Assembly (NCBI RefSeq): GCF_022867865.1
Contig: NZ_JALIEC010000001.1
Span: 602,501 to 666,500, forward strand
Source: Phaeobacter sp. J2-8
Lineage (GTDB): Bacteria; Pseudomonadota; Alphaproteobacteria; Rhodobacterales; Rhodobacteraceae
Length of the DNA: 64,000 bases
Reading direction: 5' to 3'
The position numbers and the translations under genes were made by a program. Positions 1 through 64,000 of this stretch are shown in pieces. The notes beneath the pieces are model-generated. The model searched no databases and was not told the origin of the DNA. It saw only the letters and a program-made list of their open reading frames with translations. Each line of letters opens with the position of its first letter. Within the stretch, counting starts at the first letter, position 1.

Positions 1-581
1 AATCTGTCTCTTTCTGGATCAAATCAAGCGCGAGAAGGGCGTTTGGTGGATGCCTTGGCAGTAAGAGGCGATGAAAGACGTGATACTCTGCGATAAGCCA
101 TGGGGAGCCGAGAATATGCTTTGATCCATGGATTTCTGAATGGGGGAACCCACCTGAATGTTCATTATAATAACTTCGGTTGTTTATAATGTTCATAACC
201 AGGTACTTAAAGACTGAATACATAGGTTTTTAAGAGCAAACCCGGGGAACTGAAACATCTAAGTACCCGGAGGAAAGGAAATCAATTGATACTCCGCTAG
301 TAGTGGCGAGCGAACGCGGATCAGCCAAGCCTTGAGAGTGAAAAGAACGACCTGGAAAGGTCGGCCATAGTGGGTGACAGCCCCGTATTTGAAGCTCGAT
401 GGGATGTATTAAGTAGGGCGGAACACGTGAAATTCTGTCTGAAGATCGGAGGACCACCTTCGAAGGCTAAGTACTCCTTACTGACCGATAGTGAACCAGT
501 ACCGTGAGGGAAAGGTGAAAAGCACCCCGACGAGGGGAGTGAAACAGTACCTGAAACCGAACGCCTACAATCAGTCGGAGC

Positions 582-1310
582 TTGACTGGACTCTAATGAT
601 AATCTGATGCATGCCGCTTCCTGGAAACAGGGAGTTGGATATGGCAGACGGAACTTTTGCCATTCTCATGTTGGTCGCAGGACTGACGGATATGGGAATA
701 AATCATTGTGGCACATCGCAGGGCTGTCTTGGCCGGAGCGACGTGACACCAAGGATCGCCTTCTCGGGCGGTCAGGTTCTTGAACGCCGCGCAGAAACGG
801 GAAGTGAAGTCTATCTTCGCTATGATCTTGGGCGCCGTACCGGCCCCTTTGGTCATGCGGTGGGGCTGAGTGTCGGGTCTCGGGGTGAAACCTGGGTCGG
901 CATTGGTCAGACCTACACGATGGACTTTGGTTCCAGCCCGTTTTTTGCGGAATTGCATGCGATGACCGGTGTGTATGACGCCGGTGACGGCCTTGATCTG
1001 GGCGGCGCTATTGCGTTCCGTTCGGGTGCCGAGGTCGGTTGGGAAAACAAACGCGGTTGGCGGTTTGGTCTCAGCTTCGATCATCGATCGAATGCGGGGA
1101 TTTATGACCACAATCCGGGTGTTGAGACCGTGCAACTGCGCGTGTCGGTACCAACCAGATAATATTCGCATCAAAAAATGCATCATGCGTGAGCCGCTCT
1201 CAGGATCTGCCCAAGTGGCGATCCGAAGGATCGGTGTACCGGCCAAAGGTCGGCGCAAAGCGGTTGTCGCCCGCGGCGGCAACTCCAGATTACTATTAGT
1301 GTCCAGTCTT
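582..1310 (+). other. 23S rRNA intervening sequence in helix 25
   Basis: The flanks match helix 25 of 23S rRNA: CAGTCGGAGC on the left and GTGACGGCGTACC on the right, where E. coli has only a short hairpin. The insertion ends are complementary: 582-606 pairs with 1286-1310 at about 20 of 25 positions, as expected for an RNase III-excised intervening sequence. Such elements are usually 100-200 nt; this one is 729 nt because it contains a protein-coding gene. Confidence 0.9.
641..1162 (+). CDS. PagL-like lipid A 3-O-deacylase inside 23S rRNA
   Basis: Predicted outer-membrane acyloxyacyl hydrolase of 173 residues. The C-terminal strand contains H-x-S followed by NPG and then Glu (H148, S150, E162). 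The His-to-Ser spacing of 2 and His-to-Glu spacing of 14 are the same as in the catalytic triad of Pseudomonas PagL. Alternating polar/aromatic strands before it fit a small beta barrel. The start at 641 is chosen over 611 because GGGAG lies 5-10 nt upstream. The N-terminus has a short hydrophobic stretch (TFAILMLVAGL) but no clear positively charged signal peptide, which is odd for an outer-membrane enzyme. The gene lies wholly within the intervening sequence, so its mRNA would be co-transcribed with rRNA and released when the insertion is cut out. The family call is fairly secure; expression is unknown. Confidence 0.75.
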   Translation: MADGTFAILMLVAGLTDMGINHCGTSQGCLGRSDVTPRIAFSGGQVLERRAETGSEVYLRYDLGRRTGPFGHAVGLSVGSRGETWVGIGQTYTMDFGSSPFFAELHAMTGVYDAGDGLDLGGAIAFRSGAEVGWENKRGWRFGLSFDHRSNAGIYDHNPGVETVQLRVSVPTR

Positions 1311-1809
1311 GTGACGGCGTACCTTTTGTATAATGGGTCATCGACTTGGTCTATCTAGCAAGCTTAAGCCGTTAGGTGTAGGCGCAGCGAAAGCAAGTCT
1401 TAATAGGGCGCATGAGTTAGATGGATCAGACCCGAAACCGAGTGATCTAGGCATGACCAGGATGAAGGTAAGGTAACACTTACTGGAGGTCCGAACCCAC
1501 ACCTGTTGAAAAAGGTCGGGATGAGTTGTGCCTAGGGGTGAAAGGCCAATCAAACTCGGAGATAGCTGGTTCTCTGCGAAATCTATTTAGGTAGAGCGTC
1601 ATCCGAATACCCGGGGGGTAGAGCACTGGATGGGTAATGGGGCCCCACAGGCTTACTGATCCTAACCAAACTCCGAATACCCGGGAGTACTAGATGGCAG
1701 ACACACTGCGGATGCTAACGTCCGTAGTGGAGAGGGAAACAACCCTGACCTACAGCTAAGGCCCCTAATTCATGGCTAAGTGGGAAAGCAGGTGGGACGA
1801 CCAAAACAA

Positions 1810-1840
<31 letters not shown>

Positions 1841-2573
1841 TAAAGATAGCGTAACAGCTCACTGGTCTAAATAAGTTGTCCTGCGGCGAAGATGTAACGG
1901 GGCTCAAGCCATGAGCCGAAGCTTAGGATGCCGTAAGGCATGGTAGCAGAGCGTAGTGTGACATAGTTCCACGCGTCCTTGATCCCTTTGGGGATATTGG
2001 ACGCAGGGAGCTTTCTGTGAAGCCGGCGCGTGAGCGATCCGGTGGAGAGATCACTAGCGAGAATGATGACATGAGTAGCGACAAAGAGTGTGAGAGACAC
2101 TCTCGCCGAAAGTCCAAGGGTTCCTGCTTAAAGCTAATCTGAGCAGGGTAAGCCGGCCCCTAAGGCGAGGCAGAAATGCGTAGCCGATGGGAACCACGTT
2201 AATATTCGTGGGCCAGGAGGATGTGACGGATCTCAGAGGTAGTTCATCCTTATTGGATTGAATGGGCTGCTGAGAGGTCCCTGGAAATAGCCCTCCATCA
2301 GACCGTACCCTAAACCGACACAGGTGGACTGGTAGAGAATACCAAGGCGCTTGAGAGAACGATGTTGAAGGAACTCGGCAAAATACCTCCGTAAGTTCGC
2401 GAGAAGGAGGCCCGGTTCCTAGGCAACTAGGGGCTGGGGGCACAAACCAGGGGGTGGCGACTGTTTACTAAAAACACAGGGCTCTGCGAAGTCGCAAGAC
2501 GACGTATAGGGTCTGACGCCTGCCCGGTGCCTGAAGGTTAAAAGGAGAGGTGAGAGCCTTGAATTGAAGCCCA

Positions 2574-2656
<83 letters not shown>

Positions 2657-2911
2657 CGACTTCCCCGCTGTCTCCAACATCGACTCAGCGAAATTGAATT
2701 GCCTGTCAAGATGCAGGCTTCCCGCGGTTAGACGGAAAGACCCCGTGCACCTTTACTACAGCTTCGCACTGGCATCAGGACTGCAATGTGCAGGATAGGT
2801 GGTGGGCTTTGAAGCAGGAACGCCAGTTTCTGTGGAGCCTCCCTTGAGATACCACCCTTTGCATTCTTGATGTCTAACCGCGGTCCATTATCTGGATCCG
2901 GGACCCTGCGT

Positions 2912-2961
<50 letters not shown>

Positions 2962-3084
2962 GCGATGGTTGGCTCAGACCGGTCGGAAATCGGTCGTTGA
3001 GTGCAATGGCAGAAGCCAGCCTGACTGCAAGTCTGACAAGACGAGCAGAGACGAAAGTCGGTCATAGTGATCCGGTGGTCCCGA

Positions 3085-3138
<54 letters not shown>

Positions 3139-3704
3139 ACTGCCCAAGAGTCCATATCGACGGCAGTGTTTGGCACCTCGATGTCGGCTCATCTCATCCT
3201 GGGGCTGGAGCAGGTCCCAAGGGTACGGCTGTTCGCCGTTTAAAGAGGTACGTGAGCTGGGTTTAGAACGTCGTGAGACAGTTCGGTCCCTATCTGCCGT
3301 GGGTGTAGGATACTTGAGAGGAGTTGCCCCTAGTACGAGAGGACCGGGGTGAACGATCCACTGGTGTACCAGTTGTTCCGCCAGGAGCAGTGCTGGGTAG
3401 CTATGATCGGACAGGATAACCGCTGAAGGCATCTAAGCGGGAAGCCCCCCTCAAAACAAGGTATCCCTGAGGACCGTGGTAGACCACCACGTCGATAGGC
3501 CAGAGATGTAAGCGCGGTAACGCGTTCAGTTGACTGGTACTAATGGTCCGATAGGCTTGATTTGATCCAGTAATAGATAGATTACTCGGAACATGATCAA
3601 AGCAAACATCACATAAAACACGATAAATGTACCTGACTTGGACACTCTCGACAGAGAGTGAAACACAATTGCGCTTCAGCCGCGCAAACTTACCGGGGCT
3701 TTCC

Positions 3705-3824
3705 CGGTCTGGTGATCATAGCACGAGCAAAACACCCGGTCCCATCCCGAACCCGGCCGTTAAGTGCCGTCGCGCCAATGGTACTGCGTCTCAAGACGTG
3801 GGAGAGTAGGTCATCGCCAGACCT
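3705..3824 (+). rRNA. rrf: 5S ribosomal RNA
   Basis: About 120 nt with the terminal stem GGTCTGG/CCAGACC and the conserved CCCATCCCGAAC loop. It follows 23S by about 135 nt. The spacer holds only a small hairpin (CACTCTC/GAGAGTG, 3644-3661). The end positions are estimated from the terminal helix. Confidence 0.95.
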
Positions 3825-3932
3825 GATAAGCCCCGATAAAATGTATCTCTCAAACGATATCACCGACAAAGGCCAATACCAGCCGATATGCAAAAGGCCA
3901 CACCAGCCTCAAGGCAATAGGCCAAAAAATGG

Positions 3933-4009
<77 letters not shown>

Positions 4010-4035
4010 AACACCAAGAATTCTCGCAAACTCAC

Positions 4036-4062
4036 AAGCCCGCCCAAAAGGCGGGCTTTGTT
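4036..4062 (+). terminator. Rho-independent terminator of the rRNA operon
   Basis: AAGCCCGCC and GGCGGGCTT form a 9-bp GC-rich stem with a small A-rich loop, followed by a short T run. It lies 27 nt after tRNA-fMet. Confidence 0.85.
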
Positions 4063-4180
4063 ACGTTCAGCACAGAAAACCGCGACAAAAACTCGCAACG
4101 CTGAGTTCCCAAGGTCCGCGTCGAGGTTCCGTAAGCCCCCTGCAAAACAAGCCCCCCCGAAAGAAATGCACCCAAAATCA

Positions 4181-4212
4181 AACGGCTACCGAAATTGTTC
4201 TCGGTAGCCGTT
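4181..4212. repeat. Perfect 11-bp inverted repeat
   Basis: AACGGCTACCG pairs with CGGTAGCCGTT across a 10-nt loop. There is no T tract on the + strand. It is the only structure between the rRNA terminator and the IS copy; the surrounding 200 nt shows no credible gene. Confidence 0.6.
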
Positions 4213-4296
4213 GCCGTTGTGCCCCGATTGGCCCGTGATTGGGTCAGTTCAGCATCCATTTTGTTGAGCTTGACCTGCCCCCTGCTGGTCCCTCAT

Positions 4297-5196
4297 TCAT
4301 AATGAGAGTCTGCAGGTTGAATCTGGGTATTCGGCTTCCGCGTCTGACGCAAGCGCGCCGGGCGCGGAGTCTTCAAATTGCTCAAGCGCACGGCGCGCTT
4401 GCAGCGGCGTTTGGTTGCCCAAGGACGAGTGTGGCCTGACCGTGTTATAGTCGTAACGCCATAGGGCCAGCTTGCGCCGCGCATCATCCAGGCTGTCGAA
4501 GATCTCCTCGTTCAGTAGCTCATCCCTGAGACTGCCGTTGAAGCTCTCGATGAACGCGTTCTGCTGCGGCTTGCCCGGATCGATGTAGTGCCACGGCACC
4601 TCGTTCTCGTCGGCCCATTTCAGGATGGCCCGACTGGTGAACTCAGTTCCATTATCGCTGACAATGCAGCCGGGCTTTCCGTAAAGCCGGATCAGAGCGC
4701 TGAGCTCCCGGGCGACCCTTGCGCCGGAGAGGCTGGTGTCCGCGATAAGGCACAGGCATTCCCGAGTGCAGTCATCGATCACTGCCAGCATCCGGAACTT
4801 CCGCGAGGCGCCGAAGCTGTCGGATACGAAGTCCAACGACCAACGAGCATTGGGATACGCCGCAACTGGCATCGGCACCCTGGTGCCACGCGCCCGTTTC
4901 CGGCCGCGCCGCCGCTTCACGGACAGCCCTTCTTCGCGATAGACCCTGTAGAGCTTCTTGTGGTTCATGGTCATGCCCTTGCGCTCCAGCAGCACGCCGA
5001 TCCGGCGGTAACCGAACCTGCGCCGCTTGGCAGCGATGTCCTGCATCTCCTTGCGGATCTCGGTACAGTCCGGTGGGCGTTCTCGCCGGACTGTTTTGGG
5101 ATCGACACCGACAAGCCTGCAGGCCCGGCGCTGCGAGATGTCATGATCCCGCATCGCCCGAAGCGCCGCGTCTCGCCGCTTGGTCAATGTCGTCAA
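4297..5196 (-). CDS. IS3-family transposase OrfB, copy A
   Basis: A 299-residue integrase-type transposase: an HTH_21-like N-terminal region, then an rve/DDE domain with Asp in SLDFVSD, Asp in VSDNGTEF and Glu in NAFIESFNG. The start is TTG, overlapping the orfA stop (GAATTGACG). In this family OrfAB is normally made by ribosomal frameshifting at the overlap. It shares the DELL and FEDS variants with copy B; its last residues differ slightly (TCRLSL). Confidence 0.92.
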
Positions 5197-5455
5197 TTCT
5201 TTCCCAGCAAGTCTTTCAGCACGACGTTGTCGAGCATGGTATCGGCCAGCAGGCGCTTGAGCTTGGCGTTCTCGTCTTCGAGCGCCTTCAGCCTGGCGGC
5301 CTCAGAAACTTCCATCCCGCCATACTTGGCCTTCAACTTGTAGAAAGTCGCCGTGCTCAGCCCGTGCCTGCGACACACCTCCGCTGTCGGCATCCCTGCT
5401 TCCTGTTCTTTGATCATACCGATGATCTGCGCCTCGGTGAAACGACTTTTCGCAT
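5193..5455 (-). pseudogene. IS3-family OrfA, copy A, frameshifted near its start
   Basis: The other copies encode an 87-residue OrfA with an N-terminal helix-turn-helix ([17 protein letters not shown]) and a leucine-zipper-like tail ([16 protein letters not shown]). Here the stretch after the ATG at 5455 reads GACTTTTCGC instead of GACTCTTTCGC (plus-strand order), a loss of one base that puts the first dozen codons out of frame. A restart at ATG 5417 would give a 74-residue protein lacking the first helix. Copy A may therefore depend on OrfA from another copy. Confidence 0.8.
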
Positions 5456-5609
5456 CTGTCTGCTCCTTCAGAGTTGGCGCAGACTCTACATTACGGTGAG
5501 GGATTTCGCGGGGGGCAGGTCAAGCTGCGCGATGATAGGCGAAGAATAGTGCCCGTAGTCGGTCTCCTTTACAGTGTATCTTGTGCCTGTAGGGACCTGA
5601 GGCACGGCT

Positions 5610-5765
5610 ATGACCACCTGCTTGTTGCCGGGGCCCGTCGCGGGTGTGTTCTTCTATATCGATCTGATCGTGGACATCTTCAGTCGCAAAATCGTCGGCT
5701 GGGAGGTGCATGACTGCGGACCTCGCGCCCAATCTGATCCGGGAGGCGATCGAACTTGACTCCAA
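5610..5765 (+). pseudogene. Older IS3-family transposase remnant
   Basis: One frame reads GPVAGVFFYIDLIVDIFSRK and then KIVGWEVHD; a shifted frame continues DLAPNLIREAIELDS. Both are characteristic of an IS3-type DDE transposase core that differs from the intact copies. Both ends are missing and there is at least one internal frameshift. The rest of the 5523-5890 gap holds no gene except the ribosome-binding site (AAGGGG) for the next ORF. Confidence 0.75.
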
Positions 5766-5890
5766 GGCGCGGTGCCCTTTTTCTACCGCCAGCGGATTCC
5801 CTAGTGGTCTTGCGATCGTCTCGTGAGACCCTATGGAAAATAAAGTATTAGAATGCTAATTGCTCCAGCGCGAACAAGGGGATAATTTCA

Positions 5891-8800
5891 ATGGTTGCGA
5901 CTTTAAATTATTATGGCATTTCGTATGATTTTTTTGGCGATGCTTTTAACGAGGCCGATGTCACCTCACAAAGCGCCACACAAGTTATCCTGACTGATCA
6001 GGACACCCAGTTTGTTACCACGATCAATGGATTTGGCTTCTCGAATGTTCAAAATGACAATGTATCCGGCACTGTAACCAGCCTTCAGATCCATGATGCC
6101 GCAAACAACCTGGTGTTTTCCCTCTCGGGGGTCAATTGGAGCATGGCTCAGTTTGTCGTCGCCTTTGATGAAATCGCAAGCGGGGCCGAAACCGTCACGC
6201 TAGAGGCGCTGCTCAGCCTGCAACCGGTGAATTACAACGCCGCGACTGCGGATATGGGCAATGATATCAGCTTCTCCGGCGTCACCCAAGCGGTCACCAT
6301 CCAAGGCAGCGCCTTTGCAGACAGGTTCCAGGGCGGGCTTGCCGATGACACCATCAACCCCGGAAACACGGCGGAATACAGTGGCAACCTGCTTTGGGCC
6401 AGCGGCGGCAGCGACAGCTATAACGTTGGGAATATGGGCCCCAACCGCTATCTGGACGTCAGCTATGAGCCGATCAATGGGCCGATCACCGCGAATGTGA
6501 ATGGCAATGCCGGCACGATGAATGTCGCCAAACCCGGCGGTGACATGGACAGCTTCCTGAACATCGGCAATGTGCTGGATTACGGGTTGGGGCTTTGGGG
6601 CACCGAAGCCAACGATACGTTCAACCTCAACTCTGGCTTTGGCGGCTGGATGCAAGTCAACGGCATGGCCGGGAATGACACGTTCAACCTGACGCTGGAT
6701 GGGGTTGTCCGGCTGAATTATACTGGCGGTTATGACGGAGGTCCGGAAAATGGGATCACCGCCAATCTTGCCTCCGGCGTGATCAGCGATGATGGCTTTG
6801 GCACCACCGACACCCTTAATATACTGGGAGGCACCGCTGGGCGGCTTGAGATTCAGGGCACCCGTTTCGACGACAACATCATCGGCTCCAGCTATCACAC
6901 CGAACGCTTTATCCTGGAGCGGGGCAATGACACGCTGGATGCCGGAGGTGGCTGGGACGTTGTGCGCTATAACCGCAATGGCGTCGAGGCGATCAACGCC
7001 GATATGGAAACTGGCATCATCACCGGCACATGGTGGGGCGAAGCCTTTACGCATGAGGTGTCCAACGTCGAAGAAATCCGTGGCTCGTATGACGGCAGCG
7101 ATTTCATCAGCGGTGACAGCAACGATAACGCGCTGGAAGGCTGGGGTGGGAATGACAGCCTGTTTGGCATGGGCGGCGAAGACGACCTTTATGGCGGCGA
7201 TGGGGACGATTACCTCGATCCCGGCGACAGCAATTATGGCTATGATTATGTCAATCCCGGCGCCGGGAACGATCAGGTCGAGCTTGGGGCCATGCAATAC
7301 GGGTTTGTCGGAATTTCTCACGTCGGGCTGCATGATCTGACCGGGCTGACGCTTGATCTTGATATGACAATAGCCAATGGCGTCGGCGGCGTTGATGCCA
7401 GCATCGACAAAGGCGCCTATGGCACGACCGCTCTGTTGAATGTTGATTCCGCTCTGCTGGCGGATGGCGCGCAAATTATCGGCAGTGACATGGCCGATAC
7501 GTTCAATGTGACCCTGAACGATCGTGCCTGGCTGGAACTGCGCGGCGGACGCGGCATTGACAGCTACGATCTCAACACTGCCGCCCCGGACGGCGAAAAC
7601 GCCACCATACGGCTGGAATTCCACCGCGACGCGGCTTTCAACCGCGCGACGCAAGGGCTGAATATCGACCTGCGCAGCGGCATGATCGCCAATGATGGGT
7701 TTGGCTTTCAGGAACAGATCAGCGGCAATTACGATTACCGTCTCGAAATTCGTGGCACCGACCATGCCGACACCATCATCGGCAGCCACCGCAATGAAAG
7801 CTTTATCGGTCGCGGCGGCAATGACATGATCGACGGCTTGGGTGGCTGGGACCGGCTGCGCTTTGACCGCTCTGATATAGACACCGGGGTACATGTCGAT
7901 CTGGGTGCGGGCACGGCCAGCGGTGTCTTTGATGGATATGCCTTCAACTACACCATCGCCAATATCGAAGAGGTGCGTGGCACCAACGCCTTCAACGACC
8001 AGATTTTCGGTTCGACCTCGGGTGAATATTTCGACGGTCGGGGTGGCAATGACAGGATCTTTGGCGATGGCGCGGCGGCGGGGTATTACACCGGCTTTCA
8101 TGCCAATTATATCTATCGCCTCTATCAGGCGACGCTGGACCGAGAGCCGGACGCAGGCGGGCACACCGCATGGACCCAACGCTATGCCAACGGCGAATAC
8201 AGCGCACTTGACGTCGCCGACGGTTTTGTTCGCTCACCCCAGTTCAAGGCAACCTATTCCGACAATCTGTCGAATACCGAATTCGTCACGCTGCTTTATA
8301 ACAACGTGCTGGACCGCGCCCCCGATGATCAGGGGCTGGCGCGCTGGGTTGACGAACTCGACAGCGGGGCCAGCCGCGCCGATGTGGTGCTGGGCTTTGT
8401 GCAAAGCCCGCAGTTCATCGCCGCCACCAACCCTGCGGCCAATGCCTTTGCCGCAAACGGTCTGGCCTCCAACTGGAGCGACGAGGTGTTCCGCCTCTAT
8501 CAGGCGACGCTGGACCGCGTACCGGACATGACGGGCCAGACCAATTGGACCGGACGGTTGGCTGATGGTTCATACAGTCTCGAAGAGGTGGCGGATTCTT
8601 TTGTCCGCTCACCCCAGTTCAAGGCAACCTATTCCGACAATCTGTCGAATACCGAATTCGTCACGCTGCTTTATAACAACGTGCTGGACCGCGCCCCCGA
8701 TGATCAGGGGCTGGCGCGCTGGGTGGGCGAACTCGACAATGGCGCCAGCCGTGCCGACGTGGTGCTTGGTTTTTCGCAAAGCCCGCAGTTCCAGACCAAT

Positions 8801-9130
8801 ACGACAGAGGCGCTGAAAACATGGATGCGCGATCAGGGTGTACATGACAGGATTGATGCGGGGGCTGGGCACGACGTGGTTGCGGGGGGCCAATTTGCCG
8901 ACGTGTTCATCTTTGACGTCAACGATACCGGTGGGACCAGCGTGATGGATCTCGAATCCTGGGATTACATCGACCTGAGCAATTTCGGCTATGCCAGCGT
9001 GGCCGAGGCCCGTTCGCATATGACACAGCCCCAAGGCAATGACTATGTGGCCCTTGAAGATCAGGGCAACATCATCATTTTCCACGACACCACATTGGCG
9101 CAGATCACCGACGACATGATCTGGGTCTGA
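5891..9130 (+). CDS. Large secreted RTX-like protein with two DUF4214 domains
   Basis: 1079 residues, no signal peptide, rich in Asp, Gly and Asn. Residues of about 1-400 form repeated beta-rich blocks. About 410-455 contains RTX-type nonapeptides (GGNDSLFGMGG, YGGDGDDYL) that bind calcium in related proteins, with further GGNDRIFGDG near 715. Two DUF4214 domains follow (each with YRLYQATLDR..D..G and LYNNVLDRAPDDQGL), then a conserved end GGQFADVFIF...WDYIDL...ITDDMIWV. The lack of a signal peptide plus RTX repeats suggests type I secretion, but no transporter genes are nearby. The ATG has AAGGGG upstream. The last 300 residues are homologous to the protein at 25634-28303. Function is unknown; a cell-surface or matrix role is likely. 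Confidence 0.85.
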   Translation: MVATLNYYGISYDFFGDAFNEADVTSQSATQVILTDQDTQFVTTINGFGFSNVQNDNVSGTVTSLQIHDAANNLVFSLSGVNWSMAQFVVAFDEIASGAETVTLEALLSLQPVNYNAATADMGNDISFSGVTQAVTIQGSAFADRFQGGLADDTINPGNTAEYSGNLLWASGGSDSYNVGNMGPNRYLDVSYEPINGPITANVNGNAGTMNVAKPGGDMDSFLNIGNVLDYGLGLWGTEANDTFNLNSGFGGWMQVNGMAGNDTFNLTLDGVVRLNYTGGYDGGPENGITANLASGVISDDGFGTTDTLNILGGTAGRLEIQGTRFDDNIIGSSYHTERFILERGNDTLDAGGGWDVVRYNRNGVEAINADMETGIITGTWWGEAFTHEVSNVEEIRGSYDGSDFISGDSNDNALEGWGGNDSLFGMGGEDDLYGGDGDDYLDPGDSNYGYDYVNPGAGNDQVELGAMQYGFVGISHVGLHDLTGLTLDLDMTIANGVGGVDASIDKGAYGTTALLNVDSALLADGAQIIGSDMADTFNVTLNDRAWLELRGGRGIDSYDLNTAAPDGENATIRLEFHRDAAFNRATQGLNIDLRSGMIANDGFGFQEQISGNYDYRLEIRGTDHADTIIGSHRNESFIGRGGNDMIDGLGGWDRLRFDRSDIDTGVHVDLGAGTASGVFDGYAFNYTIANIEEVRGTNAFNDQIFGSTSGEYFDGRGGNDRIFGDGAAAGYYTGFHANYIYRLYQATLDREPDAGGHTAWTQRYANGEYSALDVADGFVRSPQFKATYSDNLSNTEFVTLLYNNVLDRAPDDQGLARWVDELDSGASRADVVLGFVQSPQFIAATNPAANAFAANGLASNWSDEVFRLYQATLDRVPDMTGQTNWTGRLADGSYSLEEVADSFVRSPQFKATYSDNLSNTEFVTLLYNNVLDRAPDDQGLARWVGELDNGASRADVVLGFSQSPQFQTNTTEALKTWMRDQGVHDRIDAGAGHDVVAGGQFADVFIFDVNDTGGTSVMDLESWDYIDLSNFGYASVAEARSHMTQPQGNDYVALEDQGNIIIFHDTTLAQITDDMIWV
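8231..8724 (+). repeat. 119-bp perfect direct repeat within the DUF4214 region
   Basis: Bases 8231-8349 and 8606-8724 are identical over 119 bp (offset 375), while the sequence between and around them is only similar. The repeat covers the SPQFKATYSDNLSNTEF part of each DUF4214 domain. Confidence 0.95.
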
Positions 9131-9171
9131 TGTCTCTGACCCCGCCCGACACTGGCGGGATATCCTCTCGA

Positions 9172-9199
9172 AATCGCCCGCATATGCGGGCGATTTTTG
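9172..9199 (+). terminator. Rho-independent terminator after the RTX-like gene
   Basis: AATCGCCCGC and GCGGGCGATT form a perfect 10-bp stem with a 4-nt loop (ATAT), followed by TTT. It lies 41 nt after the stop and just before the radical SAM start, so the two genes are probably not fully co-transcribed. Confidence 0.85.
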
Positions 9200-9214
9200 A
9201 CGAATCGAGGCTCC

Positions 9215-10768
9215 ATGCTGCTTGACCTGACGCGGCACAACCGCAAAGACAAAACACCCAGCCGCCACATGACACCGGCGGATGGCACGCCGCGGTTCTG
9301 TCCCTGGATCGAGGACAGCATGACCATCCTGTCGGATGGCACCGTGACCTGTGGGCTGGATGATTCCGACGGGCTGCGCAGCTTTGGCTCGGTACACGAA
9401 CAATCCCTGCCAGAGATCTTTGCCAACCCCGAATATCAGCGTCTGCGCGACGGGCTGAAAAAGGGCCAGAAATGTCGCGATTGTGCGCTTTATCAACCGC
9501 TGACCGGCCCACGCCCGCAGCGCCCTCGGCTACCGCGCAAGCTGGTGGTTGAACCCACCGTGCGCTGCAATCTGCGCTGTCCGCAAAGCGCGTGTTTTGC
9601 CAACAACAGCCGCGATCACAAGACCCGCGACAGCGATGATCTGCCGCGGGATGTGCTTGACCGGGCGCTGGCGCAACTGGGGGATGGACTGGAGGAGGTC
9701 TATTTCTTCAACTACGGCGATCCATTCATGCATCGCGATGCCCCCAAGATGATCGGCGACATCCGCCGCCACAGCCCCGGCGCCAAAATCGTGACCAGCA
9801 CCAATGGCATTCCACTGGCCGCCAAACACAAGGCGCAACAGGTGGTTGAAAGCGGGCTGGATCATATCGTCTTTACCATCAGCGGTATGACCCAGGACAG
9901 CTATGCGCGCTATCACGTCAATGGTCGGCTGGAAAGCGCCCTGCGCGGAATGCGCAACGTGGTCGAGGCCCGCCGCGCCGTCGGCACAACCCGCCCGCAT
10001 ATCTCGTGGCGCTATCTGGGGTTTCGCTGGACCGACGGGTTTGACGATCTGGATGCCGCGCTGGAATTGGCCGAAGATTTGGGCATCAACGATTTCAGCA
10101 TCTATCTGACCCATATCCCCGAAGATAGCTGGTCTTACCGCCTGGCCGAAGGCAGCTATGGCTACAGCCGCTATCGGCCTTGGATCAATGTCGCCTATGG
10201 CTATAACCGCCCGCCTGCCCCGGTGGACGGCCTGTTCCCACCCGAGGATCTGCCGAAATTCGGGCGCGCCCGCTGGACCAACTGGCATGGTCGCCCCAGC
10301 GTGACGATCCGGGATGGCAAGATCACGTTTTCCCTTTCCACCAACAGCCCCGCCGCCGCCTCCGAAGCGCCGGGCCCGGATTCGTCGGGCTCCAATTCTT
10401 CGAGCTCCGTTTCTTCAGGTACCGAGATTTTCCTGCGCACGCCATGGCGACGGCTGTACAAGATCACCGTGCCCTATTGCGCCTGGGGCAATGTCACGTT
10501 GGATGTGCCGACCAGTTGGTGGTCGCAGGGTGAAATCACTGTTGATCTGTTCTGTCCCAACGCCTGGTTTCCCGCGGATTGGCTGGGGGTCGAGGACTAT
10601 CGCTGTCTTGGTGTTCTGATCGCGCAGACCCCGGGCGGGACCCTGCCACAACAGCAAATACCGCTGCGCCCCGCCAGCTTTCGCGACTGCCACGCCTTTG
10701 TCCGGCTCGTGCCGCCCGCAACGCTGGTGCCCGTGGCCTCGGCGTTGTTCCATCACAAAACGGATTGA
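9215..10768 (+). CDS. Radical SAM protein with N-terminal SPASM-like cysteines
   Basis: 517 residues from the ATG at 9215 (GAGG upstream; the TTG at 9197 is in the terminator). The N-terminal 90 residues resemble a SPASM segment (FCPW...DGTVTCGLDD...CRDCALY) that would bind an auxiliary iron-sulfur cluster. The radical SAM motif follows as CNLRCPQSAC, i.e. C-x3-C-x4-C, one residue longer than the canonical C-x3-C-x2-C by two positions, then YFFNYGDPFMH and STNG strands of the TIM barrel. The C-terminal 180 residues are unrecognised and include a Ser-rich linker near 390-405. Substrate unknown. SPASM before the radical SAM core is an unusual order, seen in some glycosylation-linked members of the family. 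Confidence 0.75.
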   Translation: MLLDLTRHNRKDKTPSRHMTPADGTPRFCPWIEDSMTILSDGTVTCGLDDSDGLRSFGSVHEQSLPEIFANPEYQRLRDGLKKGQKCRDCALYQPLTGPRPQRPRLPRKLVVEPTVRCNLRCPQSACFANNSRDHKTRDSDDLPRDVLDRALAQLGDGLEEVYFFNYGDPFMHRDAPKMIGDIRRHSPGAKIVTSTNGIPLAAKHKAQQVVESGLDHIVFTISGMTQDSYARYHVNGRLESALRGMRNVVEARRAVGTTRPHISWRYLGFRWTDGFDDLDAALELAEDLGINDFSIYLTHIPEDSWSYRLAEGSYGYSRYRPWINVAYGYNRPPAPVDGLFPPEDLPKFGRARWTNWHGRPSVTIRDGKITFSLSTNSPAAASEAPGPDSSGSNSSSSVSSGTEIFLRTPWRRLYKITVPYCAWGNVTLDVPTSWWSQGEITVDLFCPNAWFPADWLGVEDYRCLGVLIAQTPGGTLPQQQIPLRPASFRDCHAFVRLVPPATLVPVASALFHHKTD

Positions 10769-10929
10769 CCAGGCCGATTGCCATGCGCTATCCCGATGGC
10801 GTCACCAGCCCGTCATCGTAAGAAAGTCGGAAAAATCCAGCTTCCGTCGCTACTTTCCCCACGAACAACTGTTTTTAGCGGGATGTTTGGAGCGCATGAC
10901 GCTCGCTTTTGTGAACATACAGCCATCTC

Positions 10930-11601
10930 TCAGGCCGAAAACGAATGTTCCACAAGCCGCTCGACCGCATTGATATGTTCAAGCGTTCGGGCTTTGGCCA
11001 ATTCGACATCGCCGGTTTTGATGCAGTCCAGAATTTCACGGTGCTCTTTCTCGGCCTGTGCACCGTATTCGTGGTTGGTCCACAGGACGCAGGAATACCG
11101 ATCTGCCTTGCGGTACAGGCGTTCGATGAACTCAATCAGCAGATCGTTGCCACAGGGTTTATAAAGGCACAGGTGAAATTCCCAGTTCAGTCGCACCGAG
11201 GTCAGGCTGTCACTCGCGCCCGAGGCTTTCTTGATGATGTTTTCTGCATCTTTTAACTCGACCTCAGAAATCTGAGAAATCGCCTGCTCAATCGCCATGG
11301 GCTCAAGCTTGCGGCGCAGGCTCCAGATGTTGCGCAGCTCTTCCAGGCTGATACTGGCGACGAACGCACCGCGGTTGGCGATTTGTTCGACCAGCCCCTC
11401 AAACCGAAGGGTCTGAAGGGCTTCGCGCACGGGGATGTGGCTAACGCCAAACTGGTTTGCAATGTCGTTCTGACGCAGCTGCATTCCCGTGGAATACTCA
11501 CCTGATAGAACCCGCTCGCGCAACGCCTGACAAATTCGATCCGTTGTCGAGCCGGATGATTTGGAAGCAGACGAGGCTTTTGTCGCGGACATTTGGTTCA
11601 T
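10930..11601 (-). CDS. GntR-family regulator (FadR/FCD type)
   Basis: 223 residues. A winged HTH spans about 20-85 (RICQALRERVLSGEYSTG...GVSHIPVREALQTLRFEGLV) and an FCD effector domain about 95-215, with metal-site histidines in NWEFHLCLY and EKEHREIL. It follows the three nitrile hydratase subunit genes, overlapping the last by 4 bp, so it is co-transcribed with them. It probably represses the divergent operons through the palindrome at 12958-12973, with the ligand being a pathway acid. That regulatory link is inferred. Confidence 0.88.
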   Translation of the reverse strand: MNQMSATKASSASKSSGSTTDRICQALRERVLSGEYSTGMQLRQNDIANQFGVSHIPVREALQTLRFEGLVEQIANRGAFVASISLEELRNIWSLRRKLEPMAIEQAISQISEVELKDAENIIKKASGASDSLTSVRLNWEFHLCLYKPCGNDLLIEFIERLYRKADRYSCVLWTNHEYGAQAEKEHREILDCIKTGDVELAKARTLEHINAVERLVEHSFSA

Positions 11602-12218
11602 ATACTCACGTTGGTGACGCCGATCATGCTATCACGGGTGACCAGTTCGGCAAGTTCCGGTTCCGAAAAGTTCTCGGTCCCTGCTGGGCGTTTGGGTAGG
11701 ACCAAATACCGGCAATCTGCTGTGCTGTCCACCACTCGCAGGTTTGTGCCTTCAGGTAGAGAGGTGCCAAACTCCTTCAGAACTTCGCGTGGTTCCACCA
11801 CTACGCGAGACCGGTAGTTGCGCGATTTGTACCACACGGGCGGCGGGCCAAGGATAGGACGTGGGTAACAAGAACAGAGCGTGCAAACTACGACGTGGTG
11901 CAGATCGTCGGTATTCTCCAGAAGCAGGAACACCGGATAGGGGGGCATGGAAATGCCGAGCTGCGCGGCGGCGGCTGGCAGATCCTCGCGCGCGAGTTCC
12001 AGAAATTTCAGGTCCGTCCAGCAACGGGCCACCAGACGGGCGCCTTCGGTTGGGTTGCGTCCCTCCATGTCTTCGATTTGGGCGGTGACTTCGTCTGAGG
12101 TCAGCAGCCCGCTTTTGTCCAGCTCGCTCAGAACTTGATCCAACAGTCTCTTGAAGGCAGGTCTGGGCTCGGCGTGGTCACGCGACAGTGGATGGGGGTG
12201 GGAATGATCGTGGGGCAA
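11598..12218 (-). CDS. Nitrile hydratase alpha subunit, cobalt type (or thiocyanate hydrolase gamma)
   Basis: 206 residues. The metal-binding claw V-C112-T-L-C115-S-C117-Y is present; Thr after the first Cys marks the cobalt (low-spin Co(III)) form. It is followed by RPILGPPPVWYKSRNYR and RVVVEPREVL, conserved in the family. The N-terminus is His-rich (MPHDHSHPHP), as in several cobalt nitrile hydratases. The enzyme hydrates nitriles to amides in the cytoplasm. Its partner beta subunit is encoded as two separate genes just upstream. The nearby amidase favours nitrile over thiocyanate as substrate. Confidence 0.85.
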   Translation of the reverse strand: MPHDHSHPHPLSRDHAEPRPAFKRLLDQVLSELDKSGLLTSDEVTAQIEDMEGRNPTEGARLVARCWTDLKFLELAREDLPAAAAQLGISMPPYPVFLLLENTDDLHHVVVCTLCSCYPRPILGPPPVWYKSRNYRSRVVVEPREVLKEFGTSLPEGTNLRVVDSTADCRYLVLPKRPAGTENFSEPELAELVTRDSMIGVTNVSI

Positions 12219-12221
12219 TTC

Positions 12222-12545
12222 TTATGTGTCCTTTGTAACCTTGCGAAGCCAATGCTCGTAAACTTCGACCTGCAGCATGTCGGTGCCGTCACCAGTGTAA
12301 TGATCCCACAGCTCGGACAGGTTGAATTCAATCCAATAGAGCGGGGATTCCGGCAACCCACTGCCGCCATAGGCCAGATCTTCGGGATTCTTGTGGCTGC
12401 CGATACAGGACACGACGGTGCCATAGGCACCCCGCACATAAAGCGGTGTGCGGCAATGCCCGAGCGATTCATCGTTGATCACCTGCACCCGCTGGCCGTC
12501 AGCGAATTTCGGCGGCACAGGATAATGTGTTGAAACAGATGTCAT
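12222..12545 (-). CDS. Nitrile hydratase beta subunit, C-terminal half as a separate gene
   Basis: 107 residues from the ATG at 12545. It begins VSTHYPVPPKFADGQRVQV and contains HCRTPLYVRGAYGTVVSCIG and LYWIEFNLSELW, the SH3-like barrel that forms the C-terminal domain of ordinary nitrile hydratase beta subunits. It corresponds to the alpha subunit of thiocyanate hydrolase (ScnA) or a subunit of toyocamycin nitrile hydratase. It ends 4 nt before the metal-subunit gene and starts 7 nt after the N-terminal half. The longer frame to 12596 would overlap the preceding gene and is not preferred. Confidence 0.8.
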   Translation of the reverse strand: MTSVSTHYPVPPKFADGQRVQVINDESLGHCRTPLYVRGAYGTVVSCIGSHKNPEDLAYGGSGLPESPLYWIEFNLSELWDHYTGDGTDMLQVEVYEHWLRKVTKDT

Positions 12546-12552
12546 GGCCACC

Positions 12553-12843
12553 TCAACTGCTGGCTTTAGGGATATCAAACGCGTCCGCGTCCACATGCCC
12601 CTTTTCGATCAGCAACAGCGCGATCGCCTTGAGCCAACGCTCGTAATAGCTCAGCCCGAAATAGTCTGCTTGCGAAAAGCTTTCGACGGTGCGGCGCACT
12701 TCGTCCATCTTGAAGGCCGCTTTTTGCGGACCGGTCAGCAGCACATAAAGTGCATCTACCCGCTTGTCGAAAAAGGTCAGTTCGTGATCGGTCTGGTCAA
12801 TCTTCCCTGCGGGAAGCCCGCCGAGATCGTGTGTGCGTTCCAT
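12553..12843 (-). CDS. Nitrile hydratase beta subunit, N-terminal half as a separate gene
   Basis: 96 residues starting MERTHDLGGLPAGKID, the form of the beta-subunit N-terminus (M-x-x-x-HDLGG). It also has SYYERWLKAIALLLIEKG, the conserved helical segment. It corresponds to ScnB of thiocyanate hydrolase. It is the first gene of a leftward operon: N-half, C-half, metal subunit, GntR. The order matches scnB-scnA-scnC of Thiobacillus. No separate nitrile hydratase activator gene is visible nearby. Confidence 0.8.
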   Translation of the reverse strand: MERTHDLGGLPAGKIDQTDHELTFFDKRVDALYVLLTGPQKAAFKMDEVRRTVESFSQADYFGLSYYERWLKAIALLLIEKGHVDADAFDIPKASS

Positions 12844-12957
12844 TTTTCGCCTTTCATTTTGTCAGCGGCCGAGATGACAGCTTGTTTTCTGGGCACTTCC
12901 TTCTTCGCGACAGCGTACGCGATTTCAGGTTCCCAAAACACACTTGAAATAATATAT

Positions 12958-12973
12958 TATATGATATCGTATA
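12958..12973. promoter_or_regulatory. Palindromic operator candidate between divergent operons
   Basis: TATATGATATCGTATA is a 16-bp palindrome with one mismatched pair, centred on GATATC. It lies in an AT-rich stretch 45 bp before the amidase start and about 115 bp before the leftward operon. Size and symmetry fit a GntR/FCD dimer site; binding by the local GntR protein is inferred. Confidence 0.55.
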
Positions 12974-13017
12974 TAATAATTGATAGCAATATCGGCACTC
13001 TGCCAGTTGAGGGAACG

Positions 13018-14247
13018 ATGAATACTCAGTCGAAAACCGTGTCATTCGAAGAGGTTGAGGTCCATTTGAAGGCTTTTGTTCATTTGGCGGATGACGTGGA
13101 TCTTTCGGTAGTTCCCGCCAAAGCGCAGGCTGATTTACCGCTTTCGCAGGCAACGTTGGCTGTCAAAGATCTGTTCGACGTTCAGGGTATGCCCACCGGA
13201 TGCGGGTCTCCGATCTATACGGGGGCCGTTCCAAGCCAGTCCGCCGAAGTGGTGCGCCGTGCTGAGCGGGCGGGTGTCAAGATTGCGGGGAAAACGGTCA
13301 CGACAGAATTTGCGACCTTTGAGCCCGGGCCTACCACCAATCCACAGAATATGGCCTATACGCCGGGCGGGTCTTCCAGTGGTTCCGCTGCTTCGGTTGG
13401 GGCGGGATTGGTTTCGCACGGGATTGGCACGCAAACGGCGGGATCGGTCATTCGCCCTGCAGCATATTGTGGTGTCGTGGGTTTTCTACCCACCATGGGC
13501 AGCGTCAGCCGTACCGGGCTCAAGGTCGTTTCGCCGTCTTTGGATCGGGTCGGGGTTTTCGCCCGCAGCGTCAGCGCCGCCCGCAGGTTGGGCGAGGAAA
13601 TTGCAGATCTGCCTGTGTTCGCATCGCTTGACGAAGGCCCCAAGAGAATTGGTTTTTTCGACGATGCAACTTGGGCGGAGGCAGACAGCTATACTCAGGA
13701 CACGCTGCGCAGCTTCAAGGCCAAGGTTCGGGAGGACGGCGAAAACGTTGTCGATCTAGGCAAAGGTCAGCGTCTGTTCGACCTGATCGACGCGCAATGC
13801 GACGTGATGGCTTATGAGGTTCTTAAGTCGCTGGAACACGAGCTGACAAACCACAGCGCGCTGATCTCGGACCAGTTGCGCACATACTGCCAAGAGGCGG
13901 CCAACATCACGGCGGATCAATATGCTGGCGCTTTGGAAGTGGGGCAGGCCGGTCGCCTCTGGATAGAGGCGCTGTTTGCCGATCTGGATGCGATTGCGTC
14001 CCCTTCCGCCAAGACCCTGCCGCCAAAGGGGCTGGGTAGTACCGGCGACCCTTACGTCAATCGTGCGTGGTCGCTGCTGTATTTGCCCTGCATCACGCTT
14101 CCAACGGCCCCGTTGCACGACAATCTGAAAGGCGCGGTTCAACTCGTGGCTGGCTTTGGTCAGGACCAACGCCTGCTTGATCTCGCCGCCCGCTTCGAGC
14201 CGGGCATGGCCCAGATCGGGCGCGAAAACTCACAACAAGAAGTCTGA
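13018..14247 (+). CDS. Amidase-signature family amidase
   Basis: 409 residues. Lys50 (AVKDLFDVQG), the Gly/Ser stretch GGSSSGSAASV near 117-127 with the cis-Ser, and Ser143 (GTQTAGSVIRPAAYCG) form the Ser-cisSer-Lys triad. It hydrolyses an amide to acid and ammonia. The start at 13018 has GAGGGA upstream; a longer open frame back to 12544 runs across the divergent promoter and is rejected. It is the first gene of a rightward operon with the TRAP transporter and is the likely second step after nitrile hydratase. Confidence 0.88.
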   Translation: MNTQSKTVSFEEVEVHLKAFVHLADDVDLSVVPAKAQADLPLSQATLAVKDLFDVQGMPTGCGSPIYTGAVPSQSAEVVRRAERAGVKIAGKTVTTEFATFEPGPTTNPQNMAYTPGGSSSGSAASVGAGLVSHGIGTQTAGSVIRPAAYCGVVGFLPTMGSVSRTGLKVVSPSLDRVGVFARSVSAARRLGEEIADLPVFASLDEGPKRIGFFDDATWAEADSYTQDTLRSFKAKVREDGENVVDLGKGQRLFDLIDAQCDVMAYEVLKSLEHELTNHSALISDQLRTYCQEAANITADQYAGALEVGQAGRLWIEALFADLDAIASPSAKTLPPKGLGSTGDPYVNRAWSLLYLPCITLPTAPLHDNLKGAVQLVAGFGQDQRLLDLAARFEPGMAQIGRENSQQEV

Positions 14248-14287
14248 GAGAATCGGATCCAACCACATCAATAGAGAGGACTAAAAC

Positions 14288-15373
14288 ATGGACAGAAGAC
14301 AAATTTTGACTGGTGGTGCAGCGGCACTTGGCGGAGCGGCGCTGGCCGCGCCTACCGTGGCCCGCGCGCAAGAGACATTCAACTGGAAGATGACGACGGC
14401 CTATCCGCCCAGCCTGCCGATGTATTCGGTCGGCCCTGGCAGCCTGACAGATTTGACCGATCGCATTCGCGCCATGTCCGGTGGGCGTTTGAACATCGAA
14501 GTGTTCCATGGCGGCGAGTTGGTTCCACCTTTTGAAGGTTTCGACGCGGCGCAGTCGGGCATCGTCGAATGCAACGGCTGGGTATCCTATTTTGGCGCGG
14601 GCAAACGCCCTTGGGCGCAGTTCCTTGGCGGCGTACCGTTTGGTATGAACTACCAAGGCCAGAACGCCTGGATGTATGAAGGCGGCGGGCTTGATCTGTG
14701 GCAAGAGCTTTATGCGGACATCGGCATGGTGCCTTTTCCTTGCGGTAATACTGGCGTGCAGATGACCGGTTGGTTCAAGGAAGAGGTCAACACACTGGAA
14801 GATCTGCAAGGTCTGCAGATGCGCATTCCTGGCCTATCTAGCCGTATCTATGCAGCTGTCGGTGTTGATGTAAAACTGCTACCGCCAGCAGAGATTTTCC
14901 CGGCGCTGGAACGTGGCGTTATTCAAGCAGCTGAATGGGTGGGCCCTGCGCAGGATAAAATCTTGGGGCTGCACAATGCAGCGTCCTATTATTATACCAC
15001 CGGCTGGTCCGAACCAAACAACGTGGTTGAATTTGCTGTCAACAAGTCTGCATGGGAAAGCCTGCCCGAAGATCTGCAGCATATTGTACGCAACGCATGT
15101 GCGTCTACCAATGTGCGCTCACAGGCTTGGTCGGAGGCCGTCAACGGCGAAGCTCTGAAAGATCTGGTTGAAAACCATGGCACCCAGCTGCGCATTCTGT
15201 CTGACGAAATCCTCAATGGTCTGAAAGACGCCACACCAGGTGTGCTAGAAGAACTTGGATCGGGCGATCCGCTGTTTGCCCGCGTGCGTGACCATTACTT
15301 TGACTTCAAGGCCAAGCATGATGCTTGGACAGATGTCAGCGAGGGCCAATGGCACCGCCGCATTCGAGGGTGA
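14288..15373 (+). CDS. TRAP transporter substrate-binding protein (DctP/TakP-like)
   Basis: 361 residues with a Tat-type leader (MDRRQILTGGAAALGGAALA, cleavage after VARAQ or nearby), so it is exported folded to the periplasm. The core fits DctP: TDLTDRIRAMSGGRLNIEVF, an arginine in LQMRIPG that usually binds the ligand carboxylate, and AAEWVGPAQDK, which resembles TakP-type binders of 2-oxo acids. It delivers an organic acid or related anion to the membrane pair that follows. A GAGAGGA site precedes the ATG. Confidence 0.88.
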   Translation: MDRRQILTGGAAALGGAALAAPTVARAQETFNWKMTTAYPPSLPMYSVGPGSLTDLTDRIRAMSGGRLNIEVFHGGELVPPFEGFDAAQSGIVECNGWVSYFGAGKRPWAQFLGGVPFGMNYQGQNAWMYEGGGLDLWQELYADIGMVPFPCGNTGVQMTGWFKEEVNTLEDLQGLQMRIPGLSSRIYAAVGVDVKLLPPAEIFPALERGVIQAAEWVGPAQDKILGLHNAASYYYTTGWSEPNNVVEFAVNKSAWESLPEDLQHIVRNACASTNVRSQAWSEAVNGEALKDLVENHGTQLRILSDEILNGLKDATPGVLEELGSGDPLFARVRDHYFDFKAKHDAWTDVSEGQWHRRIRG

Positions 15374-15897
15374 GCGCCTTGCAGGTTCTTTTGAAACTTG
15401 CCGGAATTTGCGAAATTGTTGTGGCCTTCCTTGGGAAGGTCGCAATGATCTGCGTTTTCGGGATCATCGTGACGGTCACGGCGAATGTGCTCGTTCGATA
15501 TTTGTTTGGGATCGGCACGGTCTGGACGCAGGAATTGGAATGGCATTTCCTCGCCGTTGTCGCAACTCTTGGGGTGGCTTACACCTATCAGAAAGGCGAA
15601 CATGTACGGGTCGATATCATCTATAAACCCGCCGGCCCGCGCACCCGGGCCGCGATTGACCTGGCAGCGGCGCTGTCGCTTTTTGTAATTGCGATTTTAA
15701 TCTGCAACTACACCATCCCTTACGTCCAACAATCCTGGCGTAGCCTTGAAGGGTCTGCGGATCCGGGCGGTCTGCCTATGCGTTACGCTTTGAAAGCCAC
15801 AATCGTTGTAGGTTTCATGAGCTTGTTGTTGCAGGCCGCGGCTGAAACAATTCGAAACGCCCACATTCTGATCTCAGGCGAAGTGGAGACCAAGTGA
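15370..15897 (+). CDS. TRAP transporter small membrane subunit (DctQ)
   Basis: 175 residues, four hydrophobic segments (about 8-40, 50-70, 92-115 and 138-160 of the reading) with the family signature LVRYLFGIGTVWTQELEW. The start is GTG at 15370, which overlaps the dctP stop as GTGA, showing translational coupling. The ATG at 15325 would place 15 residues inside dctP and is not preferred. Confidence 0.85.
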   Translation: MSALQVLLKLAGICEIVVAFLGKVAMICVFGIIVTVTANVLVRYLFGIGTVWTQELEWHFLAVVATLGVAYTYQKGEHVRVDIIYKPAGPRTRAAIDLAAALSLFVIAILICNYTIPYVQQSWRSLEGSADPGGLPMRYALKATIVVGFMSLLLQAAAETIRNAHILISGEVETK

Positions 15898-17213
15898 TGG
15901 AATTGCAAATTATGATGATGCTGGGCGCCTTTTTCGTGTTGCTCATCATCGGGTTTCCCGTGGCGATCGCTATTGCTGTGTCGGGCTTCGTGTTTGGCTT
16001 TACCGGGTTTGAGGGCAAATTGTTCGCGCTTGTGCCGCACCGAATTTACGGAGTTATTACCAAGTATGAATTCATCGCCATTCCGTTATTTGTGTTCATG
16101 GGCGTGGCGCTGGAGCGATCTAAGATTGCGGAAGATCTGCTGACCGTCATCGGTTATGCGATGGGTGGACTGCGCGGTGGGTTGGGTATTGCCATCGTTT
16201 TTTGCGGCGTGTTGCTGGGGGCAGCCACGGGGATCGTAGGGGCCACAATCGTGACTCTGACGCTACTCACGCTGCCGATCTTGCTGCAGCGGGGATATTC
16301 CAAAAGCCTGTCCTGTGGGTTGATCTGCGCTTCTGGCACTTTGGGGCAAATTATTCCACCTAGCTTGGTGTTGATCCTGATGGCAGATATTGTCGGCTTG
16401 TCTGTTGGCACGCTGTTTGCAGCGGCCTTTGTACCAGGCTTGTTATTGTCGGCTTTGTTCGTGGTTTACGTGTTGGGGCTTGCGATCTTCAAACCGGGTA
16501 TGGTGCCCGCGATTGATGCCGAAGAACGCGCGCAGGTGGACGCTAGAAAACTGTTGAAGCAGATGGTCGTCGTCGTTCTGCCCCCGATGGCACTGGTAGT
16601 GTTTGTTCTGGGGTCGATCATTGGTGGTGTCGCTGCCCCAACCGAGGCTGCTTCCATCGGTGCAAGTGGTGCGTTGGCAATTGCCGCACTTTATGGGCGT
16701 CTGAACCTGAAACTGATCCGCGAGACGACGAAAACCACGCTAATAATCTCTAGCATGATCTTCTTTATTCTTCTGGCGTCGCAAGTGTTTTCGATCGCTT
16801 TCCGTGGGTTGGGTGGAGAGCATTTCGTGGAAGAGCTGTTTGCTGGTGTTCCGGGCGAGGTGAATGGTGCGATTTTGTTCCTGTTGTTCATCATCTTTGT
16901 GCTTGGGTTCTTCATGGAATGGATTGAAATCAGCTATATTGCCCTACCGATCATGCTGCCGTTTTTTCAGTCAGCAGGCGTGGATATGGTCTGGTTAGCG
17001 ATGCTGATTGCTGTGATTTTGCAAACTTCTTTCCTGACGCCCCCCTTCGGTTGGTCGCTGTTTTTTCTGCAAGGCGTAGCCCCACCGGAAATTAGGATGA
17101 AAGATATCTATATCGGCGTGATGCCCTTTATCGGGATCCAGCTTCTCGTGGTCGCACTGGTCTTTCTGTTTAGCGACATCGTGCTGTGGTTACCCCGTTT
17201 CATAGGATGGTGA
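15897..17213 (+). CDS. TRAP transporter large membrane subunit (DctM)
   Basis: 438 residues with about twelve hydrophobic segments. Typical DctM features are IPLFVFMGVALERSKIAEDL, GATGIVGATIVTL, and PPSLVLILMADIVGLSVGTLF. It forms the sodium-driven transport channel with DctQ. The start (ATG 15897 or GTG 15894) overlaps the dctQ stop. Confidence 0.9.
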   Translation: MELQIMMMLGAFFVLLIIGFPVAIAIAVSGFVFGFTGFEGKLFALVPHRIYGVITKYEFIAIPLFVFMGVALERSKIAEDLLTVIGYAMGGLRGGLGIAIVFCGVLLGAATGIVGATIVTLTLLTLPILLQRGYSKSLSCGLICASGTLGQIIPPSLVLILMADIVGLSVGTLFAAAFVPGLLLSALFVVYVLGLAIFKPGMVPAIDAEERAQVDARKLLKQMVVVVLPPMALVVFVLGSIIGGVAAPTEAASIGASGALAIAALYGRLNLKLIRETTKTTLIISSMIFFILLASQVFSIAFRGLGGEHFVEELFAGVPGEVNGAILFLLFIIFVLGFFMEWIEISYIALPIMLPFFQSAGVDMVWLAMLIAVILQTSFLTPPFGWSLFFLQGVAPPEIRMKDIYIGVMPFIGIQLLVVALVFLFSDIVLWLPRFIGW

Positions 17214-17217
17214 AGAA

Positions 17218-18351
17218 ATGAAAACTGACCTAGGGCTGACGGTACCTGCGCAAATTGGCATGTCCGTGAAAGACGTCGAAACACCTGCTTTGATAGTGGA
17301 TCTTGATGCCTTCGAACGCAACTTGCGCAAAATGCGCGCTATCGCAGAAAACCACGGAATGGGCTTAAGGGCCCATGCCAAGGCGCACAAAACCGCCGGG
17401 ATTGCGCATCGCCAGATGGAAATCGGCGGCGCGCATGGGTTTTGCTGCCAAAAAGTGTCTGAGGCCGTGGCGCTGGTTGAGGAAGGGATCACGGATATCC
17501 TGATCTCGAACCAGGTCGTGGCCCCAGCCAAGATCGCAAGACTGATCGACCTCGCCAAACACGCGACTGTGCGGGTTTGCGTTGATGACGCCCGCAATGT
17601 CGCTGACCTGTCGGAGGCGGCGGTGGCCGGTGGGGTCAAACTGGGCTGTCTGGTCGAGGTTGACGTTGGTGCCGGACGTTGCGGTGTAAACCCGGGCGCT
17701 GATGCAGCCCGGCTGGCGCAAGAGGTTTCCAATGCGCCCGGCCTGCGATTTGACGGGCTGCAGGCCTACAACGGTTCGGCCCAGCACTGTGTGGACGCGA
17801 CCAGGCGGCAAGCGATGTATGACAGCGTCGAGGCCAAGGTCAGAACTACCCTTGATGCGCTTGGTGAACTGGGACTGGCCTGCGCCATTATCAGCGGCGC
17901 AGGCACAGGCACCTTTCGGAAAGAGGCCGCCTCGGGCGTCTTTACAGAGTTACAGGCTGGAACATATGCGTTGATGGATGCGTCATACATGACGGTGTTG
18001 AACGCCGATCGCGAACAAGAAGTGCCCTTTGAAAATGCCATGTTCCTTTTGTGCACAATTATGTCGGCAGCGCGTCCAGGTATTGTCATTTGCGATGGCG
18101 GGCACAAAAGCCACGCGGTGGATTTAGGTCTCCCCAAATTGGTGGATGTCGATGGGGCAGAGTATGTCGGATGCAATGACGAGCACGGTATGATCCGCGA
18201 TCCTAAGGGACAGCTGGACCTCCATGACCGTATCCGCCTGATCCCCGGGCACTGCGACCCAACCTGTAACCTACATGATTACATCGTGGGTATTCGTGAC
18301 GACGTCGTGGAAACCGTTTGGCCAGTCACGGCCCGCGGCAAACTTTGGTAA
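17218..18351 (+). CDS. PLP-dependent D-threonine/3-hydroxyaspartate aldolase-like enzyme
   Basis: 377 residues of the alanine-racemase-fold DSD1/D-threonine aldolase family. The PLP lysine is K55 in RAHAKAHK. The C-terminal metal site is H345-x-D347 (PGHCDPTCN), as in D-threonine aldolase. CQKVSEA, GAGRCGV and SGAGTGT are conserved blocks. It would cleave a beta-hydroxy-D-amino acid to glycine and an aldehyde or 2-oxo acid, or dehydrate one. It resembles beta-hydroxyaspartate aldolase of Rhodobacteraceae, but the other genes of that cycle are absent. It starts 5 nt after dctM, in the operon. Confidence 0.82.
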   Translation: MKTDLGLTVPAQIGMSVKDVETPALIVDLDAFERNLRKMRAIAENHGMGLRAHAKAHKTAGIAHRQMEIGGAHGFCCQKVSEAVALVEEGITDILISNQVVAPAKIARLIDLAKHATVRVCVDDARNVADLSEAAVAGGVKLGCLVEVDVGAGRCGVNPGADAARLAQEVSNAPGLRFDGLQAYNGSAQHCVDATRRQAMYDSVEAKVRTTLDALGELGLACAIISGAGTGTFRKEAASGVFTELQAGTYALMDASYMTVLNADREQEVPFENAMFLLCTIMSAARPGIVICDGGHKSHAVDLGLPKLVDVDGAEYVGCNDEHGMIRDPKGQLDLHDRIRLIPGHCDPTCNLHDYIVGIRDDVVETVWPVTARGKLW

Positions 18352-18363
18352 AGTGAGGGACAA

Positions 18364-19137
18364 ATGAAACTGCATCTGGAAGGAAAAACAGCCCTGATTA
18401 CCGGTGGCTCCAAAGGTATCGGGCTGGCCAGTGCCAAAACCCTCGCCGAGGAAGGTGCTGAGGTCATTCTGGTGGCGCGCAATCCCGAAACTCTGTCGCA
18501 GGCGGCAGACTGGATACTGGCTGAGACTGGCAAACAAGTGCAAAGCGTTGCGCTTGATGTTGCAGATCCGACTGCCCCAGAACAGCTGGTTACGCAGTTT
18601 CCACAGGTTGATATCCTTGTGAACAACGCTGGCGCTATTCCCGGTGGGGCACTGGATCAGGTTGATGCGAACGCTTGGCGCGCCTCTTGGGATCTCAAGG
18701 TTTTTGGCATCATCGAAATGACCCGGAGCTTCCATGCGGCAATGGTCAAACGACAGTCCGGTGTGATTGTGAATGTGATTGGCTGGGCCGGGCTGCGGGT
18801 TGATGCAAACTATCTTGCGGGCAGCATGGGCAATGCCTCTTTGATTGCGATGACCCGCGCGCTTGGTTCGACAAGCCCGAAAGATGGCATTCGGGTTGTT
18901 GCTGTTAATCCCGGCCCAGTGGATACAGACCGTCTGGAAGTCCTGCAAAGAAAACAGGCTGAAACCCATTGGGGCGATGCAGAACGCTGGCCTGAACTTG
19001 TGGCAAAGTTGCCATTCGGGCGTGCCGCCAAGAAAGAGGAAATCGCTGCGGCTGTAGCGTTTCTGGTGTCAGAACTTTCAGGGTATACCTCGGGTGCGGT
19101 GTTGGAAATTGACGGCGGTCTTTCGTGGAAAATGTAA
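18364..19137 (+). CDS. SDR-family oxidoreductase with non-standard active site
   Basis: 257 residues with a Rossmann nucleotide site TGGSKGIG (13-20) and NNAG (87-90). The usual catalytic Ser-Tyr-x3-Lys is altered: the region of the Ser reads VNVIGWAG, and the Tyr motif is Y150-L-A-G-S154, with Ser where Lys is expected, followed by MGNASL. This pattern marks a distinct SDR subgroup rather than a random mutation. It is the last complete gene of the operon, 12 nt after the aldolase gene, and may act on the aldehyde or hydroxy acid formed there. Confidence 0.82.
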   Translation: MKLHLEGKTALITGGSKGIGLASAKTLAEEGAEVILVARNPETLSQAADWILAETGKQVQSVALDVADPTAPEQLVTQFPQVDILVNNAGAIPGGALDQVDANAWRASWDLKVFGIIEMTRSFHAAMVKRQSGVIVNVIGWAGLRVDANYLAGSMGNASLIAMTRALGSTSPKDGIRVVAVNPGPVDTDRLEVLQRKQAETHWGDAERWPELVAKLPFGRAAKKEEIAAAVAFLVSELSGYTSGAVLEIDGGLSWKM

Positions 19138-19174
19138 ATCCGCAGGCAGCGAAATCAGAAAAGAACTCAGTTAA

Positions 19175-19249
19175 ATGAAAATTGGCATTTTACAAACCGG
19201 CCACCTAGCTTCGCAACTGCGCGACGAGTACGGGGACCACGATGAACTG
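19175..19249 (+). pseudogene. 5' fragment of a class I glutamine amidotransferase gene
   Basis: 25 codons reading MKIGILQTGHLASQLRDEYG and then DHDEL before TAA. This is the start of a GMP-synthase-like amidotransferase (M-K-I-G-I-L-x-T-G-H...Y-G-D-Y/H-D). A full gene would have about 230 codons. Homology stops at 19249, about 108 bp before IS copy B, so the 3' part was lost by a deletion or island insertion. Confidence 0.6.
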
Positions 19250-19286
19250 TAAGGAGCAGAAAAATTCGTAATCCATTGATCCCATA

Positions 19287-19300
19287 GGAGGCGAGTACCG
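19287..19300. repeat. 14-bp match to the tRNA-Cys 3' end (partial att)
   Basis: GGAGGCGAGTACCG is identical to the first 14 bp of the tRNA-Cys-derived repeat at 25132-25175, and then diverges. It lies between the truncated amidotransferase and IS copy B, where a left island junction would be expected. Confidence 0.35.
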
Positions 19301-19423
19301 CTACCACATGCCATTGATTTCAAATGAAAAAGCGCATCGTCTACCCGCAAAAGTACTGACCTGCCCCCCGCGAAATCCCTCACCGTAATGTAGAGTTTGC
19401 GCCAACTCTGAAGGAGCAGACAG

Positions 19424-19687
19424 ATGCGAAAGAGTCGTTTCACCGAGGCGCAGATCATCGGTATGATCAAAGAACAGGAAGCAGGGATGCCGACAGCGGA
19501 GGTGTGTCGCAGGCACGGGCTGAGCACGGCGACTTTCTACAAGTTGAAGGCCAAGTATGGCGGGATGGAAGTTTCTGAGGCCGCCAGGCTGAAGGCGCTC
19601 GAAGACGAGAACGCCAAGCTCAAGCGCCTGCTGGCCGATACCATGCTCGACAACGTCGTGCTGAAAGACTTGCTGGGAAAGAATTGA
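19424..19687 (+). CDS. IS3-family OrfA, copy B
   Basis: Intact 87-residue OrfA starting [13 protein letters not shown], with HTH and leucine-zipper-like tail. AAGGAG lies 8 nt before the ATG. Confidence 0.92.
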
Positions 19688-20583
19688 CGACATTGACCAA
19701 GCGGCGAGACGCGGCGCTTCGGGCGATGCGGGATCATGACATCTCGCAGCGCCGGGCCTGCAGGCTTGTCGGTGTCGATCCCAAAACAGTCCGGCGAGAA
19801 CGCCCACCGGACTGTACCGAGATCCGCAAGGAGATGCAGGACATCGCTGCCAAGCGGCGCAGGTTCGGTTACCGCCGGATCGGCGTGCTGCTGGAGCGCA
19901 AGGGCATGACCATGAACCACAAGAAGCTCTACAGGGTCTATCGCGAAGAAGGGCTGTCCGTGAAGCGGCGGCGCGGCCGGAAACGGGCGCGTGGCACCAG
20001 GGTGCCGATGCCAGTTGCGGCGTATCCCAATGCTCGTTGGTCGTTGGACTTCGTATCCGACAGCTTCGGCGCCTCGCGGAAGTTCCGGATGCTGGCAGTG
20101 ATCGATGACTGCACTCGGGAATGCCTGTGCCTTATCGCGGACACCAGCCTCTCCGGCGCAAGGGTCGCCCGGGAGCTCAGCGCTCTGATCCGGCTTTACG
20201 GAAAGCCCGGCTGCATTGTCAGCGATAATGGAACTGAGTTCACCAGTCGGGCCATCCTGAAATGGGCCGACGAGAACGAGGTGCCGTGGCACTACATCGA
20301 TCCGGGCAAGCCGCAGCAGAACGCGTTCATCGAGAGCTTCAACGGCAGTCTCAGGGATGAGCTACTGAACGAGGAGATCTTCGACAGCCTGGATGATGCG
20401 CGGCGCAAGCTGGCCCTATGGCGTTACGACTATAACACGGTCAGGCCACACTCGTCCTTGGGCAACCAAACGCCGCTGCAAGCGCGCCGTGCGCTTGAGC
20501 AATTTGAAGACTCCGCGCCCGGCGCGCTTGCGTCAGACGCGGAAGCCGAATACCCAGATTCAACCTGCAAACTCTCATTATGA
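19684..20583 (+). CDS. IS3-family transposase OrfB, copy B
   Basis: Intact 299-residue DDE transposase, ending in TCKLSL. The start is TTG overlapping the orfA stop by 4 bp. It differs from copy A by one residue near the C-terminus. Confidence 0.92.
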
Positions 20584-20759
20584 ATGAGGGACCAGCAGGG
20601 GGCAGGTCATTCTGCACTTAGGCTGCGAGGGATGTACAACTCTGTAGTCATGCCGCCAACATATCGTAGGCGGCAAACCGTGCCTATCCAAGATCGTGAT
20701 GATCGTTCAGTTTCTTGCTTACGATTTCCGGGATCGCGAAAGCTGTTGCGGTCATCAGT

Positions 20760-20978
20760 TTAGACTAGGAGCATGTCGTCCAGCTCTGACTGATAGGCTT
20801 CCCAGACGTTTCTAGCGGGTCTAATAGCACATCGGCAGCCCTTGAATTCCAGATACCATTTCACTTCTGACCAAGATGTGAGGGGACGTTTTTTCATTGC
20901 AGCGAGAGTGTCGCTTACAAACTCGCCTTCAGGCCCATCCCAAGGCCCGCTAGTTTTCAAGAATTCGGAAAAGGTCAT
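20760..20978 (-). CDS. Small YozE/SAM-like protein
   Basis: 72 residues, MTFSEFLKTSGPWDGPEGEF onward, with SWSEVKWYLEFKGC and NVWEAYQSEL. The spacing of FxxFL, W/YxEVxxYLE and A..W..Y resembles the YozE_SAM_like family of small helical proteins of unknown role. It lies at the distal end of the satellite-like element. An AAGGAAAAAAG stretch precedes the ATG. The family call is tentative. Confidence 0.45.
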   Translation of the reverse strand: MTFSEFLKTSGPWDGPEGEFVSDTLAAMKKRPLTSWSEVKWYLEFKGCRCAIRPARNVWEAYQSELDDMLLV

Positions 20979-21195
20979 TCTACTTTTTTCCTTCGTTTGC
21001 TTGGAGGTTTCGCATGGGCAGGAGGTTGCCGATGCGGAAGGTTTCAGATCATTGGCTACAGCCTATTCTGCGACTGATGCGACGGCTGTTCCGCTTTTCC
21101 GTCTTTCCGAAAGCTATCGAAAAACGAGTTCGGGTATTCAGAGAGAGCCGGAAGACCTGTCGCGCCCGTCGCAAGATTGATTGAAGCCGATTTTC

Positions 21196-23606
21196 TCAGT
21201 TGGGTCTGGTTAGATTGACCGCTGAGTTTTCGTTCAGGGCAAACAGATCAAAGCCGTCCGTGGGCGGGACGGTCTTGAGCGAAAGCACTGAATACCCTCT
21301 TCCCTTAATGCCCATCGCATCCTTGACCGGCTTGAAACCGTGTTGCGTCAGCTTCTCGGGAAAAGTTCGCACCTTCGATCCGGGGTCTTCACCGTTCGAG
21401 CGGGCATAGAAGGACCAGGACTCGAACAGATCAGCAGTTGTCGCCGCTTCGCGGGTGCCAGTGATGCAATGATCCGTCAGCCACTGCGCGAAGATGTCCT
21501 GCGTCTCGAAGTAATCGGCGGTCGTTTCCAGCATGATCGCGGGGCGCACCAGCCCATTTTGTTGCCAATCGAGGCAACCTTGAATGGCCCAAGACAGGAT
21601 GCCGGGAAACTCAGCCTTCAATGCATCTTTCAAGCCGTGATCGGGTGCAGCCGGTTTCTTGTCGAATGGCAGCACGTTGAAGCGCCGCTTGATCGCGCCG
21701 TCGACGTTCGAGAAGGCAGGTTTGTTATTGCCTACGATCACCAGCTTCAATTGCGGTTTGAAGCTGAAGTCGTCCTGTCGCATGAAGCGGGCGGTCATCA
21801 CATCGCCTCCGGTCAGTTGCTTGATCCGGTTTTCAGCCCACGCGCGGCCCGCTTCGGTTTCGGATGCGAACACCATCCGCGCCCCGTGCAGCCGCGCCAC
21901 CTCGGTCGAATGCCGGGCGTGTTTCTGCGCTGTTATCGTTTCGGTATCCATTGAAATGGCGTAGTCGCCCAGAACGTCGCCCAGAGTGACAATGGCTGTC
22001 GACTTGCCGGAGCCGCCAGGCCCGTGAACGAAGAGCAAGGCGTCTTCGCGCGTATCGCCCGTCAGGCTATAGCCTGCCCATTGTTGCAGGAACCGGATCG
22101 CACCCGCATCGCCGCCGGTCGCTTGGTCCAGGAAAGCCATCCATCTTGGGCAGTCACGTTTGAGATCGAAAACTCCAGCGGGAGTGGGGTTGCGGCTGTG
22201 ATCTTGGTAATCATGTCTGATTGCCGCGCTGGGCGCACTTCGCCAGTGCGCAGGTCGACCGTGCCGCCCGGTGTGCCCAGAAGCCAATGGTCCGGGTCCC
22301 ACAAGTCTGCTGTCACGGCGAAGGCCCGGTCAGCTTGGGCAAAACGCTCCACGGCAGACGCTGTTGCTGCTTTCGCTAGAGCCTTCGCGGCGGCAGATCG
22401 CGGTTCAGAGGCAGCACGAGCGCGGCACATCTTGCGCACCCTATCGAATGCCAGTTTTGATTCTTCCTTTTTCCAATGGCTGCCCGTCCAGACGTACCAA
22501 CGGCTTGATGTATGGCAAAAGCGAAGCCGATCAGCATTGTGAGCCGCGAAAGCGAGTGCCACGCCGTCTTCGCTCATGGGGAAATCAGCGAAGTTTTCCG
22601 GCAGATCGTCGAATAGGTCATCCATGCTGCCGTAATCAGGTGGCAATTCGATTGGCTTTCTGAGGCCATCATTCCAGCCATGATTGAACGTGTCGCGGGC
22701 TTCGCGTTCCGACAGGCCGCACGTTTTTCCAGCCTCAATAAGAAGAGCCGCCGCATTGTCACGGGACAAAGCGCCATGTGCGCCAGCGCCGCCCGCCCAA
22801 AGGCTTGCATCATTCAACGCGGCCTGCCGCCCACCTTCAGCGGTCGCCGCAACGCCTGCCGCGAGCTTGGTAAGGTAGTCGAGTGCCCATTCACGATGGA
22901 AATTTGTTGCTTCCTGAATGTCGACAAGCTGTCTATCGGGCTGTCGAGGGGGAGTCAGGGCTTCAGGCCAGTTGGGAAGTGGTATTCCCTTTGCCAGTTC
23001 CTCACCCTCTACTCGATACAGCTTTCCATCCTTGAGGCTGCCGGGGGCAATGACGAAACCGCAGTTGTTACGCACGTCCAGGCCGGGACCGATCTTACCG
23101 ACCGTAGCCTTAAGATCAGGTTTGTAGGCGAAGAACAGATGCAAGCCGCCACTCGGGGTCACCGTTCGGATCGGAGTCATTGTCCGATGATCATCGAAGC
23201 CCAAGGTCGAAAGCGACAACAGCCCGTCTTTGCCGTTCTTCACGTCCACGTCCAGGACGCTGATCCCGTTGCGCTCACCCGTGATCAGGGCCACCCGCGC
23301 TTCCGGCCAATCTCGCCACCATTTGCGGATTTGAGCCGGGTCAGACGTGGCGAGTTCTGGGAACCGCGCAATCGGCTTCCATCCGTCATCATTGCCCCAT
23401 TGGCGCACGGGGCAGATGGCCAGCCCACGGGCTGCCAATGACAACGCCACGTCGACGTTGGGCATCGGCTGTTGCGTCCGCTCGAACAAGTCGTTTGGTT
23501 CGAGGGCATTCGCGGCTTGTACGGGCAGGAAACCCTCGAACAAATCGCTCAGGTCGGTCTCACTTTGACTTTGAGAAAGGTCAGCATTGCTGCTATATTC
23601 TGCCAT
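21196..23606 (-). pseudogene. PrimPol-D5 helicase replication protein of a satellite or plasmid, frameshifted
   Basis: Two frames together encode about 800 residues. The N-terminal frame (from MAEYSSNAD at 23606) carries a bifunctional primase-polymerase domain with the catalytic VLDVDVKNGKDG and SGGLHLFF. The C-terminal frame carries a D5_N/P4-type SF3 helicase with Walker A GPGGSGKST and IVGNNKP. The frames meet near 22178-22182, where one C/G appears to be missing in CCGCTGGAG; adding a base restores PLPAGVFDLKRDC. As written, the primase and helicase are separated. Such proteins replicate P4-like satellites and integrative elements; the adjacent integrase supports that. Confidence 0.82.
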
Positions 23607-23731
23607 AATAATCTCCAAAAAGGGTCATCGGGTCGCAGCCCGGTGGCCCTGTTCTTTTCTCGGCGGCAGAACTGAACAGGATCACTCACACACCATACAG
23701 GAACGTGTATGATTCGTGCAAGTATCTGTAA

Positions 23732-23750
23732 TTTCACATAAAATGTGAAA
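23732..23750 (-). terminator. Hairpin after the integrase gene
   Basis: TTTCACAT/ATGTGAAA is a perfect 8-bp inverted repeat with a 3-nt loop, 2 nt downstream of the integrase stop. It is AT-rich and lacks a long T run, so termination is plausible but weak. A second inverted repeat, CATACA...TGTATG, lies at 23693-23710. Confidence 0.45.
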
Positions 23751-23752
23751 CT

Positions 23753-24949
23753 TTAGACAAGCAGATCGGACAGGTCAGTGGCTGACTTTTTCACGGCAGC
23801 TTCGATATATTCGCTCCACCACTCGAGCATTCGCCGCCGTTCGGGCAGAAGCTGAGCTGCGTTGTAAGCGCGCCTTACTTTGTCCTTCGGTTCATGGGCC
23901 AATTGCTTCTCGATAGCGTCGACCGACCACAGGCCGCTTTCGTTGAGTACCGTTGACGCCAACCCACGGAATCCGTGGATCGTGGCCCGCCCGTGATAGC
24001 CTAGACGGTACAGCCCATAGAGCATGGTGTTCTCGCTGATCGGTTTGCCCTTGTTCCCCGGCACTATCCATTCCGAGTCGCCTGCGATTTCCTTCAGCTT
24101 GGCGAGGATTGCGACGCTTCGCGGGGTCAGAGGAACGATGTGATCACGATTTATCTTCATGCGCGATGCGGGGATGCGCCAAGCATCGCCGTCTATTTCA
24201 CGCCATTTGCCGAAGCGCAGTTCGTTGGTTCTGACGAAGGTGTGCATCACAAATTCAATGGCGTAGCGGGTCTGCGGTTCTCCGTCATAGCGGTGCAGCT
24301 TCCAAAGGAAGCCCGAGAGTTCGCCAGCCTCGATTTGTGCCATGTGTTTGACGCGCGGCGTCGGCTTCAACGCGCCTCGCAGGTCTGCCGCCGGATCGCG
24401 GGATGCGCGGCCCGTGGCGATGGCATAGCGCATGATCGCGCCAGTCGTCATTCGGATGCGGCCTGCTACGTCCGGGGCGCGATCCTCTACCGGGCGCAGC
24501 ATTTCGAGGATTTGCGGTGCGGTCAGTTCCGCGATGGGGATTGGGCCGATAGCAGGGAAGGCATCGCGCTCGAAACGCGACAGGATGCGGGCGGTATGGG
24601 CGGGGGACCATGTGACCGACTGAGCCTTGATCCACTCACGCGCCACCGCTTCGAAGGAATCCCCGGCAGGAGCGGTCAGCGCCGCCTTGGCATTCGCGCC
24701 AGGGTCCAGCCCATCCGCAAGGGCGCGCTTGGCTTTGTCTCGCAGGGCGCGGGCATCGGCCAAGGTGACTTGTGGGTATGCGCCGAAGGACAGGACCTTC
24801 TCTTTCCCATCGAAGCGATAGCGCATCCGCCACAGTTTCCCGCCCGAAGGGGAGACGAACAGAAGCAAGCCGCCCCCGTCTGCCATTTTCCTAGGTTTTC
24901 CCGTGGGATCGGGCTTTGCGCCACGGCACGCTGCATCTGTGAGAGGCAT
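23753..24949 (-). CDS. Tyrosine-recombinase integrase of the P4 type
   Basis: 398 residues from MPLTDAACRGAKPD; an upstream ATG at 25015 adds 22 unlikely residues. An N-terminal Arm-DNA-binding domain (about 1-90: GGGLLLFVSPSGGKLWRMRYRF) precedes the catalytic domain with RTNELRF, HGFR, LAHEP and the nucleophile in RRAYNAA. It integrates DNA at a tRNA 3' end; a tRNA-Cys 3' half lies 183 bp beyond its start, as is usual for this family. Apparently intact. Confidence 0.9.
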   Translation of the reverse strand: MPLTDAACRGAKPDPTGKPRKMADGGGLLLFVSPSGGKLWRMRYRFDGKEKVLSFGAYPQVTLADARALRDKAKRALADGLDPGANAKAALTAPAGDSFEAVAREWIKAQSVTWSPAHTARILSRFERDAFPAIGPIPIAELTAPQILEMLRPVEDRAPDVAGRIRMTTGAIMRYAIATGRASRDPAADLRGALKPTPRVKHMAQIEAGELSGFLWKLHRYDGEPQTRYAIEFVMHTFVRTNELRFGKWREIDGDAWRIPASRMKINRDHIVPLTPRSVAILAKLKEIAGDSEWIVPGNKGKPISENTMLYGLYRLGYHGRATIHGFRGLASTVLNESGLWSVDAIEKQLAHEPKDKVRRAYNAAQLLPERRRMLEWWSEYIEAAVKKSATDLSDLLV

Positions 24950-25131
24950 GGGAATCTGTCCTGCGAGAGTGTGGGTATCCTTGTTTCCGAGAATACCCGC
25001 ATTCGATACCCACACAAGCTGGGTGCCCTCAGTCTATCTTGTCCCCGAAGATGGGCTGTAACCTATTTTCCCAATGAAATCAGAGGGCCGGTTTGGCCCA
25101 GATTGCAGGAAATCTATCGGAAATGTGGTGA

Positions 25132-25175
25132 TGGAGGCGAGTACCGGAATCGAACCGGTGTGCACGGATTTGCAA
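25132..25175 (-). repeat. tRNA-Cys 3'-half attachment site 1
   Basis: Read on the minus strand this 44-bp segment is the 3' half of tRNA-Cys: anticodon-loop TTGCAAATCCG, a T-arm CCGGTTCGATTCCGG, and the acceptor end ending in CCA. The 5' half is absent, so it is not a tRNA gene. It sits beside the intact integrase and marks an att junction. Confidence 0.8.
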
Positions 25176-25633
25176 GGCAAGATATCTATCGGAATTTATT
25201 GGGAAATTTGTTTAATTCGCCCGCTTTATGCGCGGAGCTTTGTGTGAATGTTTAGGCTGTACAGGTCAGCCTGAATGCGGTTGCCAGTGACTGCGGTTAC
25301 CGCCTTGGTTGCCTATCGCCGCTGAGGTTGCGATCAGTATGGAATACCCCTTTAATTTTCGTTTCCTTGATCATGGAAGTAGCCTCCGAGATGGGCAGAA
25401 TGTCGGAAGCCCGACATTCGATGCGTTCGCAAAATCCTTCTTTGATGATCAGAAATGCACTCGTTCTCCGAGAAGCGCATTGCCAACGGGCGATACTCTA
25501 CAACCCTCGGTATATATGAATAGCCAGGGCGGCATGTTCGGTTGCCTGAACTCAAAAGATAGGAGTCGTTGAACAATTTCTGCTCGTACCGGAACTGTCA
25601 CGAACCAGCACGGCTTCGTTTGGAATTGTCGCA
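25176..25633. other. Gap without a recognised gene
   Basis: No ORF here has convincing codon use or a recognisable motif. A short repeat of ATCTATCGGAA on both sides of the att site (about 25112 and 25186) is the only notable structure. Confidence 0.5.
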
Positions 25634-28303
25634 TCAAACCCAGATCATGTCGTCTGTGACGTCGCCAAGCATCGTGTTGCGAAACGTGATCGTGACGCCC
25701 TGATCATCAAACACCAGATCGGCACCGGTCTGGGTCATTTCCGAGCGCGCCGCAGCTGCATTGGCATAGCCAAAACCGTTGAGGTCGATGTAGTCCCAAG
25801 GCTCAAGATCAACCACCGTGTTGGCTCCGTCGTGACTTGCATCAAACACAAATACATCCGCAAACTGTCCGCCCGCCATAAGGTCATTGCCCGGTCCGCC
25901 CTCGATCCGGTCATCGACGCCCTGAGCGCGCATCCAAGTCTTTAGACTTGCTGCAGTTTCCGCGGCGAATTGCGGGCTTTGCGAAAAGCCAAGCACCACT
26001 TCGGCGCGGCTCGCACCGTTTTCCAACGCGTTAATCCAACGCGCGAGACCAGCGGCGTCAGGGTTCTCGTTGTTCAACACGTTTTTATATAACAATCGCA
26101 CGAAGGCCTCGGACGTCGCGTTAACCGAGAAAGCAGCGGTAAACTCGGGCGAACCGACAAAACCCTGCGCCACTTCGAGCAATGTCGACGCGCCCGTGGC
26201 CAATCGTTCAACCCAGTTGGTCTGCCCGTTCACATCGGGTGCACGGTCAAGCGTTGCCTGATACAATCGGAAAACATCGTCGCTCCACCTGGTGGCGACG
26301 CTTGTCTGTGCATAGGCGTTGGCCGCACTGGTTGTGCTTTGAATGAATTGCGGACTGTCGAGAAACCCCATTACCGCCTCTGCCCGGCTTGTCTCGGCAA
26401 CAGCCGTCCAGCGCGCGAGCCCGTTCGCATCGGGCGAGGTGTTGCCCAGCACGTTTTCATAAAGCTGTCTGACAAATGTTTCTGCCGTTGTGCCAATGGG
26501 GAATTTATTCATGAACTCTACCGAGCCAACAAAGCCTTGTGTCACCTCAAGCAATGTCCGCTGACCTGTGGCGATGCGACCGGACCAGGCGGTATGCCCC
26601 CCTATGTCCGGCATTCGGTCCAGCGTGGCCTGATAGAGGCGAAAGACCTGATTGGCCACAGCGGCCCCGTAATAAACAGCCGCAGCATTGTCACCAAAGA
26701 TATTGTCGTTGCCATCGCGGCCGAAAATCCGATCAGTTCCACCGCCCCCTGCGATGGTATCATTTCCGGCCAGCCCAATTATGTTTTCCGGCCTTGGGGT
26801 GCCGGGAAAAAAATCCGCATTCGGCGTGCCAAGCAGATCGACACGATCCGCAATCGCGGTCGTTTGGGCCGAAATGACAGATGCCGCCGTACCCTGACCG
26901 TCGGTGTACGACACATTGACTGATATCCGCGTGCCCACATCGGCGGCACCGATGGTATAGGTTTCACTCGTCGCCGCCGCAATCGGACTGCCGTCACGCA
27001 GCCATTGGAAGCTCAGTTCGCCCAAACCATCGGCATCTGCGATTGTGGAAGAGGCGGTAAGCATTGCGTCTTCTTCCGCAAAGCCGTGGATTTTCACCGT
27101 GCCAGTTGGCGGCTCGTTCTCTGTGGTCACGATAAGCTGGCCACGTATACCACCAGCATCATCGCCCCGGCCGCCATGTTGCCACGTGGCCACGATATCG
27201 TCCGTATCCGTCAGAGCAAGCCGCGCAGCACCGGGGCTAGAGCTGGCATCGGTCGCAATCAGGAATTCTTCGCCCACACGGTTTCCGCTTGCGTCATAAC
27301 GTTGGGCATAATGTCCACCGGGTAAATCCGGGTCATTAAATACGCCTCCGGAACGCCAGCTTATGATATAGCCACCATCTGGCGTACCAATCACCGATGG
27401 CATTAGCATGGCGGGGCTACCATGGCTGTTTACCAGCATTTCCCCCCCCACTGGCGCGCCATTCGCATCGTATTGCTGCGCCTTGATCGAGCGGTTTGTC
27501 AGAAAAGAGCTCTGCCACGTGACCACAAACCCGCCGCCAGTGAGCGCCGCAACATCGCTGTTTGTTTGACCACCTGCGCTTTCAGTGTTGACCAGAGTTT
27601 CGCCACCAATCAAATCCCCTGTCGCGCTGACACGCTGGGCATAAATTTCTGCTTGCGGTGTTGTTCCGACGCGCGGCAGGTTGCCGGTCCAGCTGACCAC
27701 AAATGAACCGTCTGCAAGTGCTGCTATGGCAGGAGCAAACTGCTCTTGCGCAACCGTGGTATTGACGACAAAATCATCATCGCCACGGCCCGCCGGACTT
27801 GTGATGCGTACCGCGATGCCACCCCGATCCCCGTCCTGCCCTTGAGATTCCCAAGCCGTCGCAATTGAGCCGTTATCGAGAAGAGACGCAACGACACTGC
27901 GCTGGATGCTATTTGTTGTCGTGTTGACATCAAATTCGCCACCCCTCGCCGTGCCATCAGCTCTGAACGAGCGTCCAACAATGCCACCTAAGCTATCGGC
28001 GACAAAACTCTCCCAAAAAACGGTAAATCCGCCCCTGCCATCCTCCACGACCTGAGGGCCCCGTTGAAAATTTTCTGTTATCTCGTTGATCTGGAATTCG
28101 GGTCCGACGGGCTGACCTTCTGCCGAATAAATCCGACCAAATACGCCATCGCTGAAAGTGTCAGGGTCGTCCTGACCGGGCGCCGTCCAGACGACAACAT
28201 ACCCTCCGTTCGGTAAAGAGGTTATGTCAGGATCACTCTGTCGATTGGTCTGGGTGGTGTTGATAACAAAGGGCGAGCCGAGAATGGCAGTAATTAGCGG
28301 CAT
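25634..28303 (-). CDS. Secreted RTX-like protein with propeller-type repeats, Ig-like and two DUF4214 domains
   Basis: 889 residues, no signal peptide. Residues of about 1-385 contain six or so repeats of 55-60 residues with the pattern GGFVVTWQS...YDANGAPVGGE, typical of a beta-propeller. About 390-490 is an Ig-like segment (SFQWLRDGSPIAAATSETY). About 500-545 has RTX nonapeptides (GLAGNDTIAGGGGTDRIFG). Two DUF4214 domains and the terminal GGQFADVFVF...WDYIDL...VTDDMIWV follow. The last 340 residues are homologous to the end of the protein at 5891-9130, including FRLYQATLDR and the same final five residues. Type I secretion is likely. It is the main cargo between att sites 1 and 2. Confidence 0.85.
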   Translation of the reverse strand: MPLITAILGSPFVINTTQTNRQSDPDITSLPNGGYVVVWTAPGQDDPDTFSDGVFGRIYSAEGQPVGPEFQINEITENFQRGPQVVEDGRGGFTVFWESFVADSLGGIVGRSFRADGTARGGEFDVNTTTNSIQRSVVASLLDNGSIATAWESQGQDGDRGGIAVRITSPAGRGDDDFVVNTTVAQEQFAPAIAALADGSFVVSWTGNLPRVGTTPQAEIYAQRVSATGDLIGGETLVNTESAGGQTNSDVAALTGGGFVVTWQSSFLTNRSIKAQQYDANGAPVGGEMLVNSHGSPAMLMPSVIGTPDGGYIISWRSGGVFNDPDLPGGHYAQRYDASGNRVGEEFLIATDASSSPGAARLALTDTDDIVATWQHGGRGDDAGGIRGQLIVTTENEPPTGTVKIHGFAEEDAMLTASSTIADADGLGELSFQWLRDGSPIAAATSETYTIGAADVGTRISVNVSYTDGQGTAASVISAQTTAIADRVDLLGTPNADFFPGTPRPENIIGLAGNDTIAGGGGTDRIFGRDGNDNIFGDNAAAVYYGAAVANQVFRLYQATLDRMPDIGGHTAWSGRIATGQRTLLEVTQGFVGSVEFMNKFPIGTTAETFVRQLYENVLGNTSPDANGLARWTAVAETSRAEAVMGFLDSPQFIQSTTSAANAYAQTSVATRWSDDVFRLYQATLDRAPDVNGQTNWVERLATGASTLLEVAQGFVGSPEFTAAFSVNATSEAFVRLLYKNVLNNENPDAAGLARWINALENGASRAEVVLGFSQSPQFAAETAASLKTWMRAQGVDDRIEGGPGNDLMAGGQFADVFVFDASHDGANTVVDLEPWDYIDLNGFGYANAAAARSEMTQTGADLVFDDQGVTITFRNTMLGDVTDDMIWV

Positions 28304-28398
28304 TGAAAATATCCCGATTAAAGCACCAAGGGCGATAAACGCACGCGTTGGCCTGCTGTACGAAAACTAAGAGAGAAATCGTCAGTTCACTGTATCAC

Positions 28399-28432
28399 CA
28401 AATTGCAAATTCTCAAAATTTGCGATTTTGGA
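28399..28432. repeat. AT-rich inverted repeat upstream of the propeller/DUF4214 gene
   Basis: CCAAATTGCAAATT and AAATTTGCGATTTTGG are near-complementary arms (one gap, one mismatch) about 95 bp upstream of the start codon. It could be an operator or a promoter-region hairpin. Confidence 0.4.
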
Positions 28433-28986
28433 CTATCTATCAGCGGCTTGTCCTGGCGAGCCTGCAACAGGCTATTGTGGCCGGATTGATGAACTTCCGT
28501 CTTGGGAGCACTGATCTGCGACACTGGCGGCATGCCCGATGTTCGACATGCTCAATTTTCGACATGGGCTGGTCGCGTTTGGCGGCCGTGCTCCTCTGTT
28601 GCAACTTCGCCTTTCATGTCCAATGCATCGCGTTAGCGCTTGCCACCCGGACATCTTGGTATGCTGCAACGGGAAAAGCCGACGGGATCGGGCAGTATTC
28701 CACATTCCTATGAAGCAATAACAACGTAAAGTTGCCCTCCCGTTGCGGGTAGTACAAGTCGGTTGGATCTCAAAACCGAGATATGAGGCCGCAGACCGAT
28801 ACAAAAAAACCGATACAAAAAGATGCCCTTCTGTGAGCGATGCAGAAGCGTTTGGATCGAGCAATAGTGTGGCACAATGGGCAACCACACCCCGATGGAA
28901 TGCCTGCAGAGAAAGGTGTTGGATAAAATGGCCGCCTAAGGCCAAAGGTTTAACCCTAAGGACGCTGCCCAAAGCGGGAGGAGAGC
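28433..28986. other. Gap without a recognised gene
   Basis: About 550 bp between the inverted repeat and the integrase remnant. Open frames exist on both strands, but none has a recognisable motif or ribosome-binding site. Confidence 0.5.
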
Positions 28987-29292
28987 TTGGGGCTCTGGTC
29001 AATCCTTACCAACGCCAGTGGGCGGCCATTGACCGAACATCGCGCTTTTGAGGGTCTGCGCCAATGGCGTGACAAAGTGGGCCTGAGCCGCGATCTGCGG
29101 TTGCAAGATTGCCGAGGTACGGCGGCAACCCGGTTATTGAACGTAGGTTTGAGCCTGTCGGAAATTGCCAACCACATGGGCTGGTCAATCCGTCACGCCG
29201 CTAACGTGATCGAACATTATGCCCGCGCATCGCCGAACGAAACTGACGCAGTTTTGGTCAAGTTGGCACAAGCAAAAGGGGGTGGACAGTGA
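28987..29292 (+). pseudogene. C-terminal fragment of a tyrosine integrase
   Basis: About 95 residues match the end of a tyrosine recombinase: LQDCRGTAATRLLNVGLSLS (box-II Arg region), IANHMGWS and the nucleophile Tyr in VIEHYARAS. The N-terminal two thirds and the first catalytic Arg are missing. It ends 75 bp before att site 2, the same arrangement as the integrase next to att site 3. Confidence 0.75.
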
Positions 29293-29346
29293 ACAAAACT
29301 GTAAACGCCCCTGTAAACCGCGCAGTGCGCGCAATCTATGAGGTGA

Positions 29347-29410
29347 GCTAAGTGATTGATTTTAAATGGAGGCGAGTAGGAGAATCGAACTCCTGTACAC
29401 GGATTTGCAA
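29347..29410 (-). repeat. tRNA-Cys 3'-half attachment site 2
   Basis: The 44-bp tRNA-derived core (29367-29410) has T-arm CAGGAGTTCGATTCTCCTA, unlike site 1. Together with 20 bp of adjacent sequence it forms a 64-bp direct repeat of 36202-36266, differing by one substitution and one inserted A. The pair brackets the HerA-SIR2 element. Confidence 0.85.
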
Positions 29411-29765
29411 GACTAGGTAAGGGGATGTTTATCAAGTCTATTTTGTTTAGAGATACCGAAGAATTCCCGGGAACAGACCGTGAATGTTTAGACGGCAATT
29501 GGCGCTGTTCCGGTAAGCTTTCGTAGTCGTCTGTGAGAAATCATATTCCGTCCGTGTAGCGAAAAATCGGGCGGGACAACGACCTCCACTGAGTTGGGTC
29601 CAAATGTCTGGGATTGCGCAGGAGCGGCATCTTTGCAAAGTCATGCCCTGTTGGTCGTTTTCCAAGCGTGCCCGGCCCAAACCGGACATTGGCAAAGGTT
29701 CCATCCAGCGGCAGCTATATCAGCCAACGTCCGCAGTCAGTGAGCTTGGCGCTGGCGATTAAATG
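29411..29765. other. Gap without a recognised gene
   Basis: No credible gene between att site 2 and the herA stop codon. Confidence 0.5.
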
Positions 29766-31553
29766 TCAGCCATCATCACTGCCCCACAATTCGACGAGGT
29801 TCACATCACTGCTGTCCGGTTCTTGCTCTTTCGACAATTTGTCAACTTGCATGAGCATCGGAATGTCAAAACTTGTTCCGGTTACAACGCACGCGCCTTG
29901 GGGAAGCGTCGGTATCTGCCCTCGAGAAAGGCTGTCCAACGTCGAGATGGTGTTTTCCAAAAGCGCAAGATCTCTGTCATTCACAAGGCGATGAATGAAA
30001 TAGTTATGCAGTTGCGAGACGACGGTCGGGGAGATGTCCGCTGGTCTTTGGCTGGCAAGCGTAAGAAAAACACCAAATTTTCGACCTTCTTTGATGATCT
30101 CTTCGAACAGTTCTAAGCGATAGTCTTTCCAGCTTTCCGCTTCGCGATTTGATTGCAGTGAAAGTATGTTGTGCGCCTCATCGACGATCAGATGGAGAGT
30201 AGTTGAAGGTGGGCTTGTCACGACACTTCTATGCTGTTCGTAAAAATGTTTTGCAATGAGAATAGGTAAGATTTTCTTCACGTCTTGTTTGCATTCCCGC
30301 AGAGAAATAACGGTTACGAGCCGATCTTCATCATCACCAAGCTCTCCAACGGAAATGACTCTTGAAAATTCCTCTTTCAGAGCGTCAAGGCGCCGCAAAA
30401 GCGGTTGTATATGCTCGTATTGTGCAGAGCCGAATTGGACGTCGTTTATCAGTTGCAAACTGGCGCGAACCTGTAATTCCGAGAAGCCGGTAAGGTTTTG
30501 TAAGTCTATCTGAGCAATTTGTGGTTCGAAGATTTCATTGAAGTGGGCTTGGTTGTCTGGGTAACGCGTTTGCCCGTCTACTATCAGGTAAAAACTGCGG
30601 TTGGTGTTGTTCCACCCGACTTTGCCAACTAACTCCGCTAGATTCCCAGCATCATGCATGTGCCTGACAAGCGACTTAATTTGCTCAAGCGCCTCGACTC
30701 TGGGATCAGTCGAACACAAGACGCGTCTGATAGTAGTCCGCGCGTAGTGTGTCAAACTATCTGGTATGTCGATAAATCTGGCGCGACCAGATATGGTTCG
30801 CCTCAAGAATGGTTTTTGTGTGTTCGCTGTGGCTTGAAAAAGAATGCCAAGCGTTTCTGCATCCCAAAACTCATCGTCGTGGATCGTGAAACGGTCACCT
30901 TGGGCGTTGCGCGTTGTCAGCCGAACAACCTTCTTATGATCGGCTCCAACAAGTTGATCGCCAGTGTATTCACCATTGAAATCAAGAACCACAAACTTGC
31001 TGTGGGTTCCGATACTTTGGAGCTTGTTGTCGAAGAGCACTGTGAACAGCTTCGTCAGCGTGTTCGATTTTCCGCTGCCAGTGTTGCCAAAGATACCCAA
31101 ATGCGAATTGAAAAGCTTTTGCCAAGGGAGAGCAACTGGCAAGTCTTCTTTCAAGAGGTTGCCAATAACATAACCATCAGAAGATTTACTGTCAAAGATA
31201 CTGCCAACCTGCTGCTCGGACAGAAGTCGAGCAACATCACCTATCTTGGGAAGGTACTTGATCCCGTCTTTAAATTCGTCGTCCTCAAAATACCCGATAG
31301 GCCGGAGTTTTAGCTTTCTTGTGAATAACTTCTCGCTTGCCTCAAGTTCGTAGTGTCGCTCGTCCAAGTATTCACCTTCAACGGTACAAACAATTTCGCG
31401 GAAGCCGTGTGAAATGGATACAAACTCCCGGATAGAGATACCTTTGAACTTTTTGCCATTGAAAAAGTGTGTCTCATGGTTTGAGTTCTCGAAGGCTTTT
31501 ACAGAAACTTCGACGCCCATTACCGCTACGACTTCGCCAATTTGAATACTCAT
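29766..31553 (-). CDS. herA: HerA-family ATPase of a SIR2-HerA antiphage pair
   Basis: 595 residues. A HAS-barrel-like N-terminal region of about 1-140 precedes the FtsK/HerA motor. Walker A is GNTGSGKS (156-163), Walker B is LHLIVDEAHN, and the C-terminal region has LASQRPADI and the SRGQIPTLPQGACVVTG segment typical of HerA. HerA forms a hexamer that pairs with a SIR2 NADase or nuclease; the complex depletes NAD during phage infection in studied systems. The gene starts 2 nt after the SIR2 reading frame ends, so they form one operon. It appears intact while the SIR2 partner is frameshifted. Confidence 0.85.
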   Translation of the reverse strand: MSIQIGEVVAVMGVEVSVKAFENSNHETHFFNGKKFKGISIREFVSISHGFREIVCTVEGEYLDERHYELEASEKLFTRKLKLRPIGYFEDDEFKDGIKYLPKIGDVARLLSEQQVGSIFDSKSSDGYVIGNLLKEDLPVALPWQKLFNSHLGIFGNTGSGKSNTLTKLFTVLFDNKLQSIGTHSKFVVLDFNGEYTGDQLVGADHKKVVRLTTRNAQGDRFTIHDDEFWDAETLGILFQATANTQKPFLRRTISGRARFIDIPDSLTHYARTTIRRVLCSTDPRVEALEQIKSLVRHMHDAGNLAELVGKVGWNNTNRSFYLIVDGQTRYPDNQAHFNEIFEPQIAQIDLQNLTGFSELQVRASLQLINDVQFGSAQYEHIQPLLRRLDALKEEFSRVISVGELGDDEDRLVTVISLRECKQDVKKILPILIAKHFYEQHRSVVTSPPSTTLHLIVDEAHNILSLQSNREAESWKDYRLELFEEIIKEGRKFGVFLTLASQRPADISPTVVSQLHNYFIHRLVNDRDLALLENTISTLDSLSRGQIPTLPQGACVVTGTSFDIPMLMQVDKLSKEQEPDSSDVNLVELWGSDDG

Positions 31554-31555
31554 CG

Positions 31556-32712
31556 CTAGGCACTCGTTGGCTTGGCTGTGAATACTTCATTGTTGAAGGC
31601 CGTAAAGTCGAGCAACCCGTCTACCCGTATCAACTCAACATTCGCAAAGCCAAGAAACTTCTGTTCCATCGAGTGCTTCTCGTCGTCGTCGAAGCAGCAA
31701 ACGTACATATGAAGGGATGGGTTGGAAAGCGAACGCTTTACTAGGTTCAGGATATGTTCATCCGCGAATGAGAACCCAAATGCGATGAATACGGTGTCAG
31801 GCTTCTCAAGCTCGTAGCTCAGCAGCCGCAACATCTGATAATAGTGCTCTTCGAAAACAGTTTCGTAGAACTTCCATTTCGTTGGATTCACAATCGGAAG
31901 AGCTTTGTAAGCTGCTTGAAATAATTCGTTTTGGGTGAACGTTACGTCCGCAGGAGGTTGTAGATCCTCATCCGTTTTAAGACTTCATCCAACAAGTCAT
32001 CAAAAAAGTCCTGATCTTCTCTTAGAGGGACTTCAGAAATTCGCTGCTTCGCTCGATCCAAATCATAGGATACCTCGATTTTCTCAACATCTTTGTACCA
32101 GTAAACACTGCCATGAAGCTCGATCAGGTTTATTTGGGGAACGCTCTTAGAGTGACGATCGAATACCCCGTGGTCCTGAAAATACCTTCCAAAGTTCCGC
32201 GCATTCAAAGTGCGCTTAACAAATCCGTCGGTGCCATCATTCAGATGGAAGTCATACGAGCCAAGCCTCAGAAGAGCCTCGGCCGTGTGGGCAATCATCC
32301 CATCATAGTTGGTTGTGAAGATGTTAACTCTTTTTTTGTGACTCTTCTTGCTGAGTATCTTCAAAATCGTTTCGACGAACAGGCGGTAGTTTTCAACCGC
32401 TGCGTCTTGTAGCGCAGTATTCATAGTCGCATTACCGGGATCATACTCGGCGGCTGGAAGAATAACCTCATGAACATACCAAGAGAAAAGATGCGCTAAA
32501 AAGTCTGCATCTTCCTCGTACTTTGTCGCCAACGTTTCGACCGTATGCGCTTCGTTAGAGCCATTCTCCTTAACTCGCAGAGCAAGGGTCGGCAGCAAGC
32601 CATAAGACGCCCCAGAGCCAAGCAGAAAATTCAGATTCTTCTCGTAAATGTCTGACTTGTTAATGTTCGGCAAAGTGAATCGTCCCTTGATTGCATGCGT
32701 GTAGCACAGCAC
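31556..32712 (-). pseudogene. SIR2-domain NADase partner of HerA, frameshifted
   Basis: About 385 residues in two frames. The first frame (32712-31942) has the SIR2 motifs GSGAS (32-36), TTNYD (133-137) and LHGS with H200. The second continues TDEDLQPPADVTFTQ and ends with a block containing AFGFSFADEHI, also typical of SIR2_2 proteins. The junction is at a run of four A on the coding strand (TTAAAACG, about 31977-31980); five A would keep one frame. As read, translation stops after residue 256, before the last conserved block. Programmed frameshifting is possible but no classic slippery heptamer is in phase. The start codon is uncertain; a TTG 14 codons downstream of the ATG is an alternative. 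Confidence 0.82.
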
Positions 32713-33157
32713 TTTTTGAGAGGGAGTGCACGCGTTTTGGTACCTACGAAGCTGTTAGAGCACGACAAAGGGAAAGGCGGTACGCCAAGATTGTTCACCC
32801 CAGAAAATTCATTACTGATGCTTGCCTTGTTGAACCTTTGAATTCAGACCTCAACTAGAAGAATACTGCCGCAAAGGAGACCTTCGCGCGACTTGCGGTG
32901 AAGGTCAGCTTCTCCGCCGACCTTCAGCTGCCGTGCGGTTTCCTTTACGTCGAAGATCGCCGCGGCTTCCGGTTGGCTTCATACATTCATTGCGCTAGCT
33001 GAATAATGGACCGCCTCTTAGAGCCGCGGAGGGGCGTTTAGATTGAGCGAGGCGACCGATTTGCAGGGCAAGGGTGCCGGGGCGAGCGAATGACCCGTAT
33101 GTCGAGCTTGTGAAGCGTGCGAGCTATGCGGTTCGCATCCCGAAGCGCTGTCGTAGA

Positions 33158-33206
33158 CTTATCCCCAGAAACGGAAACTCCAAATATTGGAGTTTCTGGG
33201 GGTAAG
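33158..33206. repeat. Long imperfect inverted repeat
   Basis: CTTATCCCCAGAAAC plus AACTCCAA pairs with TTGGAGTTTCTGGGGGTAAG; the left arm has a few extra bases (CGGA) as a bulge. The arms are separated by 3 nt. It lies midway between the SIR2 start and the integrase operon. Confidence 0.55.
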
Positions 33207-33240
33207 TCGGTCCCCACATCCTCCCCCCTCCTTGTTAGGA

Positions 33241-33386
33241 TATGCATTTAGTGACAGTAATTCCGTCCTTGGCCGTCAGAGCCGAGACCTATCGATGCGG
33301 CAGGGCAGAATTGCTGTCACATTACGTCGACGAAGGCCCCAAACGATCACGAAATGTTACAATTTGGTATATGCGTTTAGTGACAG
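33241..33386 (+). repeat. Two 17-bp direct repeats, TATGCxTTTAGTGACAG
   Basis: Copies at 33241-33257 and 33370-33386 match at 16 of 17 bases, 129 bp apart. They precede the small integrase-associated gene and could be recombinase or regulator sites. Confidence 0.45.
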
Positions 33387-33562
33387 GGGGAATCGTCGAC
33401 GATTGTTACGACTGCGTCCCCAAGCTAGATTCAACACACAAACGGATTGCATGGGATCGACGATCTCATTCAGCCCACAGGATGCGCAAATTAACGCGTT
33501 TTCAGTGATTTATGGGACCAGTCGTTAGGTGGTCCAAACGGTCGAAGCGGGGTGTCGGGAAG

Positions 33563-33736
33563 ATGGCGACAGGGACAGTGGAACAGAAGGCGCTTAGCCT
33601 GCTTGCCGCTCTGGAAAGAGCCGGGAAGTCGGTGAGCGGTATCGCCGTCGATGGGCGCAGGATTGAGATTACGCTCTCTTCGGGTGAGAATCTCGATGAA
33701 TTTGACAGGATCGACATGCGTCATGGCAAAGCGTGA
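33563..33736 (+). CDS. Small protein encoded just before the integrase
   Basis: 57 residues starting MATGTVEQKALSLLAALE, an amphipathic helix, then VSGIAVDGRRIEITL and ending DEFDRIDMRHGKA. The stop overlaps the integrase start. Small proteins of this form precede similar integrases in Rhodobacteraceae; the role (excision control or an integrase cofactor) is unknown. A longer start at 33512 is possible. Confidence 0.6.
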   Translation: MATGTVEQKALSLLAALERAGKSVSGIAVDGRRIEITLSSGENLDEFDRIDMRHGKA

Positions 33737-33864
33737 GCTTCCCAAACACGTCTACCGGCAACGGAACGGGCTCTATTTCCAGCGGCGCGGTTGGGCGTCC
33801 CAGAAATTCGAGCACGAGTTTGGGACACCGGAATTCTGGAAGGAATACGCGGATATTCTCTCAC

Positions 33865-35165
33865 TCAAGGATAAACCGCGTGTTGTGACCTCTCGGATTT
33901 TTCATGCGTTGATGCTCCTATATTTGTCAAGTGGCAGGAACCAGGTCGGGTGAGGCGCAGAGAGCGCGGTAGATTTCGCGCACGATGTAACGCTTTATGC
34001 AACGCACAATTTCGCGTCGGGTTTTGCCTTCCGAAGTTCGTCGAGCAGCATAGGCTTTGGTTCTCTCATCGTCGCGTAGGCGCACAATGGCCACACGGTA
34101 GATGGCGGCATTGGCTTGTCGATTTCCACCTCGGTTCAATCGCATCCTGTTGGTCCTGCCGCTTGAGGCCAGGATCGGGCAGACACCGCAGAGCTTGGCC
34201 AGGGCGGCTTCGGAATGGATGCGCTCGGGGTTGTCTCCCACGAGGATCAGCATCTCGGCCACGGTCATTGTGGAGATGCCATGCGATTCCATCAACTCGG
34301 GTGCTTTTTCCCGGACCAGCCGATCAAGTTCTTGGTCGTGTGACTGGATTTCTGCATGCAGAGCAAGCCAGCGTCGTGCAATCGCGCGCATGGCTGTTTT
34401 GGCGGATGCGATTGGGGAAGTGATCTCGCTTGGCCTCAAGGCTGCAACATGGCGCACCAAAGTGATCCTTCCTCTGATTCCGTCGAGCGCGTCACGAAGG
34501 TCTGATGGCGCATTCACGATCAGTGTTTTCAGCGTGATCATCGCCTGAGACCTGGCTTTTACCGCGCTGTCTCGCGCAACCTTCAGGTGGCGGATCATCT
34601 CCGATGACCCTGTCTGTGTCTTGGCTAAGGCTGTGGCTTGCCCGTTCAGGACTGACCTGGCCGCGCTCTCGGCATCCAGGCTGTCTGATTTGCCATGAAG
34701 ATAGCGCAGTTGGCGGAGCGGGCGCATGACGTCGAGGACCTTGTGCCCCTTGGCCAGCAGATCTCTGGACAGACCCGCCCCAAAAGAGCCGGTTCCTTCA
34801 ATACCAAAGGCTTTGACATGACCGAACTGCGAGGCCCAGACTTGAAGATCATGATACCCTTTTCGTGTCGTGGGAATACTCGTGCTCCCCAGACGGGTGC
34901 CGTTAGCGTCGATGGCGACGGCAATGTGGTTGGATTTGTGCGTATCGACGCCAATGATAACCTGATCCATGAAAGGCCCTTTCGCTGGAATGGCCCAAGC
35001 ACCGATCGAAGAGGACAGGACTGTGATGGTACGCCGACCGTCAGGCTCCTATGAGGTCACATCTCGCCCGCTGCCGGGGCAACCTGATGGTCGACACGTC
35101 AACGCAATGACACGAAGTCAATCGTAGCATGGGTCAGGCCATCAAGCTGCAATACCACATTCACA
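33865..35165 (-). mobile_element. IS110-family insertion sequence
   Basis: About 1.3 kb; ends are estimated from where integrase homology breaks and resumes, because this family has no terminal repeats. About 195 nt lie upstream of the transposase start (34971-35165) and 60 nt downstream of the stop. The longer 5' non-coding end fits the IS110 subgroup, in which that end encodes a bridge RNA. Confidence 0.75.
33927..34970 (-). CDS. IS110-family DEDD transposase
   Basis: 347 residues. The RuvC-like DEDD domain starts GVDTHKSNH and continues GIEGTGSFGAGLSRDLLAKG and KSDSLDAESAARSVL. The C-terminal transposase_20 domain has CGVCPILASSGRTNRMRLNR, with the reactive Ser and the GNRQANAAIYRVA helix. 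It catalyses bridge-RNA-guided recombination in studied relatives. Complete. Confidence 0.92.
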   Translation of the reverse strand: MDQVIIGVDTHKSNHIAVAIDANGTRLGSTSIPTTRKGYHDLQVWASQFGHVKAFGIEGTGSFGAGLSRDLLAKGHKVLDVMRPLRQLRYLHGKSDSLDAESAARSVLNGQATALAKTQTGSSEMIRHLKVARDSAVKARSQAMITLKTLIVNAPSDLRDALDGIRGRITLVRHVAALRPSEITSPIASAKTAMRAIARRWLALHAEIQSHDQELDRLVREKAPELMESHGISTMTVAEMLILVGDNPERIHSEAALAKLCGVCPILASSGRTNRMRLNRGGNRQANAAIYRVAIVRLRDDERTKAYAARRTSEGKTRREIVRCIKRYIVREIYRALCASPDLVPAT

Positions 35166-36079
35166 ATCAAAAGCTATCGCAGCTCGCCGCGCTACCGGAA
35201 CTTGAAGCCGCGCACGGGGCTGGACTACGACAAGCACCTCGATTTCTTCGCTTCAATCATGGGCGACAGAAATCCCGCGAGGATGCAGCGCAAGGATGTC
35301 ATTCGCCTGCGCGATGCCAATGCAGAGAAAGCCTATTTCGCGAACTACTCGCTCCGCGTCTTGCGGGTTCTGATGGAGCATTGCGTCGATCTCGGCTGGA
35401 CGGAGACAAATCCGGCGCGGGGCGTCTCGGAACTCAAAACCGAAAAGACAGAGCGAGAGCCATGGCCGCAGGAACTTCTGGAGGCCTACCGTGCCGCTTG
35501 TCCGCTGGACGTCCGAGAGCGGCTGGTGATGGAGCTTTGCGTCGGAACAGGCCAGCGCATCGGTGACGTTCTGGAGATGCGCTGGTCAGACATCAAAGAT
35601 GGCGCAGTCTTCGTCCGGCAAAGCAAAACCAAAAAGGAACTTTGGGTTCCGATCCTCAACGAATTGCAGGCGGCGCTGGAAGCGGCCAGCCGCCATTCAG
35701 TCTTTATCCTCACCAACGAGCGTGGGACCAATCGTTGGTCCTATCGGGGCGCGTCAGCGGCTGTCAGAAAGGTGAGGGAAAAAATTGGTGCCTTGGACTA
35801 CGACATCCACAGTTGGCGCTATAACGCCGCCTGCGAGTTGGTAGAGGCGGGATGTAGCGACGACCTTGTCGCGGCTGTCACCGGCCAAAGCCCGGCTATG
35901 GTCCTGCACTACACCAAGAAGGTCCGCCAGCGGATCAGAGCCGTCCAGGCGCAGCAAAAGCGGACCGAACAGAAGAAGTCGCAATAGCGGCCTTCGCGAG
36001 CTTGCCTGACGTCATCAGAAGCGGGTAGGCGCGATAAGCGTCGGCGCTACGCAACGCACTATCTACGGCATAAAATTCC

Positions 36080-36110
36080 AAAAGCGGGTCGCCATCTGGT
36101 GGCCCGTTTT
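36080..36110 (+). terminator. Terminator-like hairpin after the integrase
   Basis: AAAGCGGGTCGCCA and GGTGGCCCGTTTT form an imperfect stem with an A tract before and a T tract after it, about 95 bp after the integrase stop. It could end transcription in both directions. Confidence 0.6.
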
Positions 36111-36201
36111 CCTTGGTCGGAAAGCGCAGAATGCGAGCAGAACAAAAACAGAATGTTTAGGCAAATGTTTAGACGCGCCGCGTGGCGCTCATGGAAAATC
36201 G

Positions 36202-36266
36202 GCTAAGTGCTTGATTTTAAATGGAGGCGAGTAGGAGAAATCGAACTCCTGTACACGGATTTGCAA
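36202..36266 (-). repeat. tRNA-Cys 3'-half attachment site 3
   Basis: It repeats site 2 with one extra A in the T-arm. It continues to about 36271 with TCCGT, so a full anticodon stem (ACGGA/TCCGT around TTGCAAA, anticodon GCA) can form, but no D-arm or 5' acceptor strand is present. It is the right end of the HerA-SIR2 element. Confidence 0.85.
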
Positions 36267-36346
36267 TCCGTATGCAGGTGCTGTTTTTATTGGATAAAAT
36301 TGTAAACTGAGCCGAAATGTGGTGGTAGTGAAATCAATGAGTTACC

Positions 36347-37687
36347 TTAGCGTCTGTAAACTGAATTTTGGGCTGAATTGTCAGGTTTTGACAAGCTCGT
36401 TTCCAGTGATGTCTTGACCAAATGTACCAGTGACGTGGTTACCTGAGAATGCCTCCGCGACACGTCAACTGTGGATACAAAGAGCTTCTTGCGGGCCCCT
36501 GCAGAACCAATTGAGTAAGCCTGCGGCGGCTGGCTGCCAGGCAGCCCATGGTGATGCGGGTAGAGCAGCATGACGCGGTCGCATTTGTAGAGTTCGGAAT
36601 AAGCCATCAACTGATACACATCGCCCTGGCTAATGCCTTGTTTGGCGTCCTCAATACGGGGAGATATGCGTTTCCACTTTGTGTCGATGACCATGGCCAC
36701 TTCACCATGGTGACGAATTATGATGTCAGGGCGCGTTCTAAATCGGCCTTGTTCCCCCTCAAATAAGCAGTCCTTTTGACCACCTTGGGAAGTAGCTGTG
36801 AACGGGGTACCAGCAAGCCCTCGTTTGAGGAGCTTGGTGACATACTCCTCAAAGAGCACATTCATTTCAAACAAGAGCGCATGGCCATCGGTGGCCCCCG
36901 CATTCGTTGTTTGGTGACGATCTCCTAAAAGCAATTTGGCAAGTGACAGTAGCTCGCGCCATCGGTCATTGGTGCGATCAAGTGTAATACGGTCCCAGCG
37001 AAGCGCCGAGGGTGCGACGTCGGTGATGTCGGCGTAGGCAAAAGAGAGTTCACGTAGAGACCTCAGGTTATCGGCGGAGGTCGCAACCCGAGACAGTTTA
37101 GAAATTGCGGCCTTCATGACCCGATTGAGGTCAATGTCCGGAGAGAGTTCATCATATTCGCACGCCAGATGCTGGGGCTGTGCCGCAAGAACAGAAAACT
37201 GCCTTGTGACATTCAGACGCCCACGCAGCGCTGGTAGATCGTCCGTGTGGGCGATGTAGCGACGCGGGATCCCATGACGTACGGCTTCTGTCATCTTGTT
37301 GCAGAAGATCCTGATCAGGATCTCAAGCAGAGTGTCGCGCTGCCATCCCAGACTCGCTGTATTCTGTGCGTCAATTCGAAGATCGCGCGCCACAGACAGC
37401 ATATGAACAAGACGTCGGCGTAGGGTTTCTGGTGCTGCGTCGTGCTCCCCTGATGCTTCAATTTTGGGGAGTATCTCAAGCTGGCAGTCTGTGGCGGCAA
37501 TCACTCCGACGACACCCCGAGCGCGCAGGTGTTTTCGGCGGTGTTCTAAAACACCTTCGCCGCTACTCCCCGCAAAAACTGATTGTCGCGCAACTTTAGC
37601 GAGGCGGTCAGCCTGACCTTCGGAAATGGGATCACTCTTTGCTCCGAAGGCAATCTTTTTCCACTCGCCAATGGTATGCGGCTTCAT
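36347..37687 (-). CDS. mcrC: McrC-like nuclease subunit of a type IV restriction system
   Basis: 446 residues. The N-terminal part resembles the McrC 5-methylcytosine restriction component (LRARGVVGVI, ILPKI). The C-terminal PD-(D/E)XK core has RTRPDIIIRH, VIDTKWKRI and QGDVYQLMAYSEL. It pairs with the McrB GTPase to cut modified DNA. The start overlaps the mcrB stop (ATGA). It is the last gene of the six-gene leftward operon. Confidence 0.87.
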   Translation of the reverse strand: MKPHTIGEWKKIAFGAKSDPISEGQADRLAKVARQSVFAGSSGEGVLEHRRKHLRARGVVGVIAATDCQLEILPKIEASGEHDAAPETLRRRLVHMLSVARDLRIDAQNTASLGWQRDTLLEILIRIFCNKMTEAVRHGIPRRYIAHTDDLPALRGRLNVTRQFSVLAAQPQHLACEYDELSPDIDLNRVMKAAISKLSRVATSADNLRSLRELSFAYADITDVAPSALRWDRITLDRTNDRWRELLSLAKLLLGDRHQTTNAGATDGHALLFEMNVLFEEYVTKLLKRGLAGTPFTATSQGGQKDCLFEGEQGRFRTRPDIIIRHHGEVAMVIDTKWKRISPRIEDAKQGISQGDVYQLMAYSELYKCDRVMLLYPHHHGLPGSQPPQAYSIGSAGARKKLFVSTVDVSRRHSQVTTSLVHLVKTSLETSLSKPDNSAQNSVYRR

Positions 37688-40491
37688 TGGCTGGTCAATC
37701 TCGTATATTCAAAGCCTTCATCTGCATCCTTGAGGCTCCAGCGGAACCGGGTTGGGCCGTCCGCTTCACTGTCCATGCCAGGAGGGGCCTTCAACAGCTC
37801 TCGCTTGAGAAAGCCGCCAATGATTGGCCCTTCATGCGCCTCGGCATCCCCTAATACTGCGGCAACCTTGTGCCAGTCCTCGAAGAAGTATTCGGCCAGA
37901 AGAGGAATTACCTTATGGCGCATTGTTTGATCAACGTCATTGCGGGATGCGCAGCCAATGAAATAGGCATGCCCGATCCGATGCTCGCGGTCATAGAGAT
38001 ATTCGATGCGATCGTTGATTACGCGCAGGATTTTGGGCAGGTCCAGCCCACATCGCCGCGCCGCGTCGCGCAGGGTTTCGGGATCGGGCTCGATCTCTTT
38101 GAATTCGAACCTGCGACGCAGGGCGGTGTCAAGGAGCGCAATAGAGCGGTCAGCGGTGTTCATGGTGCCGAGGATATGTAGATTGCTGGGTAGCCCGAAG
38201 TCTTCGCCAGAATAAGGCAGTCGAACCTTCAGAGCATTTTCCATCCCCAACCGTTTGTCCGGTTCGATCAGGGTAATCAGTTCACCGAAGACTTTAGAAA
38301 TGTTCGCGCGATTGATCTCATCGATGATTAGCACATGTGGGAGCTGTTCGAGGACCGCTTCTTCATTCACGCCATTGATCAGCCGGAGAAGGGCGGGCTT
38401 CTTTAGCTTGCTTTCCCCCAGGCGGTAGATCGAACGCATCGTGAAATTCGAGCCGTATAAATCTGATACCGGAAGCCCCTGGGGGTTTACCCAAAGCCAG
38501 TTCACGGCCCTGCGATGGCAATATTTTTGATTGTCTCTCTGCTTGTACTCATACTCTCCCGTCACTTCTCCGATTGCTCGGAACAGACTATTGCCCTTCG
38601 AAACAATTAGGATATCACCGACCTGAACCTGGTTGCGGAAGGCATCAACAAGAGCGACTTGGCCGGATTGTTTAGTGACAGGTCCTTCGCGGCGCCCCTC
38701 GGCGCGGCATATCTTCAAAATTTCTTCAGGGTCGGTATATATGGGGTCGCTGAAATCAATGTCTTCCCATCCTAAGAGGGTGTGACCTTCCGAGATTGCC
38801 TCATCGAACAGGTATTGTTCAGAAGGGTCCTTTCCGGCGGCTATCGACATTTTGAAAACCTGTCGACCCTCCAAGGAGAAGTCGTCGTCCCCACTGCTTT
38901 CGGATCCGCCGAACTGAGCTTGCTCTGCCATTCGTCGAATAACGCCAGGGACGGTTTGCAGCCGAAAACCGGTTCCAGAGCTGCCGTCTCCCTCTACATC
39001 TGTGGTAGGTTGCCGGCCTTCGACAAAGTCCTCGTAGGACATCGATTGATGGAAGGTTACAAATTCGATCCGCTTTTCAGATTTGAGGCGGTTGTAGGCC
39101 TCCATTACATCCTTGCGGTCTTGCGGCACCTCTTCGCCACACAGGCGTAACGCCTCGGTCGCTGTCGCATGTGTTTTGCCTGTACCAGGGGGGCCGTAGA
39201 GGATCAGGTTCTTCGCTTGTTCCATATCTAATCCCTGTTCTGGCCGTAGTATTGTTTCCGGTGTGCTTGCGCCGGCGGTACGGGTCAATTGATAGGTGAA
39301 TTCGGTCGTGCTGCTGGGCTGCGGCTCTGTGTAAGTGGGTTTGGGAAGGCCTGTCATTTCTTGAAATTTCGAACCCAAGAGTGCGCTGCAAATGTTTGGA
39401 TGAGAGTTTTGTAGACCTATTTCTTTTCCAAGGTCCCCAGCTTTGATCGTAACGGAAGCCTGTCCCGCCTCGCGGGCTGGTTCGATATGGTAGTTTAGTG
39501 CGCAAGCCCGGATGCGATCGGCATCTCGAATGAGGTGGCTATAGCGCTCTGGCGGCTCAACAGGGGTATTGTCCTGATCTACGATAATGTAGCCAGCATT
39601 GTGGAGACGGGCGGCTGCATCCGATTTTTGCCCCCACCCGCCATTCAGCGTCGTTTTTCCGAGTAGAAAGCCAACCAGTGGTTTGGTCGGGTAGGGCTTT
39701 GTGGCCGTTCTCCGCGTTGATCTCACCCAGTAGTCTCTGGGATCACCGAAAGCATCAAACACCTCTTTCTGGGAGCCATCAAGTACATAAGCGTCATAGG
39801 CGACCATGGCCGCTTCAATATTCTGCCGAGAGAAATCGGCGGGTTGCCTGTCTTTCTCTTTGTTGTCGATCAGTTCAAAGCCCAATTCTTTCAAACGCTC
39901 GAATGACTGGCTTTCACCGAAGCCGTTGAAGAACTCCTTGGCAGTCAAGGCAGGCCCGTCTGGTAACTTCGCGACCGCCGTGGCTACGATCGCTTTTGCA
40001 GGGTAACGTAGCGCCTCACCGTTGTTATGGTCGGCCTCAGCGACCGGTCGTATCGTCCAAACCTGCGGCTTTCCGAAGCTGCGGTTTTGTAAAAATGCTT
40101 TGAGCCCCTCCGTGTCGCAGTCATCCATTGCAGCGATGATTTCGGATTTAGTCAACTCTCGAAGGTAATGTGAGTGCTCCAGTTTGTTGGGCATGGATGA
40201 GCTGTTGCGAATAAAGTCAGCATATAGGCTAATGGATTGGCGCAGGCTTGCCAGGCCGTTCCTTAGATTGCCATCAATCTGCACAGGCGATGGATTGGGT
40301 GCATTGTTTCTCTCATCTTCAGTACTGTACGAAAACCGTCGCAACAGATCTTCTATTTTTTGCTCTGCAAGAACCTCATCCAAATCCCCGATCGCATTCT
40401 CAACTCGGCGCGCCGTGCTAATTCTGGAACCTATTGATCTTTCACTTTGGCCTTGGGCTTCGAGCCATTTTCGAAATTCAGTTTCTTGCAT
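37684..40491 (-). CDS. mcrB: McrB-like AAA+ GTPase with an inserted EVE/PUA-like domain
   Basis: 935 residues. The first ~95 residues resemble a small helical DNA-recognition or integrase SAM-like segment. Walker A GPPGTGKTHAT lies near 432, Walker B VLIIDEINRANISKVFGEL near 722, and sensor 1 is GTMNTADRSIALLD. Between Walker A and B is an extra ~150 residues containing VGDILIVSKGNSLFRAIGEV and WLWVNPQGLPV, which look like an EVE/PUA-type modified-base-binding fold. It starts 16 nt after the hsdR stop. No lesion seen. Confidence 0.83.
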   Translation of the reverse strand: MQETEFRKWLEAQGQSERSIGSRISTARRVENAIGDLDEVLAEQKIEDLLRRFSYSTEDERNNAPNPSPVQIDGNLRNGLASLRQSISLYADFIRNSSSMPNKLEHSHYLRELTKSEIIAAMDDCDTEGLKAFLQNRSFGKPQVWTIRPVAEADHNNGEALRYPAKAIVATAVAKLPDGPALTAKEFFNGFGESQSFERLKELGFELIDNKEKDRQPADFSRQNIEAAMVAYDAYVLDGSQKEVFDAFGDPRDYWVRSTRRTATKPYPTKPLVGFLLGKTTLNGGWGQKSDAAARLHNAGYIIVDQDNTPVEPPERYSHLIRDADRIRACALNYHIEPAREAGQASVTIKAGDLGKEIGLQNSHPNICSALLGSKFQEMTGLPKPTYTEPQPSSTTEFTYQLTRTAGASTPETILRPEQGLDMEQAKNLILYGPPGTGKTHATATEALRLCGEEVPQDRKDVMEAYNRLKSEKRIEFVTFHQSMSYEDFVEGRQPTTDVEGDGSSGTGFRLQTVPGVIRRMAEQAQFGGSESSGDDDFSLEGRQVFKMSIAAGKDPSEQYLFDEAISEGHTLLGWEDIDFSDPIYTDPEEILKICRAEGRREGPVTKQSGQVALVDAFRNQVQVGDILIVSKGNSLFRAIGEVTGEYEYKQRDNQKYCHRRAVNWLWVNPQGLPVSDLYGSNFTMRSIYRLGESKLKKPALLRLINGVNEEAVLEQLPHVLIIDEINRANISKVFGELITLIEPDKRLGMENALKVRLPYSGEDFGLPSNLHILGTMNTADRSIALLDTALRRRFEFKEIEPDPETLRDAARRCGLDLPKILRVINDRIEYLYDREHRIGHAYFIGCASRNDVDQTMRHKVIPLLAEYFFEDWHKVAAVLGDAEAHEGPIIGGFLKRELLKAPPGMDSEADGPTRFRWSLKDADEGFEYTRLTSQ

Positions 40492-40507
40492 CTTTAGCTC
40501 TCAATAT

Positions 40508-43500
40508 TCAGGCCGCGACCGCCGCGTCGTTTACGGATTTTACGATCCGAATAATCTCGGCCGCATGATCCTTCTTAAAAACGCCGGCAATTCCGAGGTC
40601 ATCAATGTCTGAAAAAGGACTTTCATAGAAAGTCCTGGGTTCCACAATTCCGCTATCGGTGAGGTGATCAATGATCATATCAATGAATTCTGTTTGATCA
40701 GGATTTAGCTGGTGCGTTGACATGAAAGCGCTGAAGGCTTGTTTTGCTGCGGCGCGGTCGAGTCCGATCAATCGGCGCAGGAATACTCCCAGCGGTTCCT
40801 CCTCTTGGAGAGCAGAGAGCGTCTTTGTGTCTGAAACACCCTGTTCGATCAGCATTTTTTGGAGCTCTTCAACATCAGTGCGTGTGAGAGCCTCTGCGCG
40901 ATGAATTTTCTGCAGGGTGATGTGATCCATATGTGTTTCGACAAATTTGCGGACTTTCATTTTGAACCGCGCCTTGTCTACCCCGGTGCCTACTTCTGGG
41001 AGATCTATGGTCTCATTACCACCAATCTCATCTTCAAAGTCGGTTATCACGACCTTGCGTTCCTTAGGTTGGATTAGGTCTGCGAGCATGCGTAACTTGC
41101 GTCTGACCTCCTCCAGGATATCGACTGAAATATCAGTCCAAAATTGATCTGTTTGCATTTCAAGGATCAGTTCCATCTGCTTGGCTACAGTGGGAACGTT
41201 GGATAAACCCTCAAGAGCAGAGGAAAATTTGATCATTCGCATTTGCAGCCGTTGAAAACCGGCATCACCGCGTAGCAGAAGCAGCTGTGCGTTCAACACC
41301 AGAAGATCGAATTGCTTCGCAGGCAAATGGTCGTCCTGGAAGGCAGATGGTAGACCCGCGATCTCATCAGTCAGCGTGATCCTTGCGTCGAGATCCAAAG
41401 TTGCCCAGCGATCTATCTTTTTGAATTGCTCTACCGCGCGGCGCTTGTCGCGTACCATGAAATTTTCGAGGTTCATGCCAGAAACCTCATCAAAGAGGCG
41501 TTCCTTCAAAGATTTCTCCAAGTCAGCATGAGTGCCTTCCTGCTCTTGTAGGTCCCCGATTAGCTCCACACGCGTCTTAAACAGACGTTCACCGATTGGA
41601 AGCGCTGTACCGGCATTCCGGGCATCCGGGTTCTCACGAAAAAATTCCAGGTTTTGACAGAAGTCGAAAATGATGAACTCTTCTTTGTCCTCACCGGGCG
41701 CGAATAGGTCCTCGCGCAAGCGAGTGCCGCGACCGACCATCTGCCAGAACTTTGTCTTGGATCGCACAATTTTGAAAAACACGAGGTTCACGACTTCTGG
41801 AACATCAATGCCCGTGTCCATCATGTCGACGGACACCGCGATGTGCGGCGGTTTCTCCGGCTCGGAAAAATCATCTATCAGTGATTGGGCATAGGTGACG
41901 CTGTAATCAATCAATCGAGCAAACTGCCCAGCCAGGTGGGGGTAATTTTCGTCGAACCTCTCAATGATGAATTGAGCGTGTTTGCTGTTCTTGGCAAAGA
42001 TGATGGTCTTTCCCAGCTGATCACCACCCGCGACTTTGATACCGTTTCGCATTACGTGCTCAAGCACCTTATCGACAGTATCCTTGTTGAATAACCACTT
42101 GTTCAGATCGTTAGATTCAACCCGATCCGGGATCGTACCGTCCTCATCCCATTCAATCGCGTCCCATTCGTCTTTCTCGTGGTCTGAAAGCTGATCGTAT
42201 GCAATCCCGTCGCGTTGAAACTTCAAGGGTACAGAAATTGATTTCGGGGGCACAAGATAGCCATCCTGCACCGCGTCATCCAGATCATATGCATCGGTCG
42301 GAACACCACTCTCAAGGTTAAACAGAGAATAGGTGTTGTGATCGATCTCATCTTTTGGTGTGGCAGTCAGACCCACCAGGAAGCTGTCGAAGTACTCAAA
42401 AATTGCTCGATATTTCCGGTAGACGGATCGGTGTGCTTCGTCGATCACGATCAGATCGAAATGTCCCGGCCCGAAGCGCTTTTCACCCCCTTTAATCTCA
42501 TCAATCAACCCCATCATGGTGGGGTAGGTAGAAAGAAATACCCTCGCGCCGGAATGGTCATTGCGCGCAGGGTCATGCCGTTCCAAGAGGTTTGCGCTCG
42601 GGGTGGCAGGCAGGTGTGTCTTGAAGGCCCCATGTGCCTGCTTCACCAGTGCCACACGGTCAGCAAGAAACAGCACGCGCTTGACCCAGTTGCCGCGCAT
42701 CAGCTGGTCGATCAGGGCAATGACGGTCCGAGTTTTGCCGCTGCCAGTCGCCATCACAAGCAACGCCTTGCGTTGGCGATCCTTTTCAAAGGCTTGTCCG
42801 ATACGGCGGATCGCGCGCTGTTGGTAAAACCGCCCTGCGATCGTCTCATCAACGGTCACATCGTCAAGAGTTTTCCGGTTGCCTCGCCTTTGTTGCAACA
42901 GCTCCAATTCATCGCGTTTCAGGAAACCAGATATCTTCCGAGGGGGATACCGCAGATCATCCCAAATCCAGTGTTCATAGCCATTAGTGGTAAAGATCAC
43001 CGGACGCTGGCCGTACATCTTTTCCAGACAGTCCGCATAGAGCTTGGCTTGTTGCTGACCTGTGCGAGAAATCCTTCTTGGTGCGCTTAGCCTCGACCAC
43101 CGCCAATGGCTTCCCATCAGCTCCCCAAAGGACATAATCGGCAAATCCTTTGCCGCTCTGGCTCGGCATGCCTTTGACCAGGTATTCGCGGTCTCGAGGC
43201 TGGTCCAATGCCCAGCCGGCCTCGTGTAGCAATAGATCAATGAAGGCATCGCGGGTGGCGGCCTCCCCATAGTCGTGATCGTCCTGAATTGCCTGATTAG
43301 CTTTGCGCGCGGCTGCATATTCGGCGCGAAGACGCGCCAGTTCTTCCTCTACTGCCTTGCGACCTTCCTCAGAGGCCTTGCGCGCTTCCTCAGCTTCTTC
43401 AGCGCGTTTATTGGCGGCTTTGACATCTCCTTCAATCTTCTGGATCTGTGCAACCGTGCTGGCCGAGATCGTCAGGGATCTTTCCAATTTGCCGATGTCG

Positions 43501-43907
43501 AACGATAGGGCGGGATCAGGCTTCGCCCCCGTCGCATAGGTGCGGGCGATCCAGTAGCAGACATGGAACAGCTCGCGCACCGTAGTGGCAGCGTCTTGCG
43601 GTGTCAGGGCCTTGCCGCTGTCATGAGCGGCGCGGTTGCCCTGATCTTTGATGTATTTCGCCTTGGTGGTGATGGCAGGACCCGTCAGCGCCTCAAGGCT
43701 GGGTTCTGCGATCAGGGCGGCCAGCGTGCGCTCATAGGGATGGCGCAGGGCGGGATCACGACGGTAGAGCCATTTCAGCGCCGTCTCCAACGTCAGTCGC
43801 GACCAGAAGCACGCGCCGCGTGGATCGGACAGGGCCAGTTTTTCCGCCTTCTCGGCGTGTTGCTTCAGGTCTTGAAAATTGGTGGAGAGAAAAGAAAATT
43901 GGGACAT
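40508..43907 (-). pseudogene. hsdR: Type I restriction subunit HsdR, frameshifted
   Basis: About 1130 residues in two frames. The first (43907-42984) has a DUF4145-like helical domain, a charged coiled coil of about 160-215, and the nuclease core GFADYVLWG and [11 protein letters not shown]. The second has [20 protein letters not shown], Walker A MATGSGKTRT, IDEAHRSVYRKYR and the rest of the SF2 translocase to the C-terminus. The break is at the AAA run at 43069-43071 (plus strand GAGAAATCC); removing one A gives [19 protein letters not shown] in one frame. As read, the nuclease is separated from its motor and restriction should be lost. Confidence 0.88.
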
Positions 43908-43930
43908 TAAAACAACCTATGCGAATGGCA

Positions 43931-44437
43931 TTACCTTAATGCGGGAAAATCTTTGCGAAAGGCCTGTTTTGCCTCTTCCCACTTTTCTTCTCCCTCCGGC
44001 GACAAAACCCAATTGCAATTGACTGTGTTCAGCACGTCGTAACCTGCGTCTTTCAACCCATCACAAAGCAGCTTTTCCATCGCCCCCACTTGATCGCGAA
44101 GCGGTTTGTGGCGTTCCATCAATGTGGCGCGGTCGCTGCCGTCATGATCCACTTGCGGGTAGATCGGGCCGTGGGCGATCAGCTCGAAGCTGGTGCAGTC
44201 TTCTGGCGTGACACCATGGGCGATCAGATTGCGGCGCAGGGCGTTTGAATTGGGGGATGTGCCAAGGTGCTGGCCCATCCGTGTAAAGGGTGCTGCGGCA
44301 TGGGGGCTGGAGTTGTCGCCGGTGCGGCCAACATAATGCAGCGCCCCATTTGGCGTGGCGATGCGCCAGACATAAAGCCAGAACCCCCGTTGCAGCATTG
44401 CCCCCGGAAGGGTAAGGCGATGGAGCGCAGCGGCCAT
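43931..44437 (-). CDS. GIY-YIG-like protein within the type I restriction operon
   Basis: 168 residues from MAAALHRLTLPGAML. The longer frame to 44518 would overlap the true end of hsdS and is rejected. FWLYVWRI...LHYVGRTGD matches a GIY-YIG start, followed by TRMGQHL (conserved Arg) and a Glu in LMERHKPLRD or GAMEKLL. GIY-YIG proteins are nucleases or nuclease-derived binders. Its place between hsdS and hsdR suggests an accessory part of the restriction system. The catalytic state is not certain by eye. Confidence 0.65.
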   Translation of the reverse strand: MAAALHRLTLPGAMLQRGFWLYVWRIATPNGALHYVGRTGDNSSPHAAAPFTRMGQHLGTSPNSNALRRNLIAHGVTPEDCTSFELIAHGPIYPQVDHDGSDRATLMERHKPLRDQVGAMEKLLCDGLKDAGYDVLNTVNCNWVLSPEGEEKWEEAKQAFRKDFPALR

Positions 44438-44438
44438 G

Positions 44439-45603
44439 TCAAAGCTCACCGCGAAAGGCGCGGTGTTGAAGGGAGGCAAATAGCGCGTTGTTGCAATTTT
44501 CTGTTGCCCGTGCATCATCCTGTAACGTCTGAATACCCCCTAAACGTTTAGTGAACTCGTACTGAATTGTTAACGGTGGAAGCGGAAATCTTTAGGGCTT
44601 TGATAATACCCATATTCATCCCCGGCATGACCGCGCCTTTGGCTTCAACACCCAATTGGCGCAACACGTTAGGATGATGAAGAAAGGTCGCTTGGAGAAA
44701 ATATGGAAGTATCTTTTGGCTGTCTAAAGTTAGGCAACACAGGTGCTTTGTGTTGATGGAGATAGGGATGTCATCAGGCACAACTGCGCAGCGCCCGCAC
44801 GTGCCCATGATTGTAATCAGCACATCGTTGGGTAAGACGGTAAAGCGCTTTAGCGCTTCGTATTTTTCGGGCGTGATGTATCTTTCCTTCGCCCATCTGA
44901 ACTGGTTTGAAACCGCGTTGTCGATCCCCAGAACGGGAATTCCTTCATCTACAAACTCGGAAACCAAAAGCTGACTTCCAAACGGTCCGGTTCGCGCATT
45001 TTCTGTGACTTCTTCAACTGTGACGGTCGGCCAAGATGGGTCGGAATTTGCAACAAACATCTCATGAAAGATCGCCTGTCCGAGGGTGTTGAGTTTGTCG
45101 AGGGCGCGGGTGCGGAGGCGGCGGAGTGCGTCCGCCTGATCCAATATCCCCGCAATCCGCTTCTGCTCCTCCAGCGGCGGGAGGGGGATTTTGATTTGTT
45201 TGACACCTTCTGGTCTTGCTCGCAGAAGTGATCCACCAACACCGGCAACGGTTTGCATAAACTCAGTGTTGAAAGGGTCTGAGACCAGAATTTGACGCAA
45301 ATAATTTGGATCGAACGCATCGCCTCGAAAGGTGATCCACTCTCCTGAGGCAATCTGGCGGTTGGACCCTCTGGGCGAGACAACGCAGGAGCGCCTAATA
45401 TGTGGCACAATTCGAGAAAGGAGAACATCGCCGGGCTCAATGCATTTTTTCGATAAGCCTATATTCGAACCAAGAAGGACTTCAGGCTTTCCAGCATCAA
45501 ACGCAGGTATGCTCCAAAGCTCAAAAGTCTCATCAGGAAACTTGGCTGGATTTACGCTCGGGATCTTTGAGGGCATGAATTCACCCAAGGGGACCATGTT
45601 CAT
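44439..45603 (-). pseudogene. hsdS: Type I specificity subunit HsdS, frameshifted near its 3' end
   Basis: The main frame (351 residues) has a first target-recognition domain, the conserved helix LPPLEEQKRIAGILDQADAL, then a second domain (WPTVTVEEVTENARTGPFGS to MPGMNMGIIKALKI). It then stops at 44548 after nonsense. In the next frame the sequence continues FPLPPLTIQYEFTKRL and ends LFASLQHRAFRGEL, the exact form of an HsdS C-terminus, stopping at 44439. The junction is one extra base in a TTT run (44591-44593, plus strand). The truncated protein lacks the second half of the last conserved helix, which is needed for subunit contacts. The start overlaps the hsdM stop. Confidence 0.87.
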
Positions 45604-47138
45604 CCCAACATCCCCTCCAACCGATCCAACCCTTCGGCGATCTTACCCTCCAGTGCGCGTAGCTCGGCGATAATCTCGGCGGGGGATTGGTGCTCAACCT
45701 CTTCATGCTCGATCTCTTTGTAGCGGTTCAGCGACAGGTCCCATGATCCGGTGGCGATGATCTCGGACGCGGGCACCATAAAGCTTTGCGCGGTGCGGGG
45801 GCGGTCGGCCTCACTCTCCAGCGCTTGCCAGCGGGTCAGGATATCGGGCAGGTTGTTTTTGGCGTGCTCGTCCTCGGTCAACGCCACTTCCGGCACGGGG
45901 CCAAGCTTGGCGTCCTCCAGCAGCGGCGTGCGCTTGTCATCAAGGCTCATCCCGTCGGCGGTCATGTCATAGAACCAGACGTTATCCGTACCGCCGCTGT
46001 TGGTCTTGGTAAAGATCACGATGGCGCAGGACACGCCCGCATAGGGGCGGAACACGCCCGAGGGCAGTTTGATGATCGCCTCAAGCTGGTGATCCTCAAC
46101 CAACATTTTGCGGATGTCCTTATGCGCCTTGGAGGAACCGAACAGCACGCCATCCGGCACAACCACCGCCGCGCGCCCACCGGTGCGCATCAGGCGCAGG
46201 AACAGCGCCATGAACAGCAGCTCGGTCTTTTTGGTTTTGACGATCTTGAGCAGGTCTTTGGACGTGGTGTCATAATCCAGCGATCCGGCAAAGGGCGGGT
46301 TGGCGAGGATCAGGGAATAGCGCCCTTCATCGGCGCCATGTTCCTCGGCCAGACTGTCGCGGTACGCGATGTCGGGGTTGTCCACGCCGTGCAGGGTCAT
46401 GTTCATCGCGCCGATCCGCAGCATCGTGCTGTCAAAGTCAAAGCCGTGGAACATGGAGTTGTGGAAGTGGTCGCGCTGCTCAGGGTCGCGCAGCATCTTG
46501 GGGTGGTGGTCGCGCAGGTATTCGCCCGCCGCCACCAGGAAGCCGCAGGTGCCCACAGCAGGGTCGCAGATGATGTCTTTCGGCGTTGGCGCCATGAGGT
46601 TGACCATCAGCTTGATGATATGGCGTGGTGTGCGGAACTGGCCGTTCTGGCCCGCACTGGCGATCTTGCCCAGCATGTATTCAAAGACGTCGCCCTTGGT
46701 GTCGCGGTCCTCCATCGGGATGTCGTCGAGCATCTGCACGACTTTGGCCAGCAGGTTGGGGTTGGAGAAGCCCAGTCGCGCGTCTTTCATATGGGTGCCG
46801 TAAGAAGATCCTTCCTCACCCATCTGGCGCAGAAAGAGGAAGACGTGCTTATCCACAATACGCATCATCTCGCGGGCCTCAAAATTCTTGAAACGGGACC
46901 AACGCAGGTTGTCGTAGGGTTCGCCCTTGTCATCCGCGCCGTCAGGGAAAATGCGGCGTTCCATCGGGGTGCCCAGCATCTCGGCTTTGCTTTCCTCGCG
47001 GGTGTGGATCTCGTCCAACCGCTTAATGAACAGCAAGAAGGTGAGTTGTTCGATGACGGAGAGCGGATTGGAGACGCCTCCAGACCAGAAGGCATTCCAG
47101 ATTTGGTCGATTTGCGTGCGGATGGTGCCTGTGAGCAT
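45600..47138 (-). CDS. hsdM: Type I methyltransferase subunit HsdM
   Basis: 512 residues. It starts MLTGTIRTQIDQIWNAFWSG, the usual HsdM beginning, so the coding region is intact. The SAM site DPAVGTCGFL lies near 190 and catalytic NPPF near 279, typical of N6-adenine methyltransferases; HQLEAIIKLPSGVF follows. It overlaps hsdS by 4 bp. IS copy C ends only 8 bp upstream of the ATG, so the original promoter and probably the ribosome-binding site have been replaced by IS sequence. Confidence 0.93.
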   Translation of the reverse strand: MLTGTIRTQIDQIWNAFWSGGVSNPLSVIEQLTFLLFIKRLDEIHTREESKAEMLGTPMERRIFPDGADDKGEPYDNLRWSRFKNFEAREMMRIVDKHVFLFLRQMGEEGSSYGTHMKDARLGFSNPNLLAKVVQMLDDIPMEDRDTKGDVFEYMLGKIASAGQNGQFRTPRHIIKLMVNLMAPTPKDIICDPAVGTCGFLVAAGEYLRDHHPKMLRDPEQRDHFHNSMFHGFDFDSTMLRIGAMNMTLHGVDNPDIAYRDSLAEEHGADEGRYSLILANPPFAGSLDYDTTSKDLLKIVKTKKTELLFMALFLRLMRTGGRAAVVVPDGVLFGSSKAHKDIRKMLVEDHQLEAIIKLPSGVFRPYAGVSCAIVIFTKTNSGGTDNVWFYDMTADGMSLDDKRTPLLEDAKLGPVPEVALTEDEHAKNNLPDILTRWQALESEADRPRTAQSFMVPASEIIATGSWDLSLNRYKEIEHEEVEHQSPAEIIAELRALEGKIAEGLDRLEGMLG

Positions 47139-47172
47139 TGAAGGGCTGACCTGCCCCCTGCTGGTCCCTCAT

Positions 47173-48072
47173 TCATAATGAGAGTTTGCAGGTTGAATCT
47201 GGGTATTCGGCTTCCGCGTCTGACGCAAGCGCGCCGGGCGCGGAGTTTTCAAATTGCTCAAGCGCACGGCGCGCTTGCAGCGGCGTTTGGTTGCCCAAGG
47301 ACGAGTGTGGCCTGACCGTGTTATAGTCGTAACGCCATAGGGCCAGCTTGCGCCGCGCATCATCCAGGCTGTCGAAGATCTCCTCGTTCAGTAGCTTATC
47401 CCTGAGACTGCCGTTGAAGCTCTCGATGAACGCGTTCTGCTGCGGCTTGCCCGGATCGATGTAGTGCCACGGCACCTCGTTCTCGTCGGCCCATTTCAGG
47501 ATGGCCCGACTGGTGAACTCAGTTCCATTATCGCTGACAATGCAGCCGGGCTTTCCGTAAAGCCGGATCAGAGCGCTGAGCTCCCGGGCGACCCTTGCGC
47601 CGGAGAGGCTGGTGTCCGCGATAAGGCACAGGCATTCCCGAGTGCAGTCATCGATCACTGCCAGCATCCGGAACTTCCGCGAGGCGCCGAAGCTGTCGGA
47701 TACGAAGTCCAACGACCAACGAGCATTGGGATACGCCGCAACTGGCATCGGCACCCTGGTGCCACGCGCCCGTTTCCGGCCGCGCCGCCGCTTCACGGAC
47801 AGCCCTTCTTCGCGATAGACCCTGTAGAGCTTCTTGTGGTTCATGGTCATGCCCTTGCGCTCCAGCAGCACGCCGATCCGGCGGTAACCGAACCTGCGCC
47901 GCTTGGCAGCGATGTCCTGCATCTCCTTGCGGATCTCGGTACAGTCCGGTGGGCGTTCTCGCCGGACTGTTTTGGGATCGACACCGACAAGCCTGCAGGC
48001 CCGGCGCTGCGAGATGTCATGATCCCGCATCGCCCGAAGCGCCGCGTCTCGCCGCTTGGTCAATGTCGTCAA
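47173..48072 (-). CDS. IS3-family transposase OrfB, copy C
   Basis: Intact 299 residues with Lys in DKLL and Asn in FENS where copies A and B have Glu and Asp. It ends TCKLSL. Confidence 0.92.
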
Positions 48073-48332
48073 TTCTTTCCCAGCAAGTCTTTCAGCACGA
48101 CGTTGTCGAGCATGGTATCGGCCAGCAGGCGCTTGAGCTTGGCGTTCTCGTCTTCGAGCGCCTTCAGCCTGGCGGCCTCAGAAACTTCCATCCCGCCATA
48201 CTTGGCCTTCAACTTGTAGAAAGTCGCCGTGCTCAGCCCGTGCCTGCGACACACCTCCGCTGTCGGCATCCCTGCTTCCTGTTCTTTGATCATACCGATG
48301 ATCTGCGCCTCGGTGAAACGACTCTTTCGCAT
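48069..48332 (-). CDS. IS3-family OrfA, copy C
   Basis: Intact 87 residues, same as copies B and D. Confidence 0.92.
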
Positions 48333-48406
48333 CTGTCTGCTCCTTCAGAGTTGGCGCAGACTCTACATTACGGTGAGGGATTTCGCGGGGGGCAGGTCAC
48401 GAGCAA

Positions 48407-49107
48407 TGAAGCTGTTCGTGATCTGGACTTTGGTCGTTCAGGCGGGCTCTTACACGGCTTGGGTGGGCAGCACCATCACCGAAGGGCTACCCGAATTTGT
48501 TGACCAGCTGACGGGCGGTGGAGAAGGCAATGTGCTCCCTTCGGATTCGATTTTTGCCAAGACCAACAGCGTTGCCCAGGATGTATTGGAGTTCTATGCG
48601 CAGAAGGGCGGGGTGAGTAGCCGGGTCGCGGGGCCCTTGTATTATTTCTTCACGATGGCCGCAGGAGTCTTGCTGAGCGCAATTGCGTTCGGGTTCTCTC
48701 TCCTAGTCACCTTGGGTTTAACTCTGCTAGCTGCGATCGGACCTCTATTCATTTCTTTCGCCCTGTTCAATTTCTCTCGAGGTTGGTTCTTTAGTTGGCT
48801 GGGACAGCTGATCAATTTCACGATCTACAAGGTCTTGCTCTATGTCATGGCAATCGTCATCCTGAGAATGTTGGAGAATGCGCTCACGGCCAATTCTAAG
48901 CTTGGGGTAGTCATCGGACTGTTCTATTTCCTGGGCATCGTCGCCACGAGCTTCTTCCTGTTTTTCCTCCTGCCCTCGATGGCATCGGCGCTGAGTGCAG
49001 GCGCAGGCGCATCGACAGGCATGGTCCAGCGCGCAGTTGAGCGGCGGCTAGGCATCCCTTCCAAGAACTCCAGCAGCTACGAAGGCAGCGCCACGCGAAA
49101 TGGATGA
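48407..49107 (+). pseudogene. VirB6/TrbL-type conjugation membrane protein, 5'-truncated by IS
   Basis: 233 residues remain from an in-frame ATG 8 bp after the IS. Five or so hydrophobic segments (LYYFFTMAAGVLLSAIAFGF, then TLGLTLLAAIGPLFISFALF, YKVLLYVMAIVIL, LFYFLGIVATSFFLFFL) fit the type IV secretion inner-membrane channel VirB6. The N-terminal segment is missing and no other vir/trb genes are next to it, so it is a leftover of a conjugative element. Confidence 0.75.
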
Positions 49108-49229
49108 TGAAGTCCTCAAAGAAGGCGATCTCAGCAATGTGAATGTGGTCCGGGACCACATCTGCGCGTCGGTTGAGCTCTAATGCAGGATAGGCGAAGC
49201 GCCAGCAAGTAGGCCACTTTTGAGTAATT

Positions 49230-49784
49230 ATGCCCACAGAGAAAAAAGCCGCCAAGACGTACCTACCGCCGGAGCGCCATGCGCAGTTGGCGGCTTTGGC
49301 AGCATCGGAAGGGCAAACGGTGTCGGTCCTTCTGGGGCGTTTGATTGGCCTGGCACTGGAAGGAGAGGGGACCACCTCTCCGCCAGATCGTCCGCAATCG
49401 CGCGCGCGGCGAGAGGGAAAGGTGACAGTGCGACTGGCCGCGGATGTGCGGCAAGATCTCGAGGAGGAGGCGCGCTCCCAAGGGGTCACGATCTCAACCT
49501 GGACCGCCGCTCTGCTTTCGGCTCGGATGCGACAGGCACCGCAGATGGTATCGGGCGAGAGACGGGGTGTCCGGGCTGCCTATCGCCAACTGCGCGGCCT
49601 GGCTGTCAACACCAACCAGATTGCCCATGCGCTGAACCGAGGTGTCCTCACCGGGGCGGGTGCCAACCTGACCAAGGCTGAAGTCGAAGGCTTGCGCCGG
49701 GATATCGCGCAGCTGCGCAGGGCGCTCAGTGCCTATGCAGAAGGCCGCTTCCAGTTTCAGTCGGGGCAGGGTGAGGAGACATGA
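49230..49784 (+). CDS. MobC-like mobilisation accessory protein
   Basis: 184 residues. Two ribbon-helix-helix-like segments (KTYLPPERHAQLAALAASEG and VTVRLAADVRQDLEEEARSQ) precede a MobC signature LRGLAVNTNQIAHALNRG. MobC binds oriT and helps the relaxase. It overlaps the relaxase gene by 4 bp (ATGA). The oriT would be expected in the 49108-49229 gap, but no clear nic-site repeat is recognised there. Confidence 0.8.
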   Translation: MPTEKKAAKTYLPPERHAQLAALAASEGQTVSVLLGRLIGLALEGEGTTSPPDRPQSRARREGKVTVRLAADVRQDLEEEARSQGVTISTWTAALLSARMRQAPQMVSGERRGVRAAYRQLRGLAVNTNQIAHALNRGVLTGAGANLTKAEVEGLRRDIAQLRRALSAYAEGRFQFQSGQGEET

Positions 49785-50734
49785 GCGATTTCAAGTCTGA
49801 GATGGGTTTCCAGGACTGTTGGGACCCGGTGGCAAACTCGAAGTTGAACAAACCTGCCGGTGGATCAGTCGGTGGCGGGGGCAAAAATCTCAAGACCGTC
49901 GCTCTGACTGCGGATCGTCCCTCTGCCAAGGCGCAGACGATTCCGGCGGCAGACAAAGCGCGTCTGGCGCGTATCGTCAAAGGTGTGCCGGAGGTCATGG
50001 TGAAAGTGTCCAAGCCCGCCAAAAACGACAAGACAGGTAATCCGACCAAAGTTACCCGAGCATCTGAAGCGGTAAGGGTCTCAGAACACCTCGCCTACAT
50101 CAGCCGAAACGGAAAGCTCGAGGTTGAGAACGATCTAGGCGAGGTCTTCAACGGGAGAACGGAGGTTGGTGCGATCTATCGCGAATGGATGGAAAAGCAC
50201 GACGAGGATCGCCGTGAAGGTTCAGCCACGGATCGGACCAGGATCACGACCAGCATTGTGTTTTCGATGCCGGGTTCGGTGAACGCAGAAGCGTTGAAGG
50301 ATGCGGTCAGGGCATTGGCTGTGCAGGAGTTTCAGGGGAGTCACGACTATGCGATGGCCCTGCACACGGATACGCACCACCCCCATGTGCACCTGACGCT
50401 GCGCACCGTAGGCGCGGACGGCCAGAAGCTAAATTTGCGAAAGGCGGATCTGCAACGTCTACGCGACACGTTTGCCGAGAAACTTCGGGCCCGTGGGATC
50501 GAGGCGGAATCCACCCCCCGCCATGCCAGAGGTGTGGCGCGGCGGGGTGAGGTCACACCTGTTTATAAGATCAGGCAACGAGGCGGTAAGCCTTTGGCTG
50601 ATGCGCGAAAGATCCGTCAAGTTCGGCGCGATCTCGACGACAATGGCGGGCGCCTGCCGCAGAAGGCATGGGACGATGCAATGATTGCGCGGCGCAACCG
50701 GGTGATGGCGACTGACCTGCCCACGCTAACGTAG
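49781..50734 (+). CDS. Relaxase (HUH type, MOBP-like)
   Basis: 317 residues. The metal-binding three-His motif is HTDTHHPHVHLTL, preceded by a strand TRITTSIVFSMPG. It nicks oriT and pilots the strand in mobilisation. It is short for a relaxase and has no helicase domain. A disordered Gly/Lys-rich N-terminus (GGSVGGGGKNLK) is present. Confidence 0.82.
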   Translation: MSDFKSEMGFQDCWDPVANSKLNKPAGGSVGGGGKNLKTVALTADRPSAKAQTIPAADKARLARIVKGVPEVMVKVSKPAKNDKTGNPTKVTRASEAVRVSEHLAYISRNGKLEVENDLGEVFNGRTEVGAIYREWMEKHDEDRREGSATDRTRITTSIVFSMPGSVNAEALKDAVRALAVQEFQGSHDYAMALHTDTHHPHVHLTLRTVGADGQKLNLRKADLQRLRDTFAEKLRARGIEAESTPRHARGVARRGEVTPVYKIRQRGGKPLADARKIRQVRRDLDDNGGRLPQKAWDDAMIARRNRVMATDLPTLT

Positions 50735-50750
50735 CCCTTCCAGAAGAAAG

Positions 50751-50794
50751 TCGGGTGTGATACCCGATCTGGGAAAGTCGGGTGTCGTACCCGA
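50751..50794 (+). promoter_or_regulatory. Two tandem palindromes upstream of the methyltransferase-nuclease operon
   Basis: TCGGGTGTGATACCCGA (50751-50767) and TCGGGTGTCGTACCCGA (50778-50794) are inverted repeats TCGGGT-N5-ACCCGA whose starts are 27 bp apart. They lie 18-61 bp before the regulator start codon and overlap the expected promoter. They look like sites for the MerR-like protein encoded next, i.e. autoregulation. Confidence 0.7.
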
Positions 50795-50811
50795 ACCAAA
50801 GAGGTATATCG

Positions 50812-51342
50812 GTGCGGCTTGTAAAAACGCGCAGAGCGAAGATTCAGACTGAGCTGTCGACCGAGCAGCTCAGGGATTGGTCAAGCCGACGGGCGTTTAT
50901 CCCCGCCGATATCCAGAATAGCGGGCGGGGCTCTCCGGCTCAGTTTGGCTGGCAGGCGATTCCGCTGTTGCGCATTGCGCTGCAGCTCAAGGATCGCTTT
51001 CATGTCGAGTTCCATGCACGCCGCAGGCTGTTCGCAGTGCTGCGCGAGGCGCTGCATGATACGTCGTTTGTTAAGTTGTGGGGTACAAGCGTTGCAATCT
51101 ATGATTGCGAGAGTTGGGAAGTGCTTAATGCGGATTCGGTCGACCAAATGGCCACCGACGCCATCATCGTTCATCTTGATTCCCATCTTGCTGCGTCGGC
51201 GACCAAATTCGCGATGCCGAGTTTGCCGCCGACGGCGCAGCTTGAACTTTTCCCGCCACGGTCGGTTTTGACAGAACTCGCGCCCAAAGGCGATGAAACG
51301 GCGGCTGCCGCACACAAGCAGCAGTTGCGAGGGTGGGCATGA
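50812..51342 (+). CDS. MerR-like regulator of the methyltransferase-nuclease operon
   Basis: 176 residues from GTG 50812 (GAGG upstream; an ATG at 50782 lies inside an operator palindrome). LSTEQLRDWSSRRAFIPADI followed by W...IPLLRIALQLKDRFHVEF matches the HTH and wing of a MerR-type domain. The rest (about 75-176) is unrecognised; no effector cysteines are arranged as in metal sensors. It overlaps the methyltransferase by 4 bp. Likely controls expression so that methylation precedes nuclease action, as controller proteins do in type II systems; that role is inferred. Confidence 0.6.
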   Translation: MRLVKTRRAKIQTELSTEQLRDWSSRRAFIPADIQNSGRGSPAQFGWQAIPLLRIALQLKDRFHVEFHARRRLFAVLREALHDTSFVKLWGTSVAIYDCESWEVLNADSVDQMATDAIIVHLDSHLAASATKFAMPSLPPTAQLELFPPRSVLTELAPKGDETAAAAHKQQLRGWA

Positions 51343-54300
51343 GTTCCGATGCGTTTCGTAAAGCGCTGCAGGCGACGGGGTACCTTGGTCCCGAAGAACA
51401 GTCTGCACCCGGCCTCGTGACTAACGACGCGCCGGAGGCCGCGCGCTTGCGAGCTGTCCTCAAGGACGCGCGCGTTGGCTTAAAGGCAGATGCAGTTTTC
51501 TCGGCACAGAATGTGCCGACATCAATTTTCAAGGACGCCGGCGATTTCACACCCAGCGAAGAGCAGGTAGACCAGTGGCGCGAAGCGGCTTGGAATATCG
51601 GCGTAGCGCCACTGCTGTGGATCATCACACCGACCGAAGTTCGTCTATATAACTGTTATGCGTCGCCTTGGCGCAGCACGGGTTTGGGAGTTGCGGAGCC
51701 ACCGCTCGACCGCTTCGACCTTGCTACTGACGACCGACTTCGCGCGCTCGATGCGATGTGTGGACGAGTGGCGACCGAAACCGGCGCCTTCTGGTCTAGC
51801 CTGATCGGAAAGAGGATCGATCGTCAATATCGCGTTGACCGCGAATTGCTGGCCGAGATCAATGCGCTGGAAGGGCGGTTAACCGAGCTGCCCCCCGTGC
51901 AGAGCGGAGCACATTTGGACGGCGAAAATGAAATCGCCGCAGCACGTGATTTTGCGCAACGGCTGATCGGTCGCTGCATTTTCACGTGGTATTTGCTCGA
52001 CCGCGGCATCGCGCAGCCATTCCTTCCATGCTCGTTGCCCGACGACCTTGCGGCGATGATGGCAACGCCCACCAGCGCATTCAACCTGTTTGATTGGTTG
52101 CGCGATACCTTCAACGGCGATCTCTTCCCGATGGACGATCCCGGCGCCGAGCAAATGCGCCTAGGGCCTGCCCATCTCGAATTGGTGCGAGATTTCGTCG
52201 AAGGCAGCAGCCTTGTTCCCGAAAACCACGGGCAGAAACGCCTTTTCCGCTTCCGATTTGACGCGATCCCGGTCGATCTTGTCAGCTCGATTTATCAGCA
52301 ATTCGCAAGGTCGAGCGCGGAGAAAAAAGCGCGGGTGCAGGGCTTGCACTATACGCCCGTCGAGCTGGTTCATCTGACGCTCGATCCAGTTTTCGAAGAC
52401 CTTCCCGCGACCGCGCGCTTGATCGATCCGACGTGCGGCTCTGGTGCCTTTCTCGTCGAAGCGTTTCGTCGGCTTATCTGGAAGCGCTGCGGCGACGAAC
52501 AGGCATCCCGCGCCGTCGTGCGCGATATCCTCTACAATCAGCTCTTTGGCATCGACATCAATCCATCCGCGCTCGGAATCGCCGCGTTCAGTCTCTACTT
52601 GGCAGCGCTCGAATTTGATGAAGAGCCGATCACCGACATCGCCGACCTGAAGTTCGACCGGCTGATCGGAACGACGCTTTTCGAGGCCGATGCGATCGGC
52701 GAGGATTTGCCCGCCCCACTCGTCCAGAGTCCCTTCGAGGCTGTCGTCGGAAACCCGCCTTGGACTTTCGACAAATCCATCAAGGCCAAGCCACGCGATA
52801 AGAGCAATGCGCGCTCTTTGCGCCCGCGTCGCAGTCCCGACTGGGCGTTTCTCGACGTAGCCGCGACGCTCGCCGGCGAGAAAGGCCGCATCGGCATGGT
52901 GATGAAGGCATCACCTTTCTTCTCCAAGGATGAACATGCGGTCGAAGCTAGGGCGGGGTTACTTTCGCGCATGAAGCCGGCGGCGCTAGTCAATCTTTCG
53001 GCGCTCCGCAAGGAGCACCTGTTCCCTAATGCGACCGGTCCGGCGTTGCTGTTCTTTGCGCGCTGCTCGCTGATGCCGGAGGCCGACCAACTGCTTGTCG
53101 GTTCAATCCCTTGGACACCGGATTTTGTTCGCAACGGCCTTTTCCAAGTCGGGCCGGGTGAGCTACGCATGCTCCCACTCCGTCGGGTTCTGCGCACCCC
53201 CGCGATGCTCAAAGCGGCGACGTTCGGCACGGTCCGCGACAGTTGGCTCATCGAGCGCCTCGAGCGGGAATTCCCTACGCTGGGAGAAACGCTCAACTCC
53301 TTGGGTATCGTTGCGGCCGAGGGTCGGGGACAGGGTTATCAGGTCAAGGGAAACCCCAATTTTCCACCGGACTATTTCTATGATACTCCGACGCTGACTC
53401 CGGACGACTACAAGCCATTTCGTATCGATTCCGATGCGCTGCCGCCGTTCTCGGAGCCGACGTTGCACCGCATTCGCAACACATCGATCTATCGTGGCCC
53501 TCTGCTGCTCTGTCCCAAGGCAAGCTTCAAATTGAGCGTCGAGGAGGGGCGCTACAGTGCCGCTAGGGTCCCACATGATATTCTCTACACCGAGAGCTTT
53601 TACGGAATCTCGTTCGCCGACCATGCTTCCGAGCTTGCGGCGGCCCTTTCCGGAATCCTCAATTCCTGCGTGACGACGTTCCAACTTGCTTATGGCGGCG
53701 GTGCATGGGGGCTAGAGCGTTCGACCGTCGAGCCAAAGGATCTTTTGTCGCTACGCGTTCCCGATCTTCGCAGGGTTGACGCAGCGTCCCTTCAGCTAAT
53801 CGCCGAGGCTGAAGCCGCCGTAGCTCGCGAGGCCACCCCCGAGCATTTTCAGGCACTCGATGCCGCCGTCGCAGAGCTTTATGAATTCGATCGGCACGAG
53901 TTGGTCCTCGCGCGAGAGAGCATCGAACGCGCACGAGTGCTGATTTTCGAGGGTCGTAAGCGCCGCCTGGCGTTCGTCAAGCCGCCTCAGCGTGAGCCGC
54001 TTAAAGCCTATGCAGCAACCGTGACCAGCGTTGTCGATGGCTATCTGCGTAGGCGAGGCGTTCGACACCTCGAAGCTTCGGTCTATACGCGCCCTCTGGT
54101 GAGCGCTAGCTGGGCCGACGGTGGTGCCGGACTCACGGCCATTCGCTTTCGCATGAGCGCCGGAGCACCGCCGCGCGAGCCAGCCATCGCGCTCGGCGAC
54201 GATGCTGAGCTAACGGCACTTGCGGACCAATTGAAGGGATGGGTGAAGTCGGACATGCCTCCTTATCTGAATGAGCGGCGAAACTTGCGGCTCTATCTTG

Positions 54301-54419
54301 GCGACAGCTTATTCATCGTGAAACCTTCCGAAGTCCGCTATTGGACGAAGACGGCTGGCCTCAACGATGCGGATGTCATCCTTGCCGATCATTGGCTCAA
54401 GGCGTCGCATGCAGTTTAG
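51339..54419 (+). CDS. Large N6-adenine DNA methyltransferase (Eco57I/type IIG-like)
   Basis: 1026 residues from ATG 51339. SAM motif I is DPTCGSGAFLVEAF near 362; catalytic motif IV is NPPW near 470; a long C-terminal region with LSLRVPDL and ARESIERAR could be target recognition. The first ~150 residues (PTSIFKDAG...PLLWIITPTEVRLYNCY) recall the N-terminal region of type I R or type IIG proteins but no clear D...ExK is seen. Compare PglX of BREX and DISARM methylases, which it resembles in size. It is encoded between a regulator and a PD-(D/E)XK nuclease, overlapping both. Intact. Confidence 0.75.
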   Translation: MSSDAFRKALQATGYLGPEEQSAPGLVTNDAPEAARLRAVLKDARVGLKADAVFSAQNVPTSIFKDAGDFTPSEEQVDQWREAAWNIGVAPLLWIITPTEVRLYNCYASPWRSTGLGVAEPPLDRFDLATDDRLRALDAMCGRVATETGAFWSSLIGKRIDRQYRVDRELLAEINALEGRLTELPPVQSGAHLDGENEIAAARDFAQRLIGRCIFTWYLLDRGIAQPFLPCSLPDDLAAMMATPTSAFNLFDWLRDTFNGDLFPMDDPGAEQMRLGPAHLELVRDFVEGSSLVPENHGQKRLFRFRFDAIPVDLVSSIYQQFARSSAEKKARVQGLHYTPVELVHLTLDPVFEDLPATARLIDPTCGSGAFLVEAFRRLIWKRCGDEQASRAVVRDILYNQLFGIDINPSALGIAAFSLYLAALEFDEEPITDIADLKFDRLIGTTLFEADAIGEDLPAPLVQSPFEAVVGNPPWTFDKSIKAKPRDKSNARSLRPRRSPDWAFLDVAATLAGEKGRIGMVMKASPFFSKDEHAVEARAGLLSRMKPAALVNLSALRKEHLFPNATGPALLFFARCSLMPEADQLLVGSIPWTPDFVRNGLFQVGPGELRMLPLRRVLRTPAMLKAATFGTVRDSWLIERLEREFPTLGETLNSLGIVAAEGRGQGYQVKGNPNFPPDYFYDTPTLTPDDYKPFRIDSDALPPFSEPTLHRIRNTSIYRGPLLLCPKASFKLSVEEGRYSAARVPHDILYTESFYGISFADHASELAAALSGILNSCVTTFQLAYGGGAWGLERSTVEPKDLLSLRVPDLRRVDAASLQLIAEAEAAVAREATPEHFQALDAAVAELYEFDRHELVLARESIERARVLIFEGRKRRLAFVKPPQREPLKAYAATVTSVVDGYLRRRGVRHLEASVYTRPLVSASWADGGAGLTAIRFRMSAGAPPREPAIALGDDAELTALADQLKGWVKSDMPPYLNERRNLRLYLGDSLFIVKPSEVRYWTKTAGLNDADVILADHWLKASHAV

Positions 54420-55074
54420 ACTTGATCAGCCCGCCGGCGTGCCCTCCTTCGACCTAGAGGCAGGAGAGATCGAGACAGTGGTCGATCTTATCTGTCAGGG
54501 GGCCCGCGAAGCCCGTCAGGAAATTGCAGCTGGCCTCCTTGAAGTGCCGATGACCGTCATCGTGCGGAAAGCTATGAAACGTAAGAAGCGTGAACTTGGC
54601 CTGACCAATCTCGAGGTCGCGGGCGAGGTCGAGATCGACGACATGGAGACCAACGGGGCCAAATTGCTCGGGCGCATCGACCTCACATTGAAGTTCTCGC
54701 GTCAGTTTGGAAACGAAGACGACTATGTCGGCGTCGAATGCAAGCGTGTTGGTGCTGGAAGCGCATTCAGCCAACTAAACTCCCGCTATGTCACCCAAGG
54801 GGTCGAACGATTTATAAATGGCCAATATGCGAATGGACACGCTTGGGGCTTCATGCTGGGCTATGCCCTTGCGCTACCGGCGGATGCTATCGTTCAAGCG
54901 GTCAACAGTCGTCTGCAATTGGATTATGGAGCAGCCGCGGCGCTTTCTACGGTGGAAATGCACGACGACGCGCTCGCCATTCATGAGGGAGCCGTCCAAC
55001 GTCCCGATGGTTCCTCTATCCGTCTGCGGCATATCATCGTTGATATGGTGCCGGGAGCACCCGCAAACGATTGA
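54409..55074 (+). CDS. PD-(D/E)XK nuclease-like protein paired with the methyltransferase
   Basis: 221 residues from ATG 54409, overlapping the methyltransferase end by 11 bp. GRIDLTLKF (D91) and DDYVGVECKRV (E110-x-K112) form a D...ExK nuclease core; QLNSRYVTQGVERFINGQYA and GFMLGYAL continue the fold. An upstream helix region of about 20-65 is conserved in type. Restriction or nickase activity is inferred. It is the last gene of the three-gene operon. Confidence 0.68.
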   Translation: MQFRLDQPAGVPSFDLEAGEIETVVDLICQGAREARQEIAAGLLEVPMTVIVRKAMKRKKRELGLTNLEVAGEVEIDDMETNGAKLLGRIDLTLKFSRQFGNEDDYVGVECKRVGAGSAFSQLNSRYVTQGVERFINGQYANGHAWGFMLGYALALPADAIVQAVNSRLQLDYGAAAALSTVEMHDDALAIHEGAVQRPDGSSIRLRHIIVDMVPGAPAND

Positions 55075-55364
55075 GCCAACGGCGGCTTTCAGGATCAATA
55101 GCTGCGCCTCCCCACGACAGCAAACAGGGCGCATTGATTTCGTTTGAACTCGACGCAGCAATCGTCACGCCGACTCTGACCTGCCGTTCTCGGCCTCGTC
55201 AACGATGGTCCGCAATGGGCCGAAACCTCACCAGAGCGAAGCAATAAACGCGGCTTCTATGGGGCTAACCGCAGGAAATGTGGAAGTATTTTGCGAAGCC
55301 ATGGAATGCCAGAAACATTTATTGTACGCCTGCTTATCCGTACTTTGTTTAAGGAGCTATCATC
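55075..55364. other. Short gap after the methyltransferase-nuclease operon
   Basis: 290 bp without a recognised gene. A GGAG site near 55350 serves the next ORF. Confidence 0.5.
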
Positions 55365-55886
55365 GTGGATTTTTCTCAAGTGCTTTGGGCTGTTGCCGGT
55401 GGCGGTGCTACTCTCGCATTAGAGGCGCTTGGGCGATCTTTATGGGGCGATGTTGCCAAGCGCATTTCGGTGGGTGTTTGGGCTATACGCATCTTCGATT
55501 GCCTAACTAGCTGGGCTCTTAATGACCCGCTTTGGAGCGGAAAGTGGAATGTTGCCTGGCGTGTTGGAAGTGAGAATTTCCTACCAGACAATGAAGATAC
55601 GGGACGTCTCTATAGGTGCTTCAACAGCTTTGCTATTGAGGGGAGCGGCACCACGATGTCAGGTCGCAATATTCCCTACGCGTTTGTTGGCAAGTTGAGT
55701 TGTGACAAGTCGATTGCTACAGGTCTTTGGTTCGACAACCGAGGCGGAAAATCCGGCTATCACGGCGTGTTTCAAATGCGTGTGCGAGGTGATGGCGCCG
55801 GAGCAGAAGGCCTTTGGGCGGGCTTTTCGGAAACGACTTCCGCGATTAAGTCTGGAGAGATGTCTTGGCACAGGTCGAGTGATTGA
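55365..55886 (+). CDS. Membrane-anchored beta-rich protein of unknown function
   Basis: 173 residues from GTG 55365 with AAGGAG 10 nt upstream. One hydrophobic segment (VLWAVAGGGATLALEAL, about 7-23) is followed by beta-rich sequence with repeated W and G: LWSGKWNVAWRVGSE, YAFVGKLSCDK, EGLWAGFSETTSAIKSGEMSW. The layout of a short membrane anchor plus a small barrel is like Cap15-type (2TM-beta) effectors of CBASS, but no cyclase gene is adjacent and only one membrane segment is clear. It could equally be an orphan lipocalin-like protein. Confidence 0.5.
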   Translation: MDFSQVLWAVAGGGATLALEALGRSLWGDVAKRISVGVWAIRIFDCLTSWALNDPLWSGKWNVAWRVGSENFLPDNEDTGRLYRCFNSFAIEGSGTTMSGRNIPYAFVGKLSCDKSIATGLWFDNRGGKSGYHGVFQMRVRGDGAGAEGLWAGFSETTSAIKSGEMSWHRSSD

Positions 55887-56318
55887 CCCACAGCTAAGGC
55901 CACTTTCCAAGCGTGTCGCGGTTTCAGTCGTTGATGGTTCCGCCTGCCCTTGGGGACATATCTAAATAGACGGTCAAAGTGTTCCCCTCTCATTTTCTAA
56001 CCGGCTGCGTCTGAGAAGAGAATTTCGCAGTACGGGAGCTTGTGGGGCGGGGAGTGCTTTATGGTGCTGAAACTGAAAATATTTCTCGCTCGGCGCGAAT
56101 GCCTCCTGTAGCCGGCAGCGCCGACAACGTATCATCTCTGGAATGGCAGCTACTTGGGCCTCGCGGGTGTCTTGATCTTCCGTTAGACGTCTGCGATCTG
56201 TGGAGTGTTGTAGCAAGCTAGTGCCTTTGCCAAGATTTGCGACGCACAACTTGGGTGTTTTCTCTCTGATGCGCTCCCAACGTACGAGTTTTACTACTCT
56301 ATTCAATTTGAGGCCCCC
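55887..56318. other. Gap without a recognised gene
   Basis: About 430 bp with no credible ORF or structure on either strand. Confidence 0.5.
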
Positions 56319-56753
56319 ATGGACGTCCTGTTTTTCTTCAAGGAACGCACCCGCTTCATTCGCCAGTTTTATGACACAGCAGCCGTTCCGTTTCTTCAGA
56401 CAATGGAGGCAATCGAGAAGGGCGCGCCGCCCTTCGACAATCCACCATACAGCGAGGATGGCGAGCCGACCTATCTAGTCGAATGGATCGAGGCCTCTGA
56501 AGCACTTGAGGTGCTTGGCCGGACATGTCTGTCAATGCTCTCACCCTCATTGCAGCTTTACTTCAGAACATGGGAACGACAGCTTGGGGTTAGTTGGGAC
56601 GAAGATAAACGCAAGAAGGCGTTCAAGAAGGGCTTCCTCAACGGCTACTTGACCTGTTTCGAGCAGGTGGGGGGAGTTGTGCGAGGTGACCTGCCCCCCG
56701 CGAAATCCCTCACCGTAATGTAGAGTCTGCGCCAACTCTGAAGGAGCAGACAG

Positions 56754-57017
56754 ATGCGAAAGAGTCGTTTCACCGAGGCGCAGATCATCGGTATGATCAA
56801 AGAACAGGAAGCAGGGATGCCGACAGCGGAGGTGTGTCGCAGGCACGGGCTGAGCACGGCGACTTTCTACAAGTTGAAGGCCAAGTATGGCGGGATGGAA
56901 GTTTCTGAGGCCGCCAGGCTGAAGGCGCTCGAAGACGAGAACGCCAAGCTCAAGCGCCTGCTGGCCGATACCATGCTCGACAACGTCGTGCTGAAAGACT
57001 TGCTGGGAAAGAATTGA
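56754..57017 (+). CDS. IS3-family OrfA, copy D
   Basis: Intact 87 residues, same as copies B and C. Confidence 0.92.
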
Positions 57018-57916
57018 CGACATTGACCAAGCGGCGAGACGCGGCGCTTCGGGCGATGCGGGATCATGACATCTCGCAGCGCCGGGCCTGCAGGCTTGTC
57101 GGTGTCGATCCCAAAACAGTCCGGCGAGAACGCCCACCGGACTGTACCGAGATCCGCAAGGAGATGCAGGACATCGCTGCCAAGCGGCGCAGGTTCGGTT
57201 ACCGCCGGATCGGCGTGCTGCTGGAGCGCAAGGGCATGACCATGAACCACAAGAAGCTCTACAGGGTCTATCGCGAAGAAGGGCTGTCCGTGAAGCGGCG
57301 GCGCGGCCGGAAACGGGCGCGTGGCACCAGGGTGCCGATGCCAGTTGCGGCGTATCCCAATGCTCGTTGGTCGTTGGACTTCGTATCCGACAGCTTCGGC
57401 GCCTCGCGGAAGTTCCGGATGCTGGCAGTGATCGATGACTGCACTCGGGAATGCCTGTGCCTTATCGCGGACACCAGCCTCTCCGGCGCAAGGGTCGCCC
57501 GGGAGCTCAGCGCTCTGATCCGGCTTTACGGAAAGCCCGGCTGCATTGTCAGCGATAATGGAACTGAGTTCACCAGTCGGGCCATCCTGAAATGGGCCGA
57601 CGAGAACGAGGTGCCGTGGCACTACATCGATCCGGGCAAGCCGCAGCAGAACGCGTTCATCGAGAGCTTCAACGGCAGTCTCAGGGATAAGCTACTGAAC
57701 GAGGAGATCTTCGACAGCCTGGATGATGCGCGGCGCAAGCTGGCCCTATGGCGTTACGACTATAACACGGTCAGGCCACACTCGTCCTTGGGCAACCAAA
57801 CGCCGCTGCAAGCGCGCCGTGCGCTTGAGCAATTTGAAAACTCCGCGCCCGGCGCGCTTGCGTCAGACGCGGAAGCCGAATACCCAATTCAACCTGCAAA
57901 CTCTCATTATGAATGA
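57014..57916 (+). CDS. IS3-family transposase OrfB, copy D, altered C-terminus
   Basis: 300 residues. The catalytic core is intact with the DKLL and FENS variants of copy C. The one-base loss changes the last residues to [13 protein letters not shown] instead of [12 protein letters not shown]; this lies after the catalytic domain and may be harmless. Confidence 0.9.
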
Positions 57917-58258
57917 GGGACCAGCAGGGGGCAGGTCAGAGGAGAATGCCCTGCGAATCTCGATTTGATCGAGCAGGTCATCCTTGCACGGAACCGCGAT
58001 CAGCACCCGGAGGATATCACCTCAATGCGTGTAACTCATGGAAGGGTGAAGACTGATCGGCCCAGCAACCAATTCTTTATGAATGAAAGGGATCTTGCGA
58101 TGTTCAGCGACCCTGAGATGCAGGGCCTTTCGTTTTTGGATCCTGCCATCCATGTTTCTGGTGAGCAGCTCTTTGCTGCGATCTTAGAGGCGGAAAATCT
58201 GGTGGACTGGTTGGAGGTGTGCCTGCTCAACACTCGTTGGGGTCCTCAGGTGACCTGA

Positions 58259-58944
58259 TCCACAAGCAAAGCAAAGTGACCGCTTTTGTGAACTCGCAAT
58301 TCAACTTCAACGTTGGCCTCCAGCGCTGTGCTGTCACCACAACGTCTCAGTGAGTGGAAATTAACTGTCCCTCTTACAAGTCTTGCAGCGGATGGCAGCT
58401 TTATCAGACCACACTGTAGCGTGAGTTTAGCCGTCGAAGGACAGCAAAGGGCCGGTCATGCCTGCGAGCCTGGCTGGTCGCTGCGACTTTGCAAAGGGCG
58501 CTTTCTGCGCTTCGCTGACGTCCGGCTCAGGCGCAGGGAAGCATGGCTCACCGGCAGCCTGCTCGACCGAAGCAACGGCCCAGTGCTGACCCTCCAGAAC
58601 CGTGCCGTGAATGACCGCTCTGAAGCCCGCTTTGGTCCTTCATGCCAGCCGCCGCATGGCACCACAGACAGCATTGCCGCAACGTTGGTACTAAACGTAG
58701 GACCGCGGCGAAATCCAACGCCAAGGGTCAAATGTCGTCGTTCAGCAGTCCGGTTCGAATACTGCCGCAAACCCAGCGTAGAATTTGGTCGTGGACACCA
58801 ATGTGAACGCGCCGCCTTGCAGACGGCGAAGGGCCGTAGGCGAGCATCTAAACCTCAGTAGAGGATAGCCAATTGCGTAGCCTTCAGAATGCACTAGGAA
58901 GTTGCGGCCATTCCCGCTAAGCGTTTCTTATTGAGGGAGACGCC
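58259..58944. other. Gap upstream of the SIR2-ABC locus
   Basis: About 690 bp. Several open frames exist but none shows a recognisable motif or a good ribosome-binding site. The promoter of the next operon should lie here; GAGGGAG precedes its TTG start. Confidence 0.5.
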
Positions 58945-60630
58945 TTGCCGACAGCTAAATCTATTTCAGTCGCGGAGACGATCGAGTTGCTCGACGGTCC
59001 GCTGAGCAGCTTTTCCGAAGGCTTCCAGGCCGGGCTCTACGCGCTCTGGTTGGGATCGGGCATTTCGCGTGAACGCGTAGTTGGTCTGGATGGTGTATTG
59101 GCCAAGCTGCTCGAGAATCTACGCCTCCGCATCACGGGTACCGATTGCGAGCACCGTCGCACCTTGCAGAGTATTCTTGGTCTTGCCGACCTGTCTGCTG
59201 GGGAAATGTCGCAGGTCGACCTAAATCAGCCGGTTGCCTCCTGGCCGATCCAAGGCATTCTGATCGACCGGCTCTGGAATAAGTACTCGAAAGTTCTTGG
59301 TTCCGAAGTTCAAGGTCAGTCTTTTGACTACCTTCTCTGGGATGTTCTTGACTTTCCAGGGACATTTTCTGCTCAAAGAGCTGATGCAGAACACCTTGCG
59401 ATCGCAATGCTGGTTCTCGAAGGCGTGGTTTCGGATCTCGCGACGGCCAACTGGGACGGCCTGCTAGAAGCGGCAATGGTAGAGCTTGGCCGGCCGAGCG
59501 AAACGTTTCGAGTTGCAGTTACCGGGGGTGACTTGCACGGACCGCCAGGAATTGGGACGTTGTACAAATTCCATGGCTGCGCGAAACGAGCAATCGAGAA
59601 CGAGGCCCAGTACCGGTCTTTGCTCGTGGCGAGGGAGACAGCGATCACGCATTGGGGACAGAACGCGAACTTCACACAGATGCGGCAACAATTAAGGGCA
59701 CTCATTGCTCGTTCAAGAACGCTTATGATCGGGCTATCTGGGTAAGACACGAACATCCAGCAGCTGTTCGGCGCGAACGGCTGGCAGTGGAATTCAGTAC
59801 CCGTACCGCTCATTTTTGCTGAACAGGACCTCTCCGAGGGCCAGAAGTCTATCCTCGAGGGCGCATACCAAGGCGACTATGAGGCCAATCGTGAGCAGAT
59901 ACGGGCGGATGCCACCTTGCCCGCTTTTGGAAAGCCACTGCTACTAGCGCTTCTTTTAAAGACTTTGTTTGGCAAGTTGGCCGCCTTCACTGATTTGCTG
60001 ACGTCGCCAGCCGTTGATGTAGGTGGCAAAAAGCGCCTCATTGATGGGCTGAAGGCGCTTGAGCACGCCGCGGCGCAAGCAGGCGACGCCGACCGCTATG
60101 AGTGCGCTCGAACAATCTCAGCGTTGATTGGTAGAGCTTCCGACCAGTTTCTCGGGGGTGCGGGCAGCGCCGGTCGCCGCCCCTATATTCCGCTGCATTC
60201 TCAGAGAGCGGATTTGATTCAGCATGATCCAGCGATTGGGATTTCCGGTCGGCCGGAAGCCGCTGCCGCACTGGGACTGATAGGTCAAGGGCTGGTCGCC
60301 AACCAGTGGTCGGTTGCGGTCGACGATCCGGAACAGCCGACGAGCGGGGCGCTGCGGCTGATAGCTCCGGCGGCTGAGGCCCGCGTGTTTCTTGCAGCCA
60401 ATGACGAAAACATCAACCAGCTCGTCGCCTCTGGTGCGTTTGATGAAGACGATGCCGATGTTGTAGTGATATGCTCACGCAAGGTAACCCCTAGGCAGCA
60501 ACGAAGCCCCTCCGCTTCAATGCGGACACGTAAGGCGCCTTCTCGCTATGTCAGCGTAAGCGATTTGCTCGACAACTCAGCGTCGTTCGACGAAGTCCAG
60601 GTAAGGTTTAACAATGAGGTCGGACTGTGA
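58945..60630 (+). pseudogene. SIR2-like protein with an in-frame nonsense codon
   Basis: 561 codons with one TAA at 59743-59745. Before it: GSGIS (37-41), a TANWDGLLE motif (167-175) and YKFHGC with H210, the SIR2 NAD-binding and catalytic elements, then TLMIGLSG. After it the same frame continues DTNIQQLFGANGWQW, PAFGKPLLLALLLK and a C-terminal domain to EVQVRFNNEVGL. Related proteins read IGLSxQD here, so TAA probably arose from CAA by one substitution. The truncated 266-residue protein keeps the SIR2 core but lacks the C-terminal domain. A restart at ATG 59917 would give a 237-residue second half. Start is TTG with GAGGGAG upstream. Confidence 0.8.
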
Positions 60631-60775
60631 GGAAAGCAGAAACCGTCGATCACTATGTTTGCTTTGGCGACCTGACCGAAGGCCCAGCGTCGTTCTACGA
60701 GGTCCGAATTGGTTTCAATTCTGAGGTCGAATTATGACGACAGCGGATACCGTCTATCAGATTTTGACGCAGGAG
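60562..60775 (+). repeat. Diverged 107-bp tandem duplication at a gene junction
   Basis: 60562-60668 and 60669-60775 align throughout: the first copy spans the SIR2 gene end and GTGAGG start, the second spans a similar end and the ATGACG start of the next gene. Shared blocks include AGCGTCGTTC, GAGGTC and CCGTC at an offset of 107 bp. Confidence 0.75.
60627..60737 (+). CDS. 36-codon mini-ORF created by the junction duplication
   Basis: GTG 60627 overlaps the SIR2 stop (GTGA) and the TGA at 60735-60737 overlaps the next start (ATGA). It encodes MRKAETVDHYVCFGDLTEGP and then ASFYEVRIGFNSEVEL. Its first third resembles the start of the next protein (MTTADTVYQIL) and its last half resembles the SIR2 protein C-terminus (SASFDEVQVRFNNEVGL). 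It keeps translation coupled along the operon. Whether the peptide matters is unknown. Confidence 0.5.
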   Translation: MRKAETVDHYVCFGDLTEGPASFYEVRIGFNSEVEL

Positions 60776-61315
60776 GGTGGCTATCGCCCCCTTGTGAAGC
60801 CGGTCAAAATAGGTTCCCAAGCGTTCGATTTTACTTATGTGCTTGTGGCCGGTGAGCGAGCCAACGACCTCGTCATAGTGATCGATCTCACGGGTGCGTC
60901 AAACGATGCACAGGTGACGCGGTCGGTGTTAGCCTTTACCCGGGCTCTGGATGTGCTGGGCTCGAGGCGATCGGTAACCACCGTTCTCACATCAGGTCAG
61001 GCGGACACCGCCCTTGTGAACTCGATCAGCCGTGTTTGCCGAGTGCTGCCGATTGGTGCGCCGAGCGGGCCGTCGGCGGAAGGCTTGGTCCGGGACTGGC
61101 TGGCCGTACTGCTGCCACTGAAAAGCCCTCCGCCGGTCGAGCACCTAGCGGACTGGAAGGTTGGTTTTGGGGAACAGTTAAAAGATACGATTGATGAGCA
61201 CGATCTAAGCCGTTTTGTGAAACTCGCCGAAGAGGGCAAGGAAGCAGTGGAAACGGCGCTTGCCCTCGAAATTTCGGCTCTTGCTGATCAGGCGCTTGAG
61301 GACGGAGCCGTATAG
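60734..61315 (+). CDS. Middle protein of the SIR2-ABC locus (ABC-3C-like)
   Basis: 193 residues. Alternating strands and helices (FDFTYVLVAGERANDLVIVI, then RSVLAFTRALDVLGSRRSVT) give an alpha/beta fold, followed by a helical end (LSRFVKLAEEGKEAVETALA). No catalytic motif is identified. The position between an effector-type SIR2 gene and an SMC-like ATPase matches the middle component of ABC-three-component systems. Ends 2 nt before the ATPase gene. Confidence 0.55.
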   Translation: MTTADTVYQILTQEGGYRPLVKPVKIGSQAFDFTYVLVAGERANDLVIVIDLTGASNDAQVTRSVLAFTRALDVLGSRRSVTTVLTSGQADTALVNSISRVCRVLPIGAPSGPSAEGLVRDWLAVLLPLKSPPPVEHLADWKVGFGEQLKDTIDEHDLSRFVKLAEEGKEAVETALALEISALADQALEDGAV

Positions 61316-61317
61316 TC

Positions 61318-63757
61318 ATGACCCCGCGCTTAAAGTCGCTCTCGATCCAAAACTTCCGTTCCATTCGTGGATCGGTGGTCATTCCGCTCGATGCCCAGGT
61401 AGTGCTGGTTCACGGTACCAACGGCATGGGCAAGACGAGCCTGATGTCGGCGATCGAGCTCGGCCTTACCGGCTCCATCTCTCACCTCGATGACCAGCCA
61501 AAATATCAGAACTTCCTCACACATATCGACACGCCAGGTGGTTCGATCCAGCTTACTATCGAAGGGATGAATAGGCGCTCGACCGGGGGTGGCCAAGTCA
61601 CGTTCAATCCGAGTTCATTTGACGCGAACTCCGGCGCTAAATGCAGCCGATGCTGGTTTCTTTTCAGAGCGGTGCTACCTTCCGCAAGCTGTACTCGGTC
61701 GCCTGCTGGACATTTACGATCAAAAGAAGACCACGAACTCGAGGCTAACGGAATTCGTGAAGGAATTGTTGAGGCTCGACGCTGTCGACGCCTTGGTGGA
61801 CGGCTTCAACCATGCGTTCAATGTTACTAGAATCCGCAAGCTCGCCCCGGTCTACAAGCAGCTTGAGGAGGCTCGCGACCTTCTCAAAAGGCAAATCGAA
61901 CGCGAACGGTCGGGCGTTGAGGCCGCCCGAGAGGCTAAAACTCAACGCACGTCCAAGCTCAACAATTTGATTGCCAATTTGGATCCCTCCGCAGAGCCGG
62001 TCGGTGCTGATTTCGATGTCGCGGAACTGCGTGACAAGATCGGCAATCGGGATAGGGACCAGGACGAACTTGCGAGTGTCACTCAGCAACGGACGGAGGT
62101 GAGCACGTTGCTGAGCCGTCTGGATCAGGCTGCGGCAGGAAGTCTCGATACCGAGATCGCCGCACTGGAACGTGATGCCGCCGCCAGTGGATTGCTGTAC
62201 GAATCCTGGCTGAACAGCCAAGGAGCAGAGATAACTCATGCACTGGACTCCCTCAGAGAGTTCCATTCTGAGCTATCGCCAATCGATGGCGCAAACGTCG
62301 ACGATCAGGTCGGGGATGCACTGAGCTGGTGTGTCGATGAGATTGCACGCGGCCAACGGTTGCTAGACCAGCACAGCGCAGCGAGTGAGCAACTGACGGC
62401 AGCGAAAACGACAATCCAGAGGGCGACAACCCGCATTAGCGAAATCAACTTGGCGCTCGAAGCGGGTACTAAGGATGTACAGACCTTGGCCGCTGCCCTT
62501 GCAGGCATAGCGCCGCATGTTGAAGGTGATTTGTGCCCGGTCTGCAATCGCGACTACACGGAGGTCGATAGTGGTTCTCTGACCGCGCACATTGCGGAAA
62601 CGATAGCGAACCTCACGTCGGAGGCGGGGCGCCTGCAGGCGCTCTCTGCGGAGCGTGCGTCAGAGAGCGAGCGATTGACGGCAGCTCGACGAAACGAGGC
62701 GACTGCCGACCGGCTGGCGCTACAGCCCGAAGAGATTATCGATCTACGTCGACGCCAGACGGCGATCGCCTTTATTAGGTCAAGGCTTGAACCGCTGCAG
62801 GACGCCGCCGCTCAAGGGAAAAACCTCTTTGGTAGCCTCGACAGTGCTCGCCGGGGCCTTGCGGCCTTGAAACGGACGGGACTGCAGTCGGCATCCTTAC
62901 TTCTGGAGATCAATGCCGTAGTGGAACGGGCAACTGGCCAGCCACCGACAAGTTTTCCGGGCCTACGCGAGGCTCTCGATGCGGCGAACAAAGAGCTTTC
63001 GGGCCGTCTCGAAAACGTCCAAGCGGCTCTTTCTTCGCGCTTGGCCATCGAGACCGAACTCGAGCAGTATGCCCGCGAGGCCCAGTTGTTCTCGGACCGC
63101 CAAGCTCGGACTACCGAACTCGAAGCGCGCCTCGAGACGATGACGGGGGCCTTTTCTTCGATTGACGACGTCCGGAAAAGGGCCAAAACCATCGCGACCG
63201 CGGCAACCCAGGTCCGTTCCGGGATCGTCCGCGACGTTTTCAGCGGGTCGCTCAACAAGGTTTGGCGCGACCTTTTCGTGCGCCTTGCTCCGAACGAGCA
63301 ATTTGTTCCGCAGTTCCGCCTTCCCGATCAGGGAGATGGCAAGGTGGAGGCGGTGCTCGAAACTTTCCATCGGTCGGGACAGACCTCCGGTCCTCCGGGA
63401 GCCATGCTAAGTCAAGGCAACTTGAACACCTCGGCCTTGACTTTTTTCCTCGCGTTGAACCTGTCGGTACCGTCTCAGTTGCCGTGGCTCGTGCTTGACG
63501 ACCCCGTGCAGTCTATGGACGACGTACACATTGCGCAATTCGCCGCCCTATTGCGGACATTCTCCAAGGGCCTCGGCAAGCAGGTAGTCATCGCGGTGCA
63601 TGAGCGTGCCCTGTTCGAGTACCTTACGCTCGAACTAAGCCCAGCGTTCGCCGGTGATAGCTTGATAACTATCGAAATTAGCCGGAACTTTGCCGGAGAT
63701 GCCGTGGCGGATCCACACTTCTATGAATTTGAATATGATAAGGCCGTCGTTGCCTGA
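61318..63757 (+). pseudogene. Rad50/SMC-like ABC ATPase, frameshifted
   Basis: About 812 residues in two frames. The first (from 61318) has SLSIQNFRSIRG and Walker A GTNGMGKTS (33-41). The second continues NAADAGFFSERCYLPQAVLG, long coiled coils, a zinc-hook-like CPVCNRDY near the middle, the signature LSQGN, and Walker B WLVLDDPVQSMDDVH, with a switch His in VIAVHERALF. The frames join at a run AAA at 61639-61641 (GCTAAATGC); removing one A gives a single frame reading SGANAADAGFFSER. As read, Walker A is separated from the rest and the ATPase should be inactive. Confidence 0.82.
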
Positions 63758-64000
63758 AACCGAAAACGACTAGTCTTACCGACCGCGTGCCAGAGGGGAG
63801 TGTGTCGCCGAACTCCATATTAGACAGTGGCAGGCAATGATCGGAGTGCGTTGCGGCGGCGCAATATACGATGGTTGGTACATAGTGAAATGGAGCTTTG
63901 TAAAAGCCTCTGCCCCGGTCCGCTCAATTTCTGCGCAAGGCGTCGGGAGACAGCTTTGTCGAGCGCCTACGAACGGCTTTTGCGGCCTATCGGCGACGGC
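63758..64000. other. Window end without a recognised gene
   Basis: No motif seen in 243 bp; a gene could begin beyond the window. Confidence 0.4.

Follow-up and report, generated by a model that had tools for sequence, protein, structure and literature searches.

The window, by which we mean the whole 64,000-nucleotide stretch of Phaeobacter sp. J2-8 analysed here, opens with a 23S rRNA gene that contains an intact ORF (Table 1). The gene is followed by a 5S rRNA and then by a tRNA-Met, presumably the initiator tRNA usual at that place. A single match to the Rfam large-subunit model (RF02541, 2579 bits, window 22-3564, model positions 1-2925 of 2925) spans the insertion. The 23S flanks stop at position 581 and pick up at 1311, leaving an insert of 729 nt, and position 581 corresponds to nucleotide 540 of the Escherichia coli 23S rRNA, a site which belongs to helix 25. 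Helices 9, 25 and 45 are the common sites of the 23S intervening sequences (IVSs) that are excised by RNase III. The ends of the insert pair in the predicted fold of 562-1330 (z -9.75, 20 shuffles), forming a terminal stem of 22 pairs with one U-U mismatch. Two features expected of an IVS are present: extra sequence at a known site of an otherwise complete 23S gene and a long terminal stem suited to RNase III, whose cutting is itself an inference. Introns of group I or II were rejected, as Rfam at its gathering threshold gives only LSU, 5S and tRNA in 1-8000. Two other elements were noticed by eye. A short AT-rich hairpin with a UUCG loop lies near the 5' end of the 23S (window 160-205), at the position where a helix 9 intervening sequence is known in alphaproteobacteria, and a 299-aa ORF resembling an IS3-type transposase (window 4297-5196, minus strand) lies directly downstream of the operon's tRNA-Met.

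Table 1. Features of the interrupted 23S rRNA gene, in window positions
Feature	Position	Strand	Basis or remark
23S rRNA gene, host of the insertion	22..3564	+	Rfam RF02541
729-nt intervening sequence replacing the short helix-25 loop	582..1310	+	Flank comparison; plain hairpin in other family genomes
5' arm of the terminal stem	584..606	+	Stem alignment, pair count, fold; 21 of 22 pairs form in the window copy, by eye
Leader hairpin with GAAA loop, 3' side including the Shine-Dalgarno	614..638	+	Leader MFE -14.0 kcal/mol; mean Shine-Dalgarno accessibility 0.24
Shine-Dalgarno GGGAG, 6 nt 5' of the ATG	630..634	+	Sequence; similar stretches precede the start in other embedded copies
PagL-like ORF, 173 codons and TAA	641..1162	+	Pfam PF09411, AlphaFold2, Foldseek
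Codons H148-R149-S150, His-x-Ser of the triad	1082..1090	+	Invariant in 52-row alignment; align to 126-128 of 2erv_A
Codon E162, Glu of the triad	1124..1126	+	Invariant in 52-row alignment; aligns to 140 of 2erv_A
3' tail of the insert, stop codon to stem	1163..1285	+	Differs between operons (insert of 729 or 687 nt)
3' arm of the terminal stem	1286..1308	+	Stem alignment, pair count, fold

The ATG lies 59 nt inside the insert, and 58-107 nt inside it across the copies with a visible 5' side; the starts of other embedded copies were picked by a script partly on the basis of their Shine-Dalgarno-like stretches. Several lines of evidence place the product with the lipid A 3-O-deacylase PagL. First, the Pfam PagL family (PF09411) matches with 56.6 bits against a cut-off of 23 (4e-15), over residues 94-180 of a 183-aa form starting at 611 and positions 44-135 of the 136 of the profile. 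Second, the His-Ser-Glu triad does not vary in any of the 52 sequences that we aligned, made up of the window and 51 relatives, and the profile of these sequences, compared with solved structures, finds PagL of Pseudomonas aeruginosa (2ERV, E 2e-4), with H148, S150 and E162 mapping without gaps onto positions 126, 128 and 140 of chain 2erv_A, which we take to be the catalytic residues. Third, the AlphaFold2 model (mean pLDDT 94.4) consists of an N-terminal helix and an eight-stranded beta-barrel like that of 2ERV, and its top Foldseek match among PDB folds is PagL (2erv_B, E 2.6e-7, TM 0.61/0.71, 19% identity), which meets the structural expectation by prediction only. A preliminary description of this DNA had claimed a 729-nt helix-25 insertion with pairing ends, an intact 173-codon ORF and a PagL-type gene with an H-x-S...E triad. 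The insertion is borne out by Rfam, the flank comparison and the fold, the ORF by its uninterrupted frame and Shine-Dalgarno, and the gene by profile, triad and predicted fold. NCBIfam models matched nothing in the two proteins searched. The four-helix S23 protein was rejected as an identity, since Pfam shows PagL only and the model is a beta-barrel. An antisense ORF (593-1282) was rejected as a gene: it has no Pfam match, and an open codon-aligned frame on the antisense strand is not peculiar to embedded copies (17 of 25), as 25 of 55 coding sequences outside rRNA have one too, for which reason we take it as a by-product of codon usage.

The N-terminus (MADGTFAILMLVAGLTDM) has a hydrophobic stretch with no basic residue before or within it, and a helix is predicted at residues 5-21; all 52 rows of the alignment share cysteines 23 and 29. 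As this is not a classical signal peptide, export is not self-evident. More distant homologues (L051, L054, L113, L115) do start like classical signal peptides, as judged by eye and without a predictor. The protein thus shares with P. aeruginosa PagL the eight-stranded barrel (predicted here) and the triad, and differs from it by the low identity, the lack of a classical signal peptide, the two invariant cysteines and its being encoded in rRNA. It could be that a protein made from rRNA transcripts has the fold of PagL and acts on a substrate other than lipid A. The partial Pfam coverage, the 19% identity, the unusual N-terminus and the cysteines all leave room for this, but the triad is invariant and aligned with that of PagL, which is also the best structural match, and we hold another substrate to be unlikely without being negligible.

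Distribution and history of the gene

The PagL profile matches three places in the genome of the window, each within a 23S gene. These are all the 23S copies found in this assembly (95.47% complete), no further copy of the gene was found, and the three differ by one residue and by the length of the tail. A protein search of 394 family genomes gave a relative in 64 (E<=1e-15) and no match at that threshold in the other 330. According to BLAST against the 23S flanks, the gene is within the 23S in 19 of the 64 and elsewhere in 45, and at the same threshold none of the 64 has both an embedded and an outside copy. Together with G003, known from earlier searches, this makes 20 embedded genomes. In all of these whose two junctions can be seen, the insert is at the identical base (G028 and G391 lack a visible 5' side), and all 26 matches to the 23S flank in the 20 genomes directly follow an embedded copy, so that we found in them no plain 23S copy from which ribosomes could be made.

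The pattern of the 5' junction was found in 17 of the 394 genomes, all of which have the ORF; it misses two embedded genomes of this sample whose 5' side is absent (contig edge, run of N), and the relevant part of the 23S is assembled in 152 of the 394. The first 19 non-embedded genomes that we checked (15 with an outside copy, 4 without) all have a plain hairpin of 11-13 nt at the site, as do 18 of 20 further family genomes (10-13 nt), one 23S copy being checked per genome. In L262 the site is filled by a run of N of insert size. L266 also has a run of N there, but behind it the ORF's end can be made out by eye, together with the 3' arm of the stem, which probably makes this, as far as its sequence can be read, the 21st embedded genome. 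No readable insert without the gene was found among the family genomes examined.

A scan of GTDB genomes, in which 80 of 146 relatives were kept, placed 25 of the 80 loci within 23S genes (26 were flagged, and L238 is not embedded). The 25 loci come from the genomes of 23 records, with two each in Marinovum algicola and Thalassovita taeanensis, and their genera are Marinovum, Maliponia, Puniceibacterium, Rhodosalinus, Primorskyibacter, Roseivivax, Aquicoccus, Thalassococcus, Salipiger, Cognatishimia, Aliishimia, Poseidonocella, Roseovarius, Thalassovita, Pseudohalocynthiibacter and others. One record, L170 (JAFKDC010000054.1), is named Enemella evansiae, presumably an actinobacterium by its name; its 23S is near that of this Rhodobacteraceae family and has the insert, and the genome is perhaps mislabelled. 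A plasmid collection searched with the protein gave no match. Judged from the sequences, the recurrence in 20 genomes and in 25 of 80 named loci is more than chance.

Eleven of the 55 outside loci show a 23S, a 5S or the operon's tRNA-Met in the neighbouring DNA. Among the operon-adjacent copies, L167, L172, L177, L184, L188, L190, L218 and L238 follow the direction of the operon, and L178, L219 and L220 run against it. In L218, from Roseovarius albus, the gene is between the end of the 5S match and the tRNA-Met that is usually close behind the 5S. The operon is 12.8 kb from the outside copy in L204 and about 31 kb from it in L239, where the contigs were paired up by their length. Contig ends are close by unusually often: 25 of the 55 outside loci have one within 4 kb, compared with an expectation of 5.1, as would be the case if rRNA repeats broke the assemblies. 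Salipiger mucosus DSM 16094 has two outside copies (L205 and L211). We found no convincing remnants of the stem beside outside copies, with at most 16 of 25 bases per side.

Embedded and outside copies are interleaved in the protein tree, with 13 changes of location in a tree of 76 rows, at least 5 of them forced, and 14 changes in a tree of 79 rows, at least 4 of them forced. The insert is also scattered in the 23S tree (47 rows, 28 with the insert and 19 without, excluding the row of the window), which implies 12 changes, at least 8 of them forced. A spread by descent of the 23S alone was rejected, since a 23S tree with the insert in one clade fails the test (p-AU 8e-7). Because stem and site are the same throughout, we infer from these sequences that the insert arose once and was later exchanged and lost, and that some lineages without it have retained the gene elsewhere.

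Selection on the protein and, probably, on the RNA

The codon model gave an omega of 0.123 for 25 embedded sequences and of 0.091 for the outside copies, and the median pairwise dN/dS was 0.19 in the former (maximum 0.54, 202 of 300 pairs estimable) and 0.22 in the latter (229 of 300 pairs). The 25 embedded sequences include two from the genome of the window (the window itself and L119) and leave out L163 and L226. The codon model, the dN/dS and the dinucleotide shuffles described below used 25 of the 55 outside copies, and the synonymous shuffles used all 55. None of the 25 embedded sequences has an internal stop. The preliminary description had proposed to search the 23S genes of other Rhodobacteraceae for helix-25 insertions of 600-800 nt and to look for a dN/dS below 1 in the ORF; the first yields inserts of 598-745 nt with the same gene, and the second a clear answer, as the embedded ORF is, on the evidence of these alignments, under purifying selection. 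Three outside copies (G266:C64, G372:C19 and G288:C116) have one internal stop each.

The terminal stem was analysed in 25 distinct arm pairs, omitting L163 and L226, which are second copies of two genomes. Of the cells of this alignment of 22 pairs, 90% are paired and 15 have a two-sided change; neither value, nor the covariation score, was reached in any of 500 shuffles. The number of stem pairs with a two-sided change (6) and that of further pair types do not exceed the shuffles, being reached in 64 and 296 of 500, respectively. Twelve pairs are invariant, and the stop codon forms part of the 3' arm in several genomes. Within the limits of this alignment, the stem carries compensatory changes.

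An alternative is that the ORF is not translated and is the cargo, or a relic, of a selfish intervening sequence. This has been argued for the S23p of Coxiella, a helix 45 ORF whose translation is doubted, whose Shine-Dalgarno is lost upon excision by RNase III and which is decaying (PMC4990558). The partial sequestration of the embedded Shine-Dalgarno sites would fit such a fate. However, the low omega and the lack of a broken copy among 25 do not, and here the Shine-Dalgarno is well inside the insert, beyond the stem. Furthermore, no genome of the 64 keeps an outside copy besides the embedded one, and no readable stem without the ORF was found. We therefore regard an untranslated relic as improbable.

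The coding RNA of the embedded copies folds more stably than expected. Relative to synonymous shuffles, which fix the protein and the codon usage, the embedded copies have a median z of -3.31, with 22 of 25 below -2 and 20 of 25 more stable than all 40 shuffles, whereas outside copies have a median z of -0.15, with 2 of 55 below -2 and a single one of 55 beating all shuffles (Mann-Whitney p 1e-10). Dinucleotide shuffles give medians of -3.69 for 25 embedded and -0.61 for 25 outside copies (p 4e-7); these p-values ignore kinship. The antisense strand of embedded copies folds less stably (median z -1.23, 9 of 24 below -2). Three embedded copies lack a clear signal, L162 (z -0.4), L169 (-0.0) and L210 (-1.7). 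Two outside copies, L216 (-2.4) and L221 (-2.9), fold like embedded ones and may have left the rRNA only recently. When pairs on well-supported branches of the protein tree are compared, folding agrees with location in a mean of 3.7 of 4 of them and goes the opposite way in a mean of 0.0; with only 4 independent pairs this test is not significant (p 0.125). No conserved internal fold was found, the structure conservation index being 0.117 in 12 embedded and 0.139 in 12 outside sequences. The leaders differ as well: in embedded copies the Shine-Dalgarno is more often under a hairpin, with a median accessibility of 0.36 compared with 0.60 outside (p 5e-5), and the leader MFE is lower (-11.2 vs -6.5 kcal/mol, p 4e-4), in a comparison that used 28 of the 55 outside copies and in which the start codon looks misplaced in six rows (L234, L241, L239, L222, L224, L227). 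There is thus a strong signal, read from coding sequences alone, that the synonymous sites of embedded copies favour stable folding of the transcribed strand, which suggests a second layer of selection, acting on RNA folding beyond that on the protein.

Such a signal raises the question of whether the insert matters as RNA, i.e., as a structured expansion segment of the ribosome, possibly unexcised, in which the ORF would be incidental or secondary. The strand bias of the folding and the compensatory changes in the stem would be explained, but not the conservation of the same protein family outside rRNA without this folding signal, nor an embedded omega close to the outside one; the fold itself, moreover, is not conserved. 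A role chiefly as RNA seems to us quite improbable. An artefact of assembly or contamination can be dismissed, despite the 4.23% contamination listed for the genome of the window (G000), because the three copies are on one 1.16-Mb contig and the same arrangement is found in many separate assemblies, including the single-contig genome G183 and a record titled as a complete genome, NZ_CP049037.1 (L228).

A ribosomal RNA precursor as putative messenger

The explanation that we find best supported, and consider likely, is that the helix-25 IVS of the 23S precursor also serves as the messenger for a PagL-like beta-barrel enzyme of the outer membrane. The arrangement of the sequences is observed; transcription from the rrn promoter, excision by RNase III, translation and enzyme activity are inferred. 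The rrn promoter, which lies outside the window, should be the one that drives the ORF, because the ATG is near the start of the insert and a simple consensus scan found no sigma70-like promoter on the + strand of 1-3600; the leader would also be too short to leave much room for a promoter of its own. RNase III would then cut the terminal stem, as expected by analogy with other 23S insertions, leaving a fragmented 23S rRNA. Either the released, tightly folded RNA or the nascent precursor would be translated, with the Shine-Dalgarno hairpin keeping the rate low, and the resulting protein would act on outer-membrane lipid A in parallel with the making of ribosomes. The yield of protein may be small, given the reduced access to the Shine-Dalgarno in embedded copies and the brake that stable folding would put on translation. 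The tight folding may prevent the insert from interfering with ribosome assembly, delay its decay, or restrain the translation of what is a very abundant transcript. We are evenly divided on a more far-reaching proposal, in which the 23S precursor is a selected messenger: the coding sequence would have been retuned at synonymous sites to fold tightly inside rRNA and not elsewhere, the gene would tend to stay with the operon, in helix 25 or adjoining it, and rRNA transcription, and with it growth rate, would directly set the extent of lipid A remodelling.

This arrangement resembles the known 23S IVSs excised by RNase III in its position, its terminal stem and its expected excision. A review (PMC8708148) gives such sequences as 100-200 nt long and forming an extra stem, with Rhodobacter sphaeroides among the bacteria that have an insertion cut by RNase III; the PagL insert is about 600-745 nt long, has a conserved enzyme ORF and was never seen without it. 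The S23p (23S_rRNA_IVP) of Coxiella, Leptospira, Brucella and Xanthomonas is likewise a sense-strand ORF in a stem-closed IVS, but it is a four-helix protein whose role is unknown, whereas the PagL-like ORF has the fold of an outer-membrane enzyme and is under purifying selection. The rRNA insertions of CPR bacteria and those in the 23S of Deinococcus and Nostoc also bring protein genes into the 23S, namely homing endonucleases and transposases. These serve mobility (PMC11270868, PMC2672173), and the former paper mentions a few CPR ORFs with other, unnamed domains. For the PagL-like ORF, in contrast, no role in mobility is known, and there is no intron here according to Rfam. In fungal mitochondria, rps3 sits inside a group I intron of the large rRNA gene. 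It is, like the gene described here, a useful protein gene without a role in mobility within a large-subunit rRNA gene; that case differs by the group I intron, the mitochondrial location and the ribosomal protein that is encoded. Among the matches listed by our search of the open literature, without subscription papers and supplements, there was no PagL or other lipid enzyme in an rRNA gene. The gene was perhaps overlooked because coding sequences overlapping an rRNA are discarded by annotation pipelines.

The published ORFs that we found in bacterial 23S inserts are either mobility genes or the little-understood S23p, whereas the PagL-like ORF is a conserved enzyme gene. By comparing its embedded copies with their outside relatives, one can follow, as in a natural experiment, the adaptation of a coding sequence to a place within a structural RNA. 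Some marine bacteria have an intact gene resembling that of an outer-membrane lipid enzyme inside their large rRNA gene. If it is expressed, the rRNA and the messenger would be one transcript, which would couple the outer membrane directly to growth rate.
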